From Halobacteriovorax sp. (GTDB taxonomy: Bacteria; Bdellovibrionota; Bacteriovoracia; Bacteriovoracales; Bacteriovoracaceae), in contig PBIO01000008.1 of assembly GCA_002720865.1 (NCBI GenBank), positions 1-63,096 of the forward strand: a stretch of 63,096 nucleotides of DNA. The letters are read 5' to 3'. Each line of letters begins with the position of its first letter. The first letter of the stretch is position 1. Shown here one piece after another: positions 1 through 63,096 of the stretch. The notes under the pieces were generated by a model. It was not told where the DNA came from, ran no database searches, and saw only the letters and a program-made list of their open reading frames with translations. The position numbers and the translations under genes were made by a program.

Positions 1-265
1 AGGGCAGCTGGATTATTTTTAGATCAAAAACAGACCAGTGGGGTTCAAACCTCTATAAATCATCAATTCTAAAAGAGTTCTTTAATTCGGTTTGAGACCT
101 GGCATTATTCATCACCATGGTAGTAGGTCAGTTTCTAAGATTTTACGGCTAACTACTTAATATAATAAAGGTTCGCATATTCCTGCGCAATCTAAAGTAA
201 AAAACTAAGTTACTAAAGTGAAAGGCGGCTTTTTCCGAAAAGTAGGTAGGCTAGTGAGGTTAAGC
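1..265. other. Left edge of window: possible 3' end of an upstream gene, then non-coding leader
   Basis: No complete gene fits here. Two plus-strand frames stay open from the window edge: one ends at a TAA at 70-72, the other at a TGA at 93-95. Either could be the last codons of a gene cut by the window edge, and the sequence alone does not decide. A TATAAT-like hexamer lies at about 161-166, but no convincing -35 box precedes it. The FHA gene could be read from a GTG at 218, but that codon has no ribosome binding site. Confidence 0.3.
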
Positions 266-1327
266 GTGAGTAAAAATGACTTTTTTCTATTTGATCAGTC
301 TAGATTGGAAAGAATTGAACTATTCGATGATATTGTCTTTGGGAGAGATCCGAGTTGTGACGTTATTATTGATGATGTGATGGTTAGTAACTCTCATTTT
401 AAAATTAAGATTATCGACTATGAAGTATATGTCATCGACTTAGAGTCATCTAATAAGACACTGGTGAATGATGTCGAAATTATTCCCAACAAAGAAATAA
501 AGTTAAACCCAAAAGATGTTATTAGAGTAGGAAGTCAAGAGTACGCTTATTCTAGTGGAGCCGTCAGAAAATTAAATTTGCCAGAGTTAAGTAGTACTTT
601 AAAAGTCGGTAGGTTTGATGAACAAAGTGAATCTTCATTGAAAATTGAACGTCTTGAAAATGAAGAAAGCTATGAGGACTCAGAACCGGCTCTTGCTGTT
701 GAAGTTGAATTGCCGAAACAAAAAGTTGAGACGGGTTTAAAGGGATTAAGAAAAGCCAAAAAATACTTAGACGATCTTGAGAATGTTCAAAAAGAGATTG
801 TCGAGAAAATTGCAAGCCTAAAGAAAATGAGAAGAAGAAAGATTGAGGTCGGCGCAAAAATGGATCAAATGAAAAAGATCCTGCAAGAGTCTGACTTTAA
901 AACTGAAAAAGACTTTGAAAATGAACTAAGAATTCATCGAGGAACCGCTGAAGGTTTTAAGATGAAAATACAAAAAGAAGAGAAAGAAATAGCCAAAGCC
1001 AAGGCTATAATTGCTGAAGCTGAAGAAACAATTGCTCAAGCACAGTTTAATATTTCGACGATCAAGGGGCAGTCAAAAGAATCTATCGATCGCTTTGATG
1101 CCGTAAATAGTGAATACGATATTTTCAAAAATAAAACAGTATTTGAAAATGAGTTTCAGACCTTAAAAGAAACAATTAAAAAGTATGAGTCATTGGACTT
1201 AGAAAGTAAGCAAGAAGAAGTTGAAAAAGAGATTAAGCTAAAGAATCAACAGTATAAAGATATGCAAAATCATTATGGGGCTAAGCTAAATTCTGAAATC
1301 CAGTTGAAGAAAGCCTCTTCTGAATAA
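266..1327 (+). CDS. FHA-domain protein with long coiled coil
   Basis: Begins with a forkhead-associated (FHA) domain over about the first 100 residues. The FGRDPSCDVIIDD core, a VSNSHFKI segment and a later LESSNKT stretch match the family's phosphothreonine-binding loops. From about residue 150 to the end it is Lys/Glu-rich and predicted coiled coil, with no membrane segment or signal peptide, so it is probably a cytoplasmic scaffold that recognises phosphoproteins. The GTG at 266 is preferred because GAGG sits six bases upstream; a GTG at 218 is in frame but has no Shine-Dalgarno. dtd follows two bases downstream, suggesting co-transcription. The partner kinase is not in the window. Confidence 0.75.
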   Translation: MSKNDFFLFDQSRLERIELFDDIVFGRDPSCDVIIDDVMVSNSHFKIKIIDYEVYVIDLESSNKTLVNDVEIIPNKEIKLNPKDVIRVGSQEYAYSSGAVRKLNLPELSSTLKVGRFDEQSESSLKIERLENEESYEDSEPALAVEVELPKQKVETGLKGLRKAKKYLDDLENVQKEIVEKIASLKKMRRRKIEVGAKMDQMKKILQESDFKTEKDFENELRIHRGTAEGFKMKIQKEEKEIAKAKAIIAEAEETIAQAQFNISTIKGQSKESIDRFDAVNSEYDIFKNKTVFENEFQTLKETIKKYESLDLESKQEEVEKEIKLKNQQYKDMQNHYGAKLNSEIQLKKASSE

Positions 1328-1329
1328 TT

Positions 1330-1767
1330 GTGAAAGTCGTAATTCAAAGGTCCTTAAATTCTAAAGTAATTGTGGATGACAAAATCGTGGGTGAGATTTC
1401 TAACGGAATGGTTCTATTGGTGTGCTTTGAAAAAGGAGACAACTTAGAAACAATAAAGAAGTCTTCTGAGAAAATACAAAAGTTGAGAATCTTTACGGAT
1501 GAGACCACAGGCAAAATGAACAAAGGTATTACTGAAGTAGGTGGCTCTTTCCTCGCTATTAGTCAGTTTACCCTTTCCTGGGATGGGGCTAAAGGGAATC
1601 GCCCGAGCTTTGACAATTCATTAGAGCCGAGTCTAGCTGAAGAGTATTTTGAACTCTTTTGTCTTGAGCTAGAAAAAACTGCGAAGGTGGAAAAAGGGGT
1701 TTTCGGAAGGTATATGGACGTTAGAATTAAAAACGATGGACCGGTTACTTTCTCTTTGGACTTTTAA
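1330..1767 (+). CDS. dtd: D-aminoacyl-tRNA deacylase
   Basis: Full-length (145 residues) DTD. It hydrolyses D-amino acids, and mischarged glycine, from tRNA as a proofreading step in the cytoplasm. Both family signatures are present: SQFTL near residue 78, and NDGPVTF near the C-terminus, which holds the cross-subunit Gly-cisPro element. The KGNRPSF segment also fits. It starts at a GTG immediately after the FHA gene. Its 3' end overlaps the convergent minus-strand gene by 23 bases, so the two transcripts are complementary at their ends. Confidence 0.93.
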   Translation: MKVVIQRSLNSKVIVDDKIVGEISNGMVLLVCFEKGDNLETIKKSSEKIQKLRIFTDETTGKMNKGITEVGGSFLAISQFTLSWDGAKGNRPSFDNSLEPSLAEEYFELFCLELEKTAKVEKGVFGRYMDVRIKNDGPVTFSLDF

Positions 1768-2128
1768 AATACTTTTTTAAGCATTGCTTTTTGCAATAAT
1801 ACTTACTTTTTTTACTCGCAAACTTTATTCCCGCTTTATTGGCCTTAATGTCATTCCAATCGGCATCACCGGGACCAAAGATATCCCAAAACTCCTTTAA
1901 GTATCCTATAAGGTAAGCTTCTTCTTTAGGGCACTTTACGGCGAGATAACAAGACATCGCACAATGCATTGTCTTATCATTTGGTAATTTTTCAACTTCC
2001 TTTTTATAATAAAAAGCATAGTAGCTTGCACAAAATATTTTTTCATTACTAGGTGAAGCCACTGCATTGGACATGATATTTAAAGAAAAAAGGCTAATAA
2101 GAAAAAAGGTAATCGCCGTTTTAATCAT
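1745..2128 (-). CDS. Small secreted Cys-rich protein of unknown function
   Basis: 127 residues with an N-terminal signal peptide (hydrophobic stretch to about residue 24). The mature part has six cysteines: two early ones, a CAMSC pair region near residue 57-61 and a CKKQC pair near the end. This suggests disulfide bonds in the periplasm or outside. A segment with a conserved-looking His, a GYLKE(F) motif and a D-x-KANKAG stretch resembles metal-site domains of the DUF6973 kind, but that comparison is from memory and weak. The start overlaps the end of the C92-type hydrolase gene by four bases, so it is translated with that gene and may act with it. Confidence 0.6.
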   Translation of the reverse strand: MIKTAITFFLISLFSLNIMSNAVASPSNEKIFCASYYAFYYKKEVEKLPNDKTMHCAMSCYLAVKCPKEEAYLIGYLKEFWDIFGPGDADWNDIKANKAGIKFASKKSKYYCKKQCLKKYFKSPKRK

Positions 2129-3717
2129 AAATTGTTTCCATCAAGGTGATCAAAAGGAGCTTCATATGAATAATCTTTATACTCTGACCAACATTCGTTT
2201 TTGAACCTTATACCACCACGTCTATTAGATCTGTATTTAGATCTCTTACATTTTCTGAATTTTTCATGGAACTGGCTACGATTGCTTTTCTTCGCTCTGA
2301 AACCAATTAAACTTGCAAATTTAGCTTTTGATTTAAAGGCATAACCTGTTTTTGCACCTTCTAAGTAGGTAACAAGCTCAATAGGAGAGTTCTCATAAAA
2401 TACCAAGGCTGCAATATTATCTGGCTGAAGAGTATGCCTTCCAACCACTTTCGTCGTTGGCCAGTTTACGGGTCCGTAAGAGAGAGAAATGATTTCAGTA
2501 CAAGTGATAGTGTTAGCCGTCATTGCATCGAAACTATAGTCATATTTTTTTCCGATTTGGCTAAAAAGCTCCTTAAAAACTCTACTGTATTCTTTCTCTC
2601 CATATGAAGCTGATTCGTTATGTCGTATAACGGCCATGGCGTCTAGATTCATCCAGTGATCCAAAGTATCCCAAACGAGACCCCATCTTCTTACTTCATA
2701 AATAGAATAACCTTGTCTGATTTTTTCTTGGAATGGCTTGATTATAGGGCTATCCCACATTCCGATTTCCCTTAACTGCTCTTCGTTTCCTAGCCAGACC
2801 CCAATATGTCCCCAGTGTCCTGGAATAGTATAATCGGTTAGTTTAAAACTTTTCTTTTCCAGAAGAAGGTCGAGGGGCTTTAACTTTTTTAACAATTCTT
2901 TCTGGGCCTTTTTATTTTTATAAAGTCTTCCTTCTCTCCACTCAATTGGTCCCACTAGAGCGCCAAAGCCTGCAGAGAGCCCTCCGGTTAGCGATCCGGT
3001 TGTATTGGCAAAACCGTCAGAAAATGAAATTCCAAAACTACCAAATTTGTAAAACTCCTTGAGAGATTTGTCTTGCTCTACAAGTTTGTAAATATAAGTT
3101 GAATGAAGTTTCGCTCGTAATCTTTTATTTTTGCTTTTATGAGAATTCAACTGATAGTCAATGATTATACTCTCGAGCTTTTTAATTTTATTTTTATTTA
3201 AAATTTTCTTAGTGATCTCTTCTAAATTTCCAATCCCTGAATTATTTAGCTCAGCCTGATCTTTTACAACCCTTCTTAGGGCGGTACTTCTATAAAAAAG
3301 ATCGTAAGTTTGTTTGTAATCTTGAAGGAGTTGGCTATAGAGGATGGCCCAGCTTAAAGTTCTATTGCTTCCATTGAACTCCGTTCTACTTGGTTCAATC
3401 GCTGTCAATTTATCGTAATACTCGCTTGAGATTTGAAGATAGGCACCAACTGATAAATTAAGGATGGCCAATTGATAACCGTTGAGTGGCTTATCTTCCT
3501 TTAATTCATTAAGAAGTTGATGACCAAAATTATTGGTAAAGTTATGAATTTTCTTATGCCTTGATTCCGCCGATGGGTCATCAGCAAGTTCTGCTTTGTT
3601 CTCAAGTAAAGATTGAATTTTACTTTCAAAGTAAATTAAATCCTTAATCGTAACTTCATTTGCATGAGCAGGGTTCAAGTTCAAAATAACAATTAGGGCG
3701 AAGATTAGTTTTTTCAT
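2125..3717 (-). CDS. Secreted YiiX/C92-type permuted papain-fold hydrolase
   Basis: 530 residues with a signal peptide (about residues 1-19). The C-terminal half carries the permuted NlpC/P60 arrangement of the YiiX/YebB (peptidase C92) group: a His in PGHWGHIGVW (His304 counted from the ATG) comes before the Cys in TCTEIISLSYG (Cys406). Known relatives cleave amide or acyl bonds in cell-wall or lipid substrates; the substrate here is unknown. The N-terminal 270 residues match nothing I recognise. A Cys-containing tail follows the catalytic domain. It is paralogous to the gene at 37803-39545, with the same layout and recognisable similarity throughout the C-terminal half. It forms an operon with the Cys-rich gene downstream. 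Confidence 0.78.
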   Translation of the reverse strand: MKKLIFALIVILNLNPAHANEVTIKDLIYFESKIQSLLENKAELADDPSAESRHKKIHNFTNNFGHQLLNELKEDKPLNGYQLAILNLSVGAYLQISSEYYDKLTAIEPSRTEFNGSNRTLSWAILYSQLLQDYKQTYDLFYRSTALRRVVKDQAELNNSGIGNLEEITKKILNKNKIKKLESIIIDYQLNSHKSKNKRLRAKLHSTYIYKLVEQDKSLKEFYKFGSFGISFSDGFANTTGSLTGGLSAGFGALVGPIEWREGRLYKNKKAQKELLKKLKPLDLLLEKKSFKLTDYTIPGHWGHIGVWLGNEEQLREIGMWDSPIIKPFQEKIRQGYSIYEVRRWGLVWDTLDHWMNLDAMAVIRHNESASYGEKEYSRVFKELFSQIGKKYDYSFDAMTANTITCTEIISLSYGPVNWPTTKVVGRHTLQPDNIAALVFYENSPIELVTYLEGAKTGYAFKSKAKFASLIGFRAKKSNRSQFHEKFRKCKRSKYRSNRRGGIRFKNECWSEYKDYSYEAPFDHLDGNNL

Positions 3718-3742
3718 AGACTTACATACTACTGTTTTGAGT

Positions 3743-3766
3743 GCGTTGACTCAATGCGTCGTGTAA
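3743..3766 (-). promoter_or_regulatory. Dyad and shared 19-base element upstream of the first C92-type gene
   Basis: GCGTTGACTCAATGC at 3743-3757 is a 15-base near-perfect palindrome. The overlapping 19 bases at 3748-3766, read on the minus strand, match 15 of 19 positions of a segment at 39593-39611 in front of the paralogous gene. It lies 31-49 bases upstream of the ATG. It is a candidate regulator-binding site; no regulator is known. Confidence 0.3.
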
Positions 3767-3802
3767 TATGTATAGGATATTTTACTTAATAATTTTAAGG
3801 GC

Positions 3803-4138
3803 TTAGGCCCAGGTAGGGGTCTTTTTATCGGATAACCTAAGTTTCCAGTGTTCTAAGATTTCATCAAGTAGACCTTCGTCTAGTAGGATGATCTCTAGGT
3901 CCACCATCTGCTCTTCCTGATCTACGGGGAGTTGTACTCCTGGGATAAAGTGATTAACAGCTTCTTCGCTCTTTTGGCTAGTGATTGAAAGAGAATAAAA
4001 GGCCATTTCACCAGATTCAAGTAGCTCCTTATCCTCATTTGAGAGAATATTCCAGCGTTCAATAGGCCTATGCTCTGGATCAGGGTCAAGATAAATGGTG
4101 AAATCATAATCTTTGTATTCTAGTTTGAAGGCACTCAT
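3803..4138 (-). CDS. Conserved-looking acidic cytoplasmic protein, unknown function
   Basis: 111 residues, acidic, no signal peptide or membrane segment. I do not recognise a family. The start is placed at the ATG at 4138, which has AGGAATT seven or so bases upstream. A longer reading frame reaching 4258 would run across the divergent rarD start and is unlikely. The gene is divergent from rarD, with 55 bases between the two starts. A small GGGC/GCCC hairpin overlaps its stop codon. Confidence 0.55.
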   Translation of the reverse strand: MSAFKLEYKDYDFTIYLDPDPEHRPIERWNILSNEDKELLESGEMAFYSLSITSQKSEEAVNHFIPGVQLPVDQEEQMVDLEIILLDEGLLDEILEHWKLRLSDKKTPTWA

Positions 4139-4193
4139 AATAATTCCTACTGACTGAACTTCTATCATAAAAAAGGGATAGGTTATAGGGATA

Positions 4194-5087
4194 GTGAATA
4201 TTTCATCAGAAAATTCAAGTTTTCGAGGCGTTCTGTTTTCCCTTGGGGCTTTTCTCATTTGGGGTTTAGCACCTATTTATTGGAAACAAATTTCTTATAT
4301 CTCATCCACAGAGCTATTGGGTCATCGAATTCTTTGGGGTTTTTTATGTTTAGGCTTGCTCCTTTTAATAAAGAGAGGAAAATCTTTACTCGATGAACTA
4401 AAGCTAATAGGGGACAGATACTTAATATTGTCGAGCTTTCTTATTTTTTCGAACTGGTATCTTTTTGTTTGGGCAGTTAATAATAACCATATCCTAGATG
4501 CTAGTCTTGGCTATTACTTAACTCCGCTTATTAATATCATTACTGGTTATATTTTCTTTAATGAGAGGATGGGAAAGTTAAAAATATTGGCCATTGCTTT
4601 AGCTGCTCTTGGGGTTGGGCTTCTTTTCTTTTCTAATTCGGGTAGTCCCATTATTTCATTATTCTTAGCCGGAACTTTTTCACTATATGGATATCTTAAA
4701 AAAAAATCAAAGCTCTCTGCTCAATCGGCTTTGTTATTTGAAATGTTTGTTTGGACAGTTCCAGTTTTTATATACTTTATGTTCCTTGGGCTTAAGGGAG
4801 AGCTCAGCTTTTTTAATGTTAGTCCCTCTGTGTCCTTCTATATTTTCTTTGCTGGTATTATTACTGTTGCCCCACTTTGGTTATTTAACAACGCTGTTAG
4901 ACACTTGGACTTAGGTACGGTAGGTTTTTTACAATATATTGCCCCCAGTTTGCAGCTAATCGTTGGGGTTCTTGTGTATAATGAATCTTGGAGTAAGGAG
5001 CGTTTATTAACCTTCATTCTGATTTGGTTTGGAATACTTCTTTATTCAGTAGATAGTTATCGTAAGAAGAGAGTGAATGAAACTTAA
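4194..5087 (+). CDS. rarD: RarD-type EamA/DMT transporter
   Basis: 297 residues with about ten hydrophobic segments, the standard size of RarD. The N-terminus has the family pattern: LIWGLAPIYWK, then ELLGHRILWGF. A late QYIAPSLQLIVGV segment also fits. The protein is an inner-membrane drug/metabolite transporter; its substrate is not known for most members, despite the old chloramphenicol-sensitivity name. It starts at a GTG shortly after AGGG. Its last 11 bases overlap the start of the nucleotidyltransferase gene, so the two are probably co-translated. Confidence 0.88.
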   Translation: MNISSENSSFRGVLFSLGAFLIWGLAPIYWKQISYISSTELLGHRILWGFLCLGLLLLIKRGKSLLDELKLIGDRYLILSSFLIFSNWYLFVWAVNNNHILDASLGYYLTPLINIITGYIFFNERMGKLKILAIALAALGVGLLFFSNSGSPIISLFLAGTFSLYGYLKKKSKLSAQSALLFEMFVWTVPVFIYFMFLGLKGELSFFNVSPSVSFYIFFAGIITVAPLWLFNNAVRHLDLGTVGFLQYIAPSLQLIVGVLVYNESWSKERLLTFILIWFGILLYSVDSYRKKRVNET

Positions 5088-5724
5088 TTATTTATCAAAA
5101 GATTTTAAACCAGAAGACGTTAGCTTCGACTCAATTGAAGAAGAGATGGCATTTTGTCTCGAACTTGGTAGTTGCTTTTCTCTTATGCCTGAGGGCGAGG
5201 GAGTAGCACCGTCTTGGCTTTTAAAGTCTAAGGTCGAAGATGAAGTGGTTTTTTATCCAGGAACATTTAACCCTTGGCATTTAGGTCATAGGGCCTGCTT
5301 GGATCTTTGTCCTGGAAAACCAATCATCATTGTTCCAGACTTTAATCCTTGGAAAGAAGGTGAGAAGAGACAAAGGCCTTGGGAACTAGTGAAGGACCTT
5401 CTCTTTCGCCTAGAAAATACGAACTATAGTATTTTTCCAGGATTCTTAGGAAAAGAAACGGGTAACCCAACTATTGACTGGTTCCCAAAAGTTAATATAC
5501 GGAACAAAAGCCTCTTGATTGGCGATGATAGTTTCTTATCTCTTCATAAATGGAAAGACTCAGCTGAATTAGTAAAGCATATCTCTACGCTTTATGTGGC
5601 TCCTAGAGGGGCAAGGGGTGATCTTTTAGAGGAACAGATTAAAAAATTTCCTGGTCTGAATATTGTCTTCTTAGAGCACCATGACTTCGAAGGGGTTTCT
5701 TCGACTGGACTTCGCAAGGAATAA
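5077..5724 (+). CDS. NadD-like nucleotidyltransferase family protein
   Basis: 215 residues with the nucleotidyltransferase alpha/beta phosphodiesterase signature: YPGTFNPWHLGH near residue 65 (the HxGH-type nucleotide site) and VSSTGLR near the C-terminus, matching the ISSTxIR motif of NMN/NaMN adenylyltransferases. The N-terminal 60 residues are extra compared with classical NadD, and the middle is divergent. The exact substrate (nicotinate mononucleotide or another) is therefore uncertain. It overlaps rarD by 11 bases and is followed by a strong hairpin terminator. Confidence 0.7.
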   Translation: MKLNYLSKDFKPEDVSFDSIEEEMAFCLELGSCFSLMPEGEGVAPSWLLKSKVEDEVVFYPGTFNPWHLGHRACLDLCPGKPIIIVPDFNPWKEGEKRQRPWELVKDLLFRLENTNYSIFPGFLGKETGNPTIDWFPKVNIRNKSLLIGDDSFLSLHKWKDSAELVKHISTLYVAPRGARGDLLEEQIKKFPGLNIVFLEHHDFEGVSSTGLRKE

Positions 5725-5726
5725 AA

Positions 5727-5755
5727 AAAGGCTCGTAAAAACGAGCCTTTCTTTA
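5727..5755. terminator. Bidirectional rho-independent terminator
   Basis: AAAGGCTCGT (5727-5736), a four-base loop, then ACGAGCCTTT (5741-5750): a 10-base perfect stem flanked by A-rich sequence on the left and T-rich on the right. It sits between the convergent nucleotidyltransferase and rpsD genes and can stop both. Confidence 0.88.
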
Positions 5756-5775
5756 TTAGAAATATAAATAAATTC

Positions 5776-6405
5776 TTACTTAACTTTCCAGTAGTATTCC
5801 GTCACAAGCTGACCTTGATACTCAAAAGGAATATCAGTTGGAAGAGGAAGTTCTACCATAGTCGCTTTCTTTTGATCTCCACCTTCTACTTTGTAGTTGG
5901 CAGGAACGGCAGGAAGACGAGGAGTTGTTTGAGCATGCTTGTAAGTTTGGTTGTTATAACCTTTCTCAGTTAGAGAAATTACATCACCTTTCTTAACTAT
6001 GTAGCTTGATCTATCAACTTTCTTTCCGTTGATAAGAACTTGTCCGTGTGCAACCATCTGAGAGGCTGCTGGAATTGAAGGAGCCCAGTTAAGTCTAAAA
6101 ATTACGTTGTTAAGACGTGACTCTAGACCGATTACTAGTGTTTCCATCCAAGCTCTGTCTTTAACTTTCTTAGACGCCTTAACGTACTTAACAAGTTGTT
6201 TTTCACGGATACCGTAATGGAAAGTAAGCTTTTGCTTTTCTTTCAGACGGATCGCGTATTCAGAGATTTTCTTTCTTGAGTTTCCATGAACACCTGGTCC
6301 GTATGGACGACGTTCAAGGGCACCTGCTTTTCCAAGACCTGGAAGTTCGATGCCAAGGGCTCGTTGCATTTTAAATTTGCTACGGCCAGTAGTTGATTTT
6401 GCCAT
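5776..6405 (-). CDS. rpsD: 30S ribosomal protein S4
   Basis: 209 residues, full length. The N-terminal segment LERRPYGPGVHG, then EKQKLTFHYGIREKQ, and the S4 RNA-binding domain (SRLNNVIFRLNWAPS; VAHGQVLINGKKV) are diagnostic. It nucleates 30S assembly by binding 16S rRNA. The N-terminal zinc-knuckle cysteines are absent, so this is the zinc-free (C-) form. It stands alone rather than in the alpha operon with rpsK/rpoA; whether a second copy exists elsewhere cannot be told from here. The leader holds a small palindrome, GTTACCTAAGTAAC (6433-6446), that could form a hairpin in the mRNA. Confidence 0.95.
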   Translation of the reverse strand: MAKSTTGRSKFKMQRALGIELPGLGKAGALERRPYGPGVHGNSRKKISEYAIRLKEKQKLTFHYGIREKQLVKYVKASKKVKDRAWMETLVIGLESRLNNVIFRLNWAPSIPAASQMVAHGQVLINGKKVDRSSYIVKKGDVISLTEKGYNNQTYKHAQTTPRLPAVPANYKVEGGDQKKATMVELPLPTDIPFEYQGQLVTEYYWKVK

Positions 6406-6467
6406 TTGTTACTCCAACTAAATTGACTCTGCGTTACCTAAGTAACTAGTTAAAATTGTAAGGGCTA

Positions 6468-6496
6468 TATCTACCTATCTTAGAATTAAGTGTCAA
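6468..6496 (-). promoter_or_regulatory. Sigma-70 type promoter for rpsD
   Basis: On the minus strand a perfect TTGACA (6496-6491) is followed after 17 bases by TAGATA (6473-6468). The -35 box is consensus and the -10 box weak. It is placed about 60 bases upstream of the rpsD start, the expected position. Confidence 0.45.
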
Positions 6497-6556
6497 CAGA
6501 TAGAGACCATTAGTGTCATGGGGCTAATCCGGAAAAAGTTCTTTAATTTCGGATGT

Positions 6557-7438
6557 TTAACTAATGCTATCAAGTACAAATTGCTTATATATTTGATGAA
6601 GTTTTTGAGTTTTGGGACCAGGTTTTCCAGATCCAATAAGAGAATCGTCGACTTTGACTATAGGAACGATCTCTTTAGTTGAGCTGGTCAAGAAGCATTC
6701 ATCAGCTTTTTTTAATCGTTCTGGAGTAATATTTTCTTCACTTACATTAAGTCCATTTTTGGAAGCAAGTAAGAGAAGGCTTTTTCTGGTTATCCCGCCT
6801 AAAAGTCCGGCGTCCAAAGGTGGAGTAATAAAGTGATCCCCTTCAACTATCCAAATATTACTTGTTGTTCCTTCAGTAATATTTCCTTTGTAATTTAACA
6901 TCATGGCATCAAAGGCTCCTTTCTCTTTTGCTTCGGCCATGGCCAAAACATTATTAAGATAGTTTCCGGATTTAACACCTGGGTCTATGGACCTTTTTGA
7001 GTTTCTTAAAACATCTGAAACGATCAAGGTAACTCCTTCTTCGTACCAGGACTTTGGGTATTCTGGAAGTTGTCTTCCAATGATGACCAAATTATTAGAT
7101 TTAGCAGCGGCAGGATCTAAGTTTATCTCTCCTTCACCTCTAGTAACGATAATTCTAATATAAAGTCTATCTCCCTCGATAGCTTCTACGACTTTAAAAA
7201 TTTCAGAGACGAGCTCTTCTCTGGTAAAGCTAAAGTCCATATAAATTGACTTCGCTGATCGATAAAGCCGATCTAAATGTTCGTCTAAAAGGAATGGGAT
7301 TCTGTTGTAAGTAAGAGTGACCTCGTAAACAGAGTCACCATAAAGAAAACCTCTATCCATTACCGAAATAGATGTTTCACCAGGTTTAGAGATAACTCCA
7401 TTAACAGAAATAATTTCTCTACTCAAAAACGCCCTCAT
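6557..7438 (-). CDS. Class IV aminotransferase (branched-chain / D-amino-acid type)
   Basis: PLP enzyme of fold type IV. Visible motifs: ISVMDRGFLYGDSVYE near the N-terminus; the catalytic Lys in PGVKSGNYLNNVLA, typical of branched-chain aminotransferases; and NITEGTTSNIW, which contacts the cofactor phosphate. The choice between IlvE, D-alanine aminotransferase and aminodeoxychorismate lyase is open; the NYLN context favours an IlvE-like role. Start is uncertain: the ATG at 7438 has AGGAT only two bases away, while a TTG at 7426 has GAGGG at ideal spacing. Either way the gene overlaps the end of the rhodanese lipoprotein gene and is probably translated with it. Confidence 0.82.
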   Translation of the reverse strand: MRAFLSREIISVNGVISKPGETSISVMDRGFLYGDSVYEVTLTYNRIPFLLDEHLDRLYRSAKSIYMDFSFTREELVSEIFKVVEAIEGDRLYIRIIVTRGEGEINLDPAAAKSNNLVIIGRQLPEYPKSWYEEGVTLIVSDVLRNSKRSIDPGVKSGNYLNNVLAMAEAKEKGAFDAMMLNYKGNITEGTTSNIWIVEGDHFITPPLDAGLLGGITRKSLLLLASKNGLNVSEENITPERLKKADECFLTSSTKEIVPIVKVDDSLIGSGKPGPKTQKLHQIYKQFVLDSIS

Positions 7439-7931
7439 ATCCTGTAGGTAGAAAGTTCCAAGCCTCTTCATAAACATGAGCCTTATTAGTTTCTACTCCA
7501 TTTACTTCAAACTTGAGACCCCGATGGGCCCAGCCTAGTAAGCTTTCTTTTAAGTTAAAAGCCTCTATATTTTTCTTTTTTAATTTTCTTACATACTCGC
7601 TACTTCGATATCCGATCGTACAATAGGCGACCACTTTCTTATTTTGATATTTTGTTGAATGAGACTCGAATTCCTTAGAGCTTATAGCTCCAGGAATAAT
7701 GCTGACCCTTCTTTCTTCTATGGGCCTAACGTCAACAAGCACTAGCTCTGTCCCTTCTGACTTCCATTTAAGATATTCCTCTATACTTACTTGGGGGACA
7801 TCCGAAAACTTATTGGCAATTTGTGACGCCATAACCTCAACAGATTTACGTTTATTTTTAGCAGCGGATTGAGGATTTATACAACTCAATGCAAAAACTC
7901 CTAGAATAGTGATGGAAATTAGCCTGTTCAT
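7419..7931 (-). CDS. Rhodanese-domain lipoprotein
   Basis: 170 residues. The N-terminus is a lipoprotein signal ending in a lipobox-like LSC, with Cys17 as the expected lipidation site. From about residue 45 on it is a single rhodanese domain. LVLVDVRPIEE and the active-site loop AYCTIGYRS (Cys104) are both present, so it is probably catalytically competent in sulfur transfer or in handling a thiol in the envelope. No partner is evident. It leads a two-gene operon with the class IV aminotransferase. Confidence 0.82.
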   Translation of the reverse strand: MNRLISITILGVFALSCINPQSAAKNKRKSVEVMASQIANKFSDVPQVSIEEYLKWKSEGTELVLVDVRPIEERRVSIIPGAISSKEFESHSTKYQNKKVVAYCTIGYRSSEYVRKLKKKNIEAFNLKESLLGWAHRGLKFEVNGVETNKAHVYEEAWNFLPTGYEGVFE

Positions 7932-7969
7932 GGGCGGATTATAGCTATGGAGTAACGTTTAGCAAATAT

Positions 7970-7999
7970 TTGACTGACAATGTTAATTATTGGGATAAT
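7970..7999 (+). promoter_or_regulatory. Sigma-70 type promoter for the CFI-box protein gene
   Basis: TTGACT (7970-7975), 18 bases, GATAAT (7994-7999), ending 26 bases before the ATG at 8026. Both boxes are one mismatch from consensus. Confidence 0.5.
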
Positions 8000-8025
8000 T
8001 ATCTGTAACTATAGAGGTTTACTAG

Positions 8026-9330
8026 ATGCGAAGAAGCCTATGTGCTCTTATTATTTTTCTTATTTGTTTGGGGCAAAGTTTTGCTGCGACAGTTCGAATA
8101 AATAGCGCCTCTGCCCCAGTCATTACTTTAATAAACACTTCAACTTTTTCACTCGTCGTTGATTCTCCAAGTGGAGATGGGACATCAGAAGTTGCACCAG
8201 CAAAAACTTATGTTCCCGTAAAGTCGGATAATGGCACAACAAATAGTCAGAACTACAGTACCTTTGGAACCACGGCCGTGAACTTACCAACAGCAGTTGC
8301 CGTTGGAAGTGCTATGACAGGGACACTTCGTTTTACGTTAGACTTAGCGTCAGTAGGAGCAGGTGAGTTTTTGCATGCGGCGATTAAGGATTCAGGTAGT
8401 ACAGCATATAAAGTTTTAACGAGCACGTCGGTGACTGTTGATCAGGTTGGAAAAACTTTTGATATCACTCTCGCAAGTATGTGTGGTGCTTCGGCTGCAG
8501 ATTTAGACTGTGCAAACCTTCTTTCAAATTCATCACCGTCAACAACTCAAGATGCACTTGTTTATTTTTATATTGCGACCGGTCCTGATGGGAATGGAAA
8601 TACTATTGATCCCGCTTCAAGAACGGGTGGCGTCTACTATGAGGTTAACTTAAGTAATAGAGTTTATAATAATACAATTACCTTAAGTGACTTAGCTAAG
8701 GGAGATGCGAGACTAACCGCTTCTTACCAAGGATTTAATTTCGAGGAGCTAAACTCAATTGTCGCCTTCGACTTTGGGGCAAACGCCTGCCAAACACTTT
8801 TTAGCAATACTATCTCTCAGGGAACCGCGTACGCGACGGACTCAACTGTTTCCTCCGGGGAAGCAGCTATTAAGCCTCTTGTGAATGATAGGGCCTATAA
8901 GTTTGCTATCTATTTTGAAGATAAGTTCAAGTTTGCCTCACTTATTTCAAACTGCTTGAGCGCGACTCCACAACAGATTGAGGCGCTTTTAAAGAAAAAC
9001 TCTTGCTTCTTATTAACGGCTGGCTTTAATGGTGATCACCAAATTATAGATTACTTTAGAAGCTTTAGAGATGAAGTATTGTCGAGAACAAAATTTGGGC
9101 AGGCTTTTATTCGCTGGTACTATAAGTGGGGTCCTAAGCTCGCTCCCTATGTTTTAGAAAATCCCTGGCTGGCCAAGTCTGTTAGAGGTGGAGCAAGATT
9201 AACTTTTTGGGTAATTCACAATCCCTTAAGGGGACTTTTTCTCGTCTTTTCAATGGGATTACTTCTAGCTACAATGACTTTCTTTATGATTCGAAAGAAG
9301 GAGAGTTATTCCCATGGCAGGTCACAGTAA
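8026..9330 (+). CDS. Exported protein with CFI-box-like C-terminus and terminal membrane anchor
   Basis: 434 residues: a signal peptide (to about residue 20), then a Ser/Thr-rich beta-type region to about residue 310. Next comes a segment starting SCFLLTAGFNGD and continuing through FRSFRDEVLS and FGQAFIRWYYKWGP. That order matches the CFI-box domain found at the C-termini of many exported proteins (usual form CFIATAAYGS, then FRD, then FVRFYY). The box here is altered but the spacing is kept. It ends with a hydrophobic helix and a basic tail, like a sorting or anchoring signal. The last 17 bases overlap yebC. The function of the N-terminal part is unknown. Confidence 0.65.
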   Translation: MRRSLCALIIFLICLGQSFAATVRINSASAPVITLINTSTFSLVVDSPSGDGTSEVAPAKTYVPVKSDNGTTNSQNYSTFGTTAVNLPTAVAVGSAMTGTLRFTLDLASVGAGEFLHAAIKDSGSTAYKVLTSTSVTVDQVGKTFDITLASMCGASAADLDCANLLSNSSPSTTQDALVYFYIATGPDGNGNTIDPASRTGGVYYEVNLSNRVYNNTITLSDLAKGDARLTASYQGFNFEELNSIVAFDFGANACQTLFSNTISQGTAYATDSTVSSGEAAIKPLVNDRAYKFAIYFEDKFKFASLISNCLSATPQQIEALLKKNSCFLLTAGFNGDHQIIDYFRSFRDEVLSRTKFGQAFIRWYYKWGPKLAPYVLENPWLAKSVRGGARLTFWVIHNPLRGLFLVFSMGLLLATMTFFMIRKKESYSHGRSQ

Positions 9331-10054
9331 GTTTGCAAATATCAAACACCGAAAAGGTGCCCAAGATGCAAAACGTGGAAAAATCTTTTCAAAATTAATT
9401 AAAGAAATAACCGTTGCGGTAAAAGACGGTGGAGCTGATCCGGACTCTAATCCTAGGCTACGCCTCGCCATTCAAAATTCAAAAGGGCAGAACATGCCTA
9501 AGGATACAGTGGAAAGGGCCATAAGCAAGGCATCTGGGGCGGGAGCAGATAATTACGATGAAGTAAGTTTTGAAGGTTATGGTCCCGACGGGGTTGGGGT
9601 ATTTGTTGAGTGTGCTACCGATAATAATATGAGGACTGTAAGCTCTGTTCGGTCATATTTTAATAAGCATAATGGCTCTCTTGGTAAAGATGGGTGCTTA
9701 GCTTCCACTTTTGAGAGGAAAGGGATCTTTTCAATTAAGACCGCGCTTATTTCAGATGAGGATGAATTCACAATGGAAATGATTGATGCCGGTGCAGAAG
9801 ATGTTGAGTCTGAATCAGGTATTACAACTGTTACCACTGCAATGGAAGATTTTGGGAGAGCTCAAAAAAAATTAGAGGAATTAAAACTTGAAACTATTGA
9901 AGCTGGCCTTGAGAGAGTCTCTATATTCGAGAAAGAGATTTCAAAAGACGCATGGAAAACATTTAATAAATTAATTGATATGCTAGAGGATGATGATGAC
10001 GTTCAAAAAGTTTATCATAATGCTCAGTTTGAAGAATGGATGAACGAAGATTAA
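9314..10054 (+). CDS. yebC: YebC/PmpR-family regulator or translation factor
   Basis: 246 residues, standard length. The N-terminus MAGHSKFANIKHRKGAQD and the following RGKIFSKLIKEI are the family hallmark. YebC/PmpR proteins are described as DNA-binding regulators and, more recently, as factors that relieve ribosome stalling; which applies here is unknown. AAGGAG lies nine bases before the ATG. The gene begins inside the upstream envelope-protein gene, and its stop shares TTAA with the convergent response-regulator gene. Confidence 0.93.
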   Translation: MAGHSKFANIKHRKGAQDAKRGKIFSKLIKEITVAVKDGGADPDSNPRLRLAIQNSKGQNMPKDTVERAISKASGAGADNYDEVSFEGYGPDGVGVFVECATDNNMRTVSSVRSYFNKHNGSLGKDGCLASTFERKGIFSIKTALISDEDEFTMEMIDAGAEDVESESGITTVTTAMEDFGRAQKKLEELKLETIEAGLERVSIFEKEISKDAWKTFNKLIDMLEDDDDVQKVYHNAQFEEWMNED

Positions 10055-10401
10055 AAAGTCCCAATTGTTTCGACTAAAATATCAAAATCAAGTGGTTTAT
10101 AGAAAACTGCATCAGCACCAATACTTTTTAATTTCTCTTGGGAAAATTCACTTTCACCGGTAAGGATTATAAATTTTACCTTTGTGTCATCTCTTCTAAC
10201 TTCTGCTAATAACTCTTGCCCGTTCATTTGAGGCATTTTTGCATCTGAAATAATAAGATCAAATTTCTCTTTTCCAATAAGTTCTAAGGCTACTTTACCG
10301 TTTTCAGCTATCTGAACTTCCTTATCTTCTAGCTCTAGAAGCTCTTTCATGGAGTTTAAAATATGTGGTTCATCATCAACAATTAGAATTTTCTTTATCA
10401 T
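10051..10401 (-). CDS. Single-domain response regulator
   Basis: 116 residues comprising only a CheY-like receiver domain. The acidic pair is in ILIVDDEP, the phospho-acceptor is Asp53 in IISDAKMP, a Thr is in IILTGES and a Lys is in FYKPLD. There is no output domain, so it signals through protein contacts. The ATG at 10401 has GAGGA at good spacing; an upstream ATG at 10413 does not. It follows the histidine kinase gene by one base and is the natural acceptor for it. Confidence 0.9.
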   Translation of the reverse strand: MIKKILIVDDEPHILNSMKELLELEDKEVQIAENGKVALELIGKEKFDLIISDAKMPQMNGQELLAEVRRDDTKVKFIILTGESEFSQEKLKSIGADAVFYKPLDFDILVETIGTF

Positions 10402-10402
10402 G

Positions 10403-11680
10403 CTAATCCTCATTCCTTATGGGTAAGCTTATCACAAATCTCGTATTTGGGTAATCATGGTCAATATATAGTGCACCATGATGACTTTTTAGTATTTGGC
10501 TTGAAATACTAAGCCCTAGGCCCGTTCCGCCTTTTTCCATCTTGCCAGTGTAAAATGGGTTAAAGATTTTCTGAGCGCTTTCAAGAGGAATTCCTAGGCC
10601 GCAGTCTGTTACAGTAATAAAATTAAAAGCATCAGTTTGGTACCAATCTACCTCAATCCACGGATCCTGAAACTGGTCATAGATTTCGTCATAAGCATTG
10701 TTAATTAAATTAATTAAGACTTGTCCAAGCTGAGTCTCTTGTGCATAGACGGTGATGTCTTTCTTGTCGTAATCAACTCTTAGATCCACGTCATTGATAA
10801 TAAATTTTTCACCACTTAAGGTGACCACATCACTAATAACTTGTTTAACTGAAACAAAGTTAAAGTCGTCGTCGTTTGAAGGACGACTCAGTTTTTTCAT
10901 ACTAATTATCGTATTACTAATTCTGTCGATTAGCCCTAATTGTGATTTAAGCTCTTTTTGTAGTTTTTCTTCGGTCAATTTATTTTTGTCGATTAACTTA
11001 TTTATGAGATCGATTGATAGTTTGATAGAAGCGAGTGGATTATTTATTTCATGGGCGATTCCAGAGGCCATCTCTCCAAGAGCAACAAGCTTTGAAGAAT
11101 GAAATAGGAGTGATTGATTTTCCTTAAGCTCATCTTCAGCCTCAAGTCTTGCGTCGACTTCTTTTCGAATATTTTCACTATAGTGAATAATTTCATCTTC
11201 AATTTCTCTTTGAAGTGAGAGGTTGGCAATCGTAGAAAGAGTACCAACTATAACTTTCTCATTATTATAAACGGGAGAAATTGAAACTTTAAAAATATTA
11301 CTATCAAGTTCAATTTCTCTCACAGTAGTTTTATAAGACTCTCGATAATCATTTAAGAAGCCCATGGCCTTTAACGAATTAAACGAAGGTTCATCTTCTA
11401 ATGTTGCTTTAAGAGGACCGTCGATATGAATGATCTCATTCGCTGTATTTGTTTGAATTATAGTTGTATTAGCTAAAATTAGGGAATCAGTAATATAGTC
11501 TTTATTTTCAGAAAGCTTAGGCAGAACTTCGGACTTTAAAATTTTAAGCATTTCTCCGGCACTAATTGAATCAACCGTATGTCCGGCCTTTTCTATACTT
11601 TGATCTAAAACAGTGCCAGCAAAGAAAGGGGCAACCCTAAGTAATGTATTTAAAATATAGTTATAAGTATCTATCTTCAC
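10403..11680 (-). CDS. Cytosolic PAS-type sensor histidine kinase
   Basis: 425 residues without membrane segments. About residues 70-170 look PAS-like, followed by a short coiled linker. Then come the HisKA H-box SGIAHEINNPLAS (His210) and an HATPase domain with the N-box LINNAYDEI, the G1 box VTDCGLGIP and the G2 box GTGLGLSIS. It is presumably driven by the V4R sensor encoded just upstream and phosphorylates the receiver protein downstream. It starts at a GTG whose G is the last base of the upstream stop codon (one-base overlap), indicating tight translational coupling. Confidence 0.9.
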   Translation of the reverse strand: MKIDTYNYILNTLLRVAPFFAGTVLDQSIEKAGHTVDSISAGEMLKILKSEVLPKLSENKDYITDSLILANTTIIQTNTANEIIHIDGPLKATLEDEPSFNSLKAMGFLNDYRESYKTTVREIELDSNIFKVSISPVYNNEKVIVGTLSTIANLSLQREIEDEIIHYSENIRKEVDARLEAEDELKENQSLLFHSSKLVALGEMASGIAHEINNPLASIKLSIDLINKLIDKNKLTEEKLQKELKSQLGLIDRISNTIISMKKLSRPSNDDDFNFVSVKQVISDVVTLSGEKFIINDVDLRVDYDKKDITVYAQETQLGQVLINLINNAYDEIYDQFQDPWIEVDWYQTDAFNFITVTDCGLGIPLESAQKIFNPFYTGKMEKGGTGLGLSISSQILKSHHGALYIDHDYPNTRFVISLPIRNED

Positions 11681-12357
11681 TAAAAAATTTCTGGGTTCTC
11701 TTTTTTATATTTTTCAACATGAGCTTCCAGCATATGAGGAGGCGCCATGATAAAGCGACAAGTTTTATCTCCTTTAGACCGGCAAAGTACTTCCTTTGAC
11801 TTTAGTTCAAGTCCAAAGGCTATGGAGCACCAACCTGAGCTATAACCAGCATTCATATGACAGGTACAAAAACTAGGTGATTTATCAGATTTAATCCAGC
11901 TATCAGATTCAAAGGTATGTGGGTGATTATAAATTAAAAAGTAATTTTCATCTGGAGTTGGAGAGCTAGATTCAAGAATTTCAACAAAGGCCCAACCGGA
12001 AAAAGCGAAATGAATCGGTCCCGCCGCTAAAAGGCTAAGAGGCTCATAGCTAGGGTTTTTTTCCTGGCAGCATTTAGCGTCACTTTGCCCAATGGAATGA
12101 CCCATATCGAAAAGAACTTTAGAGGAAGAGGATAGGCCTTCATGTTCATCCATAGTTGGATACATATTCATAAGAAAGCTGAAAAAATTAACTGATAAGG
12201 ACTCTGCTCGGACTAAGACGTATCTTTCATCGTCTACAAATATCTGACCGCTCTCTGGGCTTAACTTTAAATTTTCAAATCGTTTGGAAATCATGGATTC
12301 AGCCTCCTCAAACAGGGGCTTTATTTCATTCGGAACTTTTACTGTCTTCAACGTCAT
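11680..12357 (-). CDS. V4R-domain sensor protein
   Basis: 225 residues, soluble. The pattern GHSIGQSDA near the middle and the C-terminal AGYSSGWCSIAFGLEL with CRSKGDKTCRF match the XylR-N / V4R (4-vinyl reductase) small-molecule-binding fold seen in XylR, DmpR and PoxR sensors. Cysteines in the CCQEK, FCTCH, GWC and CR..C segments could bind a metal such as zinc, as V4R domains do. It has no AAA+ or DNA-binding part, so it must pass its signal to the kinase encoded next. It is the first gene of a three-gene signalling operon. Confidence 0.75.
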   Translation of the reverse strand: MTLKTVKVPNEIKPLFEEAESMISKRFENLKLSPESGQIFVDDERYVLVRAESLSVNFFSFLMNMYPTMDEHEGLSSSSKVLFDMGHSIGQSDAKCCQEKNPSYEPLSLLAAGPIHFAFSGWAFVEILESSSPTPDENYFLIYNHPHTFESDSWIKSDKSPSFCTCHMNAGYSSGWCSIAFGLELKSKEVLCRSKGDKTCRFIMAPPHMLEAHVEKYKKENPEIF

Positions 12358-12386
12358 TTATGAACCTCTAGGGTAGAGAAGTCACC

Positions 12387-12414
12387 ATTCTAAATCATTT
12401 TTGTTTTCTGTAAA
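12387..12414 (-). promoter_or_regulatory. Putative sigma-70 promoter of the V4R-kinase-regulator operon
   Basis: Minus strand: TTTACA (12414-12409), 16 bases, TAGAAT (12392-12387), about 30 bases before the start of the V4R gene. Reasonable but unproven. Confidence 0.4.
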
Positions 12415-12462
12415 TGACGCAGGTTAATTTCTCTACAAGTATAATGCCCTAATTTGGCCAAA

Positions 12463-12490
12463 AATAAAAAAGCCCCATCAAGGTGGGGCT
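12463..12490 (-). terminator. Rho-independent terminator after the glutaredoxin gene
   Basis: AGCCCCA (12471-12477) pairs with TGGGGCT (12484-12490) around a six-base loop. On the minus strand the stem is followed by a T-run (the A-run at 12463-12470 on the plus strand). It ends the DUF420-bolA-glutaredoxin transcript. Confidence 0.85.
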
Positions 12491-12514
12491 ATATGCTCAG
12501 AAATTCGAGTTTTT

Positions 12515-12916
12515 TTATGCTGGTAAACCGAGTTCCCCTTTTAGCTCTCCAGTTTCATACAGCTCAGTAATGACATCATTTCCCCCAATCAATTCACCTT
12601 TAACGTAGAGTTGAGGGAAAGTTGGCCAATTCTTGTATTCTTTAACCCCTTGGCGAATATCCATATCCGATAAAATGTCGAAAGTTTTATACTTGGCACC
12701 AACTGAGTTTAGCATTCCAATGACATTGGCTGAAAATCCACATTGAGGCATGTCAGGATTACCTTTCATGAATAAGAATATTTCACTTGAGCCAATTAGA
12801 TTATCAATCTTTTCATTGATATTAGATCCTGCCGGAACTTGGCTTATGGCCTGTCCACCTTCTTCTGGAACTTGATCACTACCTAAAATATTAAACGGGT
12901 TATTTTTTTCACTCAT
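12515..12916 (-). CDS. Monothiol glutaredoxin (Grx4/GrxD type)
   Basis: 133 residues. The CGFS monothiol active site (in MPQCGFSANV), the WPTFPQLYVKGE segment and the GGNDVI motif define the Fe-S-carrying glutaredoxins. They bind a glutathione-ligated [2Fe-2S] cluster and often pair with BolA. About 25 N-terminal residues are extra and probably disordered. Start chosen at the ATG at 12916, which has GGAGG eight bases upstream; a longer frame reaches 12940. It lies just downstream of bolA, matching the known Grx-BolA partnership in iron sensing or cluster delivery. Confidence 0.92.
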   Translation of the reverse strand: MSEKNNPFNILGSDQVPEEGGQAISQVPAGSNINEKIDNLIGSSEIFLFMKGNPDMPQCGFSANVIGMLNSVGAKYKTFDILSDMDIRQGVKEYKNWPTFPQLYVKGELIGGNDVITELYETGELKGELGLPA

Positions 12917-12939
12917 CTTTATATCCTCCATTCCTATCA

Positions 12940-13191
12940 CTATAGGAGACCTGCATTTTTAGCTTTGTCATACGTTAATGTTTTTAATTGAACAGCATGA
13001 ATTTCTTCTTTTAAACTTTCTTTCAAAATATCCATGATCATCTGATGTTGTTGTAAAAGCCTTTTTCCTTCGAAGGCATCACTGATGATTAAGATTCCTA
13101 AGTGGTCTTGAGTACCAGTTAAGTCAGTCACTCTAACTTCGGCATCAGTAATACTTGTTTTAATTAAATCTTTAACTTTTTCAAATTCCAT
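12940..13191 (-). CDS. bolA: BolA-family protein
   Basis: 83 residues, typical BolA size. The domain runs from the N-terminal helix through DHLGILIISDAFEGKRLLQQHQMI, where the conserved invariant-His position is in QQHQMI, to the end region HAVQLKTLT. BolA proteins form [2Fe-2S]-bridged complexes with monothiol glutaredoxins, and such a glutaredoxin is the next gene. It sits two bases after the upstream membrane gene. Confidence 0.9.
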   Translation of the reverse strand: MEFEKVKDLIKTSITDAEVRVTDLTGTQDHLGILIISDAFEGKRLLQQHQMIMDILKESLKEEIHAVQLKTLTYDKAKNAGLL

Positions 13192-13193
13192 AA

Positions 13194-13574
13194 TTAAACC
13201 GCGAAAAAACTTGTTATAAAGGTTAGGGTTCTTAAAACGACTGCACTTACTCCCAGTAGCTTATGCTTTGATCTTATATCAGATTGGCCGCTAAGAAGCT
13301 TTCGCCCTGTGTAGATTAAAGCGAAATAAAGAAGAACCGTCGATAGTGCGATGCAAACATGAACGGTTAGGATCATCGGGTTTTCAACTACTTTCACCGC
13401 TTTTTGAATGGCACTTCTATTAAGCTGAATTTGAAGAACCAATAAAATATCCCAAGTAATCGCAGAAGCCATTATTTTTACATGTTTTTGGCGGTTCCTT
13501 CTTAGGTAAACGCCATAAAAAATAAGACTTAGGATTAAGAAAGATTGAATTTGAAAAATGATAGTCGTATTCAT
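13194..13574 (-). CDS. DUF420-like four-helix membrane protein
   Basis: 126 residues with four hydrophobic helices. His residues at helix edges (QKHVKIMAS, TVHVCIAL, SKHKLLG) resemble the spacing in DUF420/CtaM-like proteins linked to cytochrome oxidase assembly. The match is by pattern only. It heads the operon with bolA and the glutaredoxin, a context of Fe-S or heme handling, which is compatible with a respiratory assembly role. Confidence 0.55.
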   Translation of the reverse strand: MNTTIIFQIQSFLILSLIFYGVYLRRNRQKHVKIMASAITWDILLVLQIQLNRSAIQKAVKVVENPMILTVHVCIALSTVLLYFALIYTGRKLLSGQSDIRSKHKLLGVSAVVLRTLTFITSFFAV

Positions 13575-13666
13575 TAAAGTTCTTTGGTTTTTCGTTTTTT
13601 ATAAAGGAAGATAGGGCAGAGGAAAAGGAAAATCATCCCTTCTAAAGCCTTTCGAGAGGAATTTAC

Positions 13667-16579
13667 GTGACGCATGAAAGCAAGTTAGGCCGCTGGGCCG
13701 CTATAGATATTGAAACTACAGGCATTAATCCCGTTAATGACAGTATTATTGATGTAGGGTTTCTCGAGTTTGAAGGGACAAAACTTGTTCGAAAGTTTGA
13801 CTCCTTGGTTAGGCATGAAGGGCATCTCTCCTACTTTATTCAAAAACTAACTTCTATTAAACCAAAACAATTAAAAAAGGCCCCTCGATGGGAAGATGTA
13901 GAGCAAGAGATTCAAGAACTTTATGGCTGCTCTTTAATTGCTCATAATGCTGGCTTTGAAGAAAGTTTTTTAGAGCCAAGCTTTGATGAACTTGAAGTCG
14001 ATGCTGGAGAAGATGAGGGGCGTGAGACTTATGAAGACTCGATGCTCTACTTGGCCTTGCTTTTCCCTGAAAGGTCTAATTTAAAACTTGAAGGATTTAT
14101 AACTGAGTGGGGTCTTGCAGATAAGGAAGAGCATAGGGGATTTCAAGATAGTTTAGACCTGTTAAAAGTTTTGCTCTTAGCCACTTTTATCATTAAGTCA
14201 GACTCTAATAAATCGGTTCTCTATACAAACTTATTTAAAAAATATGCTCAGGAAGATTGGTGGTACGCTAAGTTCTTTATGCAGGATAGAGAAGACCTAT
14301 TTAATATTGCCGAGGCAATCGACTTTGATTTAGTGGAAGCTAAGGAGATAGCGACACTAAAGAAGATCGACGAAATAAATAAAGAAACGACTGATAATTA
14401 TATTGCTCCACCACTTGTTTTTAGTGGGGATAATATAAAAAATATCTTGAGAGACGAGATGGAGGTAAGTAAAAAACTTCCTTTTTATCGCTACCGAAAG
14501 TCACAAGAAGATCTGGCCCTTAAAACCGGTCAAAGTTTTAAGAATAAAATCCATTCATTAGTTCAAGCTCCTACGGGGACGGGGAAAACTTTAGGCTACC
14601 TCCTTCCAGCTGCTCTATTTAGCTTGCAAGAAAACCAACAGGTCCTAGTGGCGACGGGAACCAAAACTTTGCAGCATCAAGCTTTAAGTAAAGACGTCCC
14701 GCAGATTCGCTCACTACTAAACCTTAATGAGAGCGAGCTAAAAGTTAAACGCTTGATTGGCTCTGGCAATCATTTATGTGAATTACTTTTTAGAGAGGGT
14801 ATTAAAGAAGACCTATTGTTTGAAGCAAGAGATTTTGAGGTTAAGTTTACGGATATGTATTTTGAGGCGTTGTTTTTTCATAATAGCCTTATGCCCTATG
14901 AGGAAAAGGTCGTAAGGGATGATCTTCCTTATGCTCTAAAAAGAAGATTTAAAAGTTTTGCCAAAAAAGAACAAGATATAGCTGTAGACTTCAGGGCCTG
15001 TACGGGAAACAAGTGTCCGTTTAAACAAGATTGCTCTTATTTATCTGGTCTACGTGAAGCTAAAGACGCCAATATTATTTTAGGGAATCATAGTCTTATG
15101 TTTTCTTGGCCTAGAGGATTTCCTAGACCTCCTTATGTCGTTGTCGACGAAGCCCATAAAATCGAGGAAGAGACCACTAGCAGCTTTTCACTGGAGGTTG
15201 GGCAAAGTGAACTGGAGAATTTTGTAAAGAGTTTAAACAATCTACAAGGGATAGGTTCACTTTTTTATCTTCTTGCTCAGTTTGAAGCAAATGAAGGCGA
15301 CAGCACAGACAAAATCAATAAACTTCGAGAAATGACATTGTCTACCTGTCAGATGTTAGAGGATCACTTAAGACCACTTCCTGAGTTGGCGGAGTTGTAT
15401 TTTAAAAAGAGACCAAAATACACCTCACTATTTTGGAATGAAGTTCCTATGGTTAGTCGCAATCAAAATGAGGAGTCTTCTGGTGTCGGAATCTATAATC
15501 ATTTCGATAGTATTCGCCATATCTTAAAAAATTATTATAACGATCTATTGCCCTATTCAAGCATGTGGGAAGTCAGATCGCTTGAAGATGATAATCAGAT
15601 TATTGCCCTAACAAGATTTGAAACTTTTTGGGGACAGATAGAAGATTTCTTAAATGCCTTTAATGTCATATTGGACAAGGTTGATGGCTATAGCCACTCT
15701 TTAAAATATCATGAGTCAAACGGCTACCTAATTTTAGCCGCTCCAATTGATGTGGGTAGAGTTCTACACGATAAGCTTTTAGAAACTAGTGCTAGCGTCG
15801 TATATACCAGTGCGACTTTAGGTAATGGACACGGAGATAGGGGAACGAGGGGGATTGAGTGGTCTACAGGTTATAGTTATCTAGATCCTGAAAAAAGATT
15901 TAAAACTGGATTTTTCCTCCCTGCGACTTATGATTATGAGAATAAAACAAAAGTATATCTTTGCGATGACACTTTACCTTTTTACGATAATCATTTTGTC
16001 GAAGACACCTTAAGTTCAATAATCAAGCTTATAAGGGAGTTAGGAGGAAGAAGCTTATTACTTTTCTCTGCTCGAAAAAGATTTGAGACCGCTAGAGAAA
16101 TTTTACTTAAAGAGTTTGAAGGGGAAATTCCTCTTTTTATACAAGGAATGGGCTCTAATATCATCGACGAATTTAAGACTTCCGGAGAAGGAATTTTGCT
16201 TGGAATGGAAAGCTTTGGGGAAGGGATTGATATTCCAGGGCAGGCTTTGCAGTTTGTCTTTATAGATAAAATTCCCGACCTTCGAATGGATAAGGTTATT
16301 AACGATCGAAGAAATTTTTACGAAGCGAATCTCGGAAATGAATTCACCGACTACTATCTGGCCCATAGAACCAGAAGTTTGCATCAAAAGCTCGGAAGAC
16401 TTCTAAGAACGGAAAGCGATATAGGCGGCGTTATCATTGTCGATTCAAGAATTAAAAACTGGAAAGGCAATACGATGGAAAAGTTAGTTAAGCTAATGGA
16501 GCCATATAAAATAAGAAGGACTGGAATCGAAGAAGCATGCTCAGGGGTTCAAGAGTTTATAGAAAATTTTGAATCTTAA
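13667..16579 (+). CDS. dinG: DnaQ-type exonuclease fused to DinG/XPD-like helicase
   Basis: 970 residues. The N-terminal 180 residues form a DEDDh 3'-5' exonuclease: AIDIETTGIN, later IAHNAGFEESFLE, and HRGFQDSLDLL for the last motif. The rest is an SF2 helicase with Walker A in QAPTGTGKT (about residue 305), the DEAH box VVDEAHK (about 494) and the late motif LGRLLRTESD. Four cysteines, in NHLC (about 371) and in CTGNKCPFKQDC (about 444 on), match the Fe-S site of E. coli DinG. It probably unwinds DNA at damage, R-loops or forks. GTG start with GAGAGG upstream. Its stop shares TTAA with the next, convergent gene. Confidence 0.9.
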   Translation: MTHESKLGRWAAIDIETTGINPVNDSIIDVGFLEFEGTKLVRKFDSLVRHEGHLSYFIQKLTSIKPKQLKKAPRWEDVEQEIQELYGCSLIAHNAGFEESFLEPSFDELEVDAGEDEGRETYEDSMLYLALLFPERSNLKLEGFITEWGLADKEEHRGFQDSLDLLKVLLLATFIIKSDSNKSVLYTNLFKKYAQEDWWYAKFFMQDREDLFNIAEAIDFDLVEAKEIATLKKIDEINKETTDNYIAPPLVFSGDNIKNILRDEMEVSKKLPFYRYRKSQEDLALKTGQSFKNKIHSLVQAPTGTGKTLGYLLPAALFSLQENQQVLVATGTKTLQHQALSKDVPQIRSLLNLNESELKVKRLIGSGNHLCELLFREGIKEDLLFEARDFEVKFTDMYFEALFFHNSLMPYEEKVVRDDLPYALKRRFKSFAKKEQDIAVDFRACTGNKCPFKQDCSYLSGLREAKDANIILGNHSLMFSWPRGFPRPPYVVVDEAHKIEEETTSSFSLEVGQSELENFVKSLNNLQGIGSLFYLLAQFEANEGDSTDKINKLREMTLSTCQMLEDHLRPLPELAELYFKKRPKYTSLFWNEVPMVSRNQNEESSGVGIYNHFDSIRHILKNYYNDLLPYSSMWEVRSLEDDNQIIALTRFETFWGQIEDFLNAFNVILDKVDGYSHSLKYHESNGYLILAAPIDVGRVLHDKLLETSASVVYTSATLGNGHGDRGTRGIEWSTGYSYLDPEKRFKTGFFLPATYDYENKTKVYLCDDTLPFYDNHFVEDTLSSIIKLIRELGGRSLLLFSARKRFETAREILLKEFEGEIPLFIQGMGSNIIDEFKTSGEGILLGMESFGEGIDIPGQALQFVFIDKIPDLRMDKVINDRRNFYEANLGNEFTDYYLAHRTRSLHQKLGRLLRTESDIGGVIIVDSRIKNWKGNTMEKLVKLMEPYKIRRTGIEEACSGVQEFIENFES

Positions 16580-17331
16580 TCTGGCTCTAAGTCATTAAAG
16601 TACTTAATTTGAACTTTGATACCGTCATTAGTTTGAAGAATGTAGGGAATCGAAGAGTATTTGCTTAAGGTTAATTTAATCACTGGGGGATTTATAATTT
16701 TCTTCTTTGGGTTATTTACGTCTTCTTGCTCTTCTTCAAATATATTATATCTTAATCCTGAGACCGAATTTCCTGAAATCATGATATTCTCGGATGTCGT
16801 GCTCATTCTTTGCAGAGTCAGAACTTGCATTTGAGGAGTATCCATATAATTCCAGTTATTAAAACTTTTTAGTGTCAGATAGATATTTTTAGAGGTTGGA
16901 TCTTCTTTTTTAGATTTAATAAATAAACAGCTGGTGCAAGTTAGAGGAGTAGCGATATGGAACTTTGGCGTAACTATTAACTCTTCTTGTTTACGAAACG
17001 TCTTAGATTCATATTCGTATAAAACAATATTGGCCTTTTTATCAAAGGCGTACAGCTCTTTGACATGATCTTTTCCCAATATTTTTTCAATGCTGACGAA
17101 TTGAGGGATAAAGTCTTTGTTTATAATATAATCCATATTAATTCTTAAAATCTCACCGGTACTAACTCTGGCCATTTGCTGAGCCACAAAATGAATCCCC
17201 ATATCATTAGGGTCTCTAAACACCTCGAAGTTTTCTTCGGCATAGATATTGTCATTTTTTAAATACTCGTAGGCCCCGCGATAGATTTTGACTCCCCGAG
17301 GCTTACCAAATAGAGAATTCGTCATATTCAT
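16576..17331 (-). CDS. Hypothetical protein, unknown function
   Basis: 251 residues, no signal peptide or membrane helix. The sequence is mostly beta-like, with alternating hydrophobic residues. A CTSC pair (near residue 130) could bind metal or form a disulfide. I do not recognise a family. It stands alone, convergent with the DinG-like gene (four-base stop overlap) and divergent from the small membrane-protein gene. Confidence 0.6.
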   Translation of the reverse strand: MNMTNSLFGKPRGVKIYRGAYEYLKNDNIYAEENFEVFRDPNDMGIHFVAQQMARVSTGEILRINMDYIINKDFIPQFVSIEKILGKDHVKELYAFDKKANIVLYEYESKTFRKQEELIVTPKFHIATPLTCTSCLFIKSKKEDPTSKNIYLTLKSFNNWNYMDTPQMQVLTLQRMSTTSENIMISGNSVSGLRYNIFEEEQEDVNNPKKKIINPPVIKLTLSKYSSIPYILQTNDGIKVQIKYFNDLEPD

Positions 17332-17467
17332 ATTTTAGCCTACTTACAGAGCTAAACAAGTCGGTAAAAGCTTTATTGAAGACTAAATCTATCAATTTTC
17401 AGGACAATTTGGACCAATTGGGCCATAAATAGGGAACACACGTATTTTAACCTCTTTGGAGACTATG

Positions 17468-17812
17468 ATGAGTTACGAAGTTTATAAGTTTCTTCACTTT
17501 ATATGTTTATTTATGTTTATCTCAGGAATTTCCGCCAGCTTTTTAATGGAGAATCCTCCTAAGATTGCGAAGATTATGTCCGGCATCTCTTCTTTCCTTA
17601 TTTTAGTTGCTGGAATGGGACTTCTTGCTAGAACAATGCCTGGTGAAAAGTGGCCAGGTTGGATTCACGCGAAGATTACAATTTGGGGGCTAGTGGCCAT
17701 CCTTGGTCCAGTATTGGCTAAGAGATTGAAGTCAAATAGAGGTTTGGCCTTAATCGGAATTTTGATTTTAACTTTTGTTGCGGTTGGCTTGGCGATTTAT
17801 CAACCCTTCTAG
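17468..17812 (+). CDS. Small four-helix membrane protein (SirB2-like pattern)
   Basis: 115 residues with four hydrophobic helices. HFICLFMFISGI in the first helix and a WPGWIHAKI segment before the third resemble the SirB2/DUF2269 group of small inner-membrane proteins, which have conserved His and Trp residues. The assignment is tentative and the function unknown. The ATG at 17468 is preferred because GGAG lies six bases upstream; the ATG at 17465 and a TTG at 17456 are alternatives. The MATE transporter gene follows nine bases later, so an operon is likely. Confidence 0.6.
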   Translation: MSYEVYKFLHFICLFMFISGISASFLMENPPKIAKIMSGISSFLILVAGMGLLARTMPGEKWPGWIHAKITIWGLVAILGPVLAKRLKSNRGLALIGILILTFVAVGLAIYQPF

Positions 17813-17821
17813 GAATTAAAA

Positions 17822-19120
17822 ATGGAGAGAGAGGATTTTTCTTATAAGGGATTATTTCTCTTCTCTCTACCTTCAATACTCTCTTCTTTATTAGAACCCC
17901 TTAGTGCAACTATTGATACGGCCTTAGTTGGTCAGGTTAGCACTGAATGGCTGGGAGGTATGGCATTAGCCGTTACCTTACTAAGCTCCTTTACTTGGAT
18001 GTTTAATTTCCTTGTACATGCCTCAACTCAATCTGTGGCTTCAAGTATCGGTAGTGATACTGAAAATGTTTCTGAATCTGTAAAAACCGCCCTTCTTGTG
18101 GCGCTATTTATTGGCCTTGGGACTACCGTTTTTTTATGGGTCGCGAAGCCATTACTTTATCAAATGGTTGGGGTTACTCCGGAAATCTATGCCCATACTG
18201 ATACCTATTTCTCAATTCGGGTTTATGGTCATTGCTTTACCTTGCTTTACACAACTCTAATTTCATTATTGCGGGGACTAGGAAGAGTAAACTTGGGTTT
18301 CATCATGGTCGGGTTGACCACGATCATAAACGCTTCGATAACTTATTTAGCCCTTTTTGTTTTTGATTGGGGACTAGAAGGGGCTGCCTGGGGAACGACA
18401 AGTTCTTTCACTTTAGGAAGTATCATCTCTTTTATTATTCTTTTAAGAGATAAAAATATTAAAGGAAGGTTCTTCAAAAGCAAGATTAAGAAGGAGAAGT
18501 GGTTTAGATTCGGGAATAATTCGATCAATATTTTTGGTCGTTCATTTACTTTAACAACTTGTTTCTTTTTGTCCACAAGGTTTGCTTCAACTTTGGGAGT
18601 ACAAGATTTAGCTGCCCATCAAATTCTCCTTCAGGTTTGGTTATTTTGCTCGTTTCTATTAGATGGTGTCGCGGTAACGGGAACAGTTTTGGGGGCAAAG
18701 TATTTCTCCAAAGGGGAAAAACAGAAACTAAGATTAATTTACAAGAGACTTCTTATACTCGGAGCCCTCATCGGTTTTGCTTTTACTGTGGTGTATGCCA
18801 TTGGTGGAGAGTTTATAGTCTCGATGTTTAGTAATGATAATGGAGTAACAAGCATAATCTTTAGCTTCTGGTTAATGATAGTTCTTTCGCAATTTTTTAA
18901 TGCCATCGCATTTGTATACGATGGACTTCTTTTTGGTTTAGAAGAATTTAAATACTTGAGAAAACATATGATGATTGGTGGGGCTTTAGTATTTCTACCC
19001 ATTGCCATCTTTGGACAAATGAATGGATCTTTAGCTGTGATCTGGGCCGGAATGATTATCCTAAATATATATAGAGGCCTTAGCGGGTTCGCGAGAGTTA
19101 AGAGAGTTGTTTATGAGTAA
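17822..19120 (+). CDS. MATE-family (DinF-like) efflux transporter
   Basis: 432 residues with about twelve hydrophobic segments. The N-terminal LFLFSLPSILSSLLEPLSA and DTALVGQVSTEWLGG, and the repeat-half AAHQILLQVW, match the DinF branch of the MATE family. These transporters export organic cations or peptide/lipid compounds using Na+ or H+ gradients. The Na+-NQR encoded nearby would supply a Na+ gradient. The substrate cannot be inferred. The methyltransferase gene starts inside its last codons. Confidence 0.88.
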   Translation: MEREDFSYKGLFLFSLPSILSSLLEPLSATIDTALVGQVSTEWLGGMALAVTLLSSFTWMFNFLVHASTQSVASSIGSDTENVSESVKTALLVALFIGLGTTVFLWVAKPLLYQMVGVTPEIYAHTDTYFSIRVYGHCFTLLYTTLISLLRGLGRVNLGFIMVGLTTIINASITYLALFVFDWGLEGAAWGTTSSFTLGSIISFIILLRDKNIKGRFFKSKIKKEKWFRFGNNSINIFGRSFTLTTCFFLSTRFASTLGVQDLAAHQILLQVWLFCSFLLDGVAVTGTVLGAKYFSKGEKQKLRLIYKRLLILGALIGFAFTVVYAIGGEFIVSMFSNDNGVTSIIFSFWLMIVLSQFFNAIAFVYDGLLFGLEEFKYLRKHMMIGGALVFLPIAIFGQMNGSLAVIWAGMIILNIYRGLSGFARVKRVVYE

Positions 19121-19781
19121 AAAAGAGCCAGGAGCATCGGGCTTTAAAAAAGAGTACTGGGATGAGAATTATTCCAAACCCAGTGAAATGGATGGAATTG
19201 CTAATGCTAAAGAACATGTTGAGTATATGGATTTGGTGTTTCGTTTAGACTTTATCGATATTAGCTCCGTTATTGATTTTGGTTTCGGGACGGGACATCT
19301 ATTTAAACAGGCATTAAAAAAGTTCATTCCGTATCGATCCCACGGGATCGAGCCAAGTAAATTTATATTTGATAAAGCAGATATCGAAAAAATAAGACCT
19401 TGTTCATCGGCGAAGGTTAAACTTGAGAATATTGACCTTTGTCGATGGGCCAAAAAACAAAAAGAAAACTCGAAAACATTTGACCTTGGAATTTGTACCA
19501 GTGTTTTTCAATATTTATCGGATGAAGAGCTTAAGACTTGTTTGCCTATTATGGCGCAAAAAGTTAAATATCTTTACTTAAGTGTACCCACAGATAAAGA
19601 GCTAGATAGACAGGTAGATGACTTAGAGTTTCATGATCAGTATGCCCTTAGAAGAAGTAGGGCCTATTATCAAAAAATTCTTAAGCCTCATTTCACTTTT
19701 ATATCTAGTCGAATTCTTGAGAGTAAGGTACATTTTGACGAATCAAGTACAAGCTTTACTGATTTACTTTATAGATTTTAA
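19113..19781 (+). CDS. Class I SAM-dependent methyltransferase
   Basis: 222 residues. The SAM-binding motif I is [14 protein letters not shown], followed by HGIEPSKF (motif II region) and [12 protein letters not shown] (motif IV/V region). The fold is clear but the substrate is not. The ATG at 19113 is chosen over a TTG at 19107. It overlaps the MATE gene by eight bases, which suggests a joint operon rather than a functional link. Confidence 0.78.
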
Positions 19782-19795
19782 TGGTGGATATAATT

Positions 19796-20278
19796 ATGTC
19801 GAACTGCCCATGCGAAAGCGGAAGTGATTATTCAAAATGTTGTGAGCCTTTTCATAAAGGAACCGATCAACCCAAGACAGCTGAAGCTACCATGCGTTCA
19901 AGGTACAGTGCTTTTGTAAAAGGTGAAATCGACTATATATACGATAGCCATAACCCTGATACTCGCGGGGAAGTAAATAAAGACGAGATCAAGACTTGGT
20001 CTGAAAATTCTGAATGGCAAGGATTAGACATTCTTGATGTGCAAAAAGGTCAGGAGTCTGATGAAGTAGGGCGAGTTGAATTTGTAGCCCATTATGCTGT
20101 AGAGGAAGAGGAATTGGATCATCAAGAAGTTGCTGACTTTATCAAAAAAGATGGGCGTTGGTATTTTCACGATGGTGTAATTGTTAAGCAGCAGATTCAA
20201 AGAGAAGGACCAAAAGTTGGAAGAAATGATCCATGTCCATGTGGTTCAGGTAAAAAACATAAGAAATGCTGCTTATAA
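19796..20278 (+). CDS. YchJ-like protein with SEC-C zinc motifs at both ends
   Basis: 160 residues. SEC-C type zinc motifs sit at both ends: [13 protein letters not shown] at the start and [15 protein letters not shown] at the end. The middle, with [15 protein letters not shown] and a beta-rich stretch, is the YchJ/UPF0225 domain with an NTF2-like fold. SEC-C motifs contact SecB or nucleic acid in other proteins; the role of YchJ is not settled. GGTGGA lies seven bases before the ATG at 19796, so the upstream ATG at 19781 is less likely. Confidence 0.88.
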
Positions 20279-20425
20279 AATAAGTATCTTTTTGACCTAA
20301 ATTAAAGTCATTTTGACATCAATCCTAAATCACACAGGCTCTAACTTACTGTAATCACTTTGTAATTCTTGGAAAAGCTTTTGCAATTTAATCCTTAGTA
20401 AAACTTGGTACAGGAGGTACCCCTT

Positions 20426-20842
20426 ATGCTTGAATTATCAACTTTAGAAATTATAGAGAAACAAATCCTACAAATTGAATCCTATCTTTGGGAAAAAGAA
20501 TTCGAAACAAGCTTTCGTATGAAGCGCCTCGTCGGTGACAATTGGGAGCTACTTTCTTGGAAAGAAGGGATAGGCCGTTTTCGCTTAACCTATACTAAAT
20601 TAGCCTCTTTTGAGCTTTCTGGCGGTGTTCCAGATATAGAAGTTCCCCTATCAGAGGCCAGTGATGAAATAAAATTAAGGATTGGACCTCATCTTGAGAA
20701 CTTCATGATGCGCTACTTTGAATTATCTAAAAAAATGGAAAATCAAACAAAAGGAATTGAATCCTTCAATAATTACTTAACTGACCTTCGTCAGAAAATA
20801 AGTGAATCCGGTGATGAGATTCGTCGCGTCGTGTCCGGTTAA
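20426..20842 (+). CDS. Hypothetical cytoplasmic protein, unknown function
   Basis: 138 residues, charged, alpha-helical at both ends with a central GRFRLTYTKL stretch. No family recognised and no signal peptide. The start is secure: AGGAGGT at 20412-20418 stands seven bases before the ATG, one of the strongest ribosome binding sites in the window, which suggests high expression. It is free-standing between the SEC-C gene and nqrA. Confidence 0.62.
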   Translation: MLELSTLEIIEKQILQIESYLWEKEFETSFRMKRLVGDNWELLSWKEGIGRFRLTYTKLASFELSGGVPDIEVPLSEASDEIKLRIGPHLENFMMRYFELSKKMENQTKGIESFNNYLTDLRQKISESGDEIRRVVSG

Positions 20843-20955
20843 TTTCCCATAGAGAAATAATAAATTTCCTATCTTTATAGTCTGGAAAAGATGCATGAAT
20901 ATCATTAGTATAGGGCATCTTAATACAACTAAAACAAAGTTAGGAAATTTGGCCT

Positions 20956-22299
20956 ATGGTACATGTCAAAAAAGGGCTGGACGTTCCCGTAAGTGGTGAA
21001 CCCGTTCAGACAATTAGCCCTGCTCTTACTACAAAAACAGTCGCATTAACTGGTCCAGACTATAATGGAATGAAACCTTCCATGCTGGTTAAGGTTGGTG
21101 ATGAAGTTAAAATCGGACAAGCTTTATTTGCCTGTAAAAAAGTTGAAGGAGTGATTTATACTTCTCCAGCTGGCGGAAAGGTTACAGAAATCAATCGTGG
21201 CGAAAAAAGGGTCTTTGAAACTCTTGTCATCGAAGTTGGCTCTGAAGAAGGGCATGTTGATTTCACTAAATACACCGGAAAAGAACCCAAAGATTTAAAC
21301 CGTGATGAAGTTGAAGGCTTACTTGTCGAGTCCGGTCTCTGGACGGCTCTTAGAACAAGACCTTTTTCTAAAAATCCTGAACTAGGTTCTGAGCCCCACA
21401 GTATTTTTGTTAATGCTATGGATACCAATCCTCTTTGCCCAGACCCACAGGTCGTAATTAACGATAATAGTGGGGACTTTAAAAATGGTGTTAAAGTTTT
21501 AACTCATTTAACGTCTGGAAAAGTACATCTTGTTAAAAAAGCTGGCTCCAATATTGAAGGCCCAAACTGTAACGACGTAAATGTTCACGAGTTTAGTGGA
21601 GTCCACCCTGCTGGTAATGTGGGAACACATATTCATTTTATCGACCCTGTTCATGCCAATAAAATAGTCTGGTCAATTGGGTATCAAGATGTCATCGCCA
21701 TTGGAAAACTTTTTTCTACTGGAAAGCTACACCTCGAAAGAGTTGTCTCAATTGCCGGCCCCCAAGTAAAAAGTCCAAAGCTTGTAAAGACAAGACTAGG
21801 AGCAAACCTTTCGGATCTAACCGCTGGTGAGCTCAAAGACGGAGAAAACCGAATCATTAGTGGTTCACTCCTAAATGGTACTCAGGTTCAAGGTCCATTT
21901 AACTATCTAGGGCGCTACCATAATCAAATTACAGTTTTAAGTGAGGGGCGTGATAGAGAATTTTTAGGATGGCAGATGCCAGGTATGAAAAAATTCTCGG
22001 TAACCCGTGCCTTTGTTGGAAAACTTTTTAATAAGAAGTTTGATATGCATACTAATCAAAATGGTTCTTATCGTGCCATGGTTCCAATCGGAAATTATGA
22101 AAAGATGATGCCACTTGATATGCTTCCCACTCAGCTTATTAGAGCACTTTTAACTCATGATACAGACTTGGCTCAAAAGCTGGGATGTCTCGAGTTAGAC
22201 GAAGAAGACTTAGCACTATGTACATTTGCTAGTGTGGGTAAAAAAGATTTCGGACCAGTACTAAGAGAAAATTTAATAATGATTGAGAAGGAAGGATAA
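20956..22299 (+). CDS. nqrA: Na+-translocating NADH:quinone reductase subunit A
   Basis: 447 residues, standard NqrA length. The N-terminal [11 protein letters not shown], the [10 protein letters not shown] lipoyl-like segment and the [10 protein letters not shown] stretch are diagnostic. NqrA is the cytoplasmic peripheral subunit next to the quinone site. It is the first gene of nqrABCDEF, each overlapping or a few bases from the next, so the whole set is one transcript. The operon pumps Na+ during NADH oxidation by ubiquinone, as is usual in marine bacteria. Confidence 0.96.
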
Positions 22300-23507
22300 T
22301 GAAGTTCTTGCGAGACTTGCTGGATAGCCAGCATTCGAAATTCGACAAGGGAGGAAAACTTGAGAAGTTTTACCCCATGTACGAAATGATCGACACATTT
22401 GTTTATACTCCCGGTGATGTAACCAAGGGGAGTGTTCACTTAAGAGATACTATAGATTTGAAAAGAACTATGGTTACTGTAGCAATGGCTTTAGGACCTT
22501 GTATCCTAATGGCCCTTTACAACACAGGCTTCCAGGCAAATACGGCTTTATCTGGAATGGGGGCAACTGTTGCTTCAGGGTGGAGAGGAGAAATCCTTTC
22601 AACACTTGGGCTTGGAGTAAACCCAGCAAACCTAATCGCCAATATGGTTCACGGTCTTCTTTATTTTCTTCCCATATTCCTAGTCACGAATATCGTAGGT
22701 GGATTTTGGGAAGTGATTTTCGCCACAGTAAGAAAACATGAAATTAATGAAGGTTTTCTTGTTACTGGTATTCTTTTTCCGTTAACTCTTCCTGCTACTA
22801 TTCCTCTTTGGCAAGTTGCACTAGGTATTACCTTCGGTGTCGTAATCGCTAAAGAAATTTTTGGTGGAACAGGTAAAAACTTTTTAAACGTGGCATTGAC
22901 CGCAAGAGCATTCTTATTTTTCGCTTATCCTGCACAAATATCGGGTGATGCTGTTTGGATTGCTGCAGACGGGTTTACAGGAGCTACGGCCTTAGGTCAG
23001 GCTGCTGCTGGTGGAGTTGCTGCTATTACTTCTAGCTGGAATGAAGCTTTTCTTGGGCTCATACCTGGCTCAATGGGTGAGACCTCAACTTTAGCATGTT
23101 TATTGGGGGCAGGTTTTCTCGTCTATACGGGAATTGGGTCTTGGAGGATCATGCTCTCACTATTAGTTAGTGCTGGAGTCTTTGCTCTACTTCTCAACTT
23201 TATTGGTTCGGGAACGAATCCAATGTTCGGGCTACCAGCTCACTGGCACTTCGTTCTAGGTGGGTTTGCTTTTGGTCTTGTTTTTATGGCCACTGACCCA
23301 GTCACAGGAGCCATGACCTTTAAAGGACAGTATTTCTATGGGGCTTTAATTGGCGTGATGGTGATACTTGTTAGAGTTATAAACCCTGCTTTTCCTGAAG
23401 GGATGATGCTCGCGATTCTTTTTGGTAACTGCTTTGCTCCTCTCATCGACTGGTTTGTTGTAGATGGAGATATTAAAAGAAGGGAGGCGCGTAATGCACA
23501 AGGATAG
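22299..23507 (+). CDS. nqrB: Na+-NQR subunit B
   Basis: 402 residues, about ten membrane helices. It carries riboflavin and a covalently bound FMN; the FMN-attachment motif (S/T)GAT is seen in [13 protein letters not shown]. It forms much of the Na+ channel with NqrD and NqrE. The ATG overlaps the nqrA stop by one base and nqrC begins inside its 3' end. Confidence 0.96.
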
Positions 23508-24285
23508 TACCGCAAAAACACTTCTTGTCGCTTTTCTACTTTGCCTGACCTGCTCAGTTCTAGTTTCAACTGCCGCGGTGAAATTGAAATCCAGGCAAGT
23601 TGAAAACAAAAAGCTAGATATAAAGAAAAACCTTCTTCTGGCCTCAAAGCTTATTAAGCCGACAGCAAGTAAAGATGAAATTAATGAAGCTTATAAAAAT
23701 GTTGAGGCAAAACTTGTTGATTTAGAGACTGGTGAATTCGTAACAGATATGGACCCGGGATCTTTTGATGCGGTTAAGGCGAGCAAGGATCCAAAGAGAA
23801 ATGTAATAATCCCTTCAGATAAAGACATTGCAAAAATTAAGCGCCGTTCAAAAATTGAAAAGATCTATTTTGTGAAAGAAAACGGAGTGATCAAACAAAT
23901 TGTATTACCTGTAAATGGGAAAGGGCTTTGGTCTACTCTTTATGGATTTATGGTTCTAGGCACAGATACTAAAACTGTTCTTGGACTTGGGTTTTATCAG
24001 CATGGTGAAACCGCAGGTTTAGGTGGTGAGGTCGATAACCCAAAGTGGAAAGCACAATGGGCCGGAAAAGTAGCATTTGATAATGATTGGAATCCCGTTT
24101 TAAAAGTCGTTAAAGGTGGCGTAGTAGAGGGAACTTCTACAAGTCAACACGAAGTCGATGGACTTTCCGGAGCTACTATTACTGGTAATGGAGTAACTGG
24201 GCTGGTCAATTATTGGTTAGGCTCTCATGGGTTTGGTTCTTTCTTAGCAAAATTTAGAGCCTCTCAAACTCAAGGAGGAATGTAA
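23494..24285 (+). CDS. nqrC: Na+-NQR subunit C
   Basis: 263 residues with one N-terminal membrane helix and a periplasmic FMN domain. The flavinylation motif is SGATIT in [14 protein letters not shown], the target of ApbE. The start is placed at the ATG at 23494, which has GGGAGG seven bases upstream and overlaps nqrB by 14 bases; an upstream in-frame ATG at 23464 has no such site. Confidence 0.95.
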
Positions 24286-24902
24286 TGAAAATTAAAGAGA
24301 CACTTTTCAATCCTCTTTTTAAAGATAATCCAATCGCCCTGCAGATATTAGGAATTTGCTCTGCTCTGGCTGTTACAACTAAACTAGAGACATCTTTGGT
24401 TATGTCCGCCGCTGTTGTTGCTGTTTGTGGTTTTTCAAATTTATTTGTTTCTATTATTAGAAATCATATTCCAAGTAGTATTCGAATTATTGCTCAAATG
24501 ATCGTTATTGCATCGTTAGTTATTCTTACGGATCAGATCTTAAAAGCTTTTTTGTATGATGTTGCTAAAGGACTCTCAGTTTATATTTCCCTCATTATTA
24601 CAAATTGTATTGTGATGGGAAGAACGGAAGGTTTTGCCATGAAAAATGGCCCATTCATCAGCTTCGTTGATGGAATTGGTAACGGACTTGGGTATTCAAT
24701 CGTTTTAATTTTTGTTGGGTTCTTTAGAGAGCTTTTTGGCTCAGGAACTTTGATGGGTTATAAAGTTCTTCCACTCGTTGCAGACGGGGGATGGTATCAG
24801 CCAAATGGCATGGCCCTTCTTTCACCAAGTGCTTTTTTCTTAATCGGATTTTTTATTTGGGGTCTAAGGACTTGGAAGAAAGATCAGGTTGAGACGGAGT
24901 AG
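24285..24902 (+). CDS. nqrD: Na+-NQR subunit D
   Basis: 205 residues, six membrane helices. The [21 protein letters not shown] start and the [13 protein letters not shown] half-helix region are family signatures. The latter Cys, with its partner in NqrE, coordinates the intramembrane Fe-S cluster. One-base overlap with nqrC. Confidence 0.96.
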
Positions 24903-24910
24903 GGGGATAT

Positions 24911-25522
24911 ATGTTTGAACATTATTTAAGTTTATTTTTAAAAGCGGTTTTTGTAGAGAACTTAGCGCTTTCATTCTTCCTAGGTATGTGTACCTTTTTG
25001 GCAGTATCTAAAAAAGTTAGTACTTCAATTGGGCTAGGAATTGCGGTCGTCGTTGTTCAGTCTATTACAATTCCAGTTAATAATTTAATTTATAACTATC
25101 TTTTAAAAGAAGGAGCCTTGTCTTGGGCCGGAATGCCGGAAGTCGACCTTTCCTTTCTTGGTGTTATTTCTTATATCGGTGTTATTGCAGCCATGGTGCA
25201 AATTTTGGAAATGACACTCGATAAATTTTTTCCAGCACTCTATAGCGCTCTTGGGATTTTCTTACCCCTAATCACTGTGAATTGTGCCATTCTTGGTGGT
25301 TCACTCTTTATGGTGGAAAGAGATTATACGTTCGTAGAGTCTGTTGTTTTTGGCGTTGGATCCGGAACAGGTTGGGCCCTGGCTATTATGGCACTTGCAG
25401 GGATTAGAGAAAAAATGCGTTATTCTGATGTTCCTGACGGGTTAAGGGGCTTAGGGATAACTTTTATTACTGTAGGATTAATGGCCTTAGGGTTTCTAGC
25501 CTTCAGTGGAATTCAATTATAA
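24911..25522 (+). CDS. nqrE: Na+-NQR subunit E
   Basis: 203 residues, six membrane helices, homologous to and inverted relative to Nqr[20 protein letters not shown] at the N-terminus and [14 protein letters not shown] contain the cysteines for the intramembrane Fe-S cluster. Eight bases after nqrD. Confidence 0.96.
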
Positions 25523-25534
25523 AGAGAGAATAAA

Positions 25535-26758
25535 ATGAATGAAATTGTTTTAGGCGTTACCATGTTTACTGCGATTGTGCTTGCCCTCGTGCTTGTCATT
25601 TTATTCGCAAAATCCAAGCTCGTTGCTTCTGGCCCCGTTAAATTAAATATTAATGGTGAAAAAGATATAGAAGTTGGGGCTGGTGGAAAATTATTAAATG
25701 TTCTTGCCGACGAAAAGCTCTTTGTTTCTTCCGCATGCGGCGGTGGTGGGACCTGTGGCCAATGTAAAGTTAACGTCCTAGAAGGCGGCGGAGAAATTCT
25801 TCAAACTGAACTTTCGCATATTACGAAAAAAGAAGCTCGTGAAGGATGCAGGCTTTCATGTCAGGTTGCAGTTAAGCAAGACATGAAAATTGAAGTACCT
25901 GAAGAAGTATTTGGGGTTAAAAAATGGGAATGTACTGTTAGGTCTAACCATAACGTAGCAACCTTTATTAAAGAGCTTGTTCTAGACTTACCTGAAGGGG
26001 AGAGTGTTCCTTTTAGAGCAGGTGGATTTATTCAAATTGAAAGACCTCCAGGACTTACAATTGACTATAAAGACTTTGATGTTGAGGATGAATATAAAGG
26101 GGACTGGGACCATTTTAATATCTGGCAATATAAGTCCTATGTTCCGGACGAGACAATTAGGGCCTATTCAATGGCAAACTATCCTGAAGAGACTGGAATG
26201 ATCATGTTAAACGTGAGAATCGCTTCTCCTCCCCCTCGTTTGCCAGATGTTGAGCCTGGGAAAATGAGCTCATATATTTTCAATCTTAAGCCAGGTGATA
26301 AGTGTACGATCTCAGGACCTTTTGGTGAGTTCTTCGCAAGAGATACGAAAAAAGAAATGATCTTTGTTGGAGGTGGAGCAGGGATGGCGCCAATGCGCTC
26401 TCATATCTTTGACCAATTTAGAAGGATCAAGACAGATCGAAAAGTAACTTTTTGGTATGGAGCAAGATCAAAAAGGGAAATGTTCTATATCGATGATTTT
26501 GATACTATTCAAAAAGAAAATGAAAACTTTACTTGGCACTGTGCTCTTTCAGATGCCTTACCGGAAGATAATTGGGAAGGGTATACCGGATTTATTCACC
26601 AAGTTCTTTACGATAATTACCTTAAAGACCATCCAGCACCAGAAGACTGTGAGTATTACCTCTGTGGTCCTCCAATTATGAATAAATGTGTAATTGATAT
26701 GCTTGTTGATCTAGGTGTAGAGCGTGAAGATATTATGCTGGATGATTTCGGAGGCTAA
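25535..26758 (+). CDS. nqrF: Na+-NQR subunit F (NADH dehydrogenase subunit)
   Basis: 407 residues. One N-terminal membrane helix is followed by a plant-type [2Fe-2S] domain ([12 protein letters not shown] with a later CRLSCQV), an FAD domain (RAYSMANYP) and an NADH domain ([20 protein letters not shown]). Electrons enter the complex here. It ends in the GG typical of NqrF. Its last bases contain the ribosome binding site, and perhaps the start, of apbE. Confidence 0.97.
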
Positions 26759-27785
26759 AATTAAGCTAGTTTTCGCCTTAGGGGCCTTTTTTATTCTGAT
26801 AGGCTGCCAAAAGAAAGTAGAGCCTTCCCACATTGTGGGAAGGACTATGGGAACCACGTATTCAATAAAGTATTACTCCACAAAGACTAAGCCAGATATT
26901 AAACAGGTCAATAAAGAAGTAAATAGACTTCTAATTGAAGTAAATAGACAAATGTCTACTTACATACCTACTTCTGAAATATCTCGATTCAACCGTGAAA
27001 TTAAAAGCCAAACGGCCTTTCCTATAAGTGATGATTTCTACTTTGTTTTAAAGAAGTCATTAGAAATTTCAAGAAAGACAGGAGGGCAGTTTGATCCAAC
27101 AATTGGTCCCCTCGTGAATTTATGGGGATTCGGCCCAAATGGGGTTAAAAAGGTTCCTACAGAGGCTCAAATTAAGAAGGCTAAGTCTAGAGTCGGCTTT
27201 GAAAAACTTAGCTTAGATAGTCAAAATAAAAGAATTTCAAAATCAATAGATAATCTCTATTTAGATTTATCAGCTTCAGCTAAAGGCTTTGGGGTCGATA
27301 AAATCTCGCAGTATTTAGAAACTTTAAAAATTGAAAACTATATGGTTGAAATTGGAGGAGAGGTTCGAACTAAAGGCAGTAAAGGGGAGGCTCCATGGAG
27401 AATTGCAATTGAAGCTCCTCATCCAACTGACCAGTCAAAACCTTTTCAAAAAATTCTTGATTTAAATGAACACGCCGTTGCAACGAGCGGAAACTATCGT
27501 AATTACTTTGAAAAAAATGGGAAGAAGTTTGGGCATACAATAGACTTTCGGACCGGACGTCCAACAGAACATACTTTAGCTTCAGTTTCAGTTATTACAA
27601 AAGCTTCGTGTACTGAAGCAGATGCTTTGGCAACTGCACTAATGGTTATGGGACCTTTAAAGGCCCTAAAGTTTGCAGAATTAAATGGTATAAAGGCCTT
27701 ATTCGTCTATAAACTTTCAGGTCAGACTGAGGGAACTTTTGTAGAAGAGTCTACATCACACTTTAAGAAGGAATTTCGCTTATGA
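26742..27785 (+). CDS. apbE: FAD:protein FMN transferase (lipoprotein ApbE)
   Basis: About 347 residues. Attaches FMN to Thr of NqrB and NqrC. Signatures: [14 protein letters not shown] near the start, [12 protein letters not shown], the GGEVRTKG metal/FAD segment and [20 protein letters not shown]. The N-terminus is a lipoprotein signal ending in LIGC. The start is ambiguous: a GTG at 26724 and an ATG at 26742 lie inside nqrF, but GGAGG at 26750-26754 points to an ATT codon at 26760, from which a textbook lipoprotein signal would begin. I list the ATG. It belongs functionally and transcriptionally to the nqr operon. Confidence 0.92.
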
Positions 27786-27979
27786 AGATATTTTTTATCA
27801 CCTTTGGAGCGATGTTAACTGTTATCTTTCTTATGGCCATTGGAGCTATCTTTAATAAAAAGGTGCTAAAAGGCTCTTGTGGTGGTCTAGGAAAGATTAT
27901 GGGCGAAGACTGTATGTTTTGCGAAAAAAAAGATGAATGTGAAAAGGATAATTCTGAAAATGAGACCTTTGACGTTTAG
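27782..27979 (+). CDS. nqrM: NqrM, Na+-NQR maturation protein
   Basis: 65 residues: one membrane helix, then the GSCGG motif and a Cys cluster (CMFCEKKDEC). This matches the small NqrM/DUF539 protein that delivers iron to the NqrD/NqrE site. It overlaps apbE by four bases and closes the nqr operon. Its stop shares TTAG with the convergent radical SAM gene. Confidence 0.92.
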   Translation: MKIFFITFGAMLTVIFLMAIGAIFNKKVLKGSCGGLGKIMGEDCMFCEKKDECEKDNSENETFDV

Positions 27980-29376
27980 GCCCTGGCAATCTCGTTTTGG
28001 TTTGTTAGAGGATACCCTTGAGTAACTCCCAAGAACTTTAAAAAACTTCTTAATAGAAAATGCCGAAACTTTCTTACCCAATAATTATTCAAAAAGTTTT
28101 TCGTGTGCCACTTACCATTCTTGGCGAACTTTACTCCGTAAAAATCTAAGTTTTCCCAAATCTCAGTTTGTTTAGTAACTTGCAGGGGAATTCCTGGATA
28201 AATTCTATGAAAATATTTATTTAAGTCTCTTAAGGTTTTTAAAGTTTCAAAAAAGTTAAACCAGGATTCTCCAGGAAATCCAATGAGTATTTGGCTGTCC
28301 ACATGTATTCCTGCTTCAAAGGTATCTTTAACACATCTGTAGATCTCTTCTACAGTGTATTGCTTCTTCATCAGATCTAAAACATTCTGTGAGCCTGATT
28401 CAATTCCATAATTAACGGTATGGCATCCGGCCTTTTTCATTTTTCTTAGGAGCTCGGGGGTGAGTTTTTTATCAATTCGACAAAATCCATTCCAACCAAC
28501 TACCAGCCCCCGCTCTATAATTAAATCAACCATGGATTCAAGTAAACGGTGATTCCCATTCATAAGGCTGTCTACAATTCTAAAATCAGAAATTCCATGA
28601 TCGCGTACATGTAACTCCATTTCGTCAACGATTTGTACTGCCGTCTTTGTTCGAAAACTAACCCAGAAATTTGTTTCTGAGCAAAAAGTACAACTTGCGA
28701 TACAGCCTCTTGAAAACTCTATGGGAATATTTTGTCCAGTGTACTTACTAAAATCAAAATCTGAAAAGTCAGGGGAAGGTAGATTCTTCATTTTAAGAAG
28801 GGGACGCTCTGGTCCCAATATTAGATTACCATCTTTTTCTTTTAAGATGACACCAGGGATGAACTTTTTAGGTTGCTTACCTTGGAAATAATTTAAAAGC
28901 TCTTCGACACTCTCTTCTCCCTCTCCAATTACAGCGGCATCGATATTCAAGTTCTCAAAGTCGAACTTTGAATCTTCCTTATTAACCTGAGCACCACCTA
29001 TAAAGATCTTCAAAGAAGGATTCATCTTTCTAAGAATGGCAATGACCGTTCTGGTAATATGAATATTTGTTGAATAAACGGAAAAACCTATGGCCTCATA
29101 ATTACTTTGAAGAATTTCTTTTGTGAAATCTTGAATAAGGGGAGATATAAACGGCTTTACATGTTCACTATAGAGTTTAAAGTTTTGCCAGTAGTCAGCC
29201 TCCTCCATGCTCCAAAACTCTGAGTGAGTAGATTTGAATTTATCCCAACCTTTTATATTGTAGTCCAAGGTCGTAACTTCATGTCCCTTGTCTTGAAGGT
29301 ATCCTTTAAGAGCCGCAATACCCAGTGGAGGGGCATATGGGAGCCATGCAGGCATGAATACGAGAGCTATTTTCAT
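27976..29376 (-). CDS. B12-binding-domain radical SAM enzyme
   Basis: 466 residues. The N-terminal 190 residues have the cobalamin-binding Rossmann pattern (PYAPPLGIAALKGYL; later INIDAAVIGEGEESVEELL). The radical SAM [4Fe-4S] motif is CIASCTFC (CxxxCxxC), followed by the DSLMNGN and YGIESGSQ segments. Members methylate or rearrange lipids, tetrapyrroles or other carbon centres; the substrate is not predictable. It stands alone, convergent to nqrM. Confidence 0.9.
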   Translation of the reverse strand: MKIALVFMPAWLPYAPPLGIAALKGYLQDKGHEVTTLDYNIKGWDKFKSTHSEFWSMEEADYWQNFKLYSEHVKPFISPLIQDFTKEILQSNYEAIGFSVYSTNIHITRTVIAILRKMNPSLKIFIGGAQVNKEDSKFDFENLNIDAAVIGEGEESVEELLNYFQGKQPKKFIPGVILKEKDGNLILGPERPLLKMKNLPSPDFSDFDFSKYTGQNIPIEFSRGCIASCTFCSETNFWVSFRTKTAVQIVDEMELHVRDHGISDFRIVDSLMNGNHRLLESMVDLIIERGLVVGWNGFCRIDKKLTPELLRKMKKAGCHTVNYGIESGSQNVLDLMKKQYTVEEIYRCVKDTFEAGIHVDSQILIGFPGESWFNFFETLKTLRDLNKYFHRIYPGIPLQVTKQTEIWENLDFYGVKFAKNGKWHTKNFLNNYWVRKFRHFLLRSFLKFLGVTQGYPLTNQNEIARA

Positions 29377-29528
29377 TGACTCTATATTAGCAAAGAAACC
29401 AGTCCCTTCAAAACGCTTAAAACGAGGGTGTTTTGTTAATAATATTAGTCAGTTCCAGTATTTTGATAAGTGCATTATAATCATAATGAGGAAAGGAGAT
29501 CTTCCATAATCAGGAACAAGGTAGAGCG

Positions 29529-30476
29529 GTGGCCCTAATACTTAAGTATTATAAAAATTTTATTTCGCTTTTCGTTTTTGTCATAGGTTTGACCTATCTA
29601 TTCTATAATGCTGAAGTTCATCATATTGCGGGTTTAGATTGGAGAATTGGAATTGGGGTTATTATCCTTCATGGCCTTTTTTATTTTCTTCTTACTATTC
29701 CTCAGCTCTATATCCTAAGAAATTTGAATACTAAAGTTAACCTTGGACAACTTTTTTCAATTACGATCCTGACAAACTTTTTAAATCTATTACTACCTGC
29801 AAGAGGTGGAATATTTTTAAGAGGGATCATCTTTCATAAAAATTATGGAATGAAAAAAAGGGACTATGCAGCCTTTTCGTTGTTCATGAGTCTAACGGGC
29901 CTTTTTGTCATGGGAGCTCTTGGAGTAGTTTTTTTTCCTTTAATGGATTGGGATGGAGAAAAGCCCTCCGTTTTACTTATAGGAGGAGCGTCTAGCCTAA
30001 TGCTCTTTGGCTTTTACGGACTTTATTCAACAAAAGCTCTCGCAAAATGGAGCAAAAAAATAGAAGTGCTTTATCATGAAAAAACGAACTGGAGTAAAAT
30101 CAATAAAAAAAGAAACTTTATTACGACCAGCCTCTTCTATGGCGCAAGCGCCCTATCTCATGCCGCAAGAATTTACCTTTTATCACTATATTTTTATTTA
30201 GAACTAGACTTCTTTGACGTCTCTGGTTTGACAATTTTATTACTGCTAATAAATACAGTGCCGATCCTGCCAGGTAATATAGGAGTAAAGGAAGTTTCCT
30301 TATCTGGAATACTATCTCTGATGGGGCATAACCCTCAGATAGGATTCTTTATCGCAATTGTTGATAGAGTTATGGAATTAATCTTTTTAGGTATTCTTGG
30401 AGTCATCTTTTCTTTTAAGTGGAATATATGGAATGAATGGGGAAAAACTAATCAAGATCTTCTAAAAGATGAGTAG
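29529..30476 (+). CDS. UPF0104 / lysylphosphatidylglycerol synthase-type membrane protein
   Basis: 315 residues with about eight hydrophobic helices. LLPARGGIFLRG and the late PILPGNIGVKEVSLSGIL segment match the flippase-like transmembrane domain shared by MprF and AglD-type proteins. It has no synthase domain, so it may move or recruit a lipid-linked molecule. It starts at a GTG and is a single gene with no terminator seen. Confidence 0.72.
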   Translation: MALILKYYKNFISLFVFVIGLTYLFYNAEVHHIAGLDWRIGIGVIILHGLFYFLLTIPQLYILRNLNTKVNLGQLFSITILTNFLNLLLPARGGIFLRGIIFHKNYGMKKRDYAAFSLFMSLTGLFVMGALGVVFFPLMDWDGEKPSVLLIGGASSLMLFGFYGLYSTKALAKWSKKIEVLYHEKTNWSKINKKRNFITTSLFYGASALSHAARIYLLSLYFYLELDFFDVSGLTILLLLINTVPILPGNIGVKEVSLSGILSLMGHNPQIGFFIAIVDRVMELIFLGILGVIFSFKWNIWNEWGKTNQDLLKDE

Positions 30477-30721
30477 CCCCTTCGCTGTAACGTGTTAGAG
30501 TTTTAGCCGCACTGCGACTGCAATTGAAAAAACCAAGAAAACTAAACTCCAAGTAAATATCAAAGACCCTTCTAGAGTCCATTAGAGCGCTTCTGACATC
30601 AATTCTTTTGCATGGGACTATGATAGACAGGCTTTAAAGAATCGCCTTTGAATCAACGGTAACAGAAGCTTTTCACTCAAGGAATAAGTTGTTAAAATTT
30701 CAACGAGTTACGAAAAAAAGT
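30477..30721. other. Non-coding spacer between the UPF0104 gene and tRNA-Leu
   Basis: About 245 bases without a supported gene. No strong terminator, promoter or conserved structure was found on either strand. It would hold the 3' trailer of the tRNA transcript, which runs leftward. Confidence 0.5.
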
Positions 30722-30808
30722 TGGTGCCCGAGGCCGGACTTGAACCGGCACGTCCGTGAGGACGAGGGATTTTAAATCCCTTGTGTCTACCAATTTCACC
30801 ACCCGGGC
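30722..30808 (-). tRNA. tRNA-Leu (anticodon TAA)
   Basis: 87 bases on the minus strand. The acceptor GCCCGGG pairs with CTCGGGC, and CCA is encoded at the 3' end. The anticodon stem is AGGGA/TCCCT with loop TTTAAAA, giving anticodon TAA. A long variable arm (GTCCTCACGGAC) is typical of class II leucine tRNAs. The T-arm is GCCGGTTCAAGTCCGGC. It reads UUA codons, which should be frequent in this AT-rich genome. Confidence 0.96.
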
Positions 30809-30869
30809 AAAAGGGTAAGGTCAACTGAATGCAGTTTGAGATTTTGGACTATCGTCGGGAGTTCTGTCA

Positions 30870-32426
30870 ATGAAATTTACGGGTCTTTCCCTAGTTCTTT
30901 TATTTTTATTAGCTTCCTGCACCTCAAGAAAAGAAGGTCTAAAGCGTGTAGAAGCTGTTCCTGTTTGGTTTAAGACAGATAAACGCTTTTCTAATCAAGA
31001 TCAAAATGGCGCGCCTTTAACTCATCCATTTTTTGACTTGGCGCCATTTGGCTCTACAAAAGATAACTCTATAAACTTTTTTGTTACTACGCCCATAAAC
31101 TCAAAGCATTATTACGATATAGATCTCGTCTCTGGGATGCTTTACAGAAAACATAGTTATTGCGAGCAGGTCGATATTTGGGAAAAATATGAATCCGATA
31201 TCCATAGACCTAGATTTGCAATTGGGGTAGTTCCTCGGTTACTTGACCAATTAGGAAACCCTCAAAAAATCATTGTGTTTGGAAAAAAGAATTACTTTCA
31301 TAAATTTAAACACGATGTGACATATAGCCAAAGGGCCAAAGTGGTAGGTGGGGTTATTCACCAATATTGCCAGAATCATCCCTGTAAAACGAGGGATAAC
31401 TGGTTATCTACTCTTGTATTGATCGGTGTTAACTCTGAAGATCCTAGATATTCCCAAATTAAAAACTTAAGCCAACTCAAAAAGAAAGTTAATTGGAACT
31501 ATTTTAAAGCTTTTATGGAAAATGGCTTTGGTAGAACTAAGAATGGACCATTTGAGGCTCCCGCTTATCGAATGGTAGGTGAAGTTCCAGGAAAAGAAGC
31601 ACTCAAGTTTGCTATTACGAAAGGACATTTGTTTAAATTTGAAGAAATGAGGAGATTGCGAACGAGTTGTCAAAAACTTTATGACTACCTTTGGGAAGGG
31701 TCAAAGGTCGTTAGGCAGTTGGCAAAAGAAAAGTCTAAAATTGAAAAGAAAAACAAGAAGAAAAGCGACTACCTTTTCGTGATAGAGAATAAATATAGTG
31801 ATACCAAAGCTGCCGTAACCGTAAATCGCTTTGAAGAACAGTCAATTCTTAAGAAAAATAAGACAAAAGAATTAATGGACTTTAAAGGTAATAAGAAAAA
31901 GTATTCGGATTTTTCTACGTTCTTTTTTGATTTTTACGGGAAGTACTCTAAAAGATACAAGACTTGTATCAAGTTTGTGAAGCCAAGTAATTTAAGTGAA
32001 GATGCACAAAGGCATTGGTTCTTTGCCTTTGTGAATGGATATATGAAGCTTGAAGATGTGGATTATATCTATAGGTGTGGCAAAAGAGGCTGGGTTGAGA
32101 ATAGTCGTCTTTCAAATGGGAAAAGAATTTTTGACTTGACCGCAAATCGAAAATGCTTAGCCTACTCACTTGATTATGCTTTTGATCAAGTCGTTACAGT
32201 TAATACAGGTTTAAAAAGAGCATCCAGACCTTTTAATCGCTTTATTGAGTACGATTATGGTGTTGGGGGTTCTCACCGTAAGATTCAATCTTGGATTTAC
32301 GACAATGGTAAGAAAATTTCCTGCTCCGAAAGTGAAGACGTTGAGGCTAGAGAAAACTGGAAAAAGAAAAACCCTGAGACAATTTTTCCTCGTGACGTTC
32401 AATGGAAGCGTTTTACAGTTGAATAA
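30870..32426 (+). CDS. Large lipoprotein of unknown function
   Basis: 518 residues with a lipoprotein signal ending LLASC (Cys17). The mature protein is Lys-rich and aromatic-rich and has about ten cysteines, including a YCQNHPC pair, so disulfides outside the cytoplasm are likely. A Lys/Glu stretch near residues 285-300 may be helical. No family recognised. It ends only eight bases before the NuoB-like gene, so the two could be co-transcribed, but no functional link is known. Confidence 0.6.
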   Translation: MKFTGLSLVLLFLLASCTSRKEGLKRVEAVPVWFKTDKRFSNQDQNGAPLTHPFFDLAPFGSTKDNSINFFVTTPINSKHYYDIDLVSGMLYRKHSYCEQVDIWEKYESDIHRPRFAIGVVPRLLDQLGNPQKIIVFGKKNYFHKFKHDVTYSQRAKVVGGVIHQYCQNHPCKTRDNWLSTLVLIGVNSEDPRYSQIKNLSQLKKKVNWNYFKAFMENGFGRTKNGPFEAPAYRMVGEVPGKEALKFAITKGHLFKFEEMRRLRTSCQKLYDYLWEGSKVVRQLAKEKSKIEKKNKKKSDYLFVIENKYSDTKAAVTVNRFEEQSILKKNKTKELMDFKGNKKKYSDFSTFFFDFYGKYSKRYKTCIKFVKPSNLSEDAQRHWFFAFVNGYMKLEDVDYIYRCGKRGWVENSRLSNGKRIFDLTANRKCLAYSLDYAFDQVVTVNTGLKRASRPFNRFIEYDYGVGGSHRKIQSWIYDNGKKISCSESEDVEARENWKKKNPETIFPRDVQWKRFTVE

Positions 32427-32434
32427 AAATATAG

Positions 32435-32959
32435 ATGAATGACTCGAACATGAACTCCAATATAATTTCAGAAGTGGCCTTTACGGCTAATTCTGAAAGC
32501 TTTTTAAAAAAATGGAATGAATCGATTCTCCAAGATGAGCTATGGCCCTTTCCTGTTTCATTTTCTTGTTGTGCCTCAGAGTTAAGAAGCTTTAGAGGGA
32601 TGCAAAACTCATCTAGTTATGTCGATGTTTCTGATATTTCTCGCCCACCAGAAAAGGCAGACTTATTGATCGTGGGAGGAACAATTTCTCAAAAGATTGC
32701 TCCTCATCTCATAGATATCTACGAGAGAATGCCTGAAGAAAAATGGGTGCTAGCTGTAGGGGCTTGTGCTTCAAGCGGTGGACCTTACTGGACCCATAAT
32801 GTTGTTCAGGGTCTGAGTCAAATAATTCCGGTAGATGTATACCTTCCAGGTTGTCCTCCCTCTAAAGAAATGATTATTCAGTCTTTTGAAGCCATTAGGG
32901 AAAGAGTTGCGAAAAAAGTCTCTGCTCTCTCACAGACTAGGTGGAGTCTCAATGTTTGA
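32435..32959 (+). CDS. NuoB-like Fe-S subunit of a complex-I-related enzyme
   Basis: 174 residues. All four ligands of the N2 [4Fe-4S] cluster are in place: Cys45 and Cys46 (FSCCASE), Cys111 (VGACASSGG) and Cys140 (LPGCPPS). The ADLLIVGGTISQKIAP stretch aligns with the NuoB core. The segment between cluster Cys46 and this stretch is shorter than in classical NuoB, removing part of the loop that lines the quinone cavity. It is the first of three overlapping genes (NuoB, NuoCD, NuoI). No NuoA, EFG, H or J-N genes lie in the window. Confidence 0.88.
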   Translation: MNDSNMNSNIISEVAFTANSESFLKKWNESILQDELWPFPVSFSCCASELRSFRGMQNSSSYVDVSDISRPPEKADLLIVGGTISQKIAPHLIDIYERMPEEKWVLAVGACASSGGPYWTHNVVQGLSQIIPVDVYLPGCPPSKEMIIQSFEAIRERVAKKVSALSQTRWSLNV

Positions 32960-34652
32960 CTTTCAAGAGCAGGAAGACCTGGACCTTATTAATAATCGCA
33001 AGTTACTGCTTAATGAACTTGAGCTTGAGTTTGGTGAGAATCTGACTTTAGGCACGACAGAAAATATTTCGATAGTTGTGAGTCCATCTAGTTACCTTGA
33101 GAAAATTTTGCAACTTAAAAATAGTTTTGGTTTTAATTTCTTCTTAAATTTATGGATTAGTGACAATATTGCCGACGGAGAAAACTTTGAGCTAATGGTT
33201 CAACTTCTCAATATGGACACCCATCAAAGAGCCATTATCACATGCCCGGTCACAGAACTAGAACCAGTTCCTAGCCTTTCAGATATTTATCATGGAGCTT
33301 TTTGGTGTGAACAAGAATCATGGGATATGTATGGCGTAAGTTTTGACTCTATTCCAAAAGAAAGAATTCTTTCACCAGAAGGGATGGAAGGCCATACCCT
33401 AAGAAAAAACTTTGAACCTAAGCCGTTTAGATTAAAGCAGTCTGTCGATTACAGCTTTTCGCCGGACCCAAGAGTTTCACGAAGTGAGTGGAAGAGAAGA
33501 TCTGTTCACAAGTTAGATATGTTTGGAGGGGAAGTAAACGGACCCCTTAGAGCTATTGTAGAAGTTTATGATGAGGTTATTGAAAGAGGGCGATTGGAGA
33601 TAGGTTATCTCCATAGAGGTGTGGAGAAAATATTTGAGAATCTAAGTCTCAACCAAATTCAGCCACATCTTTGCCGAATCAATACGAGTTCACCCACCAT
33701 GTTTCAGCAGGCTTGGTTTGGTGGAATTGAAAAATATTTAGGTGTTCATATTCCAGATAGAGCTAAAGCTCTAAGAATGGTCTTTAATGAACTAGACAGA
33801 ATTTATGAACACCTCGACACCATTGGTAGGATCGTTGACAATTTAGGCTGTTACCCTTTTTTAAAAGAAACTATAGAAATGCAAGAGTCTATTTTAATGG
33901 TCATGAAAAAATACTCAGGTCAAAGACTAAATGGAAGCTTAATTTGTTTAGGTGGAGTCAAGAGTGATGTTCCTAAGGGTTGGCTAACTGAATGTTTGAA
34001 CTTACTAGGCTTTTTAGAGAAAAAAGTACTCGAGGTAACTAAGTTAATTTCAAACTCAACGCTTTGGATGAAACGGCTGTGCCGATTTGAACTAAATTCA
34101 AAGCAGGCTATGGATTGGGGGGTTTCAGGCCCTAACTTGAGAGCTTCCGGGGTCAATTATGACATGAGGAAGGTTTCACCTCATTATTTTTATAACGATA
34201 TTGAGTTCGAGGTACCTCTGGGAATTAATGGTCAATGTTATGATCGATATTTAGTTAGAGTTGAGGAAATTCTTCAATCTCTTTCAATCATTAGTCAGCT
34301 TTTAGATAACCTACCTCTAGGTGATACTAAAACCAAAGATAATCGAGTACTAATTCCGCGCAAACAAGATGTTTACTCCGAAACTAACGCACTTATTCAG
34401 CATTATCGATTTTATGATGGAGGAGTGATTCTTCCAGAAGGGGAGTTTTATAACTCAATCGAATCTTCTAATGGAGAGTTAGGTTTCTATGTCCATTCAA
34501 GAGGAGAGAGTACTTTAAATAGAGTTAAGCTAAGAACCCCAGGCTTTTACTCAGGCCAATGTTTTACTGATATTTGTGAAGGTGGAAGTATAGAAGAGCT
34601 TCCCTTAGTTATTAACTCTCTAAATTTAGTTGTAGGGGAGATCGATAGATGA
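32952..34652 (+). CDS. Fused NuoC-NuoD-like subunit lacking canonical quinone-site residues
   Basis: 566 residues. Residues 1-165 are NuoC-like (LSDIYHGAFWCEQESWDMYG); the rest is NuoD-like (IGYLHRGVEKIFEN, IPDRAKALRMVFNELDRI, ending LVVGEIDR). Where NuoD has GPxHPxxHG at the quinone loop, this protein has FGGEVNG, a deletion that removes both histidines. At the conserved quinone-contacting Tyr it has Thr or Ser (CRINTSS). The CxxC pairs of [NiFe]-hydrogenase large subunits are also missing. It is probably a structural or redox core with a changed acceptor. The ATG at 32952 has GGTGGAG six bases upstream and overlaps the NuoB gene. Confidence 0.85.
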   Translation: MFDFQEQEDLDLINNRKLLLNELELEFGENLTLGTTENISIVVSPSSYLEKILQLKNSFGFNFFLNLWISDNIADGENFELMVQLLNMDTHQRAIITCPVTELEPVPSLSDIYHGAFWCEQESWDMYGVSFDSIPKERILSPEGMEGHTLRKNFEPKPFRLKQSVDYSFSPDPRVSRSEWKRRSVHKLDMFGGEVNGPLRAIVEVYDEVIERGRLEIGYLHRGVEKIFENLSLNQIQPHLCRINTSSPTMFQQAWFGGIEKYLGVHIPDRAKALRMVFNELDRIYEHLDTIGRIVDNLGCYPFLKETIEMQESILMVMKKYSGQRLNGSLICLGGVKSDVPKGWLTECLNLLGFLEKKVLEVTKLISNSTLWMKRLCRFELNSKQAMDWGVSGPNLRASGVNYDMRKVSPHYFYNDIEFEVPLGINGQCYDRYLVRVEEILQSLSIISQLLDNLPLGDTKTKDNRVLIPRKQDVYSETNALIQHYRFYDGGVILPEGEFYNSIESSNGELGFYVHSRGESTLNRVKLRTPGFYSGQCFTDICEGGSIEELPLVINSLNLVVGEIDR

Positions 34653-35119
34653 TCCTTGGGAAGAACCTCTATAGTAAGTCGTCAAAAATACTTAATCTAT
34701 TGAGAATTTTTAATTTAATATTACCTTCGATATGGAAGAAGTCATCCGACAAATTTGGAAACTCTGAAATACAAAATGAGGTAGGTGCGCCGGCCCTCAC
34801 CCTAACGGACACAGGTGGGCTACGCTGTACCAGTTGCATGCTTTGCCAAAATATATGTCCAAGCTTTTGCATTAAGATAGAAACTTTTGAACATGCAGAA
34901 GAAGAAGCGGCTCCCTTAAACTTTGATATTAATATTCTAAAGTGCACTTTTTGTGGATTATGCGAAGAGGCTTGTCCTGTAGACGCTATTCGAATGGTAG
35001 GACCAATGCCGATGGCCGGACATAGTGAACAAAATTGGATTTGGGATAAAGAATACTTAAGCACTTATGCAGGTGAGCTTAGAAGTAAGGTTGGGGAAGA
35101 TCGCCCCTTGATGCCCTAA
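34649..35119 (+). CDS. NuoI-like 2x[4Fe-4S] ferredoxin subunit
   Basis: 156 residues with two cluster motifs, CTSCMLCQNICP and CTFCGLCEEACP, spaced as in NuoI. The amphipathic N-terminal helix region (about residues 8-32) fits docking to a membrane arm. It carries electrons towards the NuoB-type cluster. Overlaps the NuoCD-like gene by four bases. The source of electrons (NuoEFG or another dehydrogenase) is not in the window. Its stop shares CTAA with convergent aat. Confidence 0.9.
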   Translation: MILGKNLYSKSSKILNLLRIFNLILPSIWKKSSDKFGNSEIQNEVGAPALTLTDTGGLRCTSCMLCQNICPSFCIKIETFEHAEEEAAPLNFDINILKCTFCGLCEEACPVDAIRMVGPMPMAGHSEQNWIWDKEYLSTYAGELRSKVGEDRPLMP

Positions 35120-35784
35120 GAAAATATTTCGAAGAAGTTTATTTTCTTTTCCTCACTAATCCGTTTTAAAAAGTTATCTCGAGAGATTTCTTTGCCTCCA
35201 AAAGCCTCAACAATCGGAGTTACCATCTGGGTATCTAAATAGTTAATTCCGTAGTCTGACAATCGCTCCATTAACCTATAGAGCGCTATCTTGGAGGCAT
35301 TTGATTCTCTGTAAAACATCGACTCACCCGAAACATGACCACCAACTAATACACCGTAAAGTCCGCCGACTAATTCTCCGGTCTCTTTATTTATTGTTTC
35401 AACGGAGTAGGCATGGCCCGCGTTATGAAAATTTATATAGCCTTGAATAATTTCAGGAGTAATCCAAGTTTCAGATTCATTCTTTCTATTTTTAATGCAG
35501 GCACATGCTTCAATTACATCCATGAAACAAGTATTGAACCTCACTTCAAATTGACCTCGCTTTAATGCTTTTTTAAGACTTGTTGAAACGATTAAATCCT
35601 TATAATCCAGTACCCCTCTAGGGTCAGGGCTAAACCAAGCGAGTGGAAATTCTCTAGAAATTGGCCAAGGAAATATTCCCCTTCGATAAGCTAGTTTTAA
35701 TGAAGAGACCTCTAGGTCTCCTCCAACTGCAACGAGTCCCGATTCATCTGCTGTATCAACTGAGGGAAAGTCGAGAATGGCCAT
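35116..35784 (-). CDS. aat: Leucyl/phenylalanyl-tRNA-protein transferase
   Basis: 222 residues. GLVAVGGDLEVSSLKLAYRRGIFPWP and WFSPDPRGVL are the family signature. It adds Leu or Phe to N-terminal Lys/Arg of proteins, marking them for ClpAP under the N-end rule. The ATG at 35784 is chosen; a longer frame from a TTG at 35817 would overlap the arginase gene. It is the last gene of a four-gene minus-strand run, one base after the arginase-family gene. Confidence 0.93.
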   Translation of the reverse strand: MAILDFPSVDTADESGLVAVGGDLEVSSLKLAYRRGIFPWPISREFPLAWFSPDPRGVLDYKDLIVSTSLKKALKRGQFEVRFNTCFMDVIEACACIKNRKNESETWITPEIIQGYINFHNAGHAYSVETINKETGELVGGLYGVLVGGHVSGESMFYRESNASKIALYRLMERLSDYGINYLDTQMVTPIVEAFGGKEISRDNFLKRISEEKKINFFEIFS

Positions 35785-35785
35785 A

Positions 35786-36856
35786 TCAATCAAAAGCCTC
35801 AAGAAGTTTTGAGGCAATTAAAGAGGCAACATCAAGAGTCGTTTCAGGTTCTGGGGATGATTTCGTTTTGCTTCCGTAGTGGTTAATGAAGGGAGCAACT
35901 TCAACTAAGTCGGCTCCAATAGTTTCAAATTGACTAGCTACTCTGTCAATAATAAGGCTTGCTTCGTGAGGTCTTAGGCCCCCTTCCTCGGGTGTACCTG
36001 TTGCAGAGGCATACTCTGAATCAATTGCATCAATATCAAAACTAATATAAATTTTTGTAACACCCTGACTATTAAATTGAGATATTATCTGATCTGCTAT
36101 TTTTTCAGGTCCATTGATTCTCGTTTCTTCTGCCCAGTACTGCGAAATTTTATATTTTTCTTCCCAGTAAGCTTTTTCTTTTCCGCTTCTTCGGATTCCC
36201 ACCTGTGCTAAATGTTGTGGGCTTTTTAAATGGGGGAGTATATTAGCTGCCCAAGTTGCAAAACACTTATCAATACCTAGTCTCTCCTCAAGTAGGTCCG
36301 TATGGGCATCAAAATGAAGGATACCAAGATCTGGGTTTTTCTTAATAAATGGTGGTAGGAGACCGGCACTTACTGAGTGATCTCCACCAAGAGATAGAAT
36401 TTTCTTATTCGAATTTAAAAGTGTCTCGATAACCATCTCGCATATTGATAATGCAGAAACTGGTAGCTTTAGGTCTTCTCTAAATAAAGCCTTTCTTATT
36501 TTTGAAATAGTCTCTTGGTTTAGATAACTATCATGCAATAAGTGTGGAACAACTCTAATATCTCCGATATCAAAATAAGATGAAATTTTAGATTTTATCA
36601 ACGACTCTCTTATAAACAGCGGCCCCCAATTGGCTCCTCGAACTATTCCACCACCATTATCGCTAGGGACGCCTAGTAGGAGATGTTTGGTTCCGTCCTG
36701 AATCTGTTCTAACGATTTCTCCCATGAACTCTGAATATCATTGCTTCCGTATAAAGAGTTTTGGACAAAAGACTTTTTCTCTTTTCCCGTTTCCACAGTA
36801 AAGACCCCGTCTCCAGGTGGGCAAAGTAAGTTTTTAAAGATGTCTAATTCTTTCAT
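35786..36856 (-). CDS. Arginase/agmatinase-family ureohydrolase
   Basis: 356 residues. The two-manganese site is intact: GGDHSVSAG, FDAHTDL and SFDIDAID, with the Glu in LVEVAP. The family includes arginase, agmatinase and formimidoylglutamase. The GIRRSGKE segment and long N-terminus do not decide among them. It lies in a run with a 2-hydroxyacid dehydrogenase and aat; no polyamine or histidine-degradation genes are nearby. Confidence 0.88.
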   Translation of the reverse strand: MKELDIFKNLLCPPGDGVFTVETGKEKKSFVQNSLYGSNDIQSSWEKSLEQIQDGTKHLLLGVPSDNGGGIVRGANWGPLFIRESLIKSKISSYFDIGDIRVVPHLLHDSYLNQETISKIRKALFREDLKLPVSALSICEMVIETLLNSNKKILSLGGDHSVSAGLLPPFIKKNPDLGILHFDAHTDLLEERLGIDKCFATWAANILPHLKSPQHLAQVGIRRSGKEKAYWEEKYKISQYWAEETRINGPEKIADQIISQFNSQGVTKIYISFDIDAIDSEYASATGTPEEGGLRPHEASLIIDRVASQFETIGADLVEVAPFINHYGSKTKSSPEPETTLDVASLIASKLLEAFD

Positions 36857-36868
36857 TTTTCTAGGCTA

Positions 36869-37825
36869 TCAGATTAAAAAGGATTTATCCGGTGAAAGTT
36901 TATTTTTTAAAGAAAGTGATGAATAAGTATCCAAAAATTTATCAACACTAGAGCGGTGTGTTAAGAAGTCATTAAGGACTTTATATTCAAAATCTAAGAT
37001 AAGTTGGTCAAGGTTATTACTAACTCCTGCAATATGGGAAGAGCAGTGTAAGTTTTCAAATTCGGAGAATTCATTAACTTTAAAAGGCTCGTTTTCAAAA
37101 ACATCAAGATAAGCATGTGCTGATTTATTTTCTCTTAAGTAATCTTTTAGGTCTTCTTGATTTATAATTTTTCCTCTTGCAGCATTTACTATGACCGAGT
37201 CTTTTGGAAGGCGTGACAGTAGTTCCTTATTAACTAAATGATGGCTTGTTTGATTTAAGCTTGCAGCGATTAATACAATATTCTTATTTTCAGGAACTAA
37301 TTCCTCAAGTCCTTTAAAAGGATCGTAACAGGAGAGGGAGTTAACAAGAGGACTCAAACATTCGATTAGTTTATTTCCAATTAATCCCCGACCTATAACT
37401 AAAACATTTTGATCAGCCAATCTTTGTCTTTTCCAGCTTCTTGATGAGTCCCAGCTTTTTCTTTCTAAGATTTGACAATAGTGTTTAAAAACACAGGAGA
37501 GAATATATTCAGTAACCCCTGCTGCTCTAACTGGATTACCAACAATTATTGGGAAGTTATAGCCTCTTACAAAGCTAGAAGGAATATTATCGTAGCCCGA
37601 ATTTGGATGAATTATCAATTTAACGTTCTTGATTGAGTCAGCTGTTAACAGCTCGAAACGAGTATGGGTGTTTGTGATAAGTATATCAGCGTCTGTTAGT
37701 TTATTGGCCGGAGTGATTGAAAGCTTAGAGAGTCTATTTATTTCAAGTTCTTTAAAGTTAGGGGCTTGGTAAGGGGAAATATCCGTTCTAAAGAATTGAA
37801 GATTAGTGGTTTCCATCCTCTGCAT
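36869..37825 (-). CDS. D-2-hydroxyacid dehydrogenase family protein
   Basis: 318 residues. Has the Rossmann motif VIGRGLIGNKL and the catalytic triad of the family: Arg in NAARGKIINQEDL, Glu in DVFENEPF and His in SSHIAG. It reduces a 2-keto acid or oxidises a D-hydroxy acid with NAD(P)H. The substrate is unknown; the N-terminal domain is divergent. The first 23 bases overlap the end of the C92-type hydrolase gene. An ATG nine bases later (37816) is an alternative start. Confidence 0.85.
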   Translation of the reverse strand: MQRMETTNLQFFRTDISPYQAPNFKELEINRLSKLSITPANKLTDADILITNTHTRFELLTADSIKNVKLIIHPNSGYDNIPSSFVRGYNFPIIVGNPVRAAGVTEYILSCVFKHYCQILERKSWDSSRSWKRQRLADQNVLVIGRGLIGNKLIECLSPLVNSLSCYDPFKGLEELVPENKNIVLIAASLNQTSHHLVNKELLSRLPKDSVIVNAARGKIINQEDLKDYLRENKSAHAYLDVFENEPFKVNEFSEFENLHCSSHIAGVSNNLDQLILDFEYKVLNDFLTHRSSVDKFLDTYSSLSLKNKLSPDKSFLI

Positions 37826-39545
37826 GCCTTTTATCGATTGAGTAAGATCTTTGTAGGTTTTTATAATCGAGCTCTTTATACTCTGTCTTACATACAGATA
37901 TCAAGCGATGTTTGTACCTATGAGAGCCCTGTCTTAGGTTTGTTCTTCGAACAGTGCGGCACTTCCTAACGGGACGGTCATAGCTAGGTAATTCACTGGT
38001 ACTTCTATCTTTATTTTTTATAAAACCGAGTTTCTTAGCCAAGACGTCCATATTGAGCCGTTCTACCTTTCCCCTTTTTTTACTAAAGAGATAAGAGTGA
38101 AAGTCAATCGGAGAGTCCTTATATAGAACAACTTGTGCAACGTCATCTGGAGAGATAGTCGCTCTACCCATAATGTATTTGGTGGGCCAGTTAATCTTTC
38201 CGAAGGCATGGTAGACGAGCTCTGAACAAACAACTTTATCTGTGGTTGTTACATCAAAATTAAAATCATATTTTTTACCAATCTGATTCATTATTCTTGA
38301 ATACATCTGAAAAACTTCATCTTTATCATCATTTAGTATACTTGGATGTCTAAGGATTAAAATCTCATCTATATTCATCCATTCTCTAATGCTAGCGGTT
38401 CTTACACCAGGCCGTAGAGCTTCTACTATTACGTGACCTTTTCTCAGTTTTTCATGATGAGGAACTACGGAGGGATGGTTCCACATCCCTATATTCTTTA
38501 GCTGCTTTTCTGTTCCGATATACATGGCCGCGTGACCAAAGTTTCCTGGTATAAAGGTATCCGTTAAGGCAAAAGGCGTTTTTTCAAAAATCATATCTAG
38601 TGGTTTTAGGACTGACTTTAGATTTGCGATAACTTGTTTATCTTCGTGAAGATAACCTTTACGCCATCTGATAGCACCAACGGTGTTGCCAAAGAAGCCA
38701 CTGATAATATTCATAGATTTATCAAGGAATGAAACAAAACCATCAATAAAAGAATGTTTTTTCAGCTTCAAACTCGCATCAGATAATAACTCGTTTGTTA
38801 TTTGATTTTCATCAATTGTTTGCATGAGTTTTTTAATTTGCTCATCAGTTTTAGAAAGTCTTAAAAGCTCAGATCGATTTTTACGATAATCAGTTAAGAA
38901 ATCACGAAGCTTTGCGCGGTTCTTTTTAGATGTCGTATGTTCGATCATTTGTCCGAGTTCTTTTAGCTTATAGTTTTTATTGCTATCTGCTTTTAAAATA
39001 TTCTTAACGATTCTTCTGATTTTTCCCTTCCTATAAAAATGAAGGTAGCCATCCCTATAAATGCCAAACAAATTTACGTGAGTTGATAGCCAAATCAAAT
39101 TTCTCTTCGTTAGTTCAGGATTCTCTTGGACAACAATCTTTTCGTCCTTAGCTTGATCGCCAATCTGATAAAGACTTGAGTACTCAAGGGCCCTTGCTGA
39201 TAGAGTATGAGTGGCACCCAAAATTTTGGCGAGTAGGTGAAGTTCATGTCCATTTAATACTGAGCTTTCTGCAACAATATTTTGGACTTCTTTTCCAAAC
39301 CTATTATTGAGGCCTTGTTGCTTGTTAATGGCATTGTGAAGTTTTAAAAACTTTCCAATATTTTGATTTAGCTGATTTGAATGAGAAGCAGGTTCATCCC
39401 AAGAGACAGGTGTTTCTAGGATAACCTTTGCAATTTCCCGAAAAAAAGCAGTTGGGCTTTTTAATATTGGGTCATAAACATCTGCCAGACAGAGGTTTAA
39501 AACCAGGCCGAGGGCCAAAATAGCTTGAATTGAGGTTTTTATCAT
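37803..39545 (-). CDS. Second secreted YiiX/C92-type permuted papain-fold hydrolase
   Basis: 580 residues with a signal peptide ending near residue 21. It is a paralogue of the 2125-3717 protein: His338 in PGNFGHAAMYIG, Cys440 in VVCSELVYHAFG, a shared IGKKYD(Y/F) segment, shared NWPT, and the same Cys-containing C-terminal tail (RKCRT and VCKTEYK). The 300-residue N-terminal part is helical and of unknown function. It probably acts in the periplasm or outside on cell-wall or lipid amide bonds. It heads a run with the 2-hydroxyacid dehydrogenase, the arginase-family gene and aat. Confidence 0.78.
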   Translation of the reverse strand: MIKTSIQAILALGLVLNLCLADVYDPILKSPTAFFREIAKVILETPVSWDEPASHSNQLNQNIGKFLKLHNAINKQQGLNNRFGKEVQNIVAESSVLNGHELHLLAKILGATHTLSARALEYSSLYQIGDQAKDEKIVVQENPELTKRNLIWLSTHVNLFGIYRDGYLHFYRKGKIRRIVKNILKADSNKNYKLKELGQMIEHTTSKKNRAKLRDFLTDYRKNRSELLRLSKTDEQIKKLMQTIDENQITNELLSDASLKLKKHSFIDGFVSFLDKSMNIISGFFGNTVGAIRWRKGYLHEDKQVIANLKSVLKPLDMIFEKTPFALTDTFIPGNFGHAAMYIGTEKQLKNIGMWNHPSVVPHHEKLRKGHVIVEALRPGVRTASIREWMNIDEILILRHPSILNDDKDEVFQMYSRIMNQIGKKYDFNFDVTTTDKVVCSELVYHAFGKINWPTKYIMGRATISPDDVAQVVLYKDSPIDFHSYLFSKKRGKVERLNMDVLAKKLGFIKNKDRSTSELPSYDRPVRKCRTVRRTNLRQGSHRYKHRLISVCKTEYKELDYKNLQRSYSIDKRHAEDGNH

Positions 39546-39592
39546 TAGTTTCCGCTTGTATAATCAGATATTTATAGCACTAATAGGGTACC

Positions 39593-39611
39593 GACGCAAC
39601 GCGGTGTGTAA
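39593..39611 (-). promoter_or_regulatory. 19-base element shared with the other C92-type gene
   Basis: Matches 15 of 19 bases of 3748-3766 and lies 48-66 bases upstream of this gene's ATG. The common pattern, read on the minus strand, is TTACACnnCGCrTTGnGTC. It is a candidate operator; nothing else supports it. Confidence 0.3.
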
Positions 39612-39692
39612 AATCGAAAGGGCTTCTTCAAAGTTTGACATCAGTCAGGTCTAAGCCTAAAAATGACCTAAAATTAGAAAGATAGAGTGGTT

Positions 39693-40463
39693 ATGATTCA
39701 TATAAAAAGCAGTAGAGAGATTGAACTCATGCGAAAAACGTCAAGGTTGGCAGCTTCAACTCTTGAAATGATCGAAGAGTATATAAAACCAGGTGTTACC
39801 ACCGAAGAGCTAAACTCAATTTGCCATAAGTATATTTTGGACAATGGAGCTTATCCTAGTCCCCTTAATTATAATGGTTTTCCAAAAAGTATTTGTACCT
39901 CTCCTAATGAAGTTATTTGTCATGGAATTCCAAGCGAAAAAGTCATTTTAAAAGATGGGGATATTTTAAATATCGATGTGACGACTTATTTAAATAAGTT
40001 CCACGGCGATACTAATAAGACATTTTTTGTAGGAGCTGTTGATCCAATCATTAAAGATTTAGTCGATATTACATATAAATGCATGAGAGAAGGAATAAAG
40101 ACTGTAAAGCCTGGCGGCAGAATTGGTGATATTGGTGCGATCATCCAGGAAATAGCCCACGATAGTGGTTACTCAGTCGTTGAAGAATATTGTGGCCATG
40201 GGATTGGTAGAGAGTTTCATGAAGAACCTCAGGTAGTTCATGTTGGAAAGAAGGGAACTGGCCCAGAGATGAAGCCAGGGATGACTTTTACGATCGAACC
40301 TATGATAAATCTTGGAGACCGCCATTGTGAACTTCTTTCCGATGGTTGGACGGTAATCACAAGAGATAAAAAATGGTCGGCTCAATTTGAGCATACCATC
40401 TTAGTTACTGATGAAGGGCATGAAATCTTAACTCTTCGAACAGACGAAGATGCCAATTACTAA
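39693..40463 (+). CDS. map: Methionine aminopeptidase, type I
   Basis: 256 residues. Removes the initiator Met. The metal ligands are visible in order: NIDVTTYLNKFHGDTNKTF (two Asp), GHGIGREFHEEP (His), FTIEPM (Glu) and QFEHTI (Glu). The N-terminus lacks a zinc-finger extension. Start taken at the ATG at 39693; a GTG at 39687 is an alternative. Its end overlaps the BFD-like gene by 14 bases. Confidence 0.95.
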   Translation: MIHIKSSREIELMRKTSRLAASTLEMIEEYIKPGVTTEELNSICHKYILDNGAYPSPLNYNGFPKSICTSPNEVICHGIPSEKVILKDGDILNIDVTTYLNKFHGDTNKTFFVGAVDPIIKDLVDITYKCMREGIKTVKPGGRIGDIGAIIQEIAHDSGYSVVEEYCGHGIGREFHEEPQVVHVGKKGTGPEMKPGMTFTIEPMINLGDRHCELLSDGWTVITRDKKWSAQFEHTILVTDEGHEILTLRTDEDANY

Positions 40464-40983
40464 TCTTTATAATAATGAATCACCATTATTTCATTCATCT
40501 AGTGCTGAGCACTTAAACACCAGACTATTTTTAGATTTTAATAAACAGGACGTGCTTCAAGGCCTTTATTATACAATTCCTAAAGGAAGTAAATGGGGCT
40601 TACAGCTATCTGAACTGGCTAAAGAGTGTGAAAAAAAATCATTCTTTGAGCTTCAGCGCGGAGTTGAAACATCTAATACAAACTGTGATTCATTTTTTGA
40701 CCTTCCGAGTTTCCTGCTTAAAGAGGCATTAGAGATTTATAGAGGAAAGGTTCCCGCACTAAACGAACTAAAAAAATGTGTAGATGATGAACTAATTTGT
40801 CGATGTTTTGGAATCTATAAAAATGAATTATTAGATGTTTTAGATAGTAATCCAGAATTTAAGGAAAAAGATCTAACTAACGCGACGAGAGCAGGTGCTG
40901 GTTGTAGTACATGCTTAGGTGATTTTCAGGAGCTATTCTCTGAGGCGAGAGTTAGACAGGCAAAAAAACTCTTAGATAGTTAA
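40450..40983 (+). CDS. BFD-like [2Fe-2S] protein with a NifU-N-like front half
   Basis: 177 residues. The C-terminal 65 residues have the bacterioferritin-associated ferredoxin pattern: ICRCFGIYKNEL, then AGCSTCLGDF (C-x-C plus C-x-x-C). The front half, with WGLQLSELAKECEKKSFFEL, recalls the scaffold domain of NifU/IscU but shows few cysteines, so that part is uncertain. The protein probably carries a cluster or releases iron. It overlaps map by 14 bases; Map itself is a metal enzyme, but no direct link is known. Its stop shares TTAA with the convergent gene. Confidence 0.65.
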   Translation: MPITNLYNNESPLFHSSSAEHLNTRLFLDFNKQDVLQGLYYTIPKGSKWGLQLSELAKECEKKSFFELQRGVETSNTNCDSFFDLPSFLLKEALEIYRGKVPALNELKKCVDDELICRCFGIYKNELLDVLDSNPEFKEKDLTNATRAGAGCSTCLGDFQELFSEARVRQAKKLLDS

Positions 40984-41600
40984 GATTTATTCGCTTTCTT
41001 ATCTCTTTGTTTTTTATCTTCTTGGCACTTCTTTCTAATATTCTGAAACTCTTTGAGGGAATTAAAAATATTCTTTATTCTTCTTTTTTCATTAATAAGT
41101 TGAGTGGTTCCCAATTCATTTTCTAAATATTTAAAACGGTTTTGAAAATAGCGAAGGTCGGGAATATATTTTGTTAAACAATCTGGTGTAGCTGTTCTGC
41201 TTTGCAGGTCAGATAAATAAGAGAAAAAGATATGTGGGATTCGTCTTTTAATTTCTTGAATAGTTGAAAGCTGAAAGTTTCTGATACTGGCATTAGTTAC
41301 TCTATTACTTAATATAAAAACCTTTTCACCATCTAATAAAACTTCTCTCATTAAATCTACGGAGGGGGTGAAAACTGGGCTAACACATACCTTCAAGTAA
41401 TATTCTTTTTTCAAAGTAATATCCCCAGCACCCACTAAGTCATTTAAAAAAATTTGATTAAGTTTATATACAGGACCCGTTCTTTTAGATTTATGTAATC
41501 TAAGCTCCTCTCTTCCGAGACATCCCACTAATGGATTCATGGCCGAGTGAGCCAAAGTAATTGTTAGAAAATATAGTAAAATCGTCGGAATTATTCTCAT
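40980..41600 (-). CDS. Exported hypothetical protein
   Basis: 206 residues with a signal peptide (cleavage expected after about residue 19). Mature part helical, with four cysteines (VGCLGRE, KVCVSP, DCLTK, KKCQED) and a Lys-rich tail. No family recognised. Single gene, convergent with the BFD-like gene and divergent from tatC. Confidence 0.58.
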   Translation of the reverse strand: MRIIPTILLYFLTITLAHSAMNPLVGCLGREELRLHKSKRTGPVYKLNQIFLNDLVGAGDITLKKEYYLKVCVSPVFTPSVDLMREVLLDGEKVFILSNRVTNASIRNFQLSTIQEIKRRIPHIFFSYLSDLQSRTATPDCLTKYIPDLRYFQNRFKYLENELGTTQLINEKRRIKNIFNSLKEFQNIRKKCQEDKKQRDKKANKS

Positions 41601-41673
41601 ACCTACCTCTATTTTAAGTCTATGTGCGTAGAATTCAAGGGACTAACTAATAAAGCATTGATATATTTATCCT

Positions 41674-42411
41674 ATGAAGGAAATGTCACTTACTGATCAC
41701 TTAGAGGAGCTAAGGAAAACCCTGATTAGAGTTGTCCTTATCTTAGTGATCACTTTTTTTGTTTGTTATGGCCTAGGGGAACATATTTCCGAAATTCTCT
41801 TAAAGCCACTTCGAGGGGCTATTGCTGAGACTGGAAATGGTCAGGTTGTTTACCTTGGTATCTTGGACAAGGTCCTATCCCAACTCCAAATTGCCTTTTG
41901 GTCTTGCATAATAATTAGTGCCCCTATCTGGTTTTTTGAAGTTTGGCGCTTTATCAAACCAGGATTATATGACTATGAAATCAAAATGGTTAGGCCATTT
42001 CTCGCCATAGGTTTTGTGCTTTTTTGTTTAGGCGTTAGCTTTGGATACTTTCTTGTTTTTCCTATCGTCTTACCTACTCTTATGGACTTTGGAGTAGGCG
42101 AAGTCGCTGCAACGATCTCTTTAAAGGAATACTTAGTTTTATCATCTAAGATCCTCGTCTTTTTGGGACTTGTTTTTCAGCTCCCAAATATTTTATTGAT
42201 CTTGGGATTTATGGGGATGGTGACGAAATACTCCTTAAGGGAAAAGAGAAGATATATCTATGTTGGCTTTGCGATACTTGCTGCGATGATTACACCTCCA
42301 GATGTTGTTACAATGCTCGGGCTTTGGTTACCTTTAGTATGTTTATTTGAAATTGGAATTTGGGGAGTGGCCATAATTGTTCATCCTTACTTAGCTAGGC
42401 AGCACTCATGA
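41674..42411 (+). CDS. tatC: Sec-independent translocase subunit TatC
   Basis: 245 residues, six membrane helices. The cytoplasmic N-terminal LTDHLEELRKTLIR motif, the FEVWRFIKPGLYDYE loop and a late TPPDVVT are diagnostic. Forms the twin-arginine signal receptor in the inner membrane. tatA/tatB are not in the window. First gene of a tight four-gene run (tatC, DUF4149 gene, hldD, FliG-like gene). Confidence 0.96.
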   Translation: MKEMSLTDHLEELRKTLIRVVLILVITFFVCYGLGEHISEILLKPLRGAIAETGNGQVVYLGILDKVLSQLQIAFWSCIIISAPIWFFEVWRFIKPGLYDYEIKMVRPFLAIGFVLFCLGVSFGYFLVFPIVLPTLMDFGVGEVAATISLKEYLVLSSKILVFLGLVFQLPNILLILGFMGMVTKYSLREKRRYIYVGFAILAAMITPPDVVTMLGLWLPLVCLFEIGIWGVAIIVHPYLARQHS

Positions 42412-42881
42412 AAGTAAAACTCCTAATCTTTTTCTTAGCGTTCTGGATGGCTCCCTCGGTCTTGATCGATTTCGTAGCTGCGCCCGCCATATTTAGGAAT
42501 GTTTCAAATATAGAAGAGGCTGGAACTCTGGGGATGGTTATCTTCAAAGCATTTAATAGTTTAGAGTTAGCTCTTTCACTTATTATTTTTGTCTTAGCGT
42601 TTTCCCTTTCGAAGTCGAATATAATTAAAAAACCTTGGTTAATCTTATTTTCGGCTTTAGTCATGTGGGCTGGGTTCTTTAGATTTTATCTTAGCCCCTC
42701 AATTATAGAAATTAATAAAGAAAGATATCAATTGTCTGAGGAGTCAGAGCAATTCGAGATTCTTTCAAAGGAACATCGTTTCTACCATAAACTTTACGTG
42801 AAAATGGAAGGTGCTAAAGTTATTTTCTTATTAGTAGGAGTTATAATGGTTTTTCGAATCCGTGAGGAGCAAGAAATATGA
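42408..42881 (+). CDS. DUF4149/TMEM205-like membrane protein
   Basis: 157 residues with four hydrophobic helices. The N-terminal helix with APAIFRNV and the later RFYLSPSIIEIN followed by FYHKLYVKMEGAK match the DUF4149 layout. Function unknown. Overlaps tatC and hldD by four bases on each side, so it is translated as part of that operon. Confidence 0.75.
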   Translation: MKVKLLIFFLAFWMAPSVLIDFVAAPAIFRNVSNIEEAGTLGMVIFKAFNSLELALSLIIFVLAFSLSKSNIIKKPWLILFSALVMWAGFFRFYLSPSIIEINKERYQLSEESEQFEILSKEHRFYHKLYVKMEGAKVIFLLVGVIMVFRIREEQEI

Positions 42882-43846
42882 TCTTAGTTACAGGTGCTGC
42901 CGGCTTTATTGGTTCTGTTTTAGTAAAAGAGTTAAATGAATCGGGAAGAGAAGACCTAATCCTTGTTGATCGTCTAGGAAATGATGAAAAATGGAAAAAC
43001 CTTAGGGGAAAATCTTTTATTGAATATATTCATGCAGACGAGCTTTTCACGGGGGCATGGGATGAAGTTCTAGAAGGTATTTCAACGATTTACCATTTAG
43101 GGGCCTGTAGCTCTACAACTGAAAGAAATGTCGATTTTCTTATGGAGAACAATGTTAACTATTCTAAGAACTTGTTCGATTTAGCAATTGAGCGAGATAT
43201 ACCAATTATGTATGCCTCTTCAGCAGCAACTTATGGTGGAATTGAAAAGGGATTTGATGACGATCATCAAAAGATAAAAGAGTTAAGACCACTAAATGCC
43301 TACGGTTATTCGAAGCAACTTTTTGATGAGTGGGTACTAAAGCTTGAGAAGAGGCCAAGTCTTTGGTTTGGTATAAAGTTTTTCAATGTTTTTGGTCCAA
43401 ATGAATATCATAAAGAAGAAATGAGATCATTAGTTCATAAAGCTTATGGGCAAATTAAGAGTAATGGACAAGTTAAGCTTTTTAAATCTCATAGAACTGA
43501 TTTTGAAAACGGGAAGCAACTTAGAGATTTTATTTATGTTAAAGATTGTGTAAGAGCAATGCTTGCCATGATGGAAAAAGGTTCCGGAAGTGGAATTTAT
43601 AATCTTGGAACAGGTAATGCTAACTCCTTTGATGATTTAGTCGATTATACTTTTAAGGCAATGAAAGAAACTACGAAGATTGTCTATATCGATATGCCGG
43701 ATAGTATTAAGCATCAGTATCAGTATTTTACAGAAGCAAATATGCAAAAGTTAAATCAATTGCTACCTGATTTTAAATTTACCCCATTAGAGGAATCAAT
43801 AAAGGATTATGTCGGGCATCTTTCAAGTGATGATCCCCACTACTAG
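42878..43846 (+). CDS. hldD: ADP-L-glycero-D-manno-heptose 6-epimerase
   Basis: 322 residues, short-chain dehydrogenase fold. The NADP site is TGAAGFIGS; the catalytic YxxxK is in YGYSKQLFDEW; SSAATYGG and FFNVFGPNEYHK are HldD-typical. Makes the L,D-heptose precursor of the LPS inner core, so the organism builds heptose-containing LPS. Overlaps the DUF4149 gene by four bases. Confidence 0.93.
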   Translation: MILVTGAAGFIGSVLVKELNESGREDLILVDRLGNDEKWKNLRGKSFIEYIHADELFTGAWDEVLEGISTIYHLGACSSTTERNVDFLMENNVNYSKNLFDLAIERDIPIMYASSAATYGGIEKGFDDDHQKIKELRPLNAYGYSKQLFDEWVLKLEKRPSLWFGIKFFNVFGPNEYHKEEMRSLVHKAYGQIKSNGQVKLFKSHRTDFENGKQLRDFIYVKDCVRAMLAMMEKGSGSGIYNLGTGNANSFDDLVDYTFKAMKETTKIVYIDMPDSIKHQYQYFTEANMQKLNQLLPDFKFTPLEESIKDYVGHLSSDDPHY

Positions 43847-43854
43847 GAGCTATT

Positions 43855-44280
43855 ATGAGTTTCAAAGGCGGAGTTGAAGAAGCAGCTAAGATGCTAGCAG
43901 GTCTAGATCGCGAAGGTAGGGAAAATGTTTTGGAAATCATAGCCAAAAAAGATCCTCAAATGGCCGAGAACCTAAGAAAGAATATGGTAACTCTTGAAGA
44001 CTTAAAATACTTAACGGTAAAAATGCTTCAAGAGCTTTTAAGAGATATTGAAATCACAGATCTTGCATTGGCCTTAAGGATTTCTTCTGATGAACTTAAG
44101 GCTCATATCTTACAAAATGTATCTTCCTCTCTAAGAAAAGATATTGAAGACGTTCTTTTGGGTCCTCCTCAATCTGTTTCAAATGTTAATGAAGCCACTG
44201 ACAAAGTTATGGAAGTGGTTTTGAAAAAAATTGATAAGGGAGAGTTGGTCATTAATAAAGATGGCGAAACTCTCATCTAA
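43855..44280 (+). CDS. Stand-alone FliG C-terminal-domain-like protein
   Basis: 141 residues that align by eye with the C-terminal part of the flagellar switch protein FliG. They include the IAKKDPQMAENLRKNMVTLEDL helix pair, the helix ELLRDIEITDLALAL that corresponds to the torque-generating helix, SSSLRKDIEDVLLGPP, and the end ELVINKDGETLI. The FliG N-domain, which joins the MS ring, is absent. The charged positions of the torque helix seem altered, including an Arg-to-Glu type change, so it is probably not a motor FliG. It follows hldD by eight bases. A sigma-54 promoter lies just downstream. Confidence 0.72.
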   Translation: MSFKGGVEEAAKMLAGLDREGRENVLEIIAKKDPQMAENLRKNMVTLEDLKYLTVKMLQELLRDIEITDLALALRISSDELKAHILQNVSSSLRKDIEDVLLGPPQSVSNVNEATDKVMEVVLKKIDKGELVINKDGETLI

Positions 44281-44330
44281 CTTACTCTAACTTACAAAGT
44301 GTCATAAACAATTCTTGTCAGGGGCATTTT

Positions 44331-44355
44331 GTCGGTGACTTTTCACCACTGGTGA
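44331..44355. promoter_or_regulatory. Candidate activator-binding dyad upstream of the first sigma-54 promoter
   Basis: TCACCACTGGTGA (44343-44355) is a perfect 13-base palindrome. It is preceded by GTCGGTGAC and further TGTCA boxes at 44300 and 44316. It lies 75-100 bases before the expected transcription start, a usual place for NtrC-family enhancers. Confidence 0.4.
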
Positions 44356-44400
44356 CACTGCATTAAGACATCTAAGTTCCTAAAATTTATCTAAAACAAC

Positions 44401-44417
44401 TTGGCACGCTTCTAGCA
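44401..44417 (+). promoter_or_regulatory. Sigma-54 promoter of the GGA-rich leader and 52-residue gene
   Basis: TTGGCACGCTTCTAGCA. The -24 GG and -12 GC are exactly ten bases apart, and the TTGGCACG half is a perfect consensus match. Transcription would start near 44428. Confidence 0.75.
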
Positions 44418-44428
44418 ACAGTAGTAAG

Positions 44429-44575
44429 TAACGAAGCTCACAGGAAGTGAGCATTGGACGGACACTGCGGGGGCGCAAATCCAAGGATGGAGTAATCACC
44501 CCCAACATTATTTCTAGGATGGAAATAGCTGTAAAAAGCAAAGCAAATGGAAGAGCGTTAGACTAAGGAGGTCTT
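44429..44575 (+). ncRNA. GGA-rich structured leader RNA, candidate CsrA/Rsm target or sponge
   Basis: About 147 bases between the sigma-54 promoter and the small gene. The stem GCTCAC/GTGAGC (44436-44452) shows AGGAA in its loop. The stem TATTTC/GAAATA (44509-44527) shows TAGGATG in its loop. Both look like CsrA-binding hairpins. GGA-N-GGA occurs three times (44456, 44485, 44517), with a further GGA at 44549 and the Shine-Dalgarno AAGGAGGT at 44565. TTGGA (44454-44458) with TCCAA (44480-44484), and GGGGG (44469-44473) with CCCCC (44499-44503), would cross as a pseudoknot. It may be a regulated 5' leader, a free RNA, or both. Confidence 0.5.
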
Positions 44576-44734
44576 ATGAAGTTTACTCAAAACAATTGGA
44601 ACAACTGGCTTTCTAAAATTGAAAACGCATGGTTTTATTTACGGAACCCTAGCTTACTAGTGATGAGCTTTGAACGGGTAGAGGTTCAAGTGAACACGAC
44701 TGAAGATTTATATGAATATGACTTAGAAGCCTAA
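44576..44734 (+). CDS. 52-residue protein of unknown function under sigma-54 control
   Basis: Short gene with an ATG at 44576, AAGGAGGT four bases upstream and a TAA at 44732-44734. The product starts MKFTQNNWNNWLSK, has three Trp in its first 20 residues, a central SLLVMSFERVEVQV stretch and an acidic tail. There is no signal peptide or membrane helix. The strong ribosome site, the promoter in front and the terminator 27 bases behind make it likely to be real. No family recognised. Confidence 0.65.
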   Translation: MKFTQNNWNNWLSKIENAWFYLRNPSLLVMSFERVEVQVNTTEDLYEYDLEA

Positions 44735-44760
44735 AGGCAAAAAAATTTTATACATAATAA

Positions 44761-44790
44761 AGGCCCTCACTTGAGGGCCTTTTTTATTTT
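44761..44790 (+). terminator. Rho-independent terminator of the sigma-54 transcript
   Basis: AGGCCCTC (44761-44768) and GAGGGCCT (44773-44780) around ACTT, followed by TTTTTATTTT. With the promoter at 44401 it defines a transcript of about 360 bases. Confidence 0.92.
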
Positions 44791-44840
44791 CTAACTAACA
44801 ATATCTGGCCTACTTATACTTACTGACAATATGCGACAAA

Positions 44841-44870
44841 TTTGACACCCCAAAACGCCACTGGGTCAAA
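44841..44870. promoter_or_regulatory. Inverted repeat upstream of the second sigma-54 promoter
   Basis: TTTGAC (44841-44846) and GTCAAA (44865-44870) flank 18 bases, with extra GACA boxes just before. The position, about 80-105 bases before the expected start, fits an enhancer-binding site. The GACA/TGTC theme recurs at the first promoter. Confidence 0.35.
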
Positions 44871-44919
44871 ATTCCATCTTTTATACTTAGTTAAATCATT
44901 GAAATCATAAGCCCTAGGT

Positions 44920-44936
44920 TTGGCACAGATATCGCA
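44920..44936 (+). promoter_or_regulatory. Sigma-54 promoter of the DksA/TraR-type gene
   Basis: TTGGCACAGATATCGCA. GG and GC are exactly ten bases apart, and TTGGCAC is a perfect match. Transcription would start near 44947, about 77 bases before the ATG. Confidence 0.75.
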
Positions 44937-45023
44937 AATAGGTATGACAGTTGACCCTAGGACGGGGTCGTAAGTAGGACACTAACGCCACAGGAATTGG
45001 CAAACTTTAAATATGGAGATTTT

Positions 45024-45524
45024 ATGGAACAGACAACACTAGAACATTTTTCAAAACTTTTTAATGAACTTAAGAACTCTCAAGTAATGAAAGACGAGCT
45101 TTTAAATGCTGAGCTTGCAAAGCTTGAAGGTGGCGACGAAGTAGACGAGGCCACAAATAATAGAGACCGAGACCTTTTAATAAAACTAAAAGGAAGACAA
45201 ACCTTTTTTCTTAGAAAAGTGGATCACGCACTTGATCGAATCGATAAGGGGACTTTTGGTGAATGTTTTGAATGCGGGGATAATATCTCAATGGAGAGAT
45301 TGTACGCCAGACCTACAGCAACTCATTGTATTACCTGTAAAGAAGATCAGGAAAGAGGTGAAAGCCATATGCTTTACGAGAAGAAATCTCATACTCGTGG
45401 AAAAGAAATTCTCAACGATGCTATAAAGACGATTCCCATGGAAAGTAACGAGATTAACGGAGAAAAAGTCCTTAAGTTTAATAGAGAAAAAATTAATCTC
45501 GGACTTCAAAATCAAATAAGCTAA
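45024..45524 (+). CDS. DksA/TraR-family zinc-finger regulator
   Basis: 166 residues. The zinc finger is CFECGDNISMERLYARP with a second pair in CITCKE, after a long helical hairpin with acidic residues (RDRDLL), as in DksA. Such proteins enter the RNA polymerase secondary channel and alter promoter opening, often with ppGpp. A C-terminal extension of about 45 residues is unusual. The ATG at 45024 has GGAG seven bases upstream; an in-frame start at 44997 lacks one. Its own sigma-54 promoter and terminator make it a single-gene unit. Confidence 0.88.
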   Translation: MEQTTLEHFSKLFNELKNSQVMKDELLNAELAKLEGGDEVDEATNNRDRDLLIKLKGRQTFFLRKVDHALDRIDKGTFGECFECGDNISMERLYARPTATHCITCKEDQERGESHMLYEKKSHTRGKEILNDAIKTIPMESNEINGEKVLKFNREKINLGLQNQIS

Positions 45525-45532
45525 TTTCTTAA

Positions 45533-45563
45533 AATACCCCACTTCGGTGGGGTATTCTCTTTT
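45533..45563 (+). terminator. Rho-independent terminator after the DksA-type gene
   Basis: AATACCCCAC (45533-45542), TTCG tetraloop, GTGGGGTATT (45547-45556), then a T-rich run. Ten-base stem closed by a stable UUCG-type loop. Confidence 0.92.
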
Positions 45564-45590
45564 ACATAGCCGTGCTACAATTTAAGTTCT

Positions 45591-46697
45591 ATGTCAGAAC
45601 TGCGACCAGAGAAAAACTATATTCCAAGCCTTGATGGGCTCAGAGCCATCTCTATAATCCTTGTCATTTTTTATCACGCAAACCTCTTCCTTGGTTCTGC
45701 ATTTGAAAAAACATTTACATTTGAAATTTTAAATTCAGGAAATATTGGAGTAAGCTGCTTTTTTGTTTTGTCTGGCTTTCTTATAACAAGAATCCTTTTA
45801 AATACGAGAGACCATCCGAGCTATTATAAAATTTTCTTTTTTAGACGATTGCTAAGGATTTTTCCACTTTACTACTTAATCTTAATTATTGCTTTTGTGA
45901 TACTTCCTCAGTTTGATCATCCTCGGCTTGATAAGTGGTCTGGTACCGACCCAACCCTATATTGGTTCTATCTTTCAAATTTTTATATAGCTTCAGTTGG
46001 AAAATTTAATCATGGCTTGGTTGATCTTTCTTGGTCACTATCAATTGAAGAGCAGTTTTATTTTGTTTGGCCTTGGCTAGTCTTATGGATTAACCCTAAA
46101 CGCTTAAAGATTGCCTGTTATTTAGGAATTTTGATTTCAATTTTAAGTAGGATTTACTTCGGATACAAAGGCAATTCTGAGATTCAAGTATACGTTCTGA
46201 CCTATTGTCGGCTTGATGGCTTATTGATGGGGTCCTTACTTGCTTTAGAGGATAAGAGCTTCTTAAGCTTTTCGAAAATAAAAAGGTTTAGAAGTTTGAT
46301 TATGCTTGGGAGCTTTCTTTTTGCCTGCCTATTTAAGTTTACGATCCTTAAGGATTCTCTTTTTAATATGGCCGTCAGTTATTTTTGTATAGCCCTCTTT
46401 TTTAGCTGTGTCTTGTCAGATGTCTTAGAGAAGAATTATTCATTTTTTTCAAACTCAATATTGATTTCTTTAGGAAAATATAGCTATGGAATCTACTTGA
46501 TTCATTTTCCCGTCCAAGCGGCTTTGAGAGAGGTTTTCTTTAAGAGTCTAGTCCAGGAGTCTAGCTATATAGGTCTGATGTTCTATCAACTTCTGTTCGT
46601 CTTAATAGTTACAGCTGTTAGCTACATACTTTCATTTTTTGTTTTTCATTTATATGAGAAGAGATTTTTAAAGCTTAAAAGATATTTTAGCTATTAG
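45591..46697 (+). CDS. Acyltransferase 3 family membrane protein (OafA-like)
   Basis: 368 residues with about ten membrane helices. YIPSLDGLRAISIILVIFYHA at the N-terminus contains the family's Arg and His, and NIGVSCFFVLSGFLITRIL and DLSWSLSIEEQFYFVWPW are also diagnostic. Transfers acyl groups, often acetyl, to sugars of LPS O-antigen or other surface glycans. No SGNH domain is attached. Single gene. Confidence 0.9.
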   Translation: MSELRPEKNYIPSLDGLRAISIILVIFYHANLFLGSAFEKTFTFEILNSGNIGVSCFFVLSGFLITRILLNTRDHPSYYKIFFFRRLLRIFPLYYLILIIAFVILPQFDHPRLDKWSGTDPTLYWFYLSNFYIASVGKFNHGLVDLSWSLSIEEQFYFVWPWLVLWINPKRLKIACYLGILISILSRIYFGYKGNSEIQVYVLTYCRLDGLLMGSLLALEDKSFLSFSKIKRFRSLIMLGSFLFACLFKFTILKDSLFNMAVSYFCIALFFSCVLSDVLEKNYSFFSNSILISLGKYSYGIYLIHFPVQAALREVFFKSLVQESSYIGLMFYQLLFVLIVTAVSYILSFFVFHLYEKRFLKLKRYFSY

Positions 46698-46698
46698 A

Positions 46699-46724
46699 AG
46701 CTCCTTTGCATGAACAAAGGAGCT
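46699..46724. terminator. Hairpin between convergent genes
   Basis: AGCTCCTTTG (46699-46708) pairs perfectly with CAAAGGAGCT (46715-46724) around six bases. Neither side has a long T-run, so it is a weak terminator or an RNA-end stabiliser serving both converging genes. Confidence 0.5.
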
Positions 46725-46731
46725 ATGTAAC

Positions 46732-47847
46732 TTATTCGTTATCGTCATCTGGTTCTTTTTTATTTATTTCTTTTTCGTTATCGTCATCTGGTTCTTTTTT
46801 TGAAGGGTTGATAACTTCATTAACAAGCTTTTTGAATTTCTCTTGTTCGGCGGCCTGTCCTCTTGTACAGCTAGCACATTTTTGAAGTTGCATTTTACTA
46901 AAAGCCTTTTTGACTTTATTATCTAAAGAAACAGAAGCTCCGATCTCTATTAGAAAGTCTCTAGTCTTAATAGCTTCATCTACAAAATCATTTATTTTGG
47001 CCTGTCTCGACTCGACAAGAGTGTGAAACTTTGAATCCCACTTAAAGTAAACATGCTTGGCCTTGATATATAAACCTGCAACGCCAAACCAACCAAACTT
47101 TGGTTTTTTTCTAACGTCAGATACTTTAACTAGGGTCATGGTCATTAAAATATTGTATCTATATCTAAGCATATTAATTGCTTCGTCATGCCAAAAGAGA
47201 AGGGCGTTTTGATAAGGTTTAAGGTCTTCTCTTTTTAACTCACCATTATTTATCTTAACCTGTAGTCTAAGAGATTCTTTAACTACACTAAGCATAGTGA
47301 ATTCGGTTAATTCTGGATGCTCTTCAATCAAAGCTTTTTGATGGTGATGGAGTTCATGCATAGTTACGGCTAGAACCATTAAGTTTTGAACATATTCATC
47401 TTCATTTGTTGGTGAGATATCAGAGGGATCTTTCGCTTCATCCATAAATCTTTGTAGGGCCCTAAAGTACTCATCAACTGCTGTTACTAAAAGCTCTTCT
47501 CTAAACTTAGGAGTATCCTCTTTTGTGTTCCCGTTATTCCACAAGTGGTATTCAAACCCTTGATGGTAAGCGGCAGCTTCAGTTAATTTATCTTCAAAAA
47601 CTTTCGCCTTAGCCATTTGCTCAAATGCTCTATCTCTAGACTCTTGAGCTTCTTTGGTCCTAATTTGGTGGTACATATTATCTGTGTTACCGGCCATTTG
47701 AGTCATGGTTGAATTTGTTTGATCCATTCCTTGCTTCATCTGTTCTGTGGTCTGACTCATTTTAAGAGTTGAGTCCATAACACGGTCTGTTTTACAAGAC
47801 GTGGCCAAAAGTAGAATGAGAAGGGCTATAACACCTGATGTTTTCAT
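46732..47847 (-). CDS. Lipoprotein with acidic repeat tail, unknown function
   Basis: 371 residues. Lipoprotein signal with LATSC (Cys18). Residues about 25-90 form a Met/Gln-rich helical stretch (TTEQMKQGMDQTNSTMTQM). The middle contains MHELHHHQKALIEEHPE, a His-rich segment that could bind a metal. A CASC pair comes near residue 328. The C-terminus repeats KKEPDDDNE twice with a 13-residue period. No family recognised; it is probably attached to the outer membrane. Confidence 0.62.
   Translation of the reverse strand: MKTSGVIALLILLLATSCKTDRVMDSTLKMSQTTEQMKQGMDQTNSTMTQMAGNTDNMYHQIRTKEAQESRDRAFEQMAKAKVFEDKLTEAAAYHQGFEYHLWNNGNTKEDTPKFREELLVTAVDEYFRALQRFMDEAKDPSDISPTNEDEYVQNLMVLAVTMHELHHHQKALIEEHPELTEFTMLSVVKESLRLQVKINNGELKREDLKPYQNALLFWHDEAINMLRYRYNILMTMTLVKVSDVRKKPKFGWFGVAGLYIKAKHVYFKWDSKFHTLVESRQAKINDFVDEAIKTRDFLIEIGASVSLDNKVKKAFSKMQLQKCASCTRGQAAEQEKFKKLVNEVINPSKKEPDDDNEKEINKKEPDDDNE
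46735..46800. repeat. Two-copy 39-base-period repeat in the lipoprotein gene
   Basis: The 26-base unit at 46735-46760 recurs exactly at 46774-46799, a 39-base (13-codon) period, encoding the duplicated acidic tail. Such repeats can expand or contract by slippage without breaking frame. Confidence 0.85.
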
Positions 47848-47965
47848 TAATATACCTCAATCGAGAAGGTTTGCGCGACTCGTTAAGCTATCAATAAATC
47901 TGCTTGGATGTTAGAGATTTGAAAAAACTATAGGCTCCAAGAGCACTTGGAACCTATTAGAATTA

Positions 47966-50900
47966 TTAGTCTATACTAAAGCTAGAGAGGGGAATTTCAG
48001 ATTGAGCATCCCTTCTCGTAAAAGTCTTCGTGGCCCTATTCATTGGGTAGAGAATTAAGAGCTTCTCCTGACCTTCACCCTTAGTAAGTTCTACTTTTTT
48101 AGAGTTACCAGGCACTAGGCTTACTGACTCCGGCATATCCATAAAACTCATGGCATTAGTCGTGGGATTTATTTTCTTCCACTTAGTCATCTCTCCTAAG
48201 TAGTCATCAGCCTCAATAGCAGCTGGGTCTTCATTCAAGATGGCCAGCTTAATGGAAAGTTCACCTTTAACGGTTTTTGCTAAATTTGAAAGAGGGGCTT
48301 CAATAACAGAAATTGTTGAATGCTCATAGGCCTTCATAGCTGAACCAAAGAGTATCGCTTCTAGATAAGATTCTTCAGGAAGCTCCTCGTCCATACCAAG
48401 GGCCCTGGCGTAATCAACTTCAAAAGCCTCTCTCATCTCCCTAACTTTTTGAGCATCGAGAAGAATTGAATTAAACCCAAGTCCTCTTAGACCGGGAAGG
48501 TTTTGATTCATAAGTCCGGCTAACTCTTGATCTGGAGTTCCATCATTATCACCGTCGATTAAGACCGTAACCTCGCAGCCTTGCCAAGTTGATATTGCAT
48601 TAAATAATTTAACTCCCACCTGAAAGAATTTTTCACCATCTCTTTTGATAACCCTATATCCCGCAGATTGAAGATCGCAGGACCTACTTCGAGTAGAGTT
48701 TACATCTCCGGTCTTTATTTTTCTTTCATCCTTTCCTAGAAGATTAAAAAACAGTGCTTCCCCATGGTTTTTTCCGTGGTTCTTCAAAATAACGTCTACG
48801 GCTGCTCCGGCCATATCCTCTTCATCTGTGGCCAAAATCTTCACCGATTCCGCTTTGATTTTTGAAACACTATTTACCACGGCTAGGAGTGGGATTCTTA
48901 CGATTTCCTTTTCATTAGAAGAGAAGAGAATTCGGCCGTCCATTTCTTTAGACACTGATGGTGTTTTAGGCTTATTTATTTTTATAGAAAGAGTAATTTC
49001 TTTTTCTTCACCAGGCCTTAGTACTAGTTCAGTGTCAGTACTTAGCTCAAGAGATTTACTAACATCAAATTTAGGCTTTAGTTTGATTTCATCTTTACTT
49101 ATATTTTTAAGCTTAATCTTTTTTCTTATAACCTTACTTGAACTCAACGACACCTCTCCTAGTGAGAGAGTTGAAGGAGCTGTTAAAACTTTCGCTTCAA
49201 TTGCTTTATCCACCTGAACTCTACCAGATCCTTGTAAGGCAACTGGATAAATATTTTTCTTATCATCAGTCATAGTCTTAGCAGAATTTATAACAAGGGC
49301 CTTAAGTTCTAGGGGATTTAAGTCTGGGAAATTTTGAACCATAAGGGCCATAACACCAGCCATATGGGGAGTGGCCATAGAAGTTCCGCTCATTTCTACT
49401 CCTTCATCTCCAGCTCCCATAGCAGCAGAGATAATATCGTACCCTGGAGCCGCGATTTCAGGTTTTAGATGACTATCGTTCATTCTTGGACCACGTGATG
49501 AAAAACTTGTTAAAGTATCTATGATTTCTGGTGTTTCAATTTTCTCTTCTACAAGAAAGTCGAGAACTACATCAGCTTTACTCATTTGCTCTTTTAAGGC
49601 CGTCCCGAGTGCTTTTGTAATCATGATGGCCGGAAGTGCAATCACTTCCTCTCCGCCCATCTGGAACGCATCGCCGTCCACATTATTTGCAACGACAACA
49701 CCTATTGCGCCTGCTTCATAGGCCCTTTTTAATTTATCAACAAAGGCAACTTCGCCTCTGTCAATTAAAGCAATATTTCCTTTTAAGCTTTGTTTTAGCT
49801 CTTCAGAGAAATCGGTAGCTGCTGTTCCAGCAAATACTAGTTTGCCGACAATATCACCTGCCTCTTCTACAGGTGTCGAAATATCACCTTCTATAAGTGG
49901 GGCGATAAGTTTCTCATTATCTAAAGTCTTGAAAATGACCGCATCAAACTTATAGTTTTTCTCCATATTATCAATTGATGCCGCCACGGAAATAGCTTCA
50001 TCAGTGGTACTTGGAGAACCAACTATATATGAATTATGCCCAGCATTTCCTGCGGCAATGACTGACGTTACTCCACCTTTAGCGAGATTTTTAATGGCTT
50101 CTTTGTATAAGGAGTGCTCTTTTCCAAAATCTCCCCCTAGAGAAAGATTAATAACATCAAGCTGATCTTCTGGGTCAAGATCCCCATTCGGGTCAATAGA
50201 GTATTCTAAACCTGCGATGATAACTCCATCACCAGTTGAGCCATTTGTTCCAAAAACTTTTATTGCGTGGAGAACAGCATCGGGGGCAACTCCTGAGTAA
50301 GTATTTACTCCATCTCCAATACCTGCAATAGACCCAGCGACATGTGTTCCATGCCCACCTTCATCAACAGGATTATTATCAGGTTTTGGAATTCTTTGGT
50401 CAAAAACAGGAGAGCTTGCATCGTACTTCTCTCCAACTAAATCAATACCTCCGACAACCTTTTTATTTGGAAAATGTTCAGTATCTAAAGAACCGTCCAT
50501 ATTCTCCCAAACAGCTGGGTCGCCAGTTCCTCCTAACATCTTATGAGTAAAATCAATTCCAGAATCGAGTACCCCAACCTTTATGCCCTTACCTGTAACA
50601 CCAAGAGCATGAGCCTTATCCGCCCCAATAAAACTAACAGAGTTTATTGATTCAATATTAGACTTGAGACTATTTTTAAAATTTGTTTTAGCCTTAACTA
50701 TTTTCGCTCTTTTAAATTGAGCTTCATTCTCCATATATGAAACACCGTTAAGACCAATAATCTTATCCTTAAATTCGATAGGAGCAACCACCGCCATGGC
50801 ATTTAAAACAAATCTGTATCTATGGATGACAGAGATCTTTTCTGATAGCTGAGCTAGCTTACCAATTAGCTCTGCCTGCTCTCTTTGGATGATCTCTTTT

Positions 50901-51094
50901 GCTTGATCGGTAATAATGGTTTTTCCATCTTTTCTAACAGCATTTTCAAGTAGGGCAGGACCTTTTAGTCTGATTAGAGCAATGAATTGATCTTTATTCT
51001 GCGGACGATTTGAGATGACTTTATCTCCGATGACGTCGCTTGAATAAGTGTTAAAACTAATTAACAAACTTAATAAAATTAAGATTTGTTTCAT
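47966..51094 (-). CDS. Secreted subtilisin-family (S8) protease with PA insert
   Basis: 1042 residues with signal peptide (about 1-18), propeptide and catalytic domain. The triad is Asp177 (VGVLDSGIDFTH), His248 (GGHGTHVAG) and Ser572 (SGTSMATPHMAG). A PA domain is inserted between His and Ser (around GNIALIDRGEVAFVDK and ALPAIMIT), as in lactocepin-like S8A enzymes. The remaining 400 residues are beta-rich, Fn3-like modules. Start at the ATG at 51094, preceded by a G-run; an upstream frame to 51199 is less likely. A large extracellular protease would suit a predatory or protein-degrading life, but that is inference. Confidence 0.92.
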   Translation of the reverse strand: MKQILILLSLLISFNTYSSDVIGDKVISNRPQNKDQFIALIRLKGPALLENAVRKDGKTIITDQAKEIIQREQAELIGKLAQLSEKISVIHRYRFVLNAMAVVAPIEFKDKIIGLNGVSYMENEAQFKRAKIVKAKTNFKNSLKSNIESINSVSFIGADKAHALGVTGKGIKVGVLDSGIDFTHKMLGGTGDPAVWENMDGSLDTEHFPNKKVVGGIDLVGEKYDASSPVFDQRIPKPDNNPVDEGGHGTHVAGSIAGIGDGVNTYSGVAPDAVLHAIKVFGTNGSTGDGVIIAGLEYSIDPNGDLDPEDQLDVINLSLGGDFGKEHSLYKEAIKNLAKGGVTSVIAAGNAGHNSYIVGSPSTTDEAISVAASIDNMEKNYKFDAVIFKTLDNEKLIAPLIEGDISTPVEEAGDIVGKLVFAGTAATDFSEELKQSLKGNIALIDRGEVAFVDKLKRAYEAGAIGVVVANNVDGDAFQMGGEEVIALPAIMITKALGTALKEQMSKADVVLDFLVEEKIETPEIIDTLTSFSSRGPRMNDSHLKPEIAAPGYDIISAAMGAGDEGVEMSGTSMATPHMAGVMALMVQNFPDLNPLELKALVINSAKTMTDDKKNIYPVALQGSGRVQVDKAIEAKVLTAPSTLSLGEVSLSSSKVIRKKIKLKNISKDEIKLKPKFDVSKSLELSTDTELVLRPGEEKEITLSIKINKPKTPSVSKEMDGRILFSSNEKEIVRIPLLAVVNSVSKIKAESVKILATDEEDMAGAAVDVILKNHGKNHGEALFFNLLGKDERKIKTGDVNSTRSRSCDLQSAGYRVIKRDGEKFFQVGVKLFNAISTWQGCEVTVLIDGDNDGTPDQELAGLMNQNLPGLRGLGFNSILLDAQKVREMREAFEVDYARALGMDEELPEESYLEAILFGSAMKAYEHSTISVIEAPLSNLAKTVKGELSIKLAILNEDPAAIEADDYLGEMTKWKKINPTTNAMSFMDMPESVSLVPGNSKKVELTKGEGQEKLLILYPMNRATKTFTRRDAQSEIPLSSFSID

Positions 51095-51288
51095 GAATCC
51101 CCCCCGGAATTTCAAAAGATAAATTGGCGTGATCATTTGAGATGGCCAAGAACGACGCAGTTTCCCCAAAAATACACAGATTGAAAAATAAAAAACCACT
51201 ATAAAGGTGATAAGTTCTTGTTATGGATGGTAAGTGTAAGAAATTAGGGCAAGCAGGCTTTTAATAATTGCCGGCCTGCCCTGAGCTT

Positions 51289-53229
51289 TTATAATGCTAA
51301 ATTTGTAAGTTCCTGAATTAAGTCTGTGGAGCGCTTAACAAAGAGGTCTTTATCTTCATTTTTTAGGCCTTCGCTAGAGATGGTTGCCAAGTCTTCAACA
51401 TGGTGACAGATCTTATCCACAAGCTCAGTATTATTTCCTTTTTCGTGAATTTTTAAAGCATTTTGTATCAAAGCATTGCTTGGGTTGATCACGAGAGTCT
51501 TTTTTGTTGGGAACATCGCATTTTGCCCCATACTTTGTGCCATCTTAGCAAAACGCTTCATTTGCTCGTCCGTTTTAAAGTAAGCAGGCGAGGTAGAGTT
51601 TTTAATTTTTTGAATCTCTACTTCGGTAGCACTTAGATCAGGCTCTTGCCCTTCCTTAGTTTCTCCAACGAGGATCTTAGTGAAAAGGTCTTTGATCTTG
51701 ATATCCTCTTCAGTTGTATTTTCAACATCAAGGACATTATGAATTTCAGAGTCAACAGAGGCGAACTTATACTCATTTTCTCCGAGCTTCTTCGTTTCCA
51801 CATGCTGCATGAAGTGAGGATCAATATGATCTTCCGTTTCAATGGACTGAATACCTTCTTCCTTTAAAGTATTTCTTAAAGAGTAGTCTGATTTACCAGC
51901 TTCAAAATAAAGAACTTTGTTCTCTAATTTTTCCTTTTTATCAGCAGGGATTTTCTCTTTATACTCTGGTAAGGTTACGTAGTTATTGTCTGCGTTCTTA
52001 AAGATAACCATATCTCTCATGGTCTCATCAAATTTCGTGTCACTAACACAACCATACTTAATAAAAATTCCAATATCTTCCCAGATTGATTCGTATTTCT
52101 CACGATCAGTACGGTATAGCTTTTTAAGGGACTCACCAACTTTTTTAATAACATAATTTGAAATTCTTCTTATGTTAGGGTCACCCTGAAGAGCTGAACG
52201 ACTAACATTTAAAGGAATGTCCGTAGAGTCGATTGAGCCTTTTAATAGGCTTAAGAAGTCAGGGATAACATTTTTAACATTGTCAGAGACGAATACTTGC
52301 TTTGAGTAAAGACGAATATTGTTTTCTTTGAATGGTTGATTCTTATTTAGCTTTGGAAAAAAGAGTATTCCTTCTAAAGTAAAAGGATGATCAACCTTTA
52401 AGTGAATCCAAAAAAGTGGCTCCGGGTCCATAGGGAACATTGAGCGATAAAAGTTTTTATAATCCTCGTCTTTTAGCTCTTTTGGGTCTTTTTTCCAAAG
52501 AGGCTCTGTGTTGTTAATAATACTTGGAGTAGGAGCTACGGCAGGAGCGTCTTCGTCGACAGTACCGTCTTCTTTCGTTGGTTTAACTGGCTCTTTTTCT
52601 TCATCTAGGACACCAATAGGGTAAGGCATGAAGTCACAGAAGTTTCTTAGGGTGCTTGAGATTTTAAATTCGTCTAGAAACTCTTCACCGTCGGAATTTA
52701 CATGAAGAGTTATCTTTGTTCCCACATCTTTTTTATCTGAGTTTGAGAAAGTGTAGTCAGTATCTCCTTCACAGGTCCACTTCGTTGGAGTGGCACCTTC
52801 TTCCATGGAAAGAGACTCAACCTCAACCTTGTCAGCAACCATAAAGGCGGAATAAAAACCTAAACCAAATTTTCCGATAATATCGGTATTTTTTTCGGGA
52901 CCACCGGCATCTTCCATTTTTTTGACGAATTCCTCAGCACCTGAAAAGGCAAGCTGAGCAATATATTTCTCTACCTCAGCCTCACTCATACCAAGGCCAT
53001 TATCTTCAATAGTAATAGTCTTATTAGTTTTATTTACTAGGACTTTGATATTTCCATCTGGGAGTTCGGTGTTTCTCGTTCTAGCTAGGGTTGCTCTTTT
53101 GGTAATAGCATCGGTGGCGTTTGAAACGAGTTCTCTTAAAAAGATATCATGCTCGGAATAAAGCCACTTTTTAATGATGGGAAAGATATCCCCAGTTTCT
53201 ACAGTTATCGTTCCTTTTCTTTCACTCAT
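51289..53229 (-). CDS. htpG: Chaperone HtpG (HSP90)
   Basis: 646 residues, full length. The GHKL ATPase motifs are clear: FLRELVSNATDA, IEDNGLGMS and GKFGLGFYSAFMVA. In the middle domain, VSRSALQGDP is also typical. Segments near residues 210-235 rich in Glu/Asp/Pro (for example VDEDAPAVAPTPS) are longer than in E. coli. It is behind a heat-shock-type promoter and forms a single-gene unit. Confidence 0.97.
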   Translation of the reverse strand: MSERKGTITVETGDIFPIIKKWLYSEHDIFLRELVSNATDAITKRATLARTRNTELPDGNIKVLVNKTNKTITIEDNGLGMSEAEVEKYIAQLAFSGAEEFVKKMEDAGGPEKNTDIIGKFGLGFYSAFMVADKVEVESLSMEEGATPTKWTCEGDTDYTFSNSDKKDVGTKITLHVNSDGEEFLDEFKISSTLRNFCDFMPYPIGVLDEEKEPVKPTKEDGTVDEDAPAVAPTPSIINNTEPLWKKDPKELKDEDYKNFYRSMFPMDPEPLFWIHLKVDHPFTLEGILFFPKLNKNQPFKENNIRLYSKQVFVSDNVKNVIPDFLSLLKGSIDSTDIPLNVSRSALQGDPNIRRISNYVIKKVGESLKKLYRTDREKYESIWEDIGIFIKYGCVSDTKFDETMRDMVIFKNADNNYVTLPEYKEKIPADKKEKLENKVLYFEAGKSDYSLRNTLKEEGIQSIETEDHIDPHFMQHVETKKLGENEYKFASVDSEIHNVLDVENTTEEDIKIKDLFTKILVGETKEGQEPDLSATEVEIQKIKNSTSPAYFKTDEQMKRFAKMAQSMGQNAMFPTKKTLVINPSNALIQNALKIHEKGNNTELVDKICHHVEDLATISSEGLKNEDKDLFVKRSTDLIQELTNLAL

Positions 53230-53313
53230 TTCTACTCCTTAAACAGTTTTAATAGTGCGCTGCGCTCAGTTAAGCTACATACGGACCACTTGGCAGTCTT
53301 TAATACCCTTTAA

Positions 53314-53341
53314 ATATGGGGCTTGAAAGTTTTACGTCAAG
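53314..53341 (-). promoter_or_regulatory. Sigma-32 (RpoH) type promoter of htpG
   Basis: Minus strand: CTTGACG (53341-53335), 13 bases, CCCCATAT (53321-53314). This is close to the heat-shock consensus CTTGAAA and CCCCATnT with correct spacing, about 85 bases upstream of htpG. Confidence 0.72.
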
Positions 53342-53406
53342 GTTTCTAGGGCTTAACTTTCTAAAATATCTAGTATAGTAAAGTATTGAAATTCGGGAAA
53401 ATAGAC

Positions 53407-53937
53407 ATGTTGCAAAACAATAATAAAGCAGAAAAAATTATCATCGTCTCAACTGGTGGGACTATTGAAAAAACTTACGATGAATTCGAAGGTTCTTTAG
53501 GTAATAGAGAGAGCGAAGTAAAAAAGAGAATCATCGCTAAACTAAGGCTTCCTTATACTGAGCTTGAAGTTTTTTCGATTATTGCTAAAGACTCTCTGCA
53601 CTTTACCGAATACGATCGAACTATCTTAGTTAAAACTATTCAGACTCAGCTTCAAAAAAATCATCCAATTGTTGTTCTTCACGGAACTGATACCATGGCT
53701 AGAAGTGCCGAGAGAGTTTTTAAAGATATTCCAGATCCCAAGCAGTCCGTGGTCTTTACCGGTGCCATGGTGCCAATGGGATTTGAAGATAGTGATGCGA
53801 GACAAAATGTCACAGAAGCTCTTCTTGCATCGAAATTACTATCTCCAGGAATTTATATCTCATTTCATAATAAAGTTTTTAAAGTTCCGGGTGTAAGAAA
53901 AAATCCAACTATTAGAACCTTTGAGTACCAGGATTAA
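53407..53937 (+). CDS. Asparaginase-fold N-terminal-domain protein
   Basis: 176 residues. It has the asparaginase N-domain motifs: VSTGGTIEKTYD with the nucleophile Thr, VLHGTDTMARSAE with the second Thr-Asp pair, and FTGAMVPMGFEDSDARQN. Full L-asparaginases have about 330 residues; the C-terminal domain that completes the dimer site is missing, and the downstream reading frame encodes an unrelated membrane protein. Similar N-domain-only proteins exist; activity is uncertain. The gene ends one base before the next start. Confidence 0.75.
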   Translation: MLQNNNKAEKIIIVSTGGTIEKTYDEFEGSLGNRESEVKKRIIAKLRLPYTELEVFSIIAKDSLHFTEYDRTILVKTIQTQLQKNHPIVVLHGTDTMARSAERVFKDIPDPKQSVVFTGAMVPMGFEDSDARQNVTEALLASKLLSPGIYISFHNKVFKVPGVRKNPTIRTFEYQD

Positions 53938-53938
53938 T

Positions 53939-54622
53939 ATGATTGAAGTCATTGGAAAATCATTAGAAACATTAATTACACAGCCTCTTCGCTTTGTTGT
54001 CTTCTTTATTCTTCAATGTATTATTCTATCCTTTTCTCCTTTTTTGGAGCTGCAAGGAATTAAGGCCGGTAGCGCTCTTTATCTTTCAGTAGACTTACTT
54101 GTGGCGCTGCTTACGGTTTGGAACTTTACCTATCTTTTACATATTGTTTTAGATTTAAGAGAAAACAAAAACGAAGGAAATATCGAGCTAATGATCCAAG
54201 CGACTTATGATGCTCCGACCTTTTTTCTCTATAGTCTTCTATATGGACTAACAATAATGGCAGGAGCTTTGGCCCTTATTATTCCGGGGCTTTATTTTTG
54301 TCTCTTTCATTACTTCGCCCCATTTGCTTCAATTATTGACCCAGAAGTAAACGAGGGAGAAGACTCTTATCTTTCCTACTCAAGAAAGCTTGTTAAGCCC
54401 AAATGGCTAATGGTCGCTGGCTTCTTTATTTTACTCTTAATTCTAAATGGCATCGTTCCGGCCATAACAATGTCACCATTTTTTGAACATATCCGTTTAA
54501 CTCTTGAGTTTTCTTTGATTCCGGTAGAAACCCTTTTAGTTCTAATCGGAGATCTTATTGCTGTTGAAACCTATTTCTTTTTAAAGGCTTACAATAAGTT
54601 AGGTGACGATTCATCCTTGTAA
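53939..54622 (+). CDS. Multi-helix inner-membrane protein, unknown function
   Basis: 227 residues with about five or six hydrophobic helices. ALALIIPGLYFCLFHYFAPFAS resembles the UPF0259/YciC and DUF975 type membrane domains, but the similarity is general. Start at the ATG at 53939, with AGGA five bases upstream, immediately after the asparaginase-like gene; the two form an operon. No function can be given. Confidence 0.65.
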   Translation: MIEVIGKSLETLITQPLRFVVFFILQCIILSFSPFLELQGIKAGSALYLSVDLLVALLTVWNFTYLLHIVLDLRENKNEGNIELMIQATYDAPTFFLYSLLYGLTIMAGALALIIPGLYFCLFHYFAPFASIIDPEVNEGEDSYLSYSRKLVKPKWLMVAGFFILLLILNGIVPAITMSPFFEHIRLTLEFSLIPVETLLVLIGDLIAVETYFFLKAYNKLGDDSSL

Positions 54623-54696
54623 GTTTTACAGCTTTGTTTACAGATTAACTTCTAATTGTGATTTAAGTCCTTAAATTAATTAATCTAGGGATAAAA

Positions 54697-55980
54697 ATGA
54701 AAGTTTTAACCAAGTTACTCACTATGGCCGTGGGTCTTACAATTTTAAATACCTTCTTTGTTCAGCGAGCATTTTCAGCTCCAATTGAATTTAAAGGAGA
54801 AGAAGCAAATCAGGTTATAGGAGTTAGGCTTTCCGATTTTAGAAAATATGCTGAAACAGATATTCCTAGGTTAAAAGACCTAGTTTATAGCATGAAGATG
54901 CAACCAGAGAACTTCTTTAAGAATCAAGTTGTTGAGTTGCATGGAATCTTCTTTAGAGAGCTTCCTGAAATTAATGGTGACACTATCACTTTATATGTCG
55001 ACGCTATGATTGCTCATAATGAGTACTTTAAGAGCCGTGAGGCACTTGGTTGGCCAAGTCATGTCCATTTATCTGAGGTTGAAGATAAGGAAAAGACGCT
55101 TAGGTTTAGAGACGTCGCATTTGAGCGATTAATAGTTCGCTATAAGACAACCGGAGCCCTAGAGCCAAAGATTGAGCTTGTTCAGGAAATTGATCTTAAA
55201 GATACTGAATTTGAAGTTAATGTTGCTCTTCTTGATCGTCGTGTCATCATGACAGATAAGAAAAGTGATTTACGCTTTATTTTTCCTACCGGTGTCGGGT
55301 CAGTTGATAATCATACTGAGTTCAACGACGTTAGACTTTTAACTCCAATTTATAAAGACTCTTTTCTTGATAAAAAGCGAGCAATCTTCGCTCGAGAAAA
55401 GCCATCTTATTTTGAAGGAAAGCCATTTATTAGAATCACTACTAAAGAAGACCCAAGCAAAGGTCATACGGCCATTGGATTTCATATCGACCAAAGTAAT
55501 GGGAGCCTTATTAGGGGGTTTGTTTCTCACGGTTGCCTAAGGCTTCGTGCTTCAGATTTATACTTTATGTATGATATTGTTCGTTTTGGTACTCCTCAAA
55601 GAATTAGCGTGAACACAAGATATAGAATTAAATCTGACCTAGCGGAGCATCCTTATCCAAAGAAGAACTCAAGCTATAGCCGATTGAAAAAATATAAAAA
55701 GTTAAAAAATGGTGTTTATTATCGTCGTTGTAAGTTTTGCCGTGCAAAGCTACAGAAAACTGAATGGGGAAGCTCTCCAAAGCTTCCTGTTCTATTTGAG
55801 CAAATGCTTGATACCAATGATAACGGTGAAAGACCTGACGGCTTCTACCTTTGGAGAAGAGATTCTGAAGGAAATAGAAGGGATATGCAGGGTAGAAAGG
55901 TTGATAAATACGGATTCCCAATAGATGAAAAGGGAAGACGAATTCAAGAAGAAGACCCTGAAGCTGACGACTCTAACTAA
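54697..55980 (+). CDS. L,D-transpeptidase (YkuD domain)
   Basis: 427 residues with a signal peptide (to about residue 27). The catalytic YkuD motif is SHGCLRLR (Cys280), preceded by AIGFHID with the His. It forms or edits 3-3 crosslinks in peptidoglycan, or anchors proteins to it, in the periplasm. After the catalytic domain there is a basic stretch, a CKFC pair and an acidic tail, which are unusual. The N-terminal 170 residues are a beta-rich domain of unknown role. Single gene. Confidence 0.88.
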   Translation: MKVLTKLLTMAVGLTILNTFFVQRAFSAPIEFKGEEANQVIGVRLSDFRKYAETDIPRLKDLVYSMKMQPENFFKNQVVELHGIFFRELPEINGDTITLYVDAMIAHNEYFKSREALGWPSHVHLSEVEDKEKTLRFRDVAFERLIVRYKTTGALEPKIELVQEIDLKDTEFEVNVALLDRRVIMTDKKSDLRFIFPTGVGSVDNHTEFNDVRLLTPIYKDSFLDKKRAIFAREKPSYFEGKPFIRITTKEDPSKGHTAIGFHIDQSNGSLIRGFVSHGCLRLRASDLYFMYDIVRFGTPQRISVNTRYRIKSDLAEHPYPKKNSSYSRLKKYKKLKNGVYYRRCKFCRAKLQKTEWGSSPKLPVLFEQMLDTNDNGERPDGFYLWRRDSEGNRRDMQGRKVDKYGFPIDEKGRRIQEEDPEADDSN

Positions 55981-56078
55981 TTAGAATCATTCAATACATT
56001 CTCTATAAAAATTCTTCACGGTAAGGGCCAAATTGTTTGGTCCTTGCTAGATTTTGGGCCTAACTGTCTGGAGAAACT

Positions 56079-57005
56079 ATGAAGAATTTAATTCTTATCT
56101 GCACTATTGGTTTATTACCTTTTACTTTGATGGCCAATACTAAAAAGAAATCTGTCTTTGTTAAAGAAGCAAAAAAACAAGAGATCTTTGATAGCTTTGT
56201 TTATCCAGCAAAGGTAGAGCCAATCGTGAATGCTATGGTACTTAGTGAGTCCCAAGGTATCGTCGAAAAAATCAGCACTCCACTTGGGGCTAAAGTAAAG
56301 GCAAAACAATCCCTTGTAAAAGTAAGACATACTGATCCTGTTTTTAAATACAGACCTGTTACTTTAAAAGCGCCTGTTACCGGTGTTGTCTCAAAAGTTT
56401 TTGTGAGTGAAGGAAGCCTTGTTACAAAAGGTCAAAAAGTCCTTCAAGTTACAGATCCCAATAAAGTTAAAATTAAAATTGAAGTGGCCGCAAAAGATTT
56501 GAAGTTTATTAAAAGTGGACTCGTAGGAAGTTTCTCTGCAAGAGGTCTTGAAAAGCCTGTCAGCCTAAAGGTTCTTGGGGTAAGTCCTTTTGTGGACCCT
56601 GCTACTGGAACGGCAACGGCAGAACTTGAAATCGAAAATAAAAAGAATTCCTTAACTCCAGGAATCCTTGGGAAAGTGGTTTTTAAATCTAATATTCATA
56701 ATGGTTTTGTTTTTATGGAAAACGCCATTTACTACCAAGGTAAGAAAACTTTCGTCCGTCTTACAGAAAAAGAAGGTGAGAATTATAAGATTAAAAAAAT
56801 AGAAGTTGAGCTTGGTCCTAAGAGACGAGGGCAAGTTGAGATTCTAAGTGGTCTTGAGGAAGGAATGATGGTTATTGAAAGAGCCAGTGGATTTCTACCT
56901 GATGGAGCAGAAGTTACAATTGGAAATTTACCTAAAAAGAAGGATCAAAAGAAAAAAACAGAGGCCGCCAATAAAGAGAAAGTTAAAACAAAGGCTAAGT
57001 CGTAA
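56079..57005 (+). CDS. RND efflux periplasmic adaptor (membrane fusion protein)
   Basis: 308 residues with signal peptide. It has the lipoyl domain (SQGIVEKISTPLGAKVKAKQ, then APVTGVVSKVFVSEGSLVTKGQ) and a beta-barrel, ending in a Lys-rich tail. The two lipoyl halves are joined by only about 20 residues, so the long alpha-hairpin of AcrA-like adaptors is missing. Links the RND pump to the outer-membrane channel encoded two genes later. Ends where the pump gene begins (one-base overlap). Confidence 0.88.
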   Translation: MKNLILICTIGLLPFTLMANTKKKSVFVKEAKKQEIFDSFVYPAKVEPIVNAMVLSESQGIVEKISTPLGAKVKAKQSLVKVRHTDPVFKYRPVTLKAPVTGVVSKVFVSEGSLVTKGQKVLQVTDPNKVKIKIEVAAKDLKFIKSGLVGSFSARGLEKPVSLKVLGVSPFVDPATGTATAELEIENKKNSLTPGILGKVVFKSNIHNGFVFMENAIYYQGKKTFVRLTEKEGENYKIKKIEVELGPKRRGQVEILSGLEEGMMVIERASGFLPDGAEVTIGNLPKKKDQKKKTEAANKEKVKTKAKS

Positions 57006-60000
57006 TGAAGGGTCTTTATTCCTCACCCTTTAGGGTCTATTTATGTCTTTTCGCATTGGCCATAACTGGAATTTGGGCCGGAACGCAATTACCGATTTCG
57101 TTATACCCAAATAGTTCAAAGCCTACTATATGGGCCAGTGTCTCTTATGGGAGCATGAGTTCAGATGAGTTTCTTCAAAAGTATGGAACAAGAATTGAAG
57201 GGGCCATAGAGGGGATCTCTACCGGGTCACTTGAAGTAGAGGATCTAGTATCAAATTATGGAACTTCAAGTGTTAGCTATAATATTGACTTTGGGTGGGG
57301 TGCCGATCCTAAAGAGGCATTAAGAGAAGTACAAAATCTTCTAAACGCTCAAAGCGGGTCTTGGCCTAGAGAGGCCAGAGATAGTTTAAGGGTTAACTTT
57401 TGGTCGAAGAGCTCTGGCTTTATAGCCATAAGCTTTTTCTCAGAAGAGAGAAGTCTTGATGAACTGTACGACTTACTTGAACCTTTACTTGTTCCAAAAT
57501 TGGCAAAAGTCGGAGATGCTGAGGGAGCAAGCCTTTGGAATCCGAATCGAAAGGAAGTTCGTATTGAGCTTAATCCTGAAGCCATGGCCCAACTTGGCCT
57601 TTTTCCTCGGAATATTGAAGAAGTTTTAAGAAATGGAATGGCCGGCTATTTTGGAGGATCGGTAGTTGTTGGAACTGGAAAGCTAACTATACAAATGCCA
57701 AGAGAGTTAGAAGATATAAAAACTCTTGAGAACCTTCTTATTCCAACTCAGAGTGGAACGATTGTTCACCTTTCTGATATTGCCAGAATAGATTTAGGAC
57801 CCTCAAGTGGTCATAACCGTATTTTTAAAACAAATGGAGCAGACTCTCTAATTCTTTTTGCCAATCCAAGAACGGGTGGAAATGTTAAAAGGATGGCAGA
57901 GGAAATTTTGACAATTATTGAGGAGGTAAAGCCTCAATTGCCAGGAGATGTTCAATATCGAAACTTAGTTGATCCAAGCGAGTTTATTCGCCAGTCGGTT
58001 AGCAATGTTATTAAAGAAGTTTTCCTAGCGGCTGGACTAGCAGTTCTAGTTCTTTTCTTATTTATTGGCTCATTTAAAAACACTATTACAGCAGCCATTG
58101 AAATACCTTTAAGTATGATTCTTGCCTTTATCATGATGAAAGTCACGGGAATGAATCTGAATTTGATTTCACTAGGTGGACTAGCATTATCCGCCGGAAT
58201 GAATGTAGATGCCTCTGTTGTTGTCATGGAAAATATCTTTAGGCATTTTGAAAAAGTAAAAGGGCCACTTAATTATAATCAAAGACTCCAAGTCATAATT
58301 CGCGCTGTAAAGGAAGTTATGGGGCCGGTTGTGGCTTCAACAATTGCTTCTCTTGTTGTCTTCGCACCGCTTGCTTTTACTAGTGATTTAACAAATGCCA
58401 TTCTTGGAGATTTGGCCAAGGCCGTTGTATTCTCCCACGGATTTAGCGCTTTTGTGGCCCTCATCCTTGTACCTACGATTAGGCTTCATCTAATGAAAGG
58501 CGAAAAAGGAGTTTCCCCTCCAAAGTCACCTATAAATGGAAGCCTTATTAAGTTAGAAAATGGTTATGCCACGGCCTTAAGAGCATTTATCAAAAGTAAA
58601 ATTGTTAAATGGATAGCTGTTGCTACTTTAACAGGAGCATTTGTAGGACTTCTCTTTGTTGTGATGCCAAAGCTTAAAAAAGAAATCATAGGAACACCTG
58701 ATACTGATTGGATGATTTTAAGTATTAATACTTCTGGAAATACTAATATTCGTCAGATGGAAACAACGACTTCGGTAGAGGAAGCAAGATTACTTGAAAA
58801 GTTTGGAGCAGATATTAGCTATACCTTTGTTCAAATCAGAGGGGCGAATAATGCGACTGTAATGGCCCGTCTTATAAACAAAGAAGATATGAATAAAGTA
58901 TGGAAGTCGATGGAAGGAGAATTTCAAAATACTCCAACTCAGTACTATTGGGTTGGACCTTGGAACCCAGCTGAACTTCCTTTGCCAGACCCTCCACATA
59001 TGAGGCTACTTGTTAGAGGTGGTAGTACTGAAGATAGAAGATTGATGGCCAAAGATATTTTAGACGAGCTTAGGGAAAAAGAAATTTTTTCAAGACAGTG
59101 GTCGGACCCTGGAGTTAGCCGAGGCGAAAATATTGAAGTTAATGCGAGAAAAGAGCTATGGCCTTTACTCTATGAACAAGGAGCGAGATTTTCTCCTTAT
59201 GATGTTTCTGATTTAGCTAGGGTTGCAACCGAGGGGAAAAGTCTAGGCGATATCAATATCGACGGAGATACCTTTCCCGTAAGGCTAAATTTTCCAGAGG
59301 GGACAGTTTCCTCAATGGAAGATCTCATGGCCCTTCCAATTAGAGTTGGTGATAAGATTTTACCTTTTAAAGCGCTTAATGATGTGTCGTTAGTTCAATC
59401 TAAACCAAGAATTTATAGAGAAAATGGAAGAGATATTGTTGTCATTATGGCAAAAGAGAAAAAAGGTGAGGAGCATAAGAAAGATACTTCTTTAGCTGCT
59501 GCTAAAAAACTGATTGCGGATTACGATAAGAAAGATCTTTCTCATCTTGGTCTTACGACAAAACCACAGGCCTATTTTGAAGATGCTGATAAAGACTTGA
59601 ATGGTGCCTTAAAGCAGTTAACCTTAGCGGTTCTGATGTCGATTCTTTTGATCTTTTTAACTTTATTATTACAGTTTGGTTCTTTTGTTCATACCATGAT
59701 CGTTTTAGTGGCCGTGCCACTTGGAATCATGGGGGTTCTTGGGTCTCTGTTTGTGTTTAGCAGCACGCTTTCCCTTAATTCAGCTCTTGGGATCATCCTC
59801 TTAAATGGGATCGCTGTCGCTAACTCAATTCTACTAGTAGATTTTATCAAGAAGCTTGTTGCAGAAGGAATGGTTCCCCTAGAGGCAGCCGTTCTTGCTG
59901 GTAAGAAAAGAATGAGACCAATCTTAATTACTTCTCTAACAACTATTCTTGGTATGCTTCCCATCGCAATGGGATCCGGTGAAGGTGGCAAAATTCTTCA

Positions 60001-60190
60001 ACCTCTTGGTATTGCTGTTTCTGGAGGTCTTTGGATTTCAACGCTTTTGACTCTTTTCTTAGTTCCTATGCTTGAAGTTCAATATCTCGACTGGAAAAGA
60101 AAAAGAGAGTTTAAATTACCTAGACCTAAATATCCAAATGACGAGAAGAGTGAGCTACCTCAAAATAATATAGTGGAGAACACTTTGTGA
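57005..60190 (+). CDS. RND-family efflux pump
   Basis: 1061 residues, twelve membrane helices in two halves with large periplasmic loops. GMNVDASVVVMENIF marks helix 4 and GIAVANSILLVDFIKK helix 10. In AcrB, helix 4 has an Asp-Asp pair and helix 10 a Lys; here they read Asp-Ala and Ala, so the proton-relay network is changed. CusA-type metal pumps also have an Asp-Ala in helix 4. The substrate is unknown. Overlaps both neighbours, forming an adaptor-pump-channel operon. Confidence 0.92.
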   Translation: MKGLYSSPFRVYLCLFALAITGIWAGTQLPISLYPNSSKPTIWASVSYGSMSSDEFLQKYGTRIEGAIEGISTGSLEVEDLVSNYGTSSVSYNIDFGWGADPKEALREVQNLLNAQSGSWPREARDSLRVNFWSKSSGFIAISFFSEERSLDELYDLLEPLLVPKLAKVGDAEGASLWNPNRKEVRIELNPEAMAQLGLFPRNIEEVLRNGMAGYFGGSVVVGTGKLTIQMPRELEDIKTLENLLIPTQSGTIVHLSDIARIDLGPSSGHNRIFKTNGADSLILFANPRTGGNVKRMAEEILTIIEEVKPQLPGDVQYRNLVDPSEFIRQSVSNVIKEVFLAAGLAVLVLFLFIGSFKNTITAAIEIPLSMILAFIMMKVTGMNLNLISLGGLALSAGMNVDASVVVMENIFRHFEKVKGPLNYNQRLQVIIRAVKEVMGPVVASTIASLVVFAPLAFTSDLTNAILGDLAKAVVFSHGFSAFVALILVPTIRLHLMKGEKGVSPPKSPINGSLIKLENGYATALRAFIKSKIVKWIAVATLTGAFVGLLFVVMPKLKKEIIGTPDTDWMILSINTSGNTNIRQMETTTSVEEARLLEKFGADISYTFVQIRGANNATVMARLINKEDMNKVWKSMEGEFQNTPTQYYWVGPWNPAELPLPDPPHMRLLVRGGSTEDRRLMAKDILDELREKEIFSRQWSDPGVSRGENIEVNARKELWPLLYEQGARFSPYDVSDLARVATEGKSLGDINIDGDTFPVRLNFPEGTVSSMEDLMALPIRVGDKILPFKALNDVSLVQSKPRIYRENGRDIVVIMAKEKKGEEHKKDTSLAAAKKLIADYDKKDLSHLGLTTKPQAYFEDADKDLNGALKQLTLAVLMSILLIFLTLLLQFGSFVHTMIVLVAVPLGIMGVLGSLFVFSSTLSLNSALGIILLNGIAVANSILLVDFIKKLVAEGMVPLEAAVLAGKKRMRPILITSLTTILGMLPIAMGSGEGGKILQPLGIAVSGGLWISTLLTLFLVPMLEVQYLDWKRKREFKLPRPKYPNDEKSELPQNNIVENTL

Positions 60191-61422
60191 GAATTCTTAT
60201 TGCTTTTGTTTTTTCTAGCTCGTTAATGGCAAGTCCAATAAGTTTTGATCAGGCCTTAGAAGAGATTATAAAGAGAGATACAACTGTCCCTCAAGAACAG
60301 GCTCTTTTAAATGCGAGTAAGTCAAATGCTAGATCAAAGGTCTTAAGCTTTCTTCCAGACTTAACTGCAGGATATTCAAAACAAAAAACTTATGAAGTAC
60401 AAAGTGAAACTGAAAGACTTAATCTGACCGCCTCCGTAAATCTCTTTAGATTTGGGGCCGATTATGCTGCCTATGATGCCGCTAATAAACAATTAGATGC
60501 TCAAAGAAGCCGATTAAATGAAGCGAAATTAGAGGCTGAGTTAGTAGGAGTAAAAGTCTTAGTAGATAATATATTAAGAGTTAAACAAGTTGAAATTTTA
60601 GAAAAAATTGTCAAAGCGAAGAATTCCTCCTTACGAACTGCTAAAGCTCGTTTCAGGCGAGGTCTAACTCCATCTGCTGAAGTTGATAAGGCAAAGGTTG
60701 AACTTAATAATGCAAAAGCTAGGCTTAATAATTCACTTTTGCAGTTAGATACGGCTAAAGGAAACCTTATCGCTCTATTAGGGCATGATAATGTTGAACT
60801 GAAGTGGCCTTGGCTTAAATTACTTAAAAGTAAAAAACATGATCATCTTAAAGGAAGTTTTAATATTGAGGAAAGGCCAGATTTTCAAAAAGCAAATTTC
60901 GAATTGGCTTTTAGAGAGGCGAACGCGAAATCCGCAGTCAGATCTTTTTTCCCTACAGTCGATTTTTCCTACACATGGAGCGAAACAGACCTAGAGTCGA
61001 CGGTTCACTTAAATGAAAGAACTTCACTCCTTAGTATTACCATTCCTATTTTTGAAGGATGGAAAGATGTATCGAATTATGAAACTCAAAAAGCTTTAAG
61101 TGAACAGGCTCGATATCGATTAGTTAGAATCAAAAGAGATGCTAAAAGTGAGTGGAAAACAAAAGAGATAAACTTTGATATTTCAGTGCAGACCGCAAAG
61201 GATCGAGATATAAACTTAGGGCTTTCAAGAAGAGTCTATCGTTCCACTGAAAAAAGATTTAATAAAGGGCGAGTTACAGTTAACGAATTAACTCAGGATC
61301 AAAACCGTTTATTGGAATCTGAAAACCTTGCTGCTCAAGGCTGGGGGCAGGCCCATCTTTCCCTCGTTGAACTTTGTCATGCCCGAGGAAAAGACGTGCT
61401 GCGTTGCTTGAAAACTCAATAA
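60187..61422 (+). CDS. TolC-family outer-membrane channel
   Basis: 411 residues with a signal peptide. Two repeats of the TolC helical-hairpin/beta-strand pattern are visible: an N-terminal GYSKQKTYE...LNLTASVNL strand region and a second RFKKGR-like hairpin (KRFNKGRVTVNELTQDQN). It completes the three-part export system with the two upstream genes and overlaps the pump gene by four bases. Starts at a GTG. Confidence 0.88.
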   Translation: MRILIAFVFSSSLMASPISFDQALEEIIKRDTTVPQEQALLNASKSNARSKVLSFLPDLTAGYSKQKTYEVQSETERLNLTASVNLFRFGADYAAYDAANKQLDAQRSRLNEAKLEAELVGVKVLVDNILRVKQVEILEKIVKAKNSSLRTAKARFRRGLTPSAEVDKAKVELNNAKARLNNSLLQLDTAKGNLIALLGHDNVELKWPWLKLLKSKKHDHLKGSFNIEERPDFQKANFELAFREANAKSAVRSFFPTVDFSYTWSETDLESTVHLNERTSLLSITIPIFEGWKDVSNYETQKALSEQARYRLVRIKRDAKSEWKTKEINFDISVQTAKDRDINLGLSRRVYRSTEKRFNKGRVTVNELTQDQNRLLESENLAAQGWGQAHLSLVELCHARGKDVLRCLKTQ

Positions 61423-61525
61423 TTTCAATAATATAACTTTTACAACGGGACTTTAAGACCTCGACAGACCTAAGCGAATTTGGTCTATTTCACTTTCAAT
61501 CTTTTGTGCATAAAGGAAGTTTTTA

Positions 61526-62971
61526 ATGAGAAATATTACAGTTTTATCAGCCTTACTTTTTACAACAATTAATCTTAGCTTTGCTCATACCTTAGCGGAA
61601 GGTAAAAAAATGATTAAGCTTAATGCAGTTGATACAAGCTCAATTGTAATTAAGTATTCAGATCTAAATGATAAAAATGTAAGATCGTTTTGGAACTTTA
61701 AGTCTACTCAAAACTTCAAGACTAAAACTCTTTTTAAAAACTTTATTGGAAATGAAAAAAACTTGTCACCTGCGGCTGATGCCCTAAGAGGTTTTCAAGA
61801 ACTAAGGTTTGATAATGCCTTATCTAAAAAAGAGGCGGTTAGGTTATTAGAAGATTTATACTCTCAAGAAAATATTGAATATGCCGTCTTTAATCCAAAA
61901 GTTGAAGAAGCAGGTTTTTTTGAAGGAAGTCTTCCTAAGAATGATGAAATTGAACCAAGTGAGACTCCCGACTTTGAGTCAAAACAGTTTCATTTAAACG
62001 CAGCACCTGAAGGGGTCGATGCAAGATTCGCATGGGAAATTCCAGGTGGGGCAGGCGCAGGTATTAAAATAATAGATATGGAAACTGGTGTTAATGCTGA
62101 TCACGAGGACCTTGAAAAATTCTTTTTTGTTAGTGAATTGCCTAGAGGGAAAGTTGATCATGGAACTGCTGTCGCTGGTGAAATGGTTGCAAAAAGAGAT
62201 GGTAAAGGTGTAACGGGTATTTCATACGAAGCGGATTATGGCTTTTATTCAAGACTTGTTGATAATGAAAATACCTGGGGACGAAATGGATGTAAGCCAG
62301 AAGATGATGACTGTACTGAACAAGAAGAGGACCCTTATCATAAAGGTGTTGCCGCAAATCTTGCCAAGGTAATTGAAAAGTTAGAGGCCGGTGACCTTAT
62401 TGTTCTAGAGATGCATTCTCCCGGACCACGAGGTCAATATATTCCTAATGAGTACTGGAATCCTGTTTATAGAATTTTAAAATATGCCACTTCAGAAAAA
62501 GGTATTCATTGTGTTGCGGCCGCTGGAAATGGTTATGAAAATCTTGATCATGAAGATTATAATCAAGCCTTCGATCCTGAGTTTAGGGATAGTGGATGTG
62601 TCCTTGTTGGTGCTGCCCTTTCTAGTGGTGAAGACCGTCATAAAAAAGCTGGCTTTTCTAATTACGGAAAAAGAGTTGATGCTTTTGGGTATGGTCGTGG
62701 AGTAGTAACGACTGGCTACGGAGATCTTCATAGGGGAAGTGATGCAAATTATACTGCGACTTTTTCTGGAACAAGCTCAGCAACACCAATAGTTGGTGGG
62801 GCCATGGCCTCACTTCTTGGGATTGGAAAAGAAAGAGGAATTACTCTTACCCCCAAGGAGCTTAGAGACGCACTAAGAAAAACGGGTACTCCTCAAAAAG
62901 AGCCTAATGGTCAAAGAATCGGGAACTTACCTGATATAAAGGCCGCTTTTAGTCTGATATATGAAAAATAA
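61526..62971 (+). CDS. Secreted subtilisin-family (S8) protease
   Basis: 481 residues with signal peptide (about 1-20) and a propeptide of about 140 residues. The triad is Asp184 (IKIIDMETGVNADH), His212 (VDHGTAVAGE) and Ser417 (SGTSSATPIVGG). The Asp motif is DMETG rather than the usual DTG or DSG, an insertion of one or two residues after the Asp. Four cysteines in the NGCKPEDDDCTE and IHCVAA/GCVLVG regions suggest disulfides. Single gene. Confidence 0.9.
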   Translation: MRNITVLSALLFTTINLSFAHTLAEGKKMIKLNAVDTSSIVIKYSDLNDKNVRSFWNFKSTQNFKTKTLFKNFIGNEKNLSPAADALRGFQELRFDNALSKKEAVRLLEDLYSQENIEYAVFNPKVEEAGFFEGSLPKNDEIEPSETPDFESKQFHLNAAPEGVDARFAWEIPGGAGAGIKIIDMETGVNADHEDLEKFFFVSELPRGKVDHGTAVAGEMVAKRDGKGVTGISYEADYGFYSRLVDNENTWGRNGCKPEDDDCTEQEEDPYHKGVAANLAKVIEKLEAGDLIVLEMHSPGPRGQYIPNEYWNPVYRILKYATSEKGIHCVAAAGNGYENLDHEDYNQAFDPEFRDSGCVLVGAALSSGEDRHKKAGFSNYGKRVDAFGYGRGVVTTGYGDLHRGSDANYTATFSGTSSATPIVGGAMASLLGIGKERGITLTPKELRDALRKTGTPQKEPNGQRIGNLPDIKAAFSLIYEK

Positions 62972-63096
62972 TTCATAATTTATAATCTGGGGTAGTTAAC
63001 CTAACTGCCCCCACATGCCCCTACGTAAATTCATATAGTTAAACTCATAGTGTCAAAGCATCGACATTTTGCATAAATTTAATTTGTTTATAGGCG
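62972..63096. other. Right-edge spacer with a hairpin
   Basis: GGGGTAGTTA (62989-62998) can pair with TAACTGCCCC (63002-63011), one G-T pair, around three bases. No T-run follows, so it is a doubtful terminator of the protease gene. No gene is seen up to the window end. Confidence 0.4.

Follow-up and report, generated by a model that had tools for sequence, protein, structure and literature searches.

Complex I subunits are usually retained for redox-driven pumping. The window analysed here, a stretch of 63,096 nucleotides on contig C8 of the 33-contig, 4.9 Mb genome (G000) of Halobacteriovorax, a marine predatory bacterium, encodes homologues of NuoB, NuoCD, and NuoI, and thereby resembles the CD-fused complex I represented by Nuo of Escherichia coli, with which it shares the three proteins and 12 retained Fe-S cysteines. 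Unlike E. coli Nuo, the window system has no quinone-site His/His/Tyr and no NuoE-F-G, is split over two loci, carries a lipoprotein gene in its operon, and has a candidate membrane arm that is unrecognisable by sequence. The core of NuoB, large subunit, and NuoI is also found in group 4 [NiFe]-hydrogenases and formate hydrogenlyases (HycE, HyfG), Mbh, and Mbx. From a comparison with RnfC, NqrA has been proposed to have lost its cofactor and substrate sites while keeping a structural role (PMC4014512); however, NqrA is one subunit of an active enzyme, whereas here the whole complex is affected. In the open-access PMC literature, no description of such a degenerate complex I was found.

The genes in the window lie in the order lipoprotein gene, nuoB, nuoCD, nuoI, next to a divergent tRNA gene that is listed for context only:

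30722 to 30808, minus strand: tRNA-Leu(taa)
30870 to 32426, plus strand: lipoprotein with a predicted inorganic-pyrophosphatase-like fold at about residues 51-260 (invariant columns; AlphaFold model compared with the PDB)
32435 to 32959, plus strand: nuoB-like gene (NuoB subfamily model, score above cut-off; alignments)
32952 to 34652, plus strand: nuoC-nuoD fusion (HMM and PDB matches, motif table, AlphaFold model)
34649 to 35119, plus strand: nuoI-like gene (two four-cysteine motifs for the [4Fe-4S] clusters N6a and N6b)

The sequence-only reading had identified these genes as a NuoB with all four N2-cluster cysteines, a NuoC-NuoD fusion, and a NuoI with both [4Fe-4S] motifs, and each assignment held. 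In NuoB, the motifs SCC..E, GAC.SSGG, and PGCPP supply the four N2 cysteines (CCCC), as the alignments also indicated; NuoCD matches both Complex1_30kDa and Complex1_49kDa; and NuoI carries two CxxCxxCxxxCP motifs with eight [4Fe-4S] cysteines. All 12 cysteines are conserved in the window's genome and its two congeners (G001 and G002, the three being Halobacteriovorax-type genomes), which suggests, from the alignments, some redox role in this genus. NuoCD probably starts at the ATG at 32952, overlapping the nuoB stop, with a TTG at 32886 as an in-frame extension. Its score is under the curated cut-off for genuine NuoD, with good matches to complex I only, and many NuoD core residues are retained. 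The structure prediction that had been called for on the NuoD half gave a model with the fold of E. coli NuoCD (TM 0.88), well predicted around the position of N2.

The quinone site is replaced as had been read: GPQHPATHG of NuoD has become FGGEVNG, and FCDRMDY has become LCRINTS, so that the Tyr is gone. The four quinone-site positions H, H, D, Y read G, N, C, T in the window's genome and differ among the three congeners (GNCT, NNSS, LNGM). A shortened NuoB quinone loop had also been claimed, and this did not survive alignment, since the distance from CC..E to GG is 39 residues both in the window NuoB and in the canonical NuoB of the same genome; the loop has its usual length with other letters, the FGAEVVRFSPR-type sequence being replaced by VDVSDISRPPE. 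The N- and C-terminal CxxC pairs that bind nickel in [NiFe]-hydrogenases are absent from NuoCD, which ends in GEIDR, in agreement with the first reading. On the hydrogenase side, the PDB matches (7z0s, 6cfw) are weaker than those to complex I, which has the best scores. Membership of the hydrogenases, Mbh, or Mbx was rejected because the CxxC nickel ligands are missing.

A whole-genome search for NuoA, NuoH, NuoJ to NuoN, and a second, canonical nuo set, likewise suggested by the first reading, found both:

contig C11, 143897 to 146673: canonical nuoB-C-D-I, with GPQHPATHG and DRMDY
contig C14, 191520 to 199261: canonical nuoA-H-J-K-L-M-N
window, 20956 to 26758: Na+-NQR (NqrA, NqrB, NqrF; Pfam)

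NuoE-F-G are absent from the window operon, and the NuoF family PF01512 has no match in the whole genome, so the canonical complex I looks to be of the 11-subunit type. Three systems thus coexist in this bacterium: Na+-NQR, a canonical complex I, and the degenerate complex. The proposal that Na+-NQR had taken over the housekeeping role was right about its presence but not about its acting alone, given the canonical enzyme. The Na+-NQR operon (20956-27785 of the window) comprises six nqr-sized genes followed by a 353-residue gene.

The module had been called an orphan with neither membrane nor NADH-module genes. For the window this is correct, but the genome holds, besides the canonical arm and without NuoF, a candidate for a degenerate second membrane arm, and for that reason the module is probably no orphan:

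contig C14, 186464 to 191515, minus strand: candidate second membrane arm, seven genes A'-H'-J'-K'-L'-M'-N' (position, order, sizes, helix counts)

These genes directly follow the canonical nuoN in the same direction and encode products of 84, 224, 146, 69, 497, 310, and 308 residues, after which comes a protein with a GYF-like domain and tetratricopeptide repeats (GYF-TPR protein). Their order is colinear with NuoA-H-J-K-L-M-N, and the helix-count pattern 3-H-5-3-L is kept. No sequence search links A' to N' of this genome to NuoA to NuoN. In some eroded arms of other genomes, a comparison of profiles could identify H', J', K', and A'; it failed for L', M', and N', except for M' and N' of one genome (G036), and identified none of the seven in the window's genome. 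In L', the equivalents of the NuoL TM5 Glu and TM7 Lys (Glu144/Lys229) are absent, as far as an uncertain alignment of a very divergent protein can tell, and the NuoH quinone loop is missing from the second arm of this lineage. Based on position, order, sizes, helix counts, and the intermediates in other genera described below, the seven genes are most likely the membrane arm that partners the window genes.

The GYF-TPR protein (C14:183304-186426; locus L103:3304-6426, minus strand) has 1040 residues, with the GYF-like domain at the N-terminus and many TPRs that weakly match those of GltE and PilW. Throughout the family its gene is conserved behind nuoN, the G000 and G002 proteins being 70% identical; a search of four genomes from other families within the phylum did not find it. 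Almost all genomes have this gene after the second arm. The idea that it encodes an additional subunit was set aside: the gene also comes after the canonical nuoN in genomes where the arm is missing (G005, G033, and genus g24), which leaves membership of the protein unproven.

The family Bacteriovoracaceae was sampled with one genome per species, many of them metagenomic, so that an absence may reflect incompleteness. The peripheral genes are syntenic in about 24 genera, in the order lipoprotein-B-CD-(E-F-G)-I followed by aat, arginase, 2-hydroxyacid dehydrogenase, and map, which excludes chance. More than 30 genomes have seven colinear genes after the canonical nuoN and then the TPR protein. 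In two of them (G015 and G136; loci L046 with L084 and L119 with L144), the second arm is plainly NuoA, H, J, K, L, M, and N, with the NuoL Glu/Lys and the NuoH Glu residues kept, and the peripheral arm is intact as lipoprotein-B-CD-E-F-G-I with GPSHPATHG and DRLNY. In a third (G032; L048 with L096), the second complex is intact as far as the contigs reach, its membrane arm beginning intact before the contig ends. These three resemble the window system in gene order, upstream lipoprotein, and position after the canonical nuoN; unlike it, they keep GPSHPATHG, DRLNY, and E-F-G and represent a normal 14-subunit-type enzyme. The ancestral gene set of a CD-fused complex I is thus still recognisable in G015 and G032, and the suggestion of a new branch between complex I and hydrogenases gives way to an eroded copy of a CD-fused complex I.

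Adjacent to the module, a gene at 37803-39545 of the window (minus strand) is syntenic in many genomes of the family; it encodes a protein of 580 residues whose C92 (YaeF/YiiX) domain is of the permuted papain-like amidase type. In a genome from another family of the phylum (G043, L065:10322-19501), two other sets of complex-I-like genes stand back to back, and the NuoD of one set has diverged strongly (GPLHTSLPG, ADHLDPEG).

Across the family, erosion affects the quinone site, the proton-channel residues, and often all Fe-S cysteines, with reading frames and gene order preserved. In G021 the erosion of both arms is slight; in G023 and G034 it has gone further, and for the window's genus, sequence no longer identifies the membrane genes. 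At least 12 genomes have positional orthologues that lack the NuoB ligands; all of these ligands are gone in several lineages, and several genomes have lost those of NuoI too. In G022, G036, and G017, NuoI has shrunk to about 103 residues with few cysteines left; the NuoI-like reading frames of L061, L062, and L071 (103-104 residues) have few CxxC-type cysteines and look more like zinc ribbons than dicluster ferredoxins. At the end stages (L106 in G019, L108 in G016, L111 in G008), the lipoprotein gene and flanking synteny are kept and the NuoCD-like gene can hardly be recognised or is absent. The more NuoCD resembles canonical NuoD, the more the membrane genes tend to resemble their canonical counterparts, with a Spearman coefficient of 0.64 (n = 30), or 0.51 with one genome per genus (n = 19, p = 0.03), figures that shared ancestry inflates. 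In a tree of canonical NuoBCDI rooted on other families, the intact or near-intact second complexes (G032, G015, G021, G009) are scattered beside eroded ones, G021 being sister to the window's genus, G015 to G007, and G009 to the group of G022, G036, G006, and G025 (support 84-95). Barring horizontal transfer of intact operons, these scattered positions indicate repeated loss of redox function.

The window genes are under purifying selection and are not pseudogenes. Between G000 and G001, pN is 0.077 for the lipoprotein, 0.148 for B, 0.085 for CD, and 0.129 for I, against a saturated pS of about 0.75. Identity between G015 and G136, the intact pair, is 81-93% for the Nuo proteins and 66% for the lipoprotein; between G000 and G002, it is 20-29% for the membrane genes, 68% for the lipoprotein, and 70% for the TPR protein. 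Judged by these identities, the rates of Nuo proteins and lipoprotein are reversed between the intact pair and the window's genus. In genus g3, which holds genomes named H. marinus, L' is 27-39% identical and nevertheless 505-510 residues long.

The lipoprotein accompanies intact and eroded complexes alike. It is present in 82 of the 97 family genomes sampled, and a search of 194 further genomes of the phylum found none, bar one weak match. No Pfam or NCBIfam family matches it. An alignment of 19 homologues shows the lipobox Cys17 and eight further invariant cysteines. The best PDB matches of its AlphaFold model (mean pLDDT 67.6) are all family I pyrophosphatases (Z 15.8, 3.2 Å, 177 residues), the similarity covering about residues 49-263, most of which have a pLDDT of 60-89; the top PDB matches of a profile search are pyrophosphatases too, individually non-significant. 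The catalytic DGDPLD aligns with LGNPQK, and the first and third catalytic Asp are absent from all 19 homologues. Unlike the soluble family I enzymes whose fold it appears to share, the lipoprotein has a lipobox, an additional C-terminal part with conserved Cys, and replaced Asp residues. The lost Asp, the retained fold, and the lipobox together make it likely, from sequence and model, that the protein lies outside the cytoplasm and has a pyrophosphatase fold without catalytic activity. A supposed conserved leader upstream of its gene (LCLPISPPG...LNY...CQ) was discarded: the first part is the antisense of tRNA-Leu and the second reads, from the sequence, as the tRNA-Leu promoter, so that tRNA-Leu(taa) explains the conserved letters.

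Given these results, we lean towards a second complex I that has been kept as a membrane-embedded, non-respiratory, and probably structural assembly. The ancestor would have been a regular NADH:quinone oxidoreductase with the subunits A, B, CD, E, F, G, H, I, and J-N, the window NuoB-NuoCD-NuoI corresponding to its peripheral arm and the seven-gene cluster on C14 to its membrane arm. In the window lineage, E-F-G would have been lost together with the quinone site, the quinone loop of NuoH, and the Glu/Lys of the NuoL proton channel, and the complex could then not work as a quinone-reducing proton pump; pumping of the known redox-driven kind requires the His/Tyr of NuoD, the NuoL Glu/Lys, the quinone loop of NuoH, and E-F-G. 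The two arms may still assemble, the lipoprotein encoded in the same operon may belong to the complex on its extracytoplasmic side, and the role may be that of a structural or sensory membrane platform rather than a redox one. Loss of the redox and pumping parts with retention of most genes points to a probable function other than respiration. Against this stands genus g24 (G025, G147, G245, G251), which keeps the peripheral genes and has no second arm at the expected place after nuoN. The wider proposal, that a whole complex I has repeatedly and independently become a non-redox, non-pumping assembly with a pseudo-pyrophosphatase lipoprotein, and perhaps the GYF-TPR protein, for an envelope function, is plausible and put forward tentatively.

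For the window's genus, the first reading had instead proposed an Fe-S relay with a changed acceptor, in which NuoI and NuoB would pass electrons along three [4Fe-4S] clusters and on to an acceptor other than quinone where the quinone site used to be. The derivation from complex I and the relay residues in this genome and its two congeners bear that proposal out in part: the four NuoB and eight NuoI cysteines are conserved under purifying selection, the NuoCD fold around N2 is well predicted, and the three retained cluster sites make a changed acceptor possible in this genus. However, the genome has no NADH module and no NuoF for such a relay, and the letters at the old quinone site vary among congeners, unlike those of a conserved new site. 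A changed acceptor also cannot explain the family as a whole, because many orthologues have lost every NuoB ligand, several of them the NuoI ligands too, and yet persist. We regard this explanation as rather unlikely, though far from negligible for the window's genus.

It is less probable still that the peripheral module works by itself or supplies the canonical complex I with spare or regulatory subunits, with the C14 genes unrelated. The distance between the two loci and the armless genus g24 would fit such a role, but the loci are intact together in G015 and G136 and eroded together elsewhere; lineages in which no canonical membrane arm was found beside the degenerate complex (G023, G018, G067, G010) keep both loci, and those without the lipoprotein (G005, G033, with the TPR gene directly after the canonical nuoN) are also without the second arm. 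A functionless relic heading for loss, for which the parallel erosion, the near-loss in L106, L108, and L111, and membrane genes often just 20-48% identical within genera could be cited, is very improbable, since pN is far under pS in the window genes and throughout the five genomes of genus g3 the seven membrane genes all keep their reading frames and order and vary little in size despite the divergence of L'. That the complex still reduces quinone and pumps protons by means of unusual residues, in favour of which the kept NuoD fold and many kept core residues can be named, is scarcely credible with the quinone-site His/His/Tyr, the NuoH quinone loop, the NuoL Glu144/Lys229 equivalents, and E-F-G all absent.

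Annotation of such genes as 'NADH dehydrogenase' can mislead in predatory bacteria. The family offers a natural series that starts with an intact enzyme and leads to forms whose quinone site, Fe-S ligands, or proton-channel residues are missing, with most of the genes still present. The series is a source of natural separation-of-function variants of NuoB, NuoD, NuoH, and NuoL, and with it one can test for a function of the complex I framework that does without electrons.
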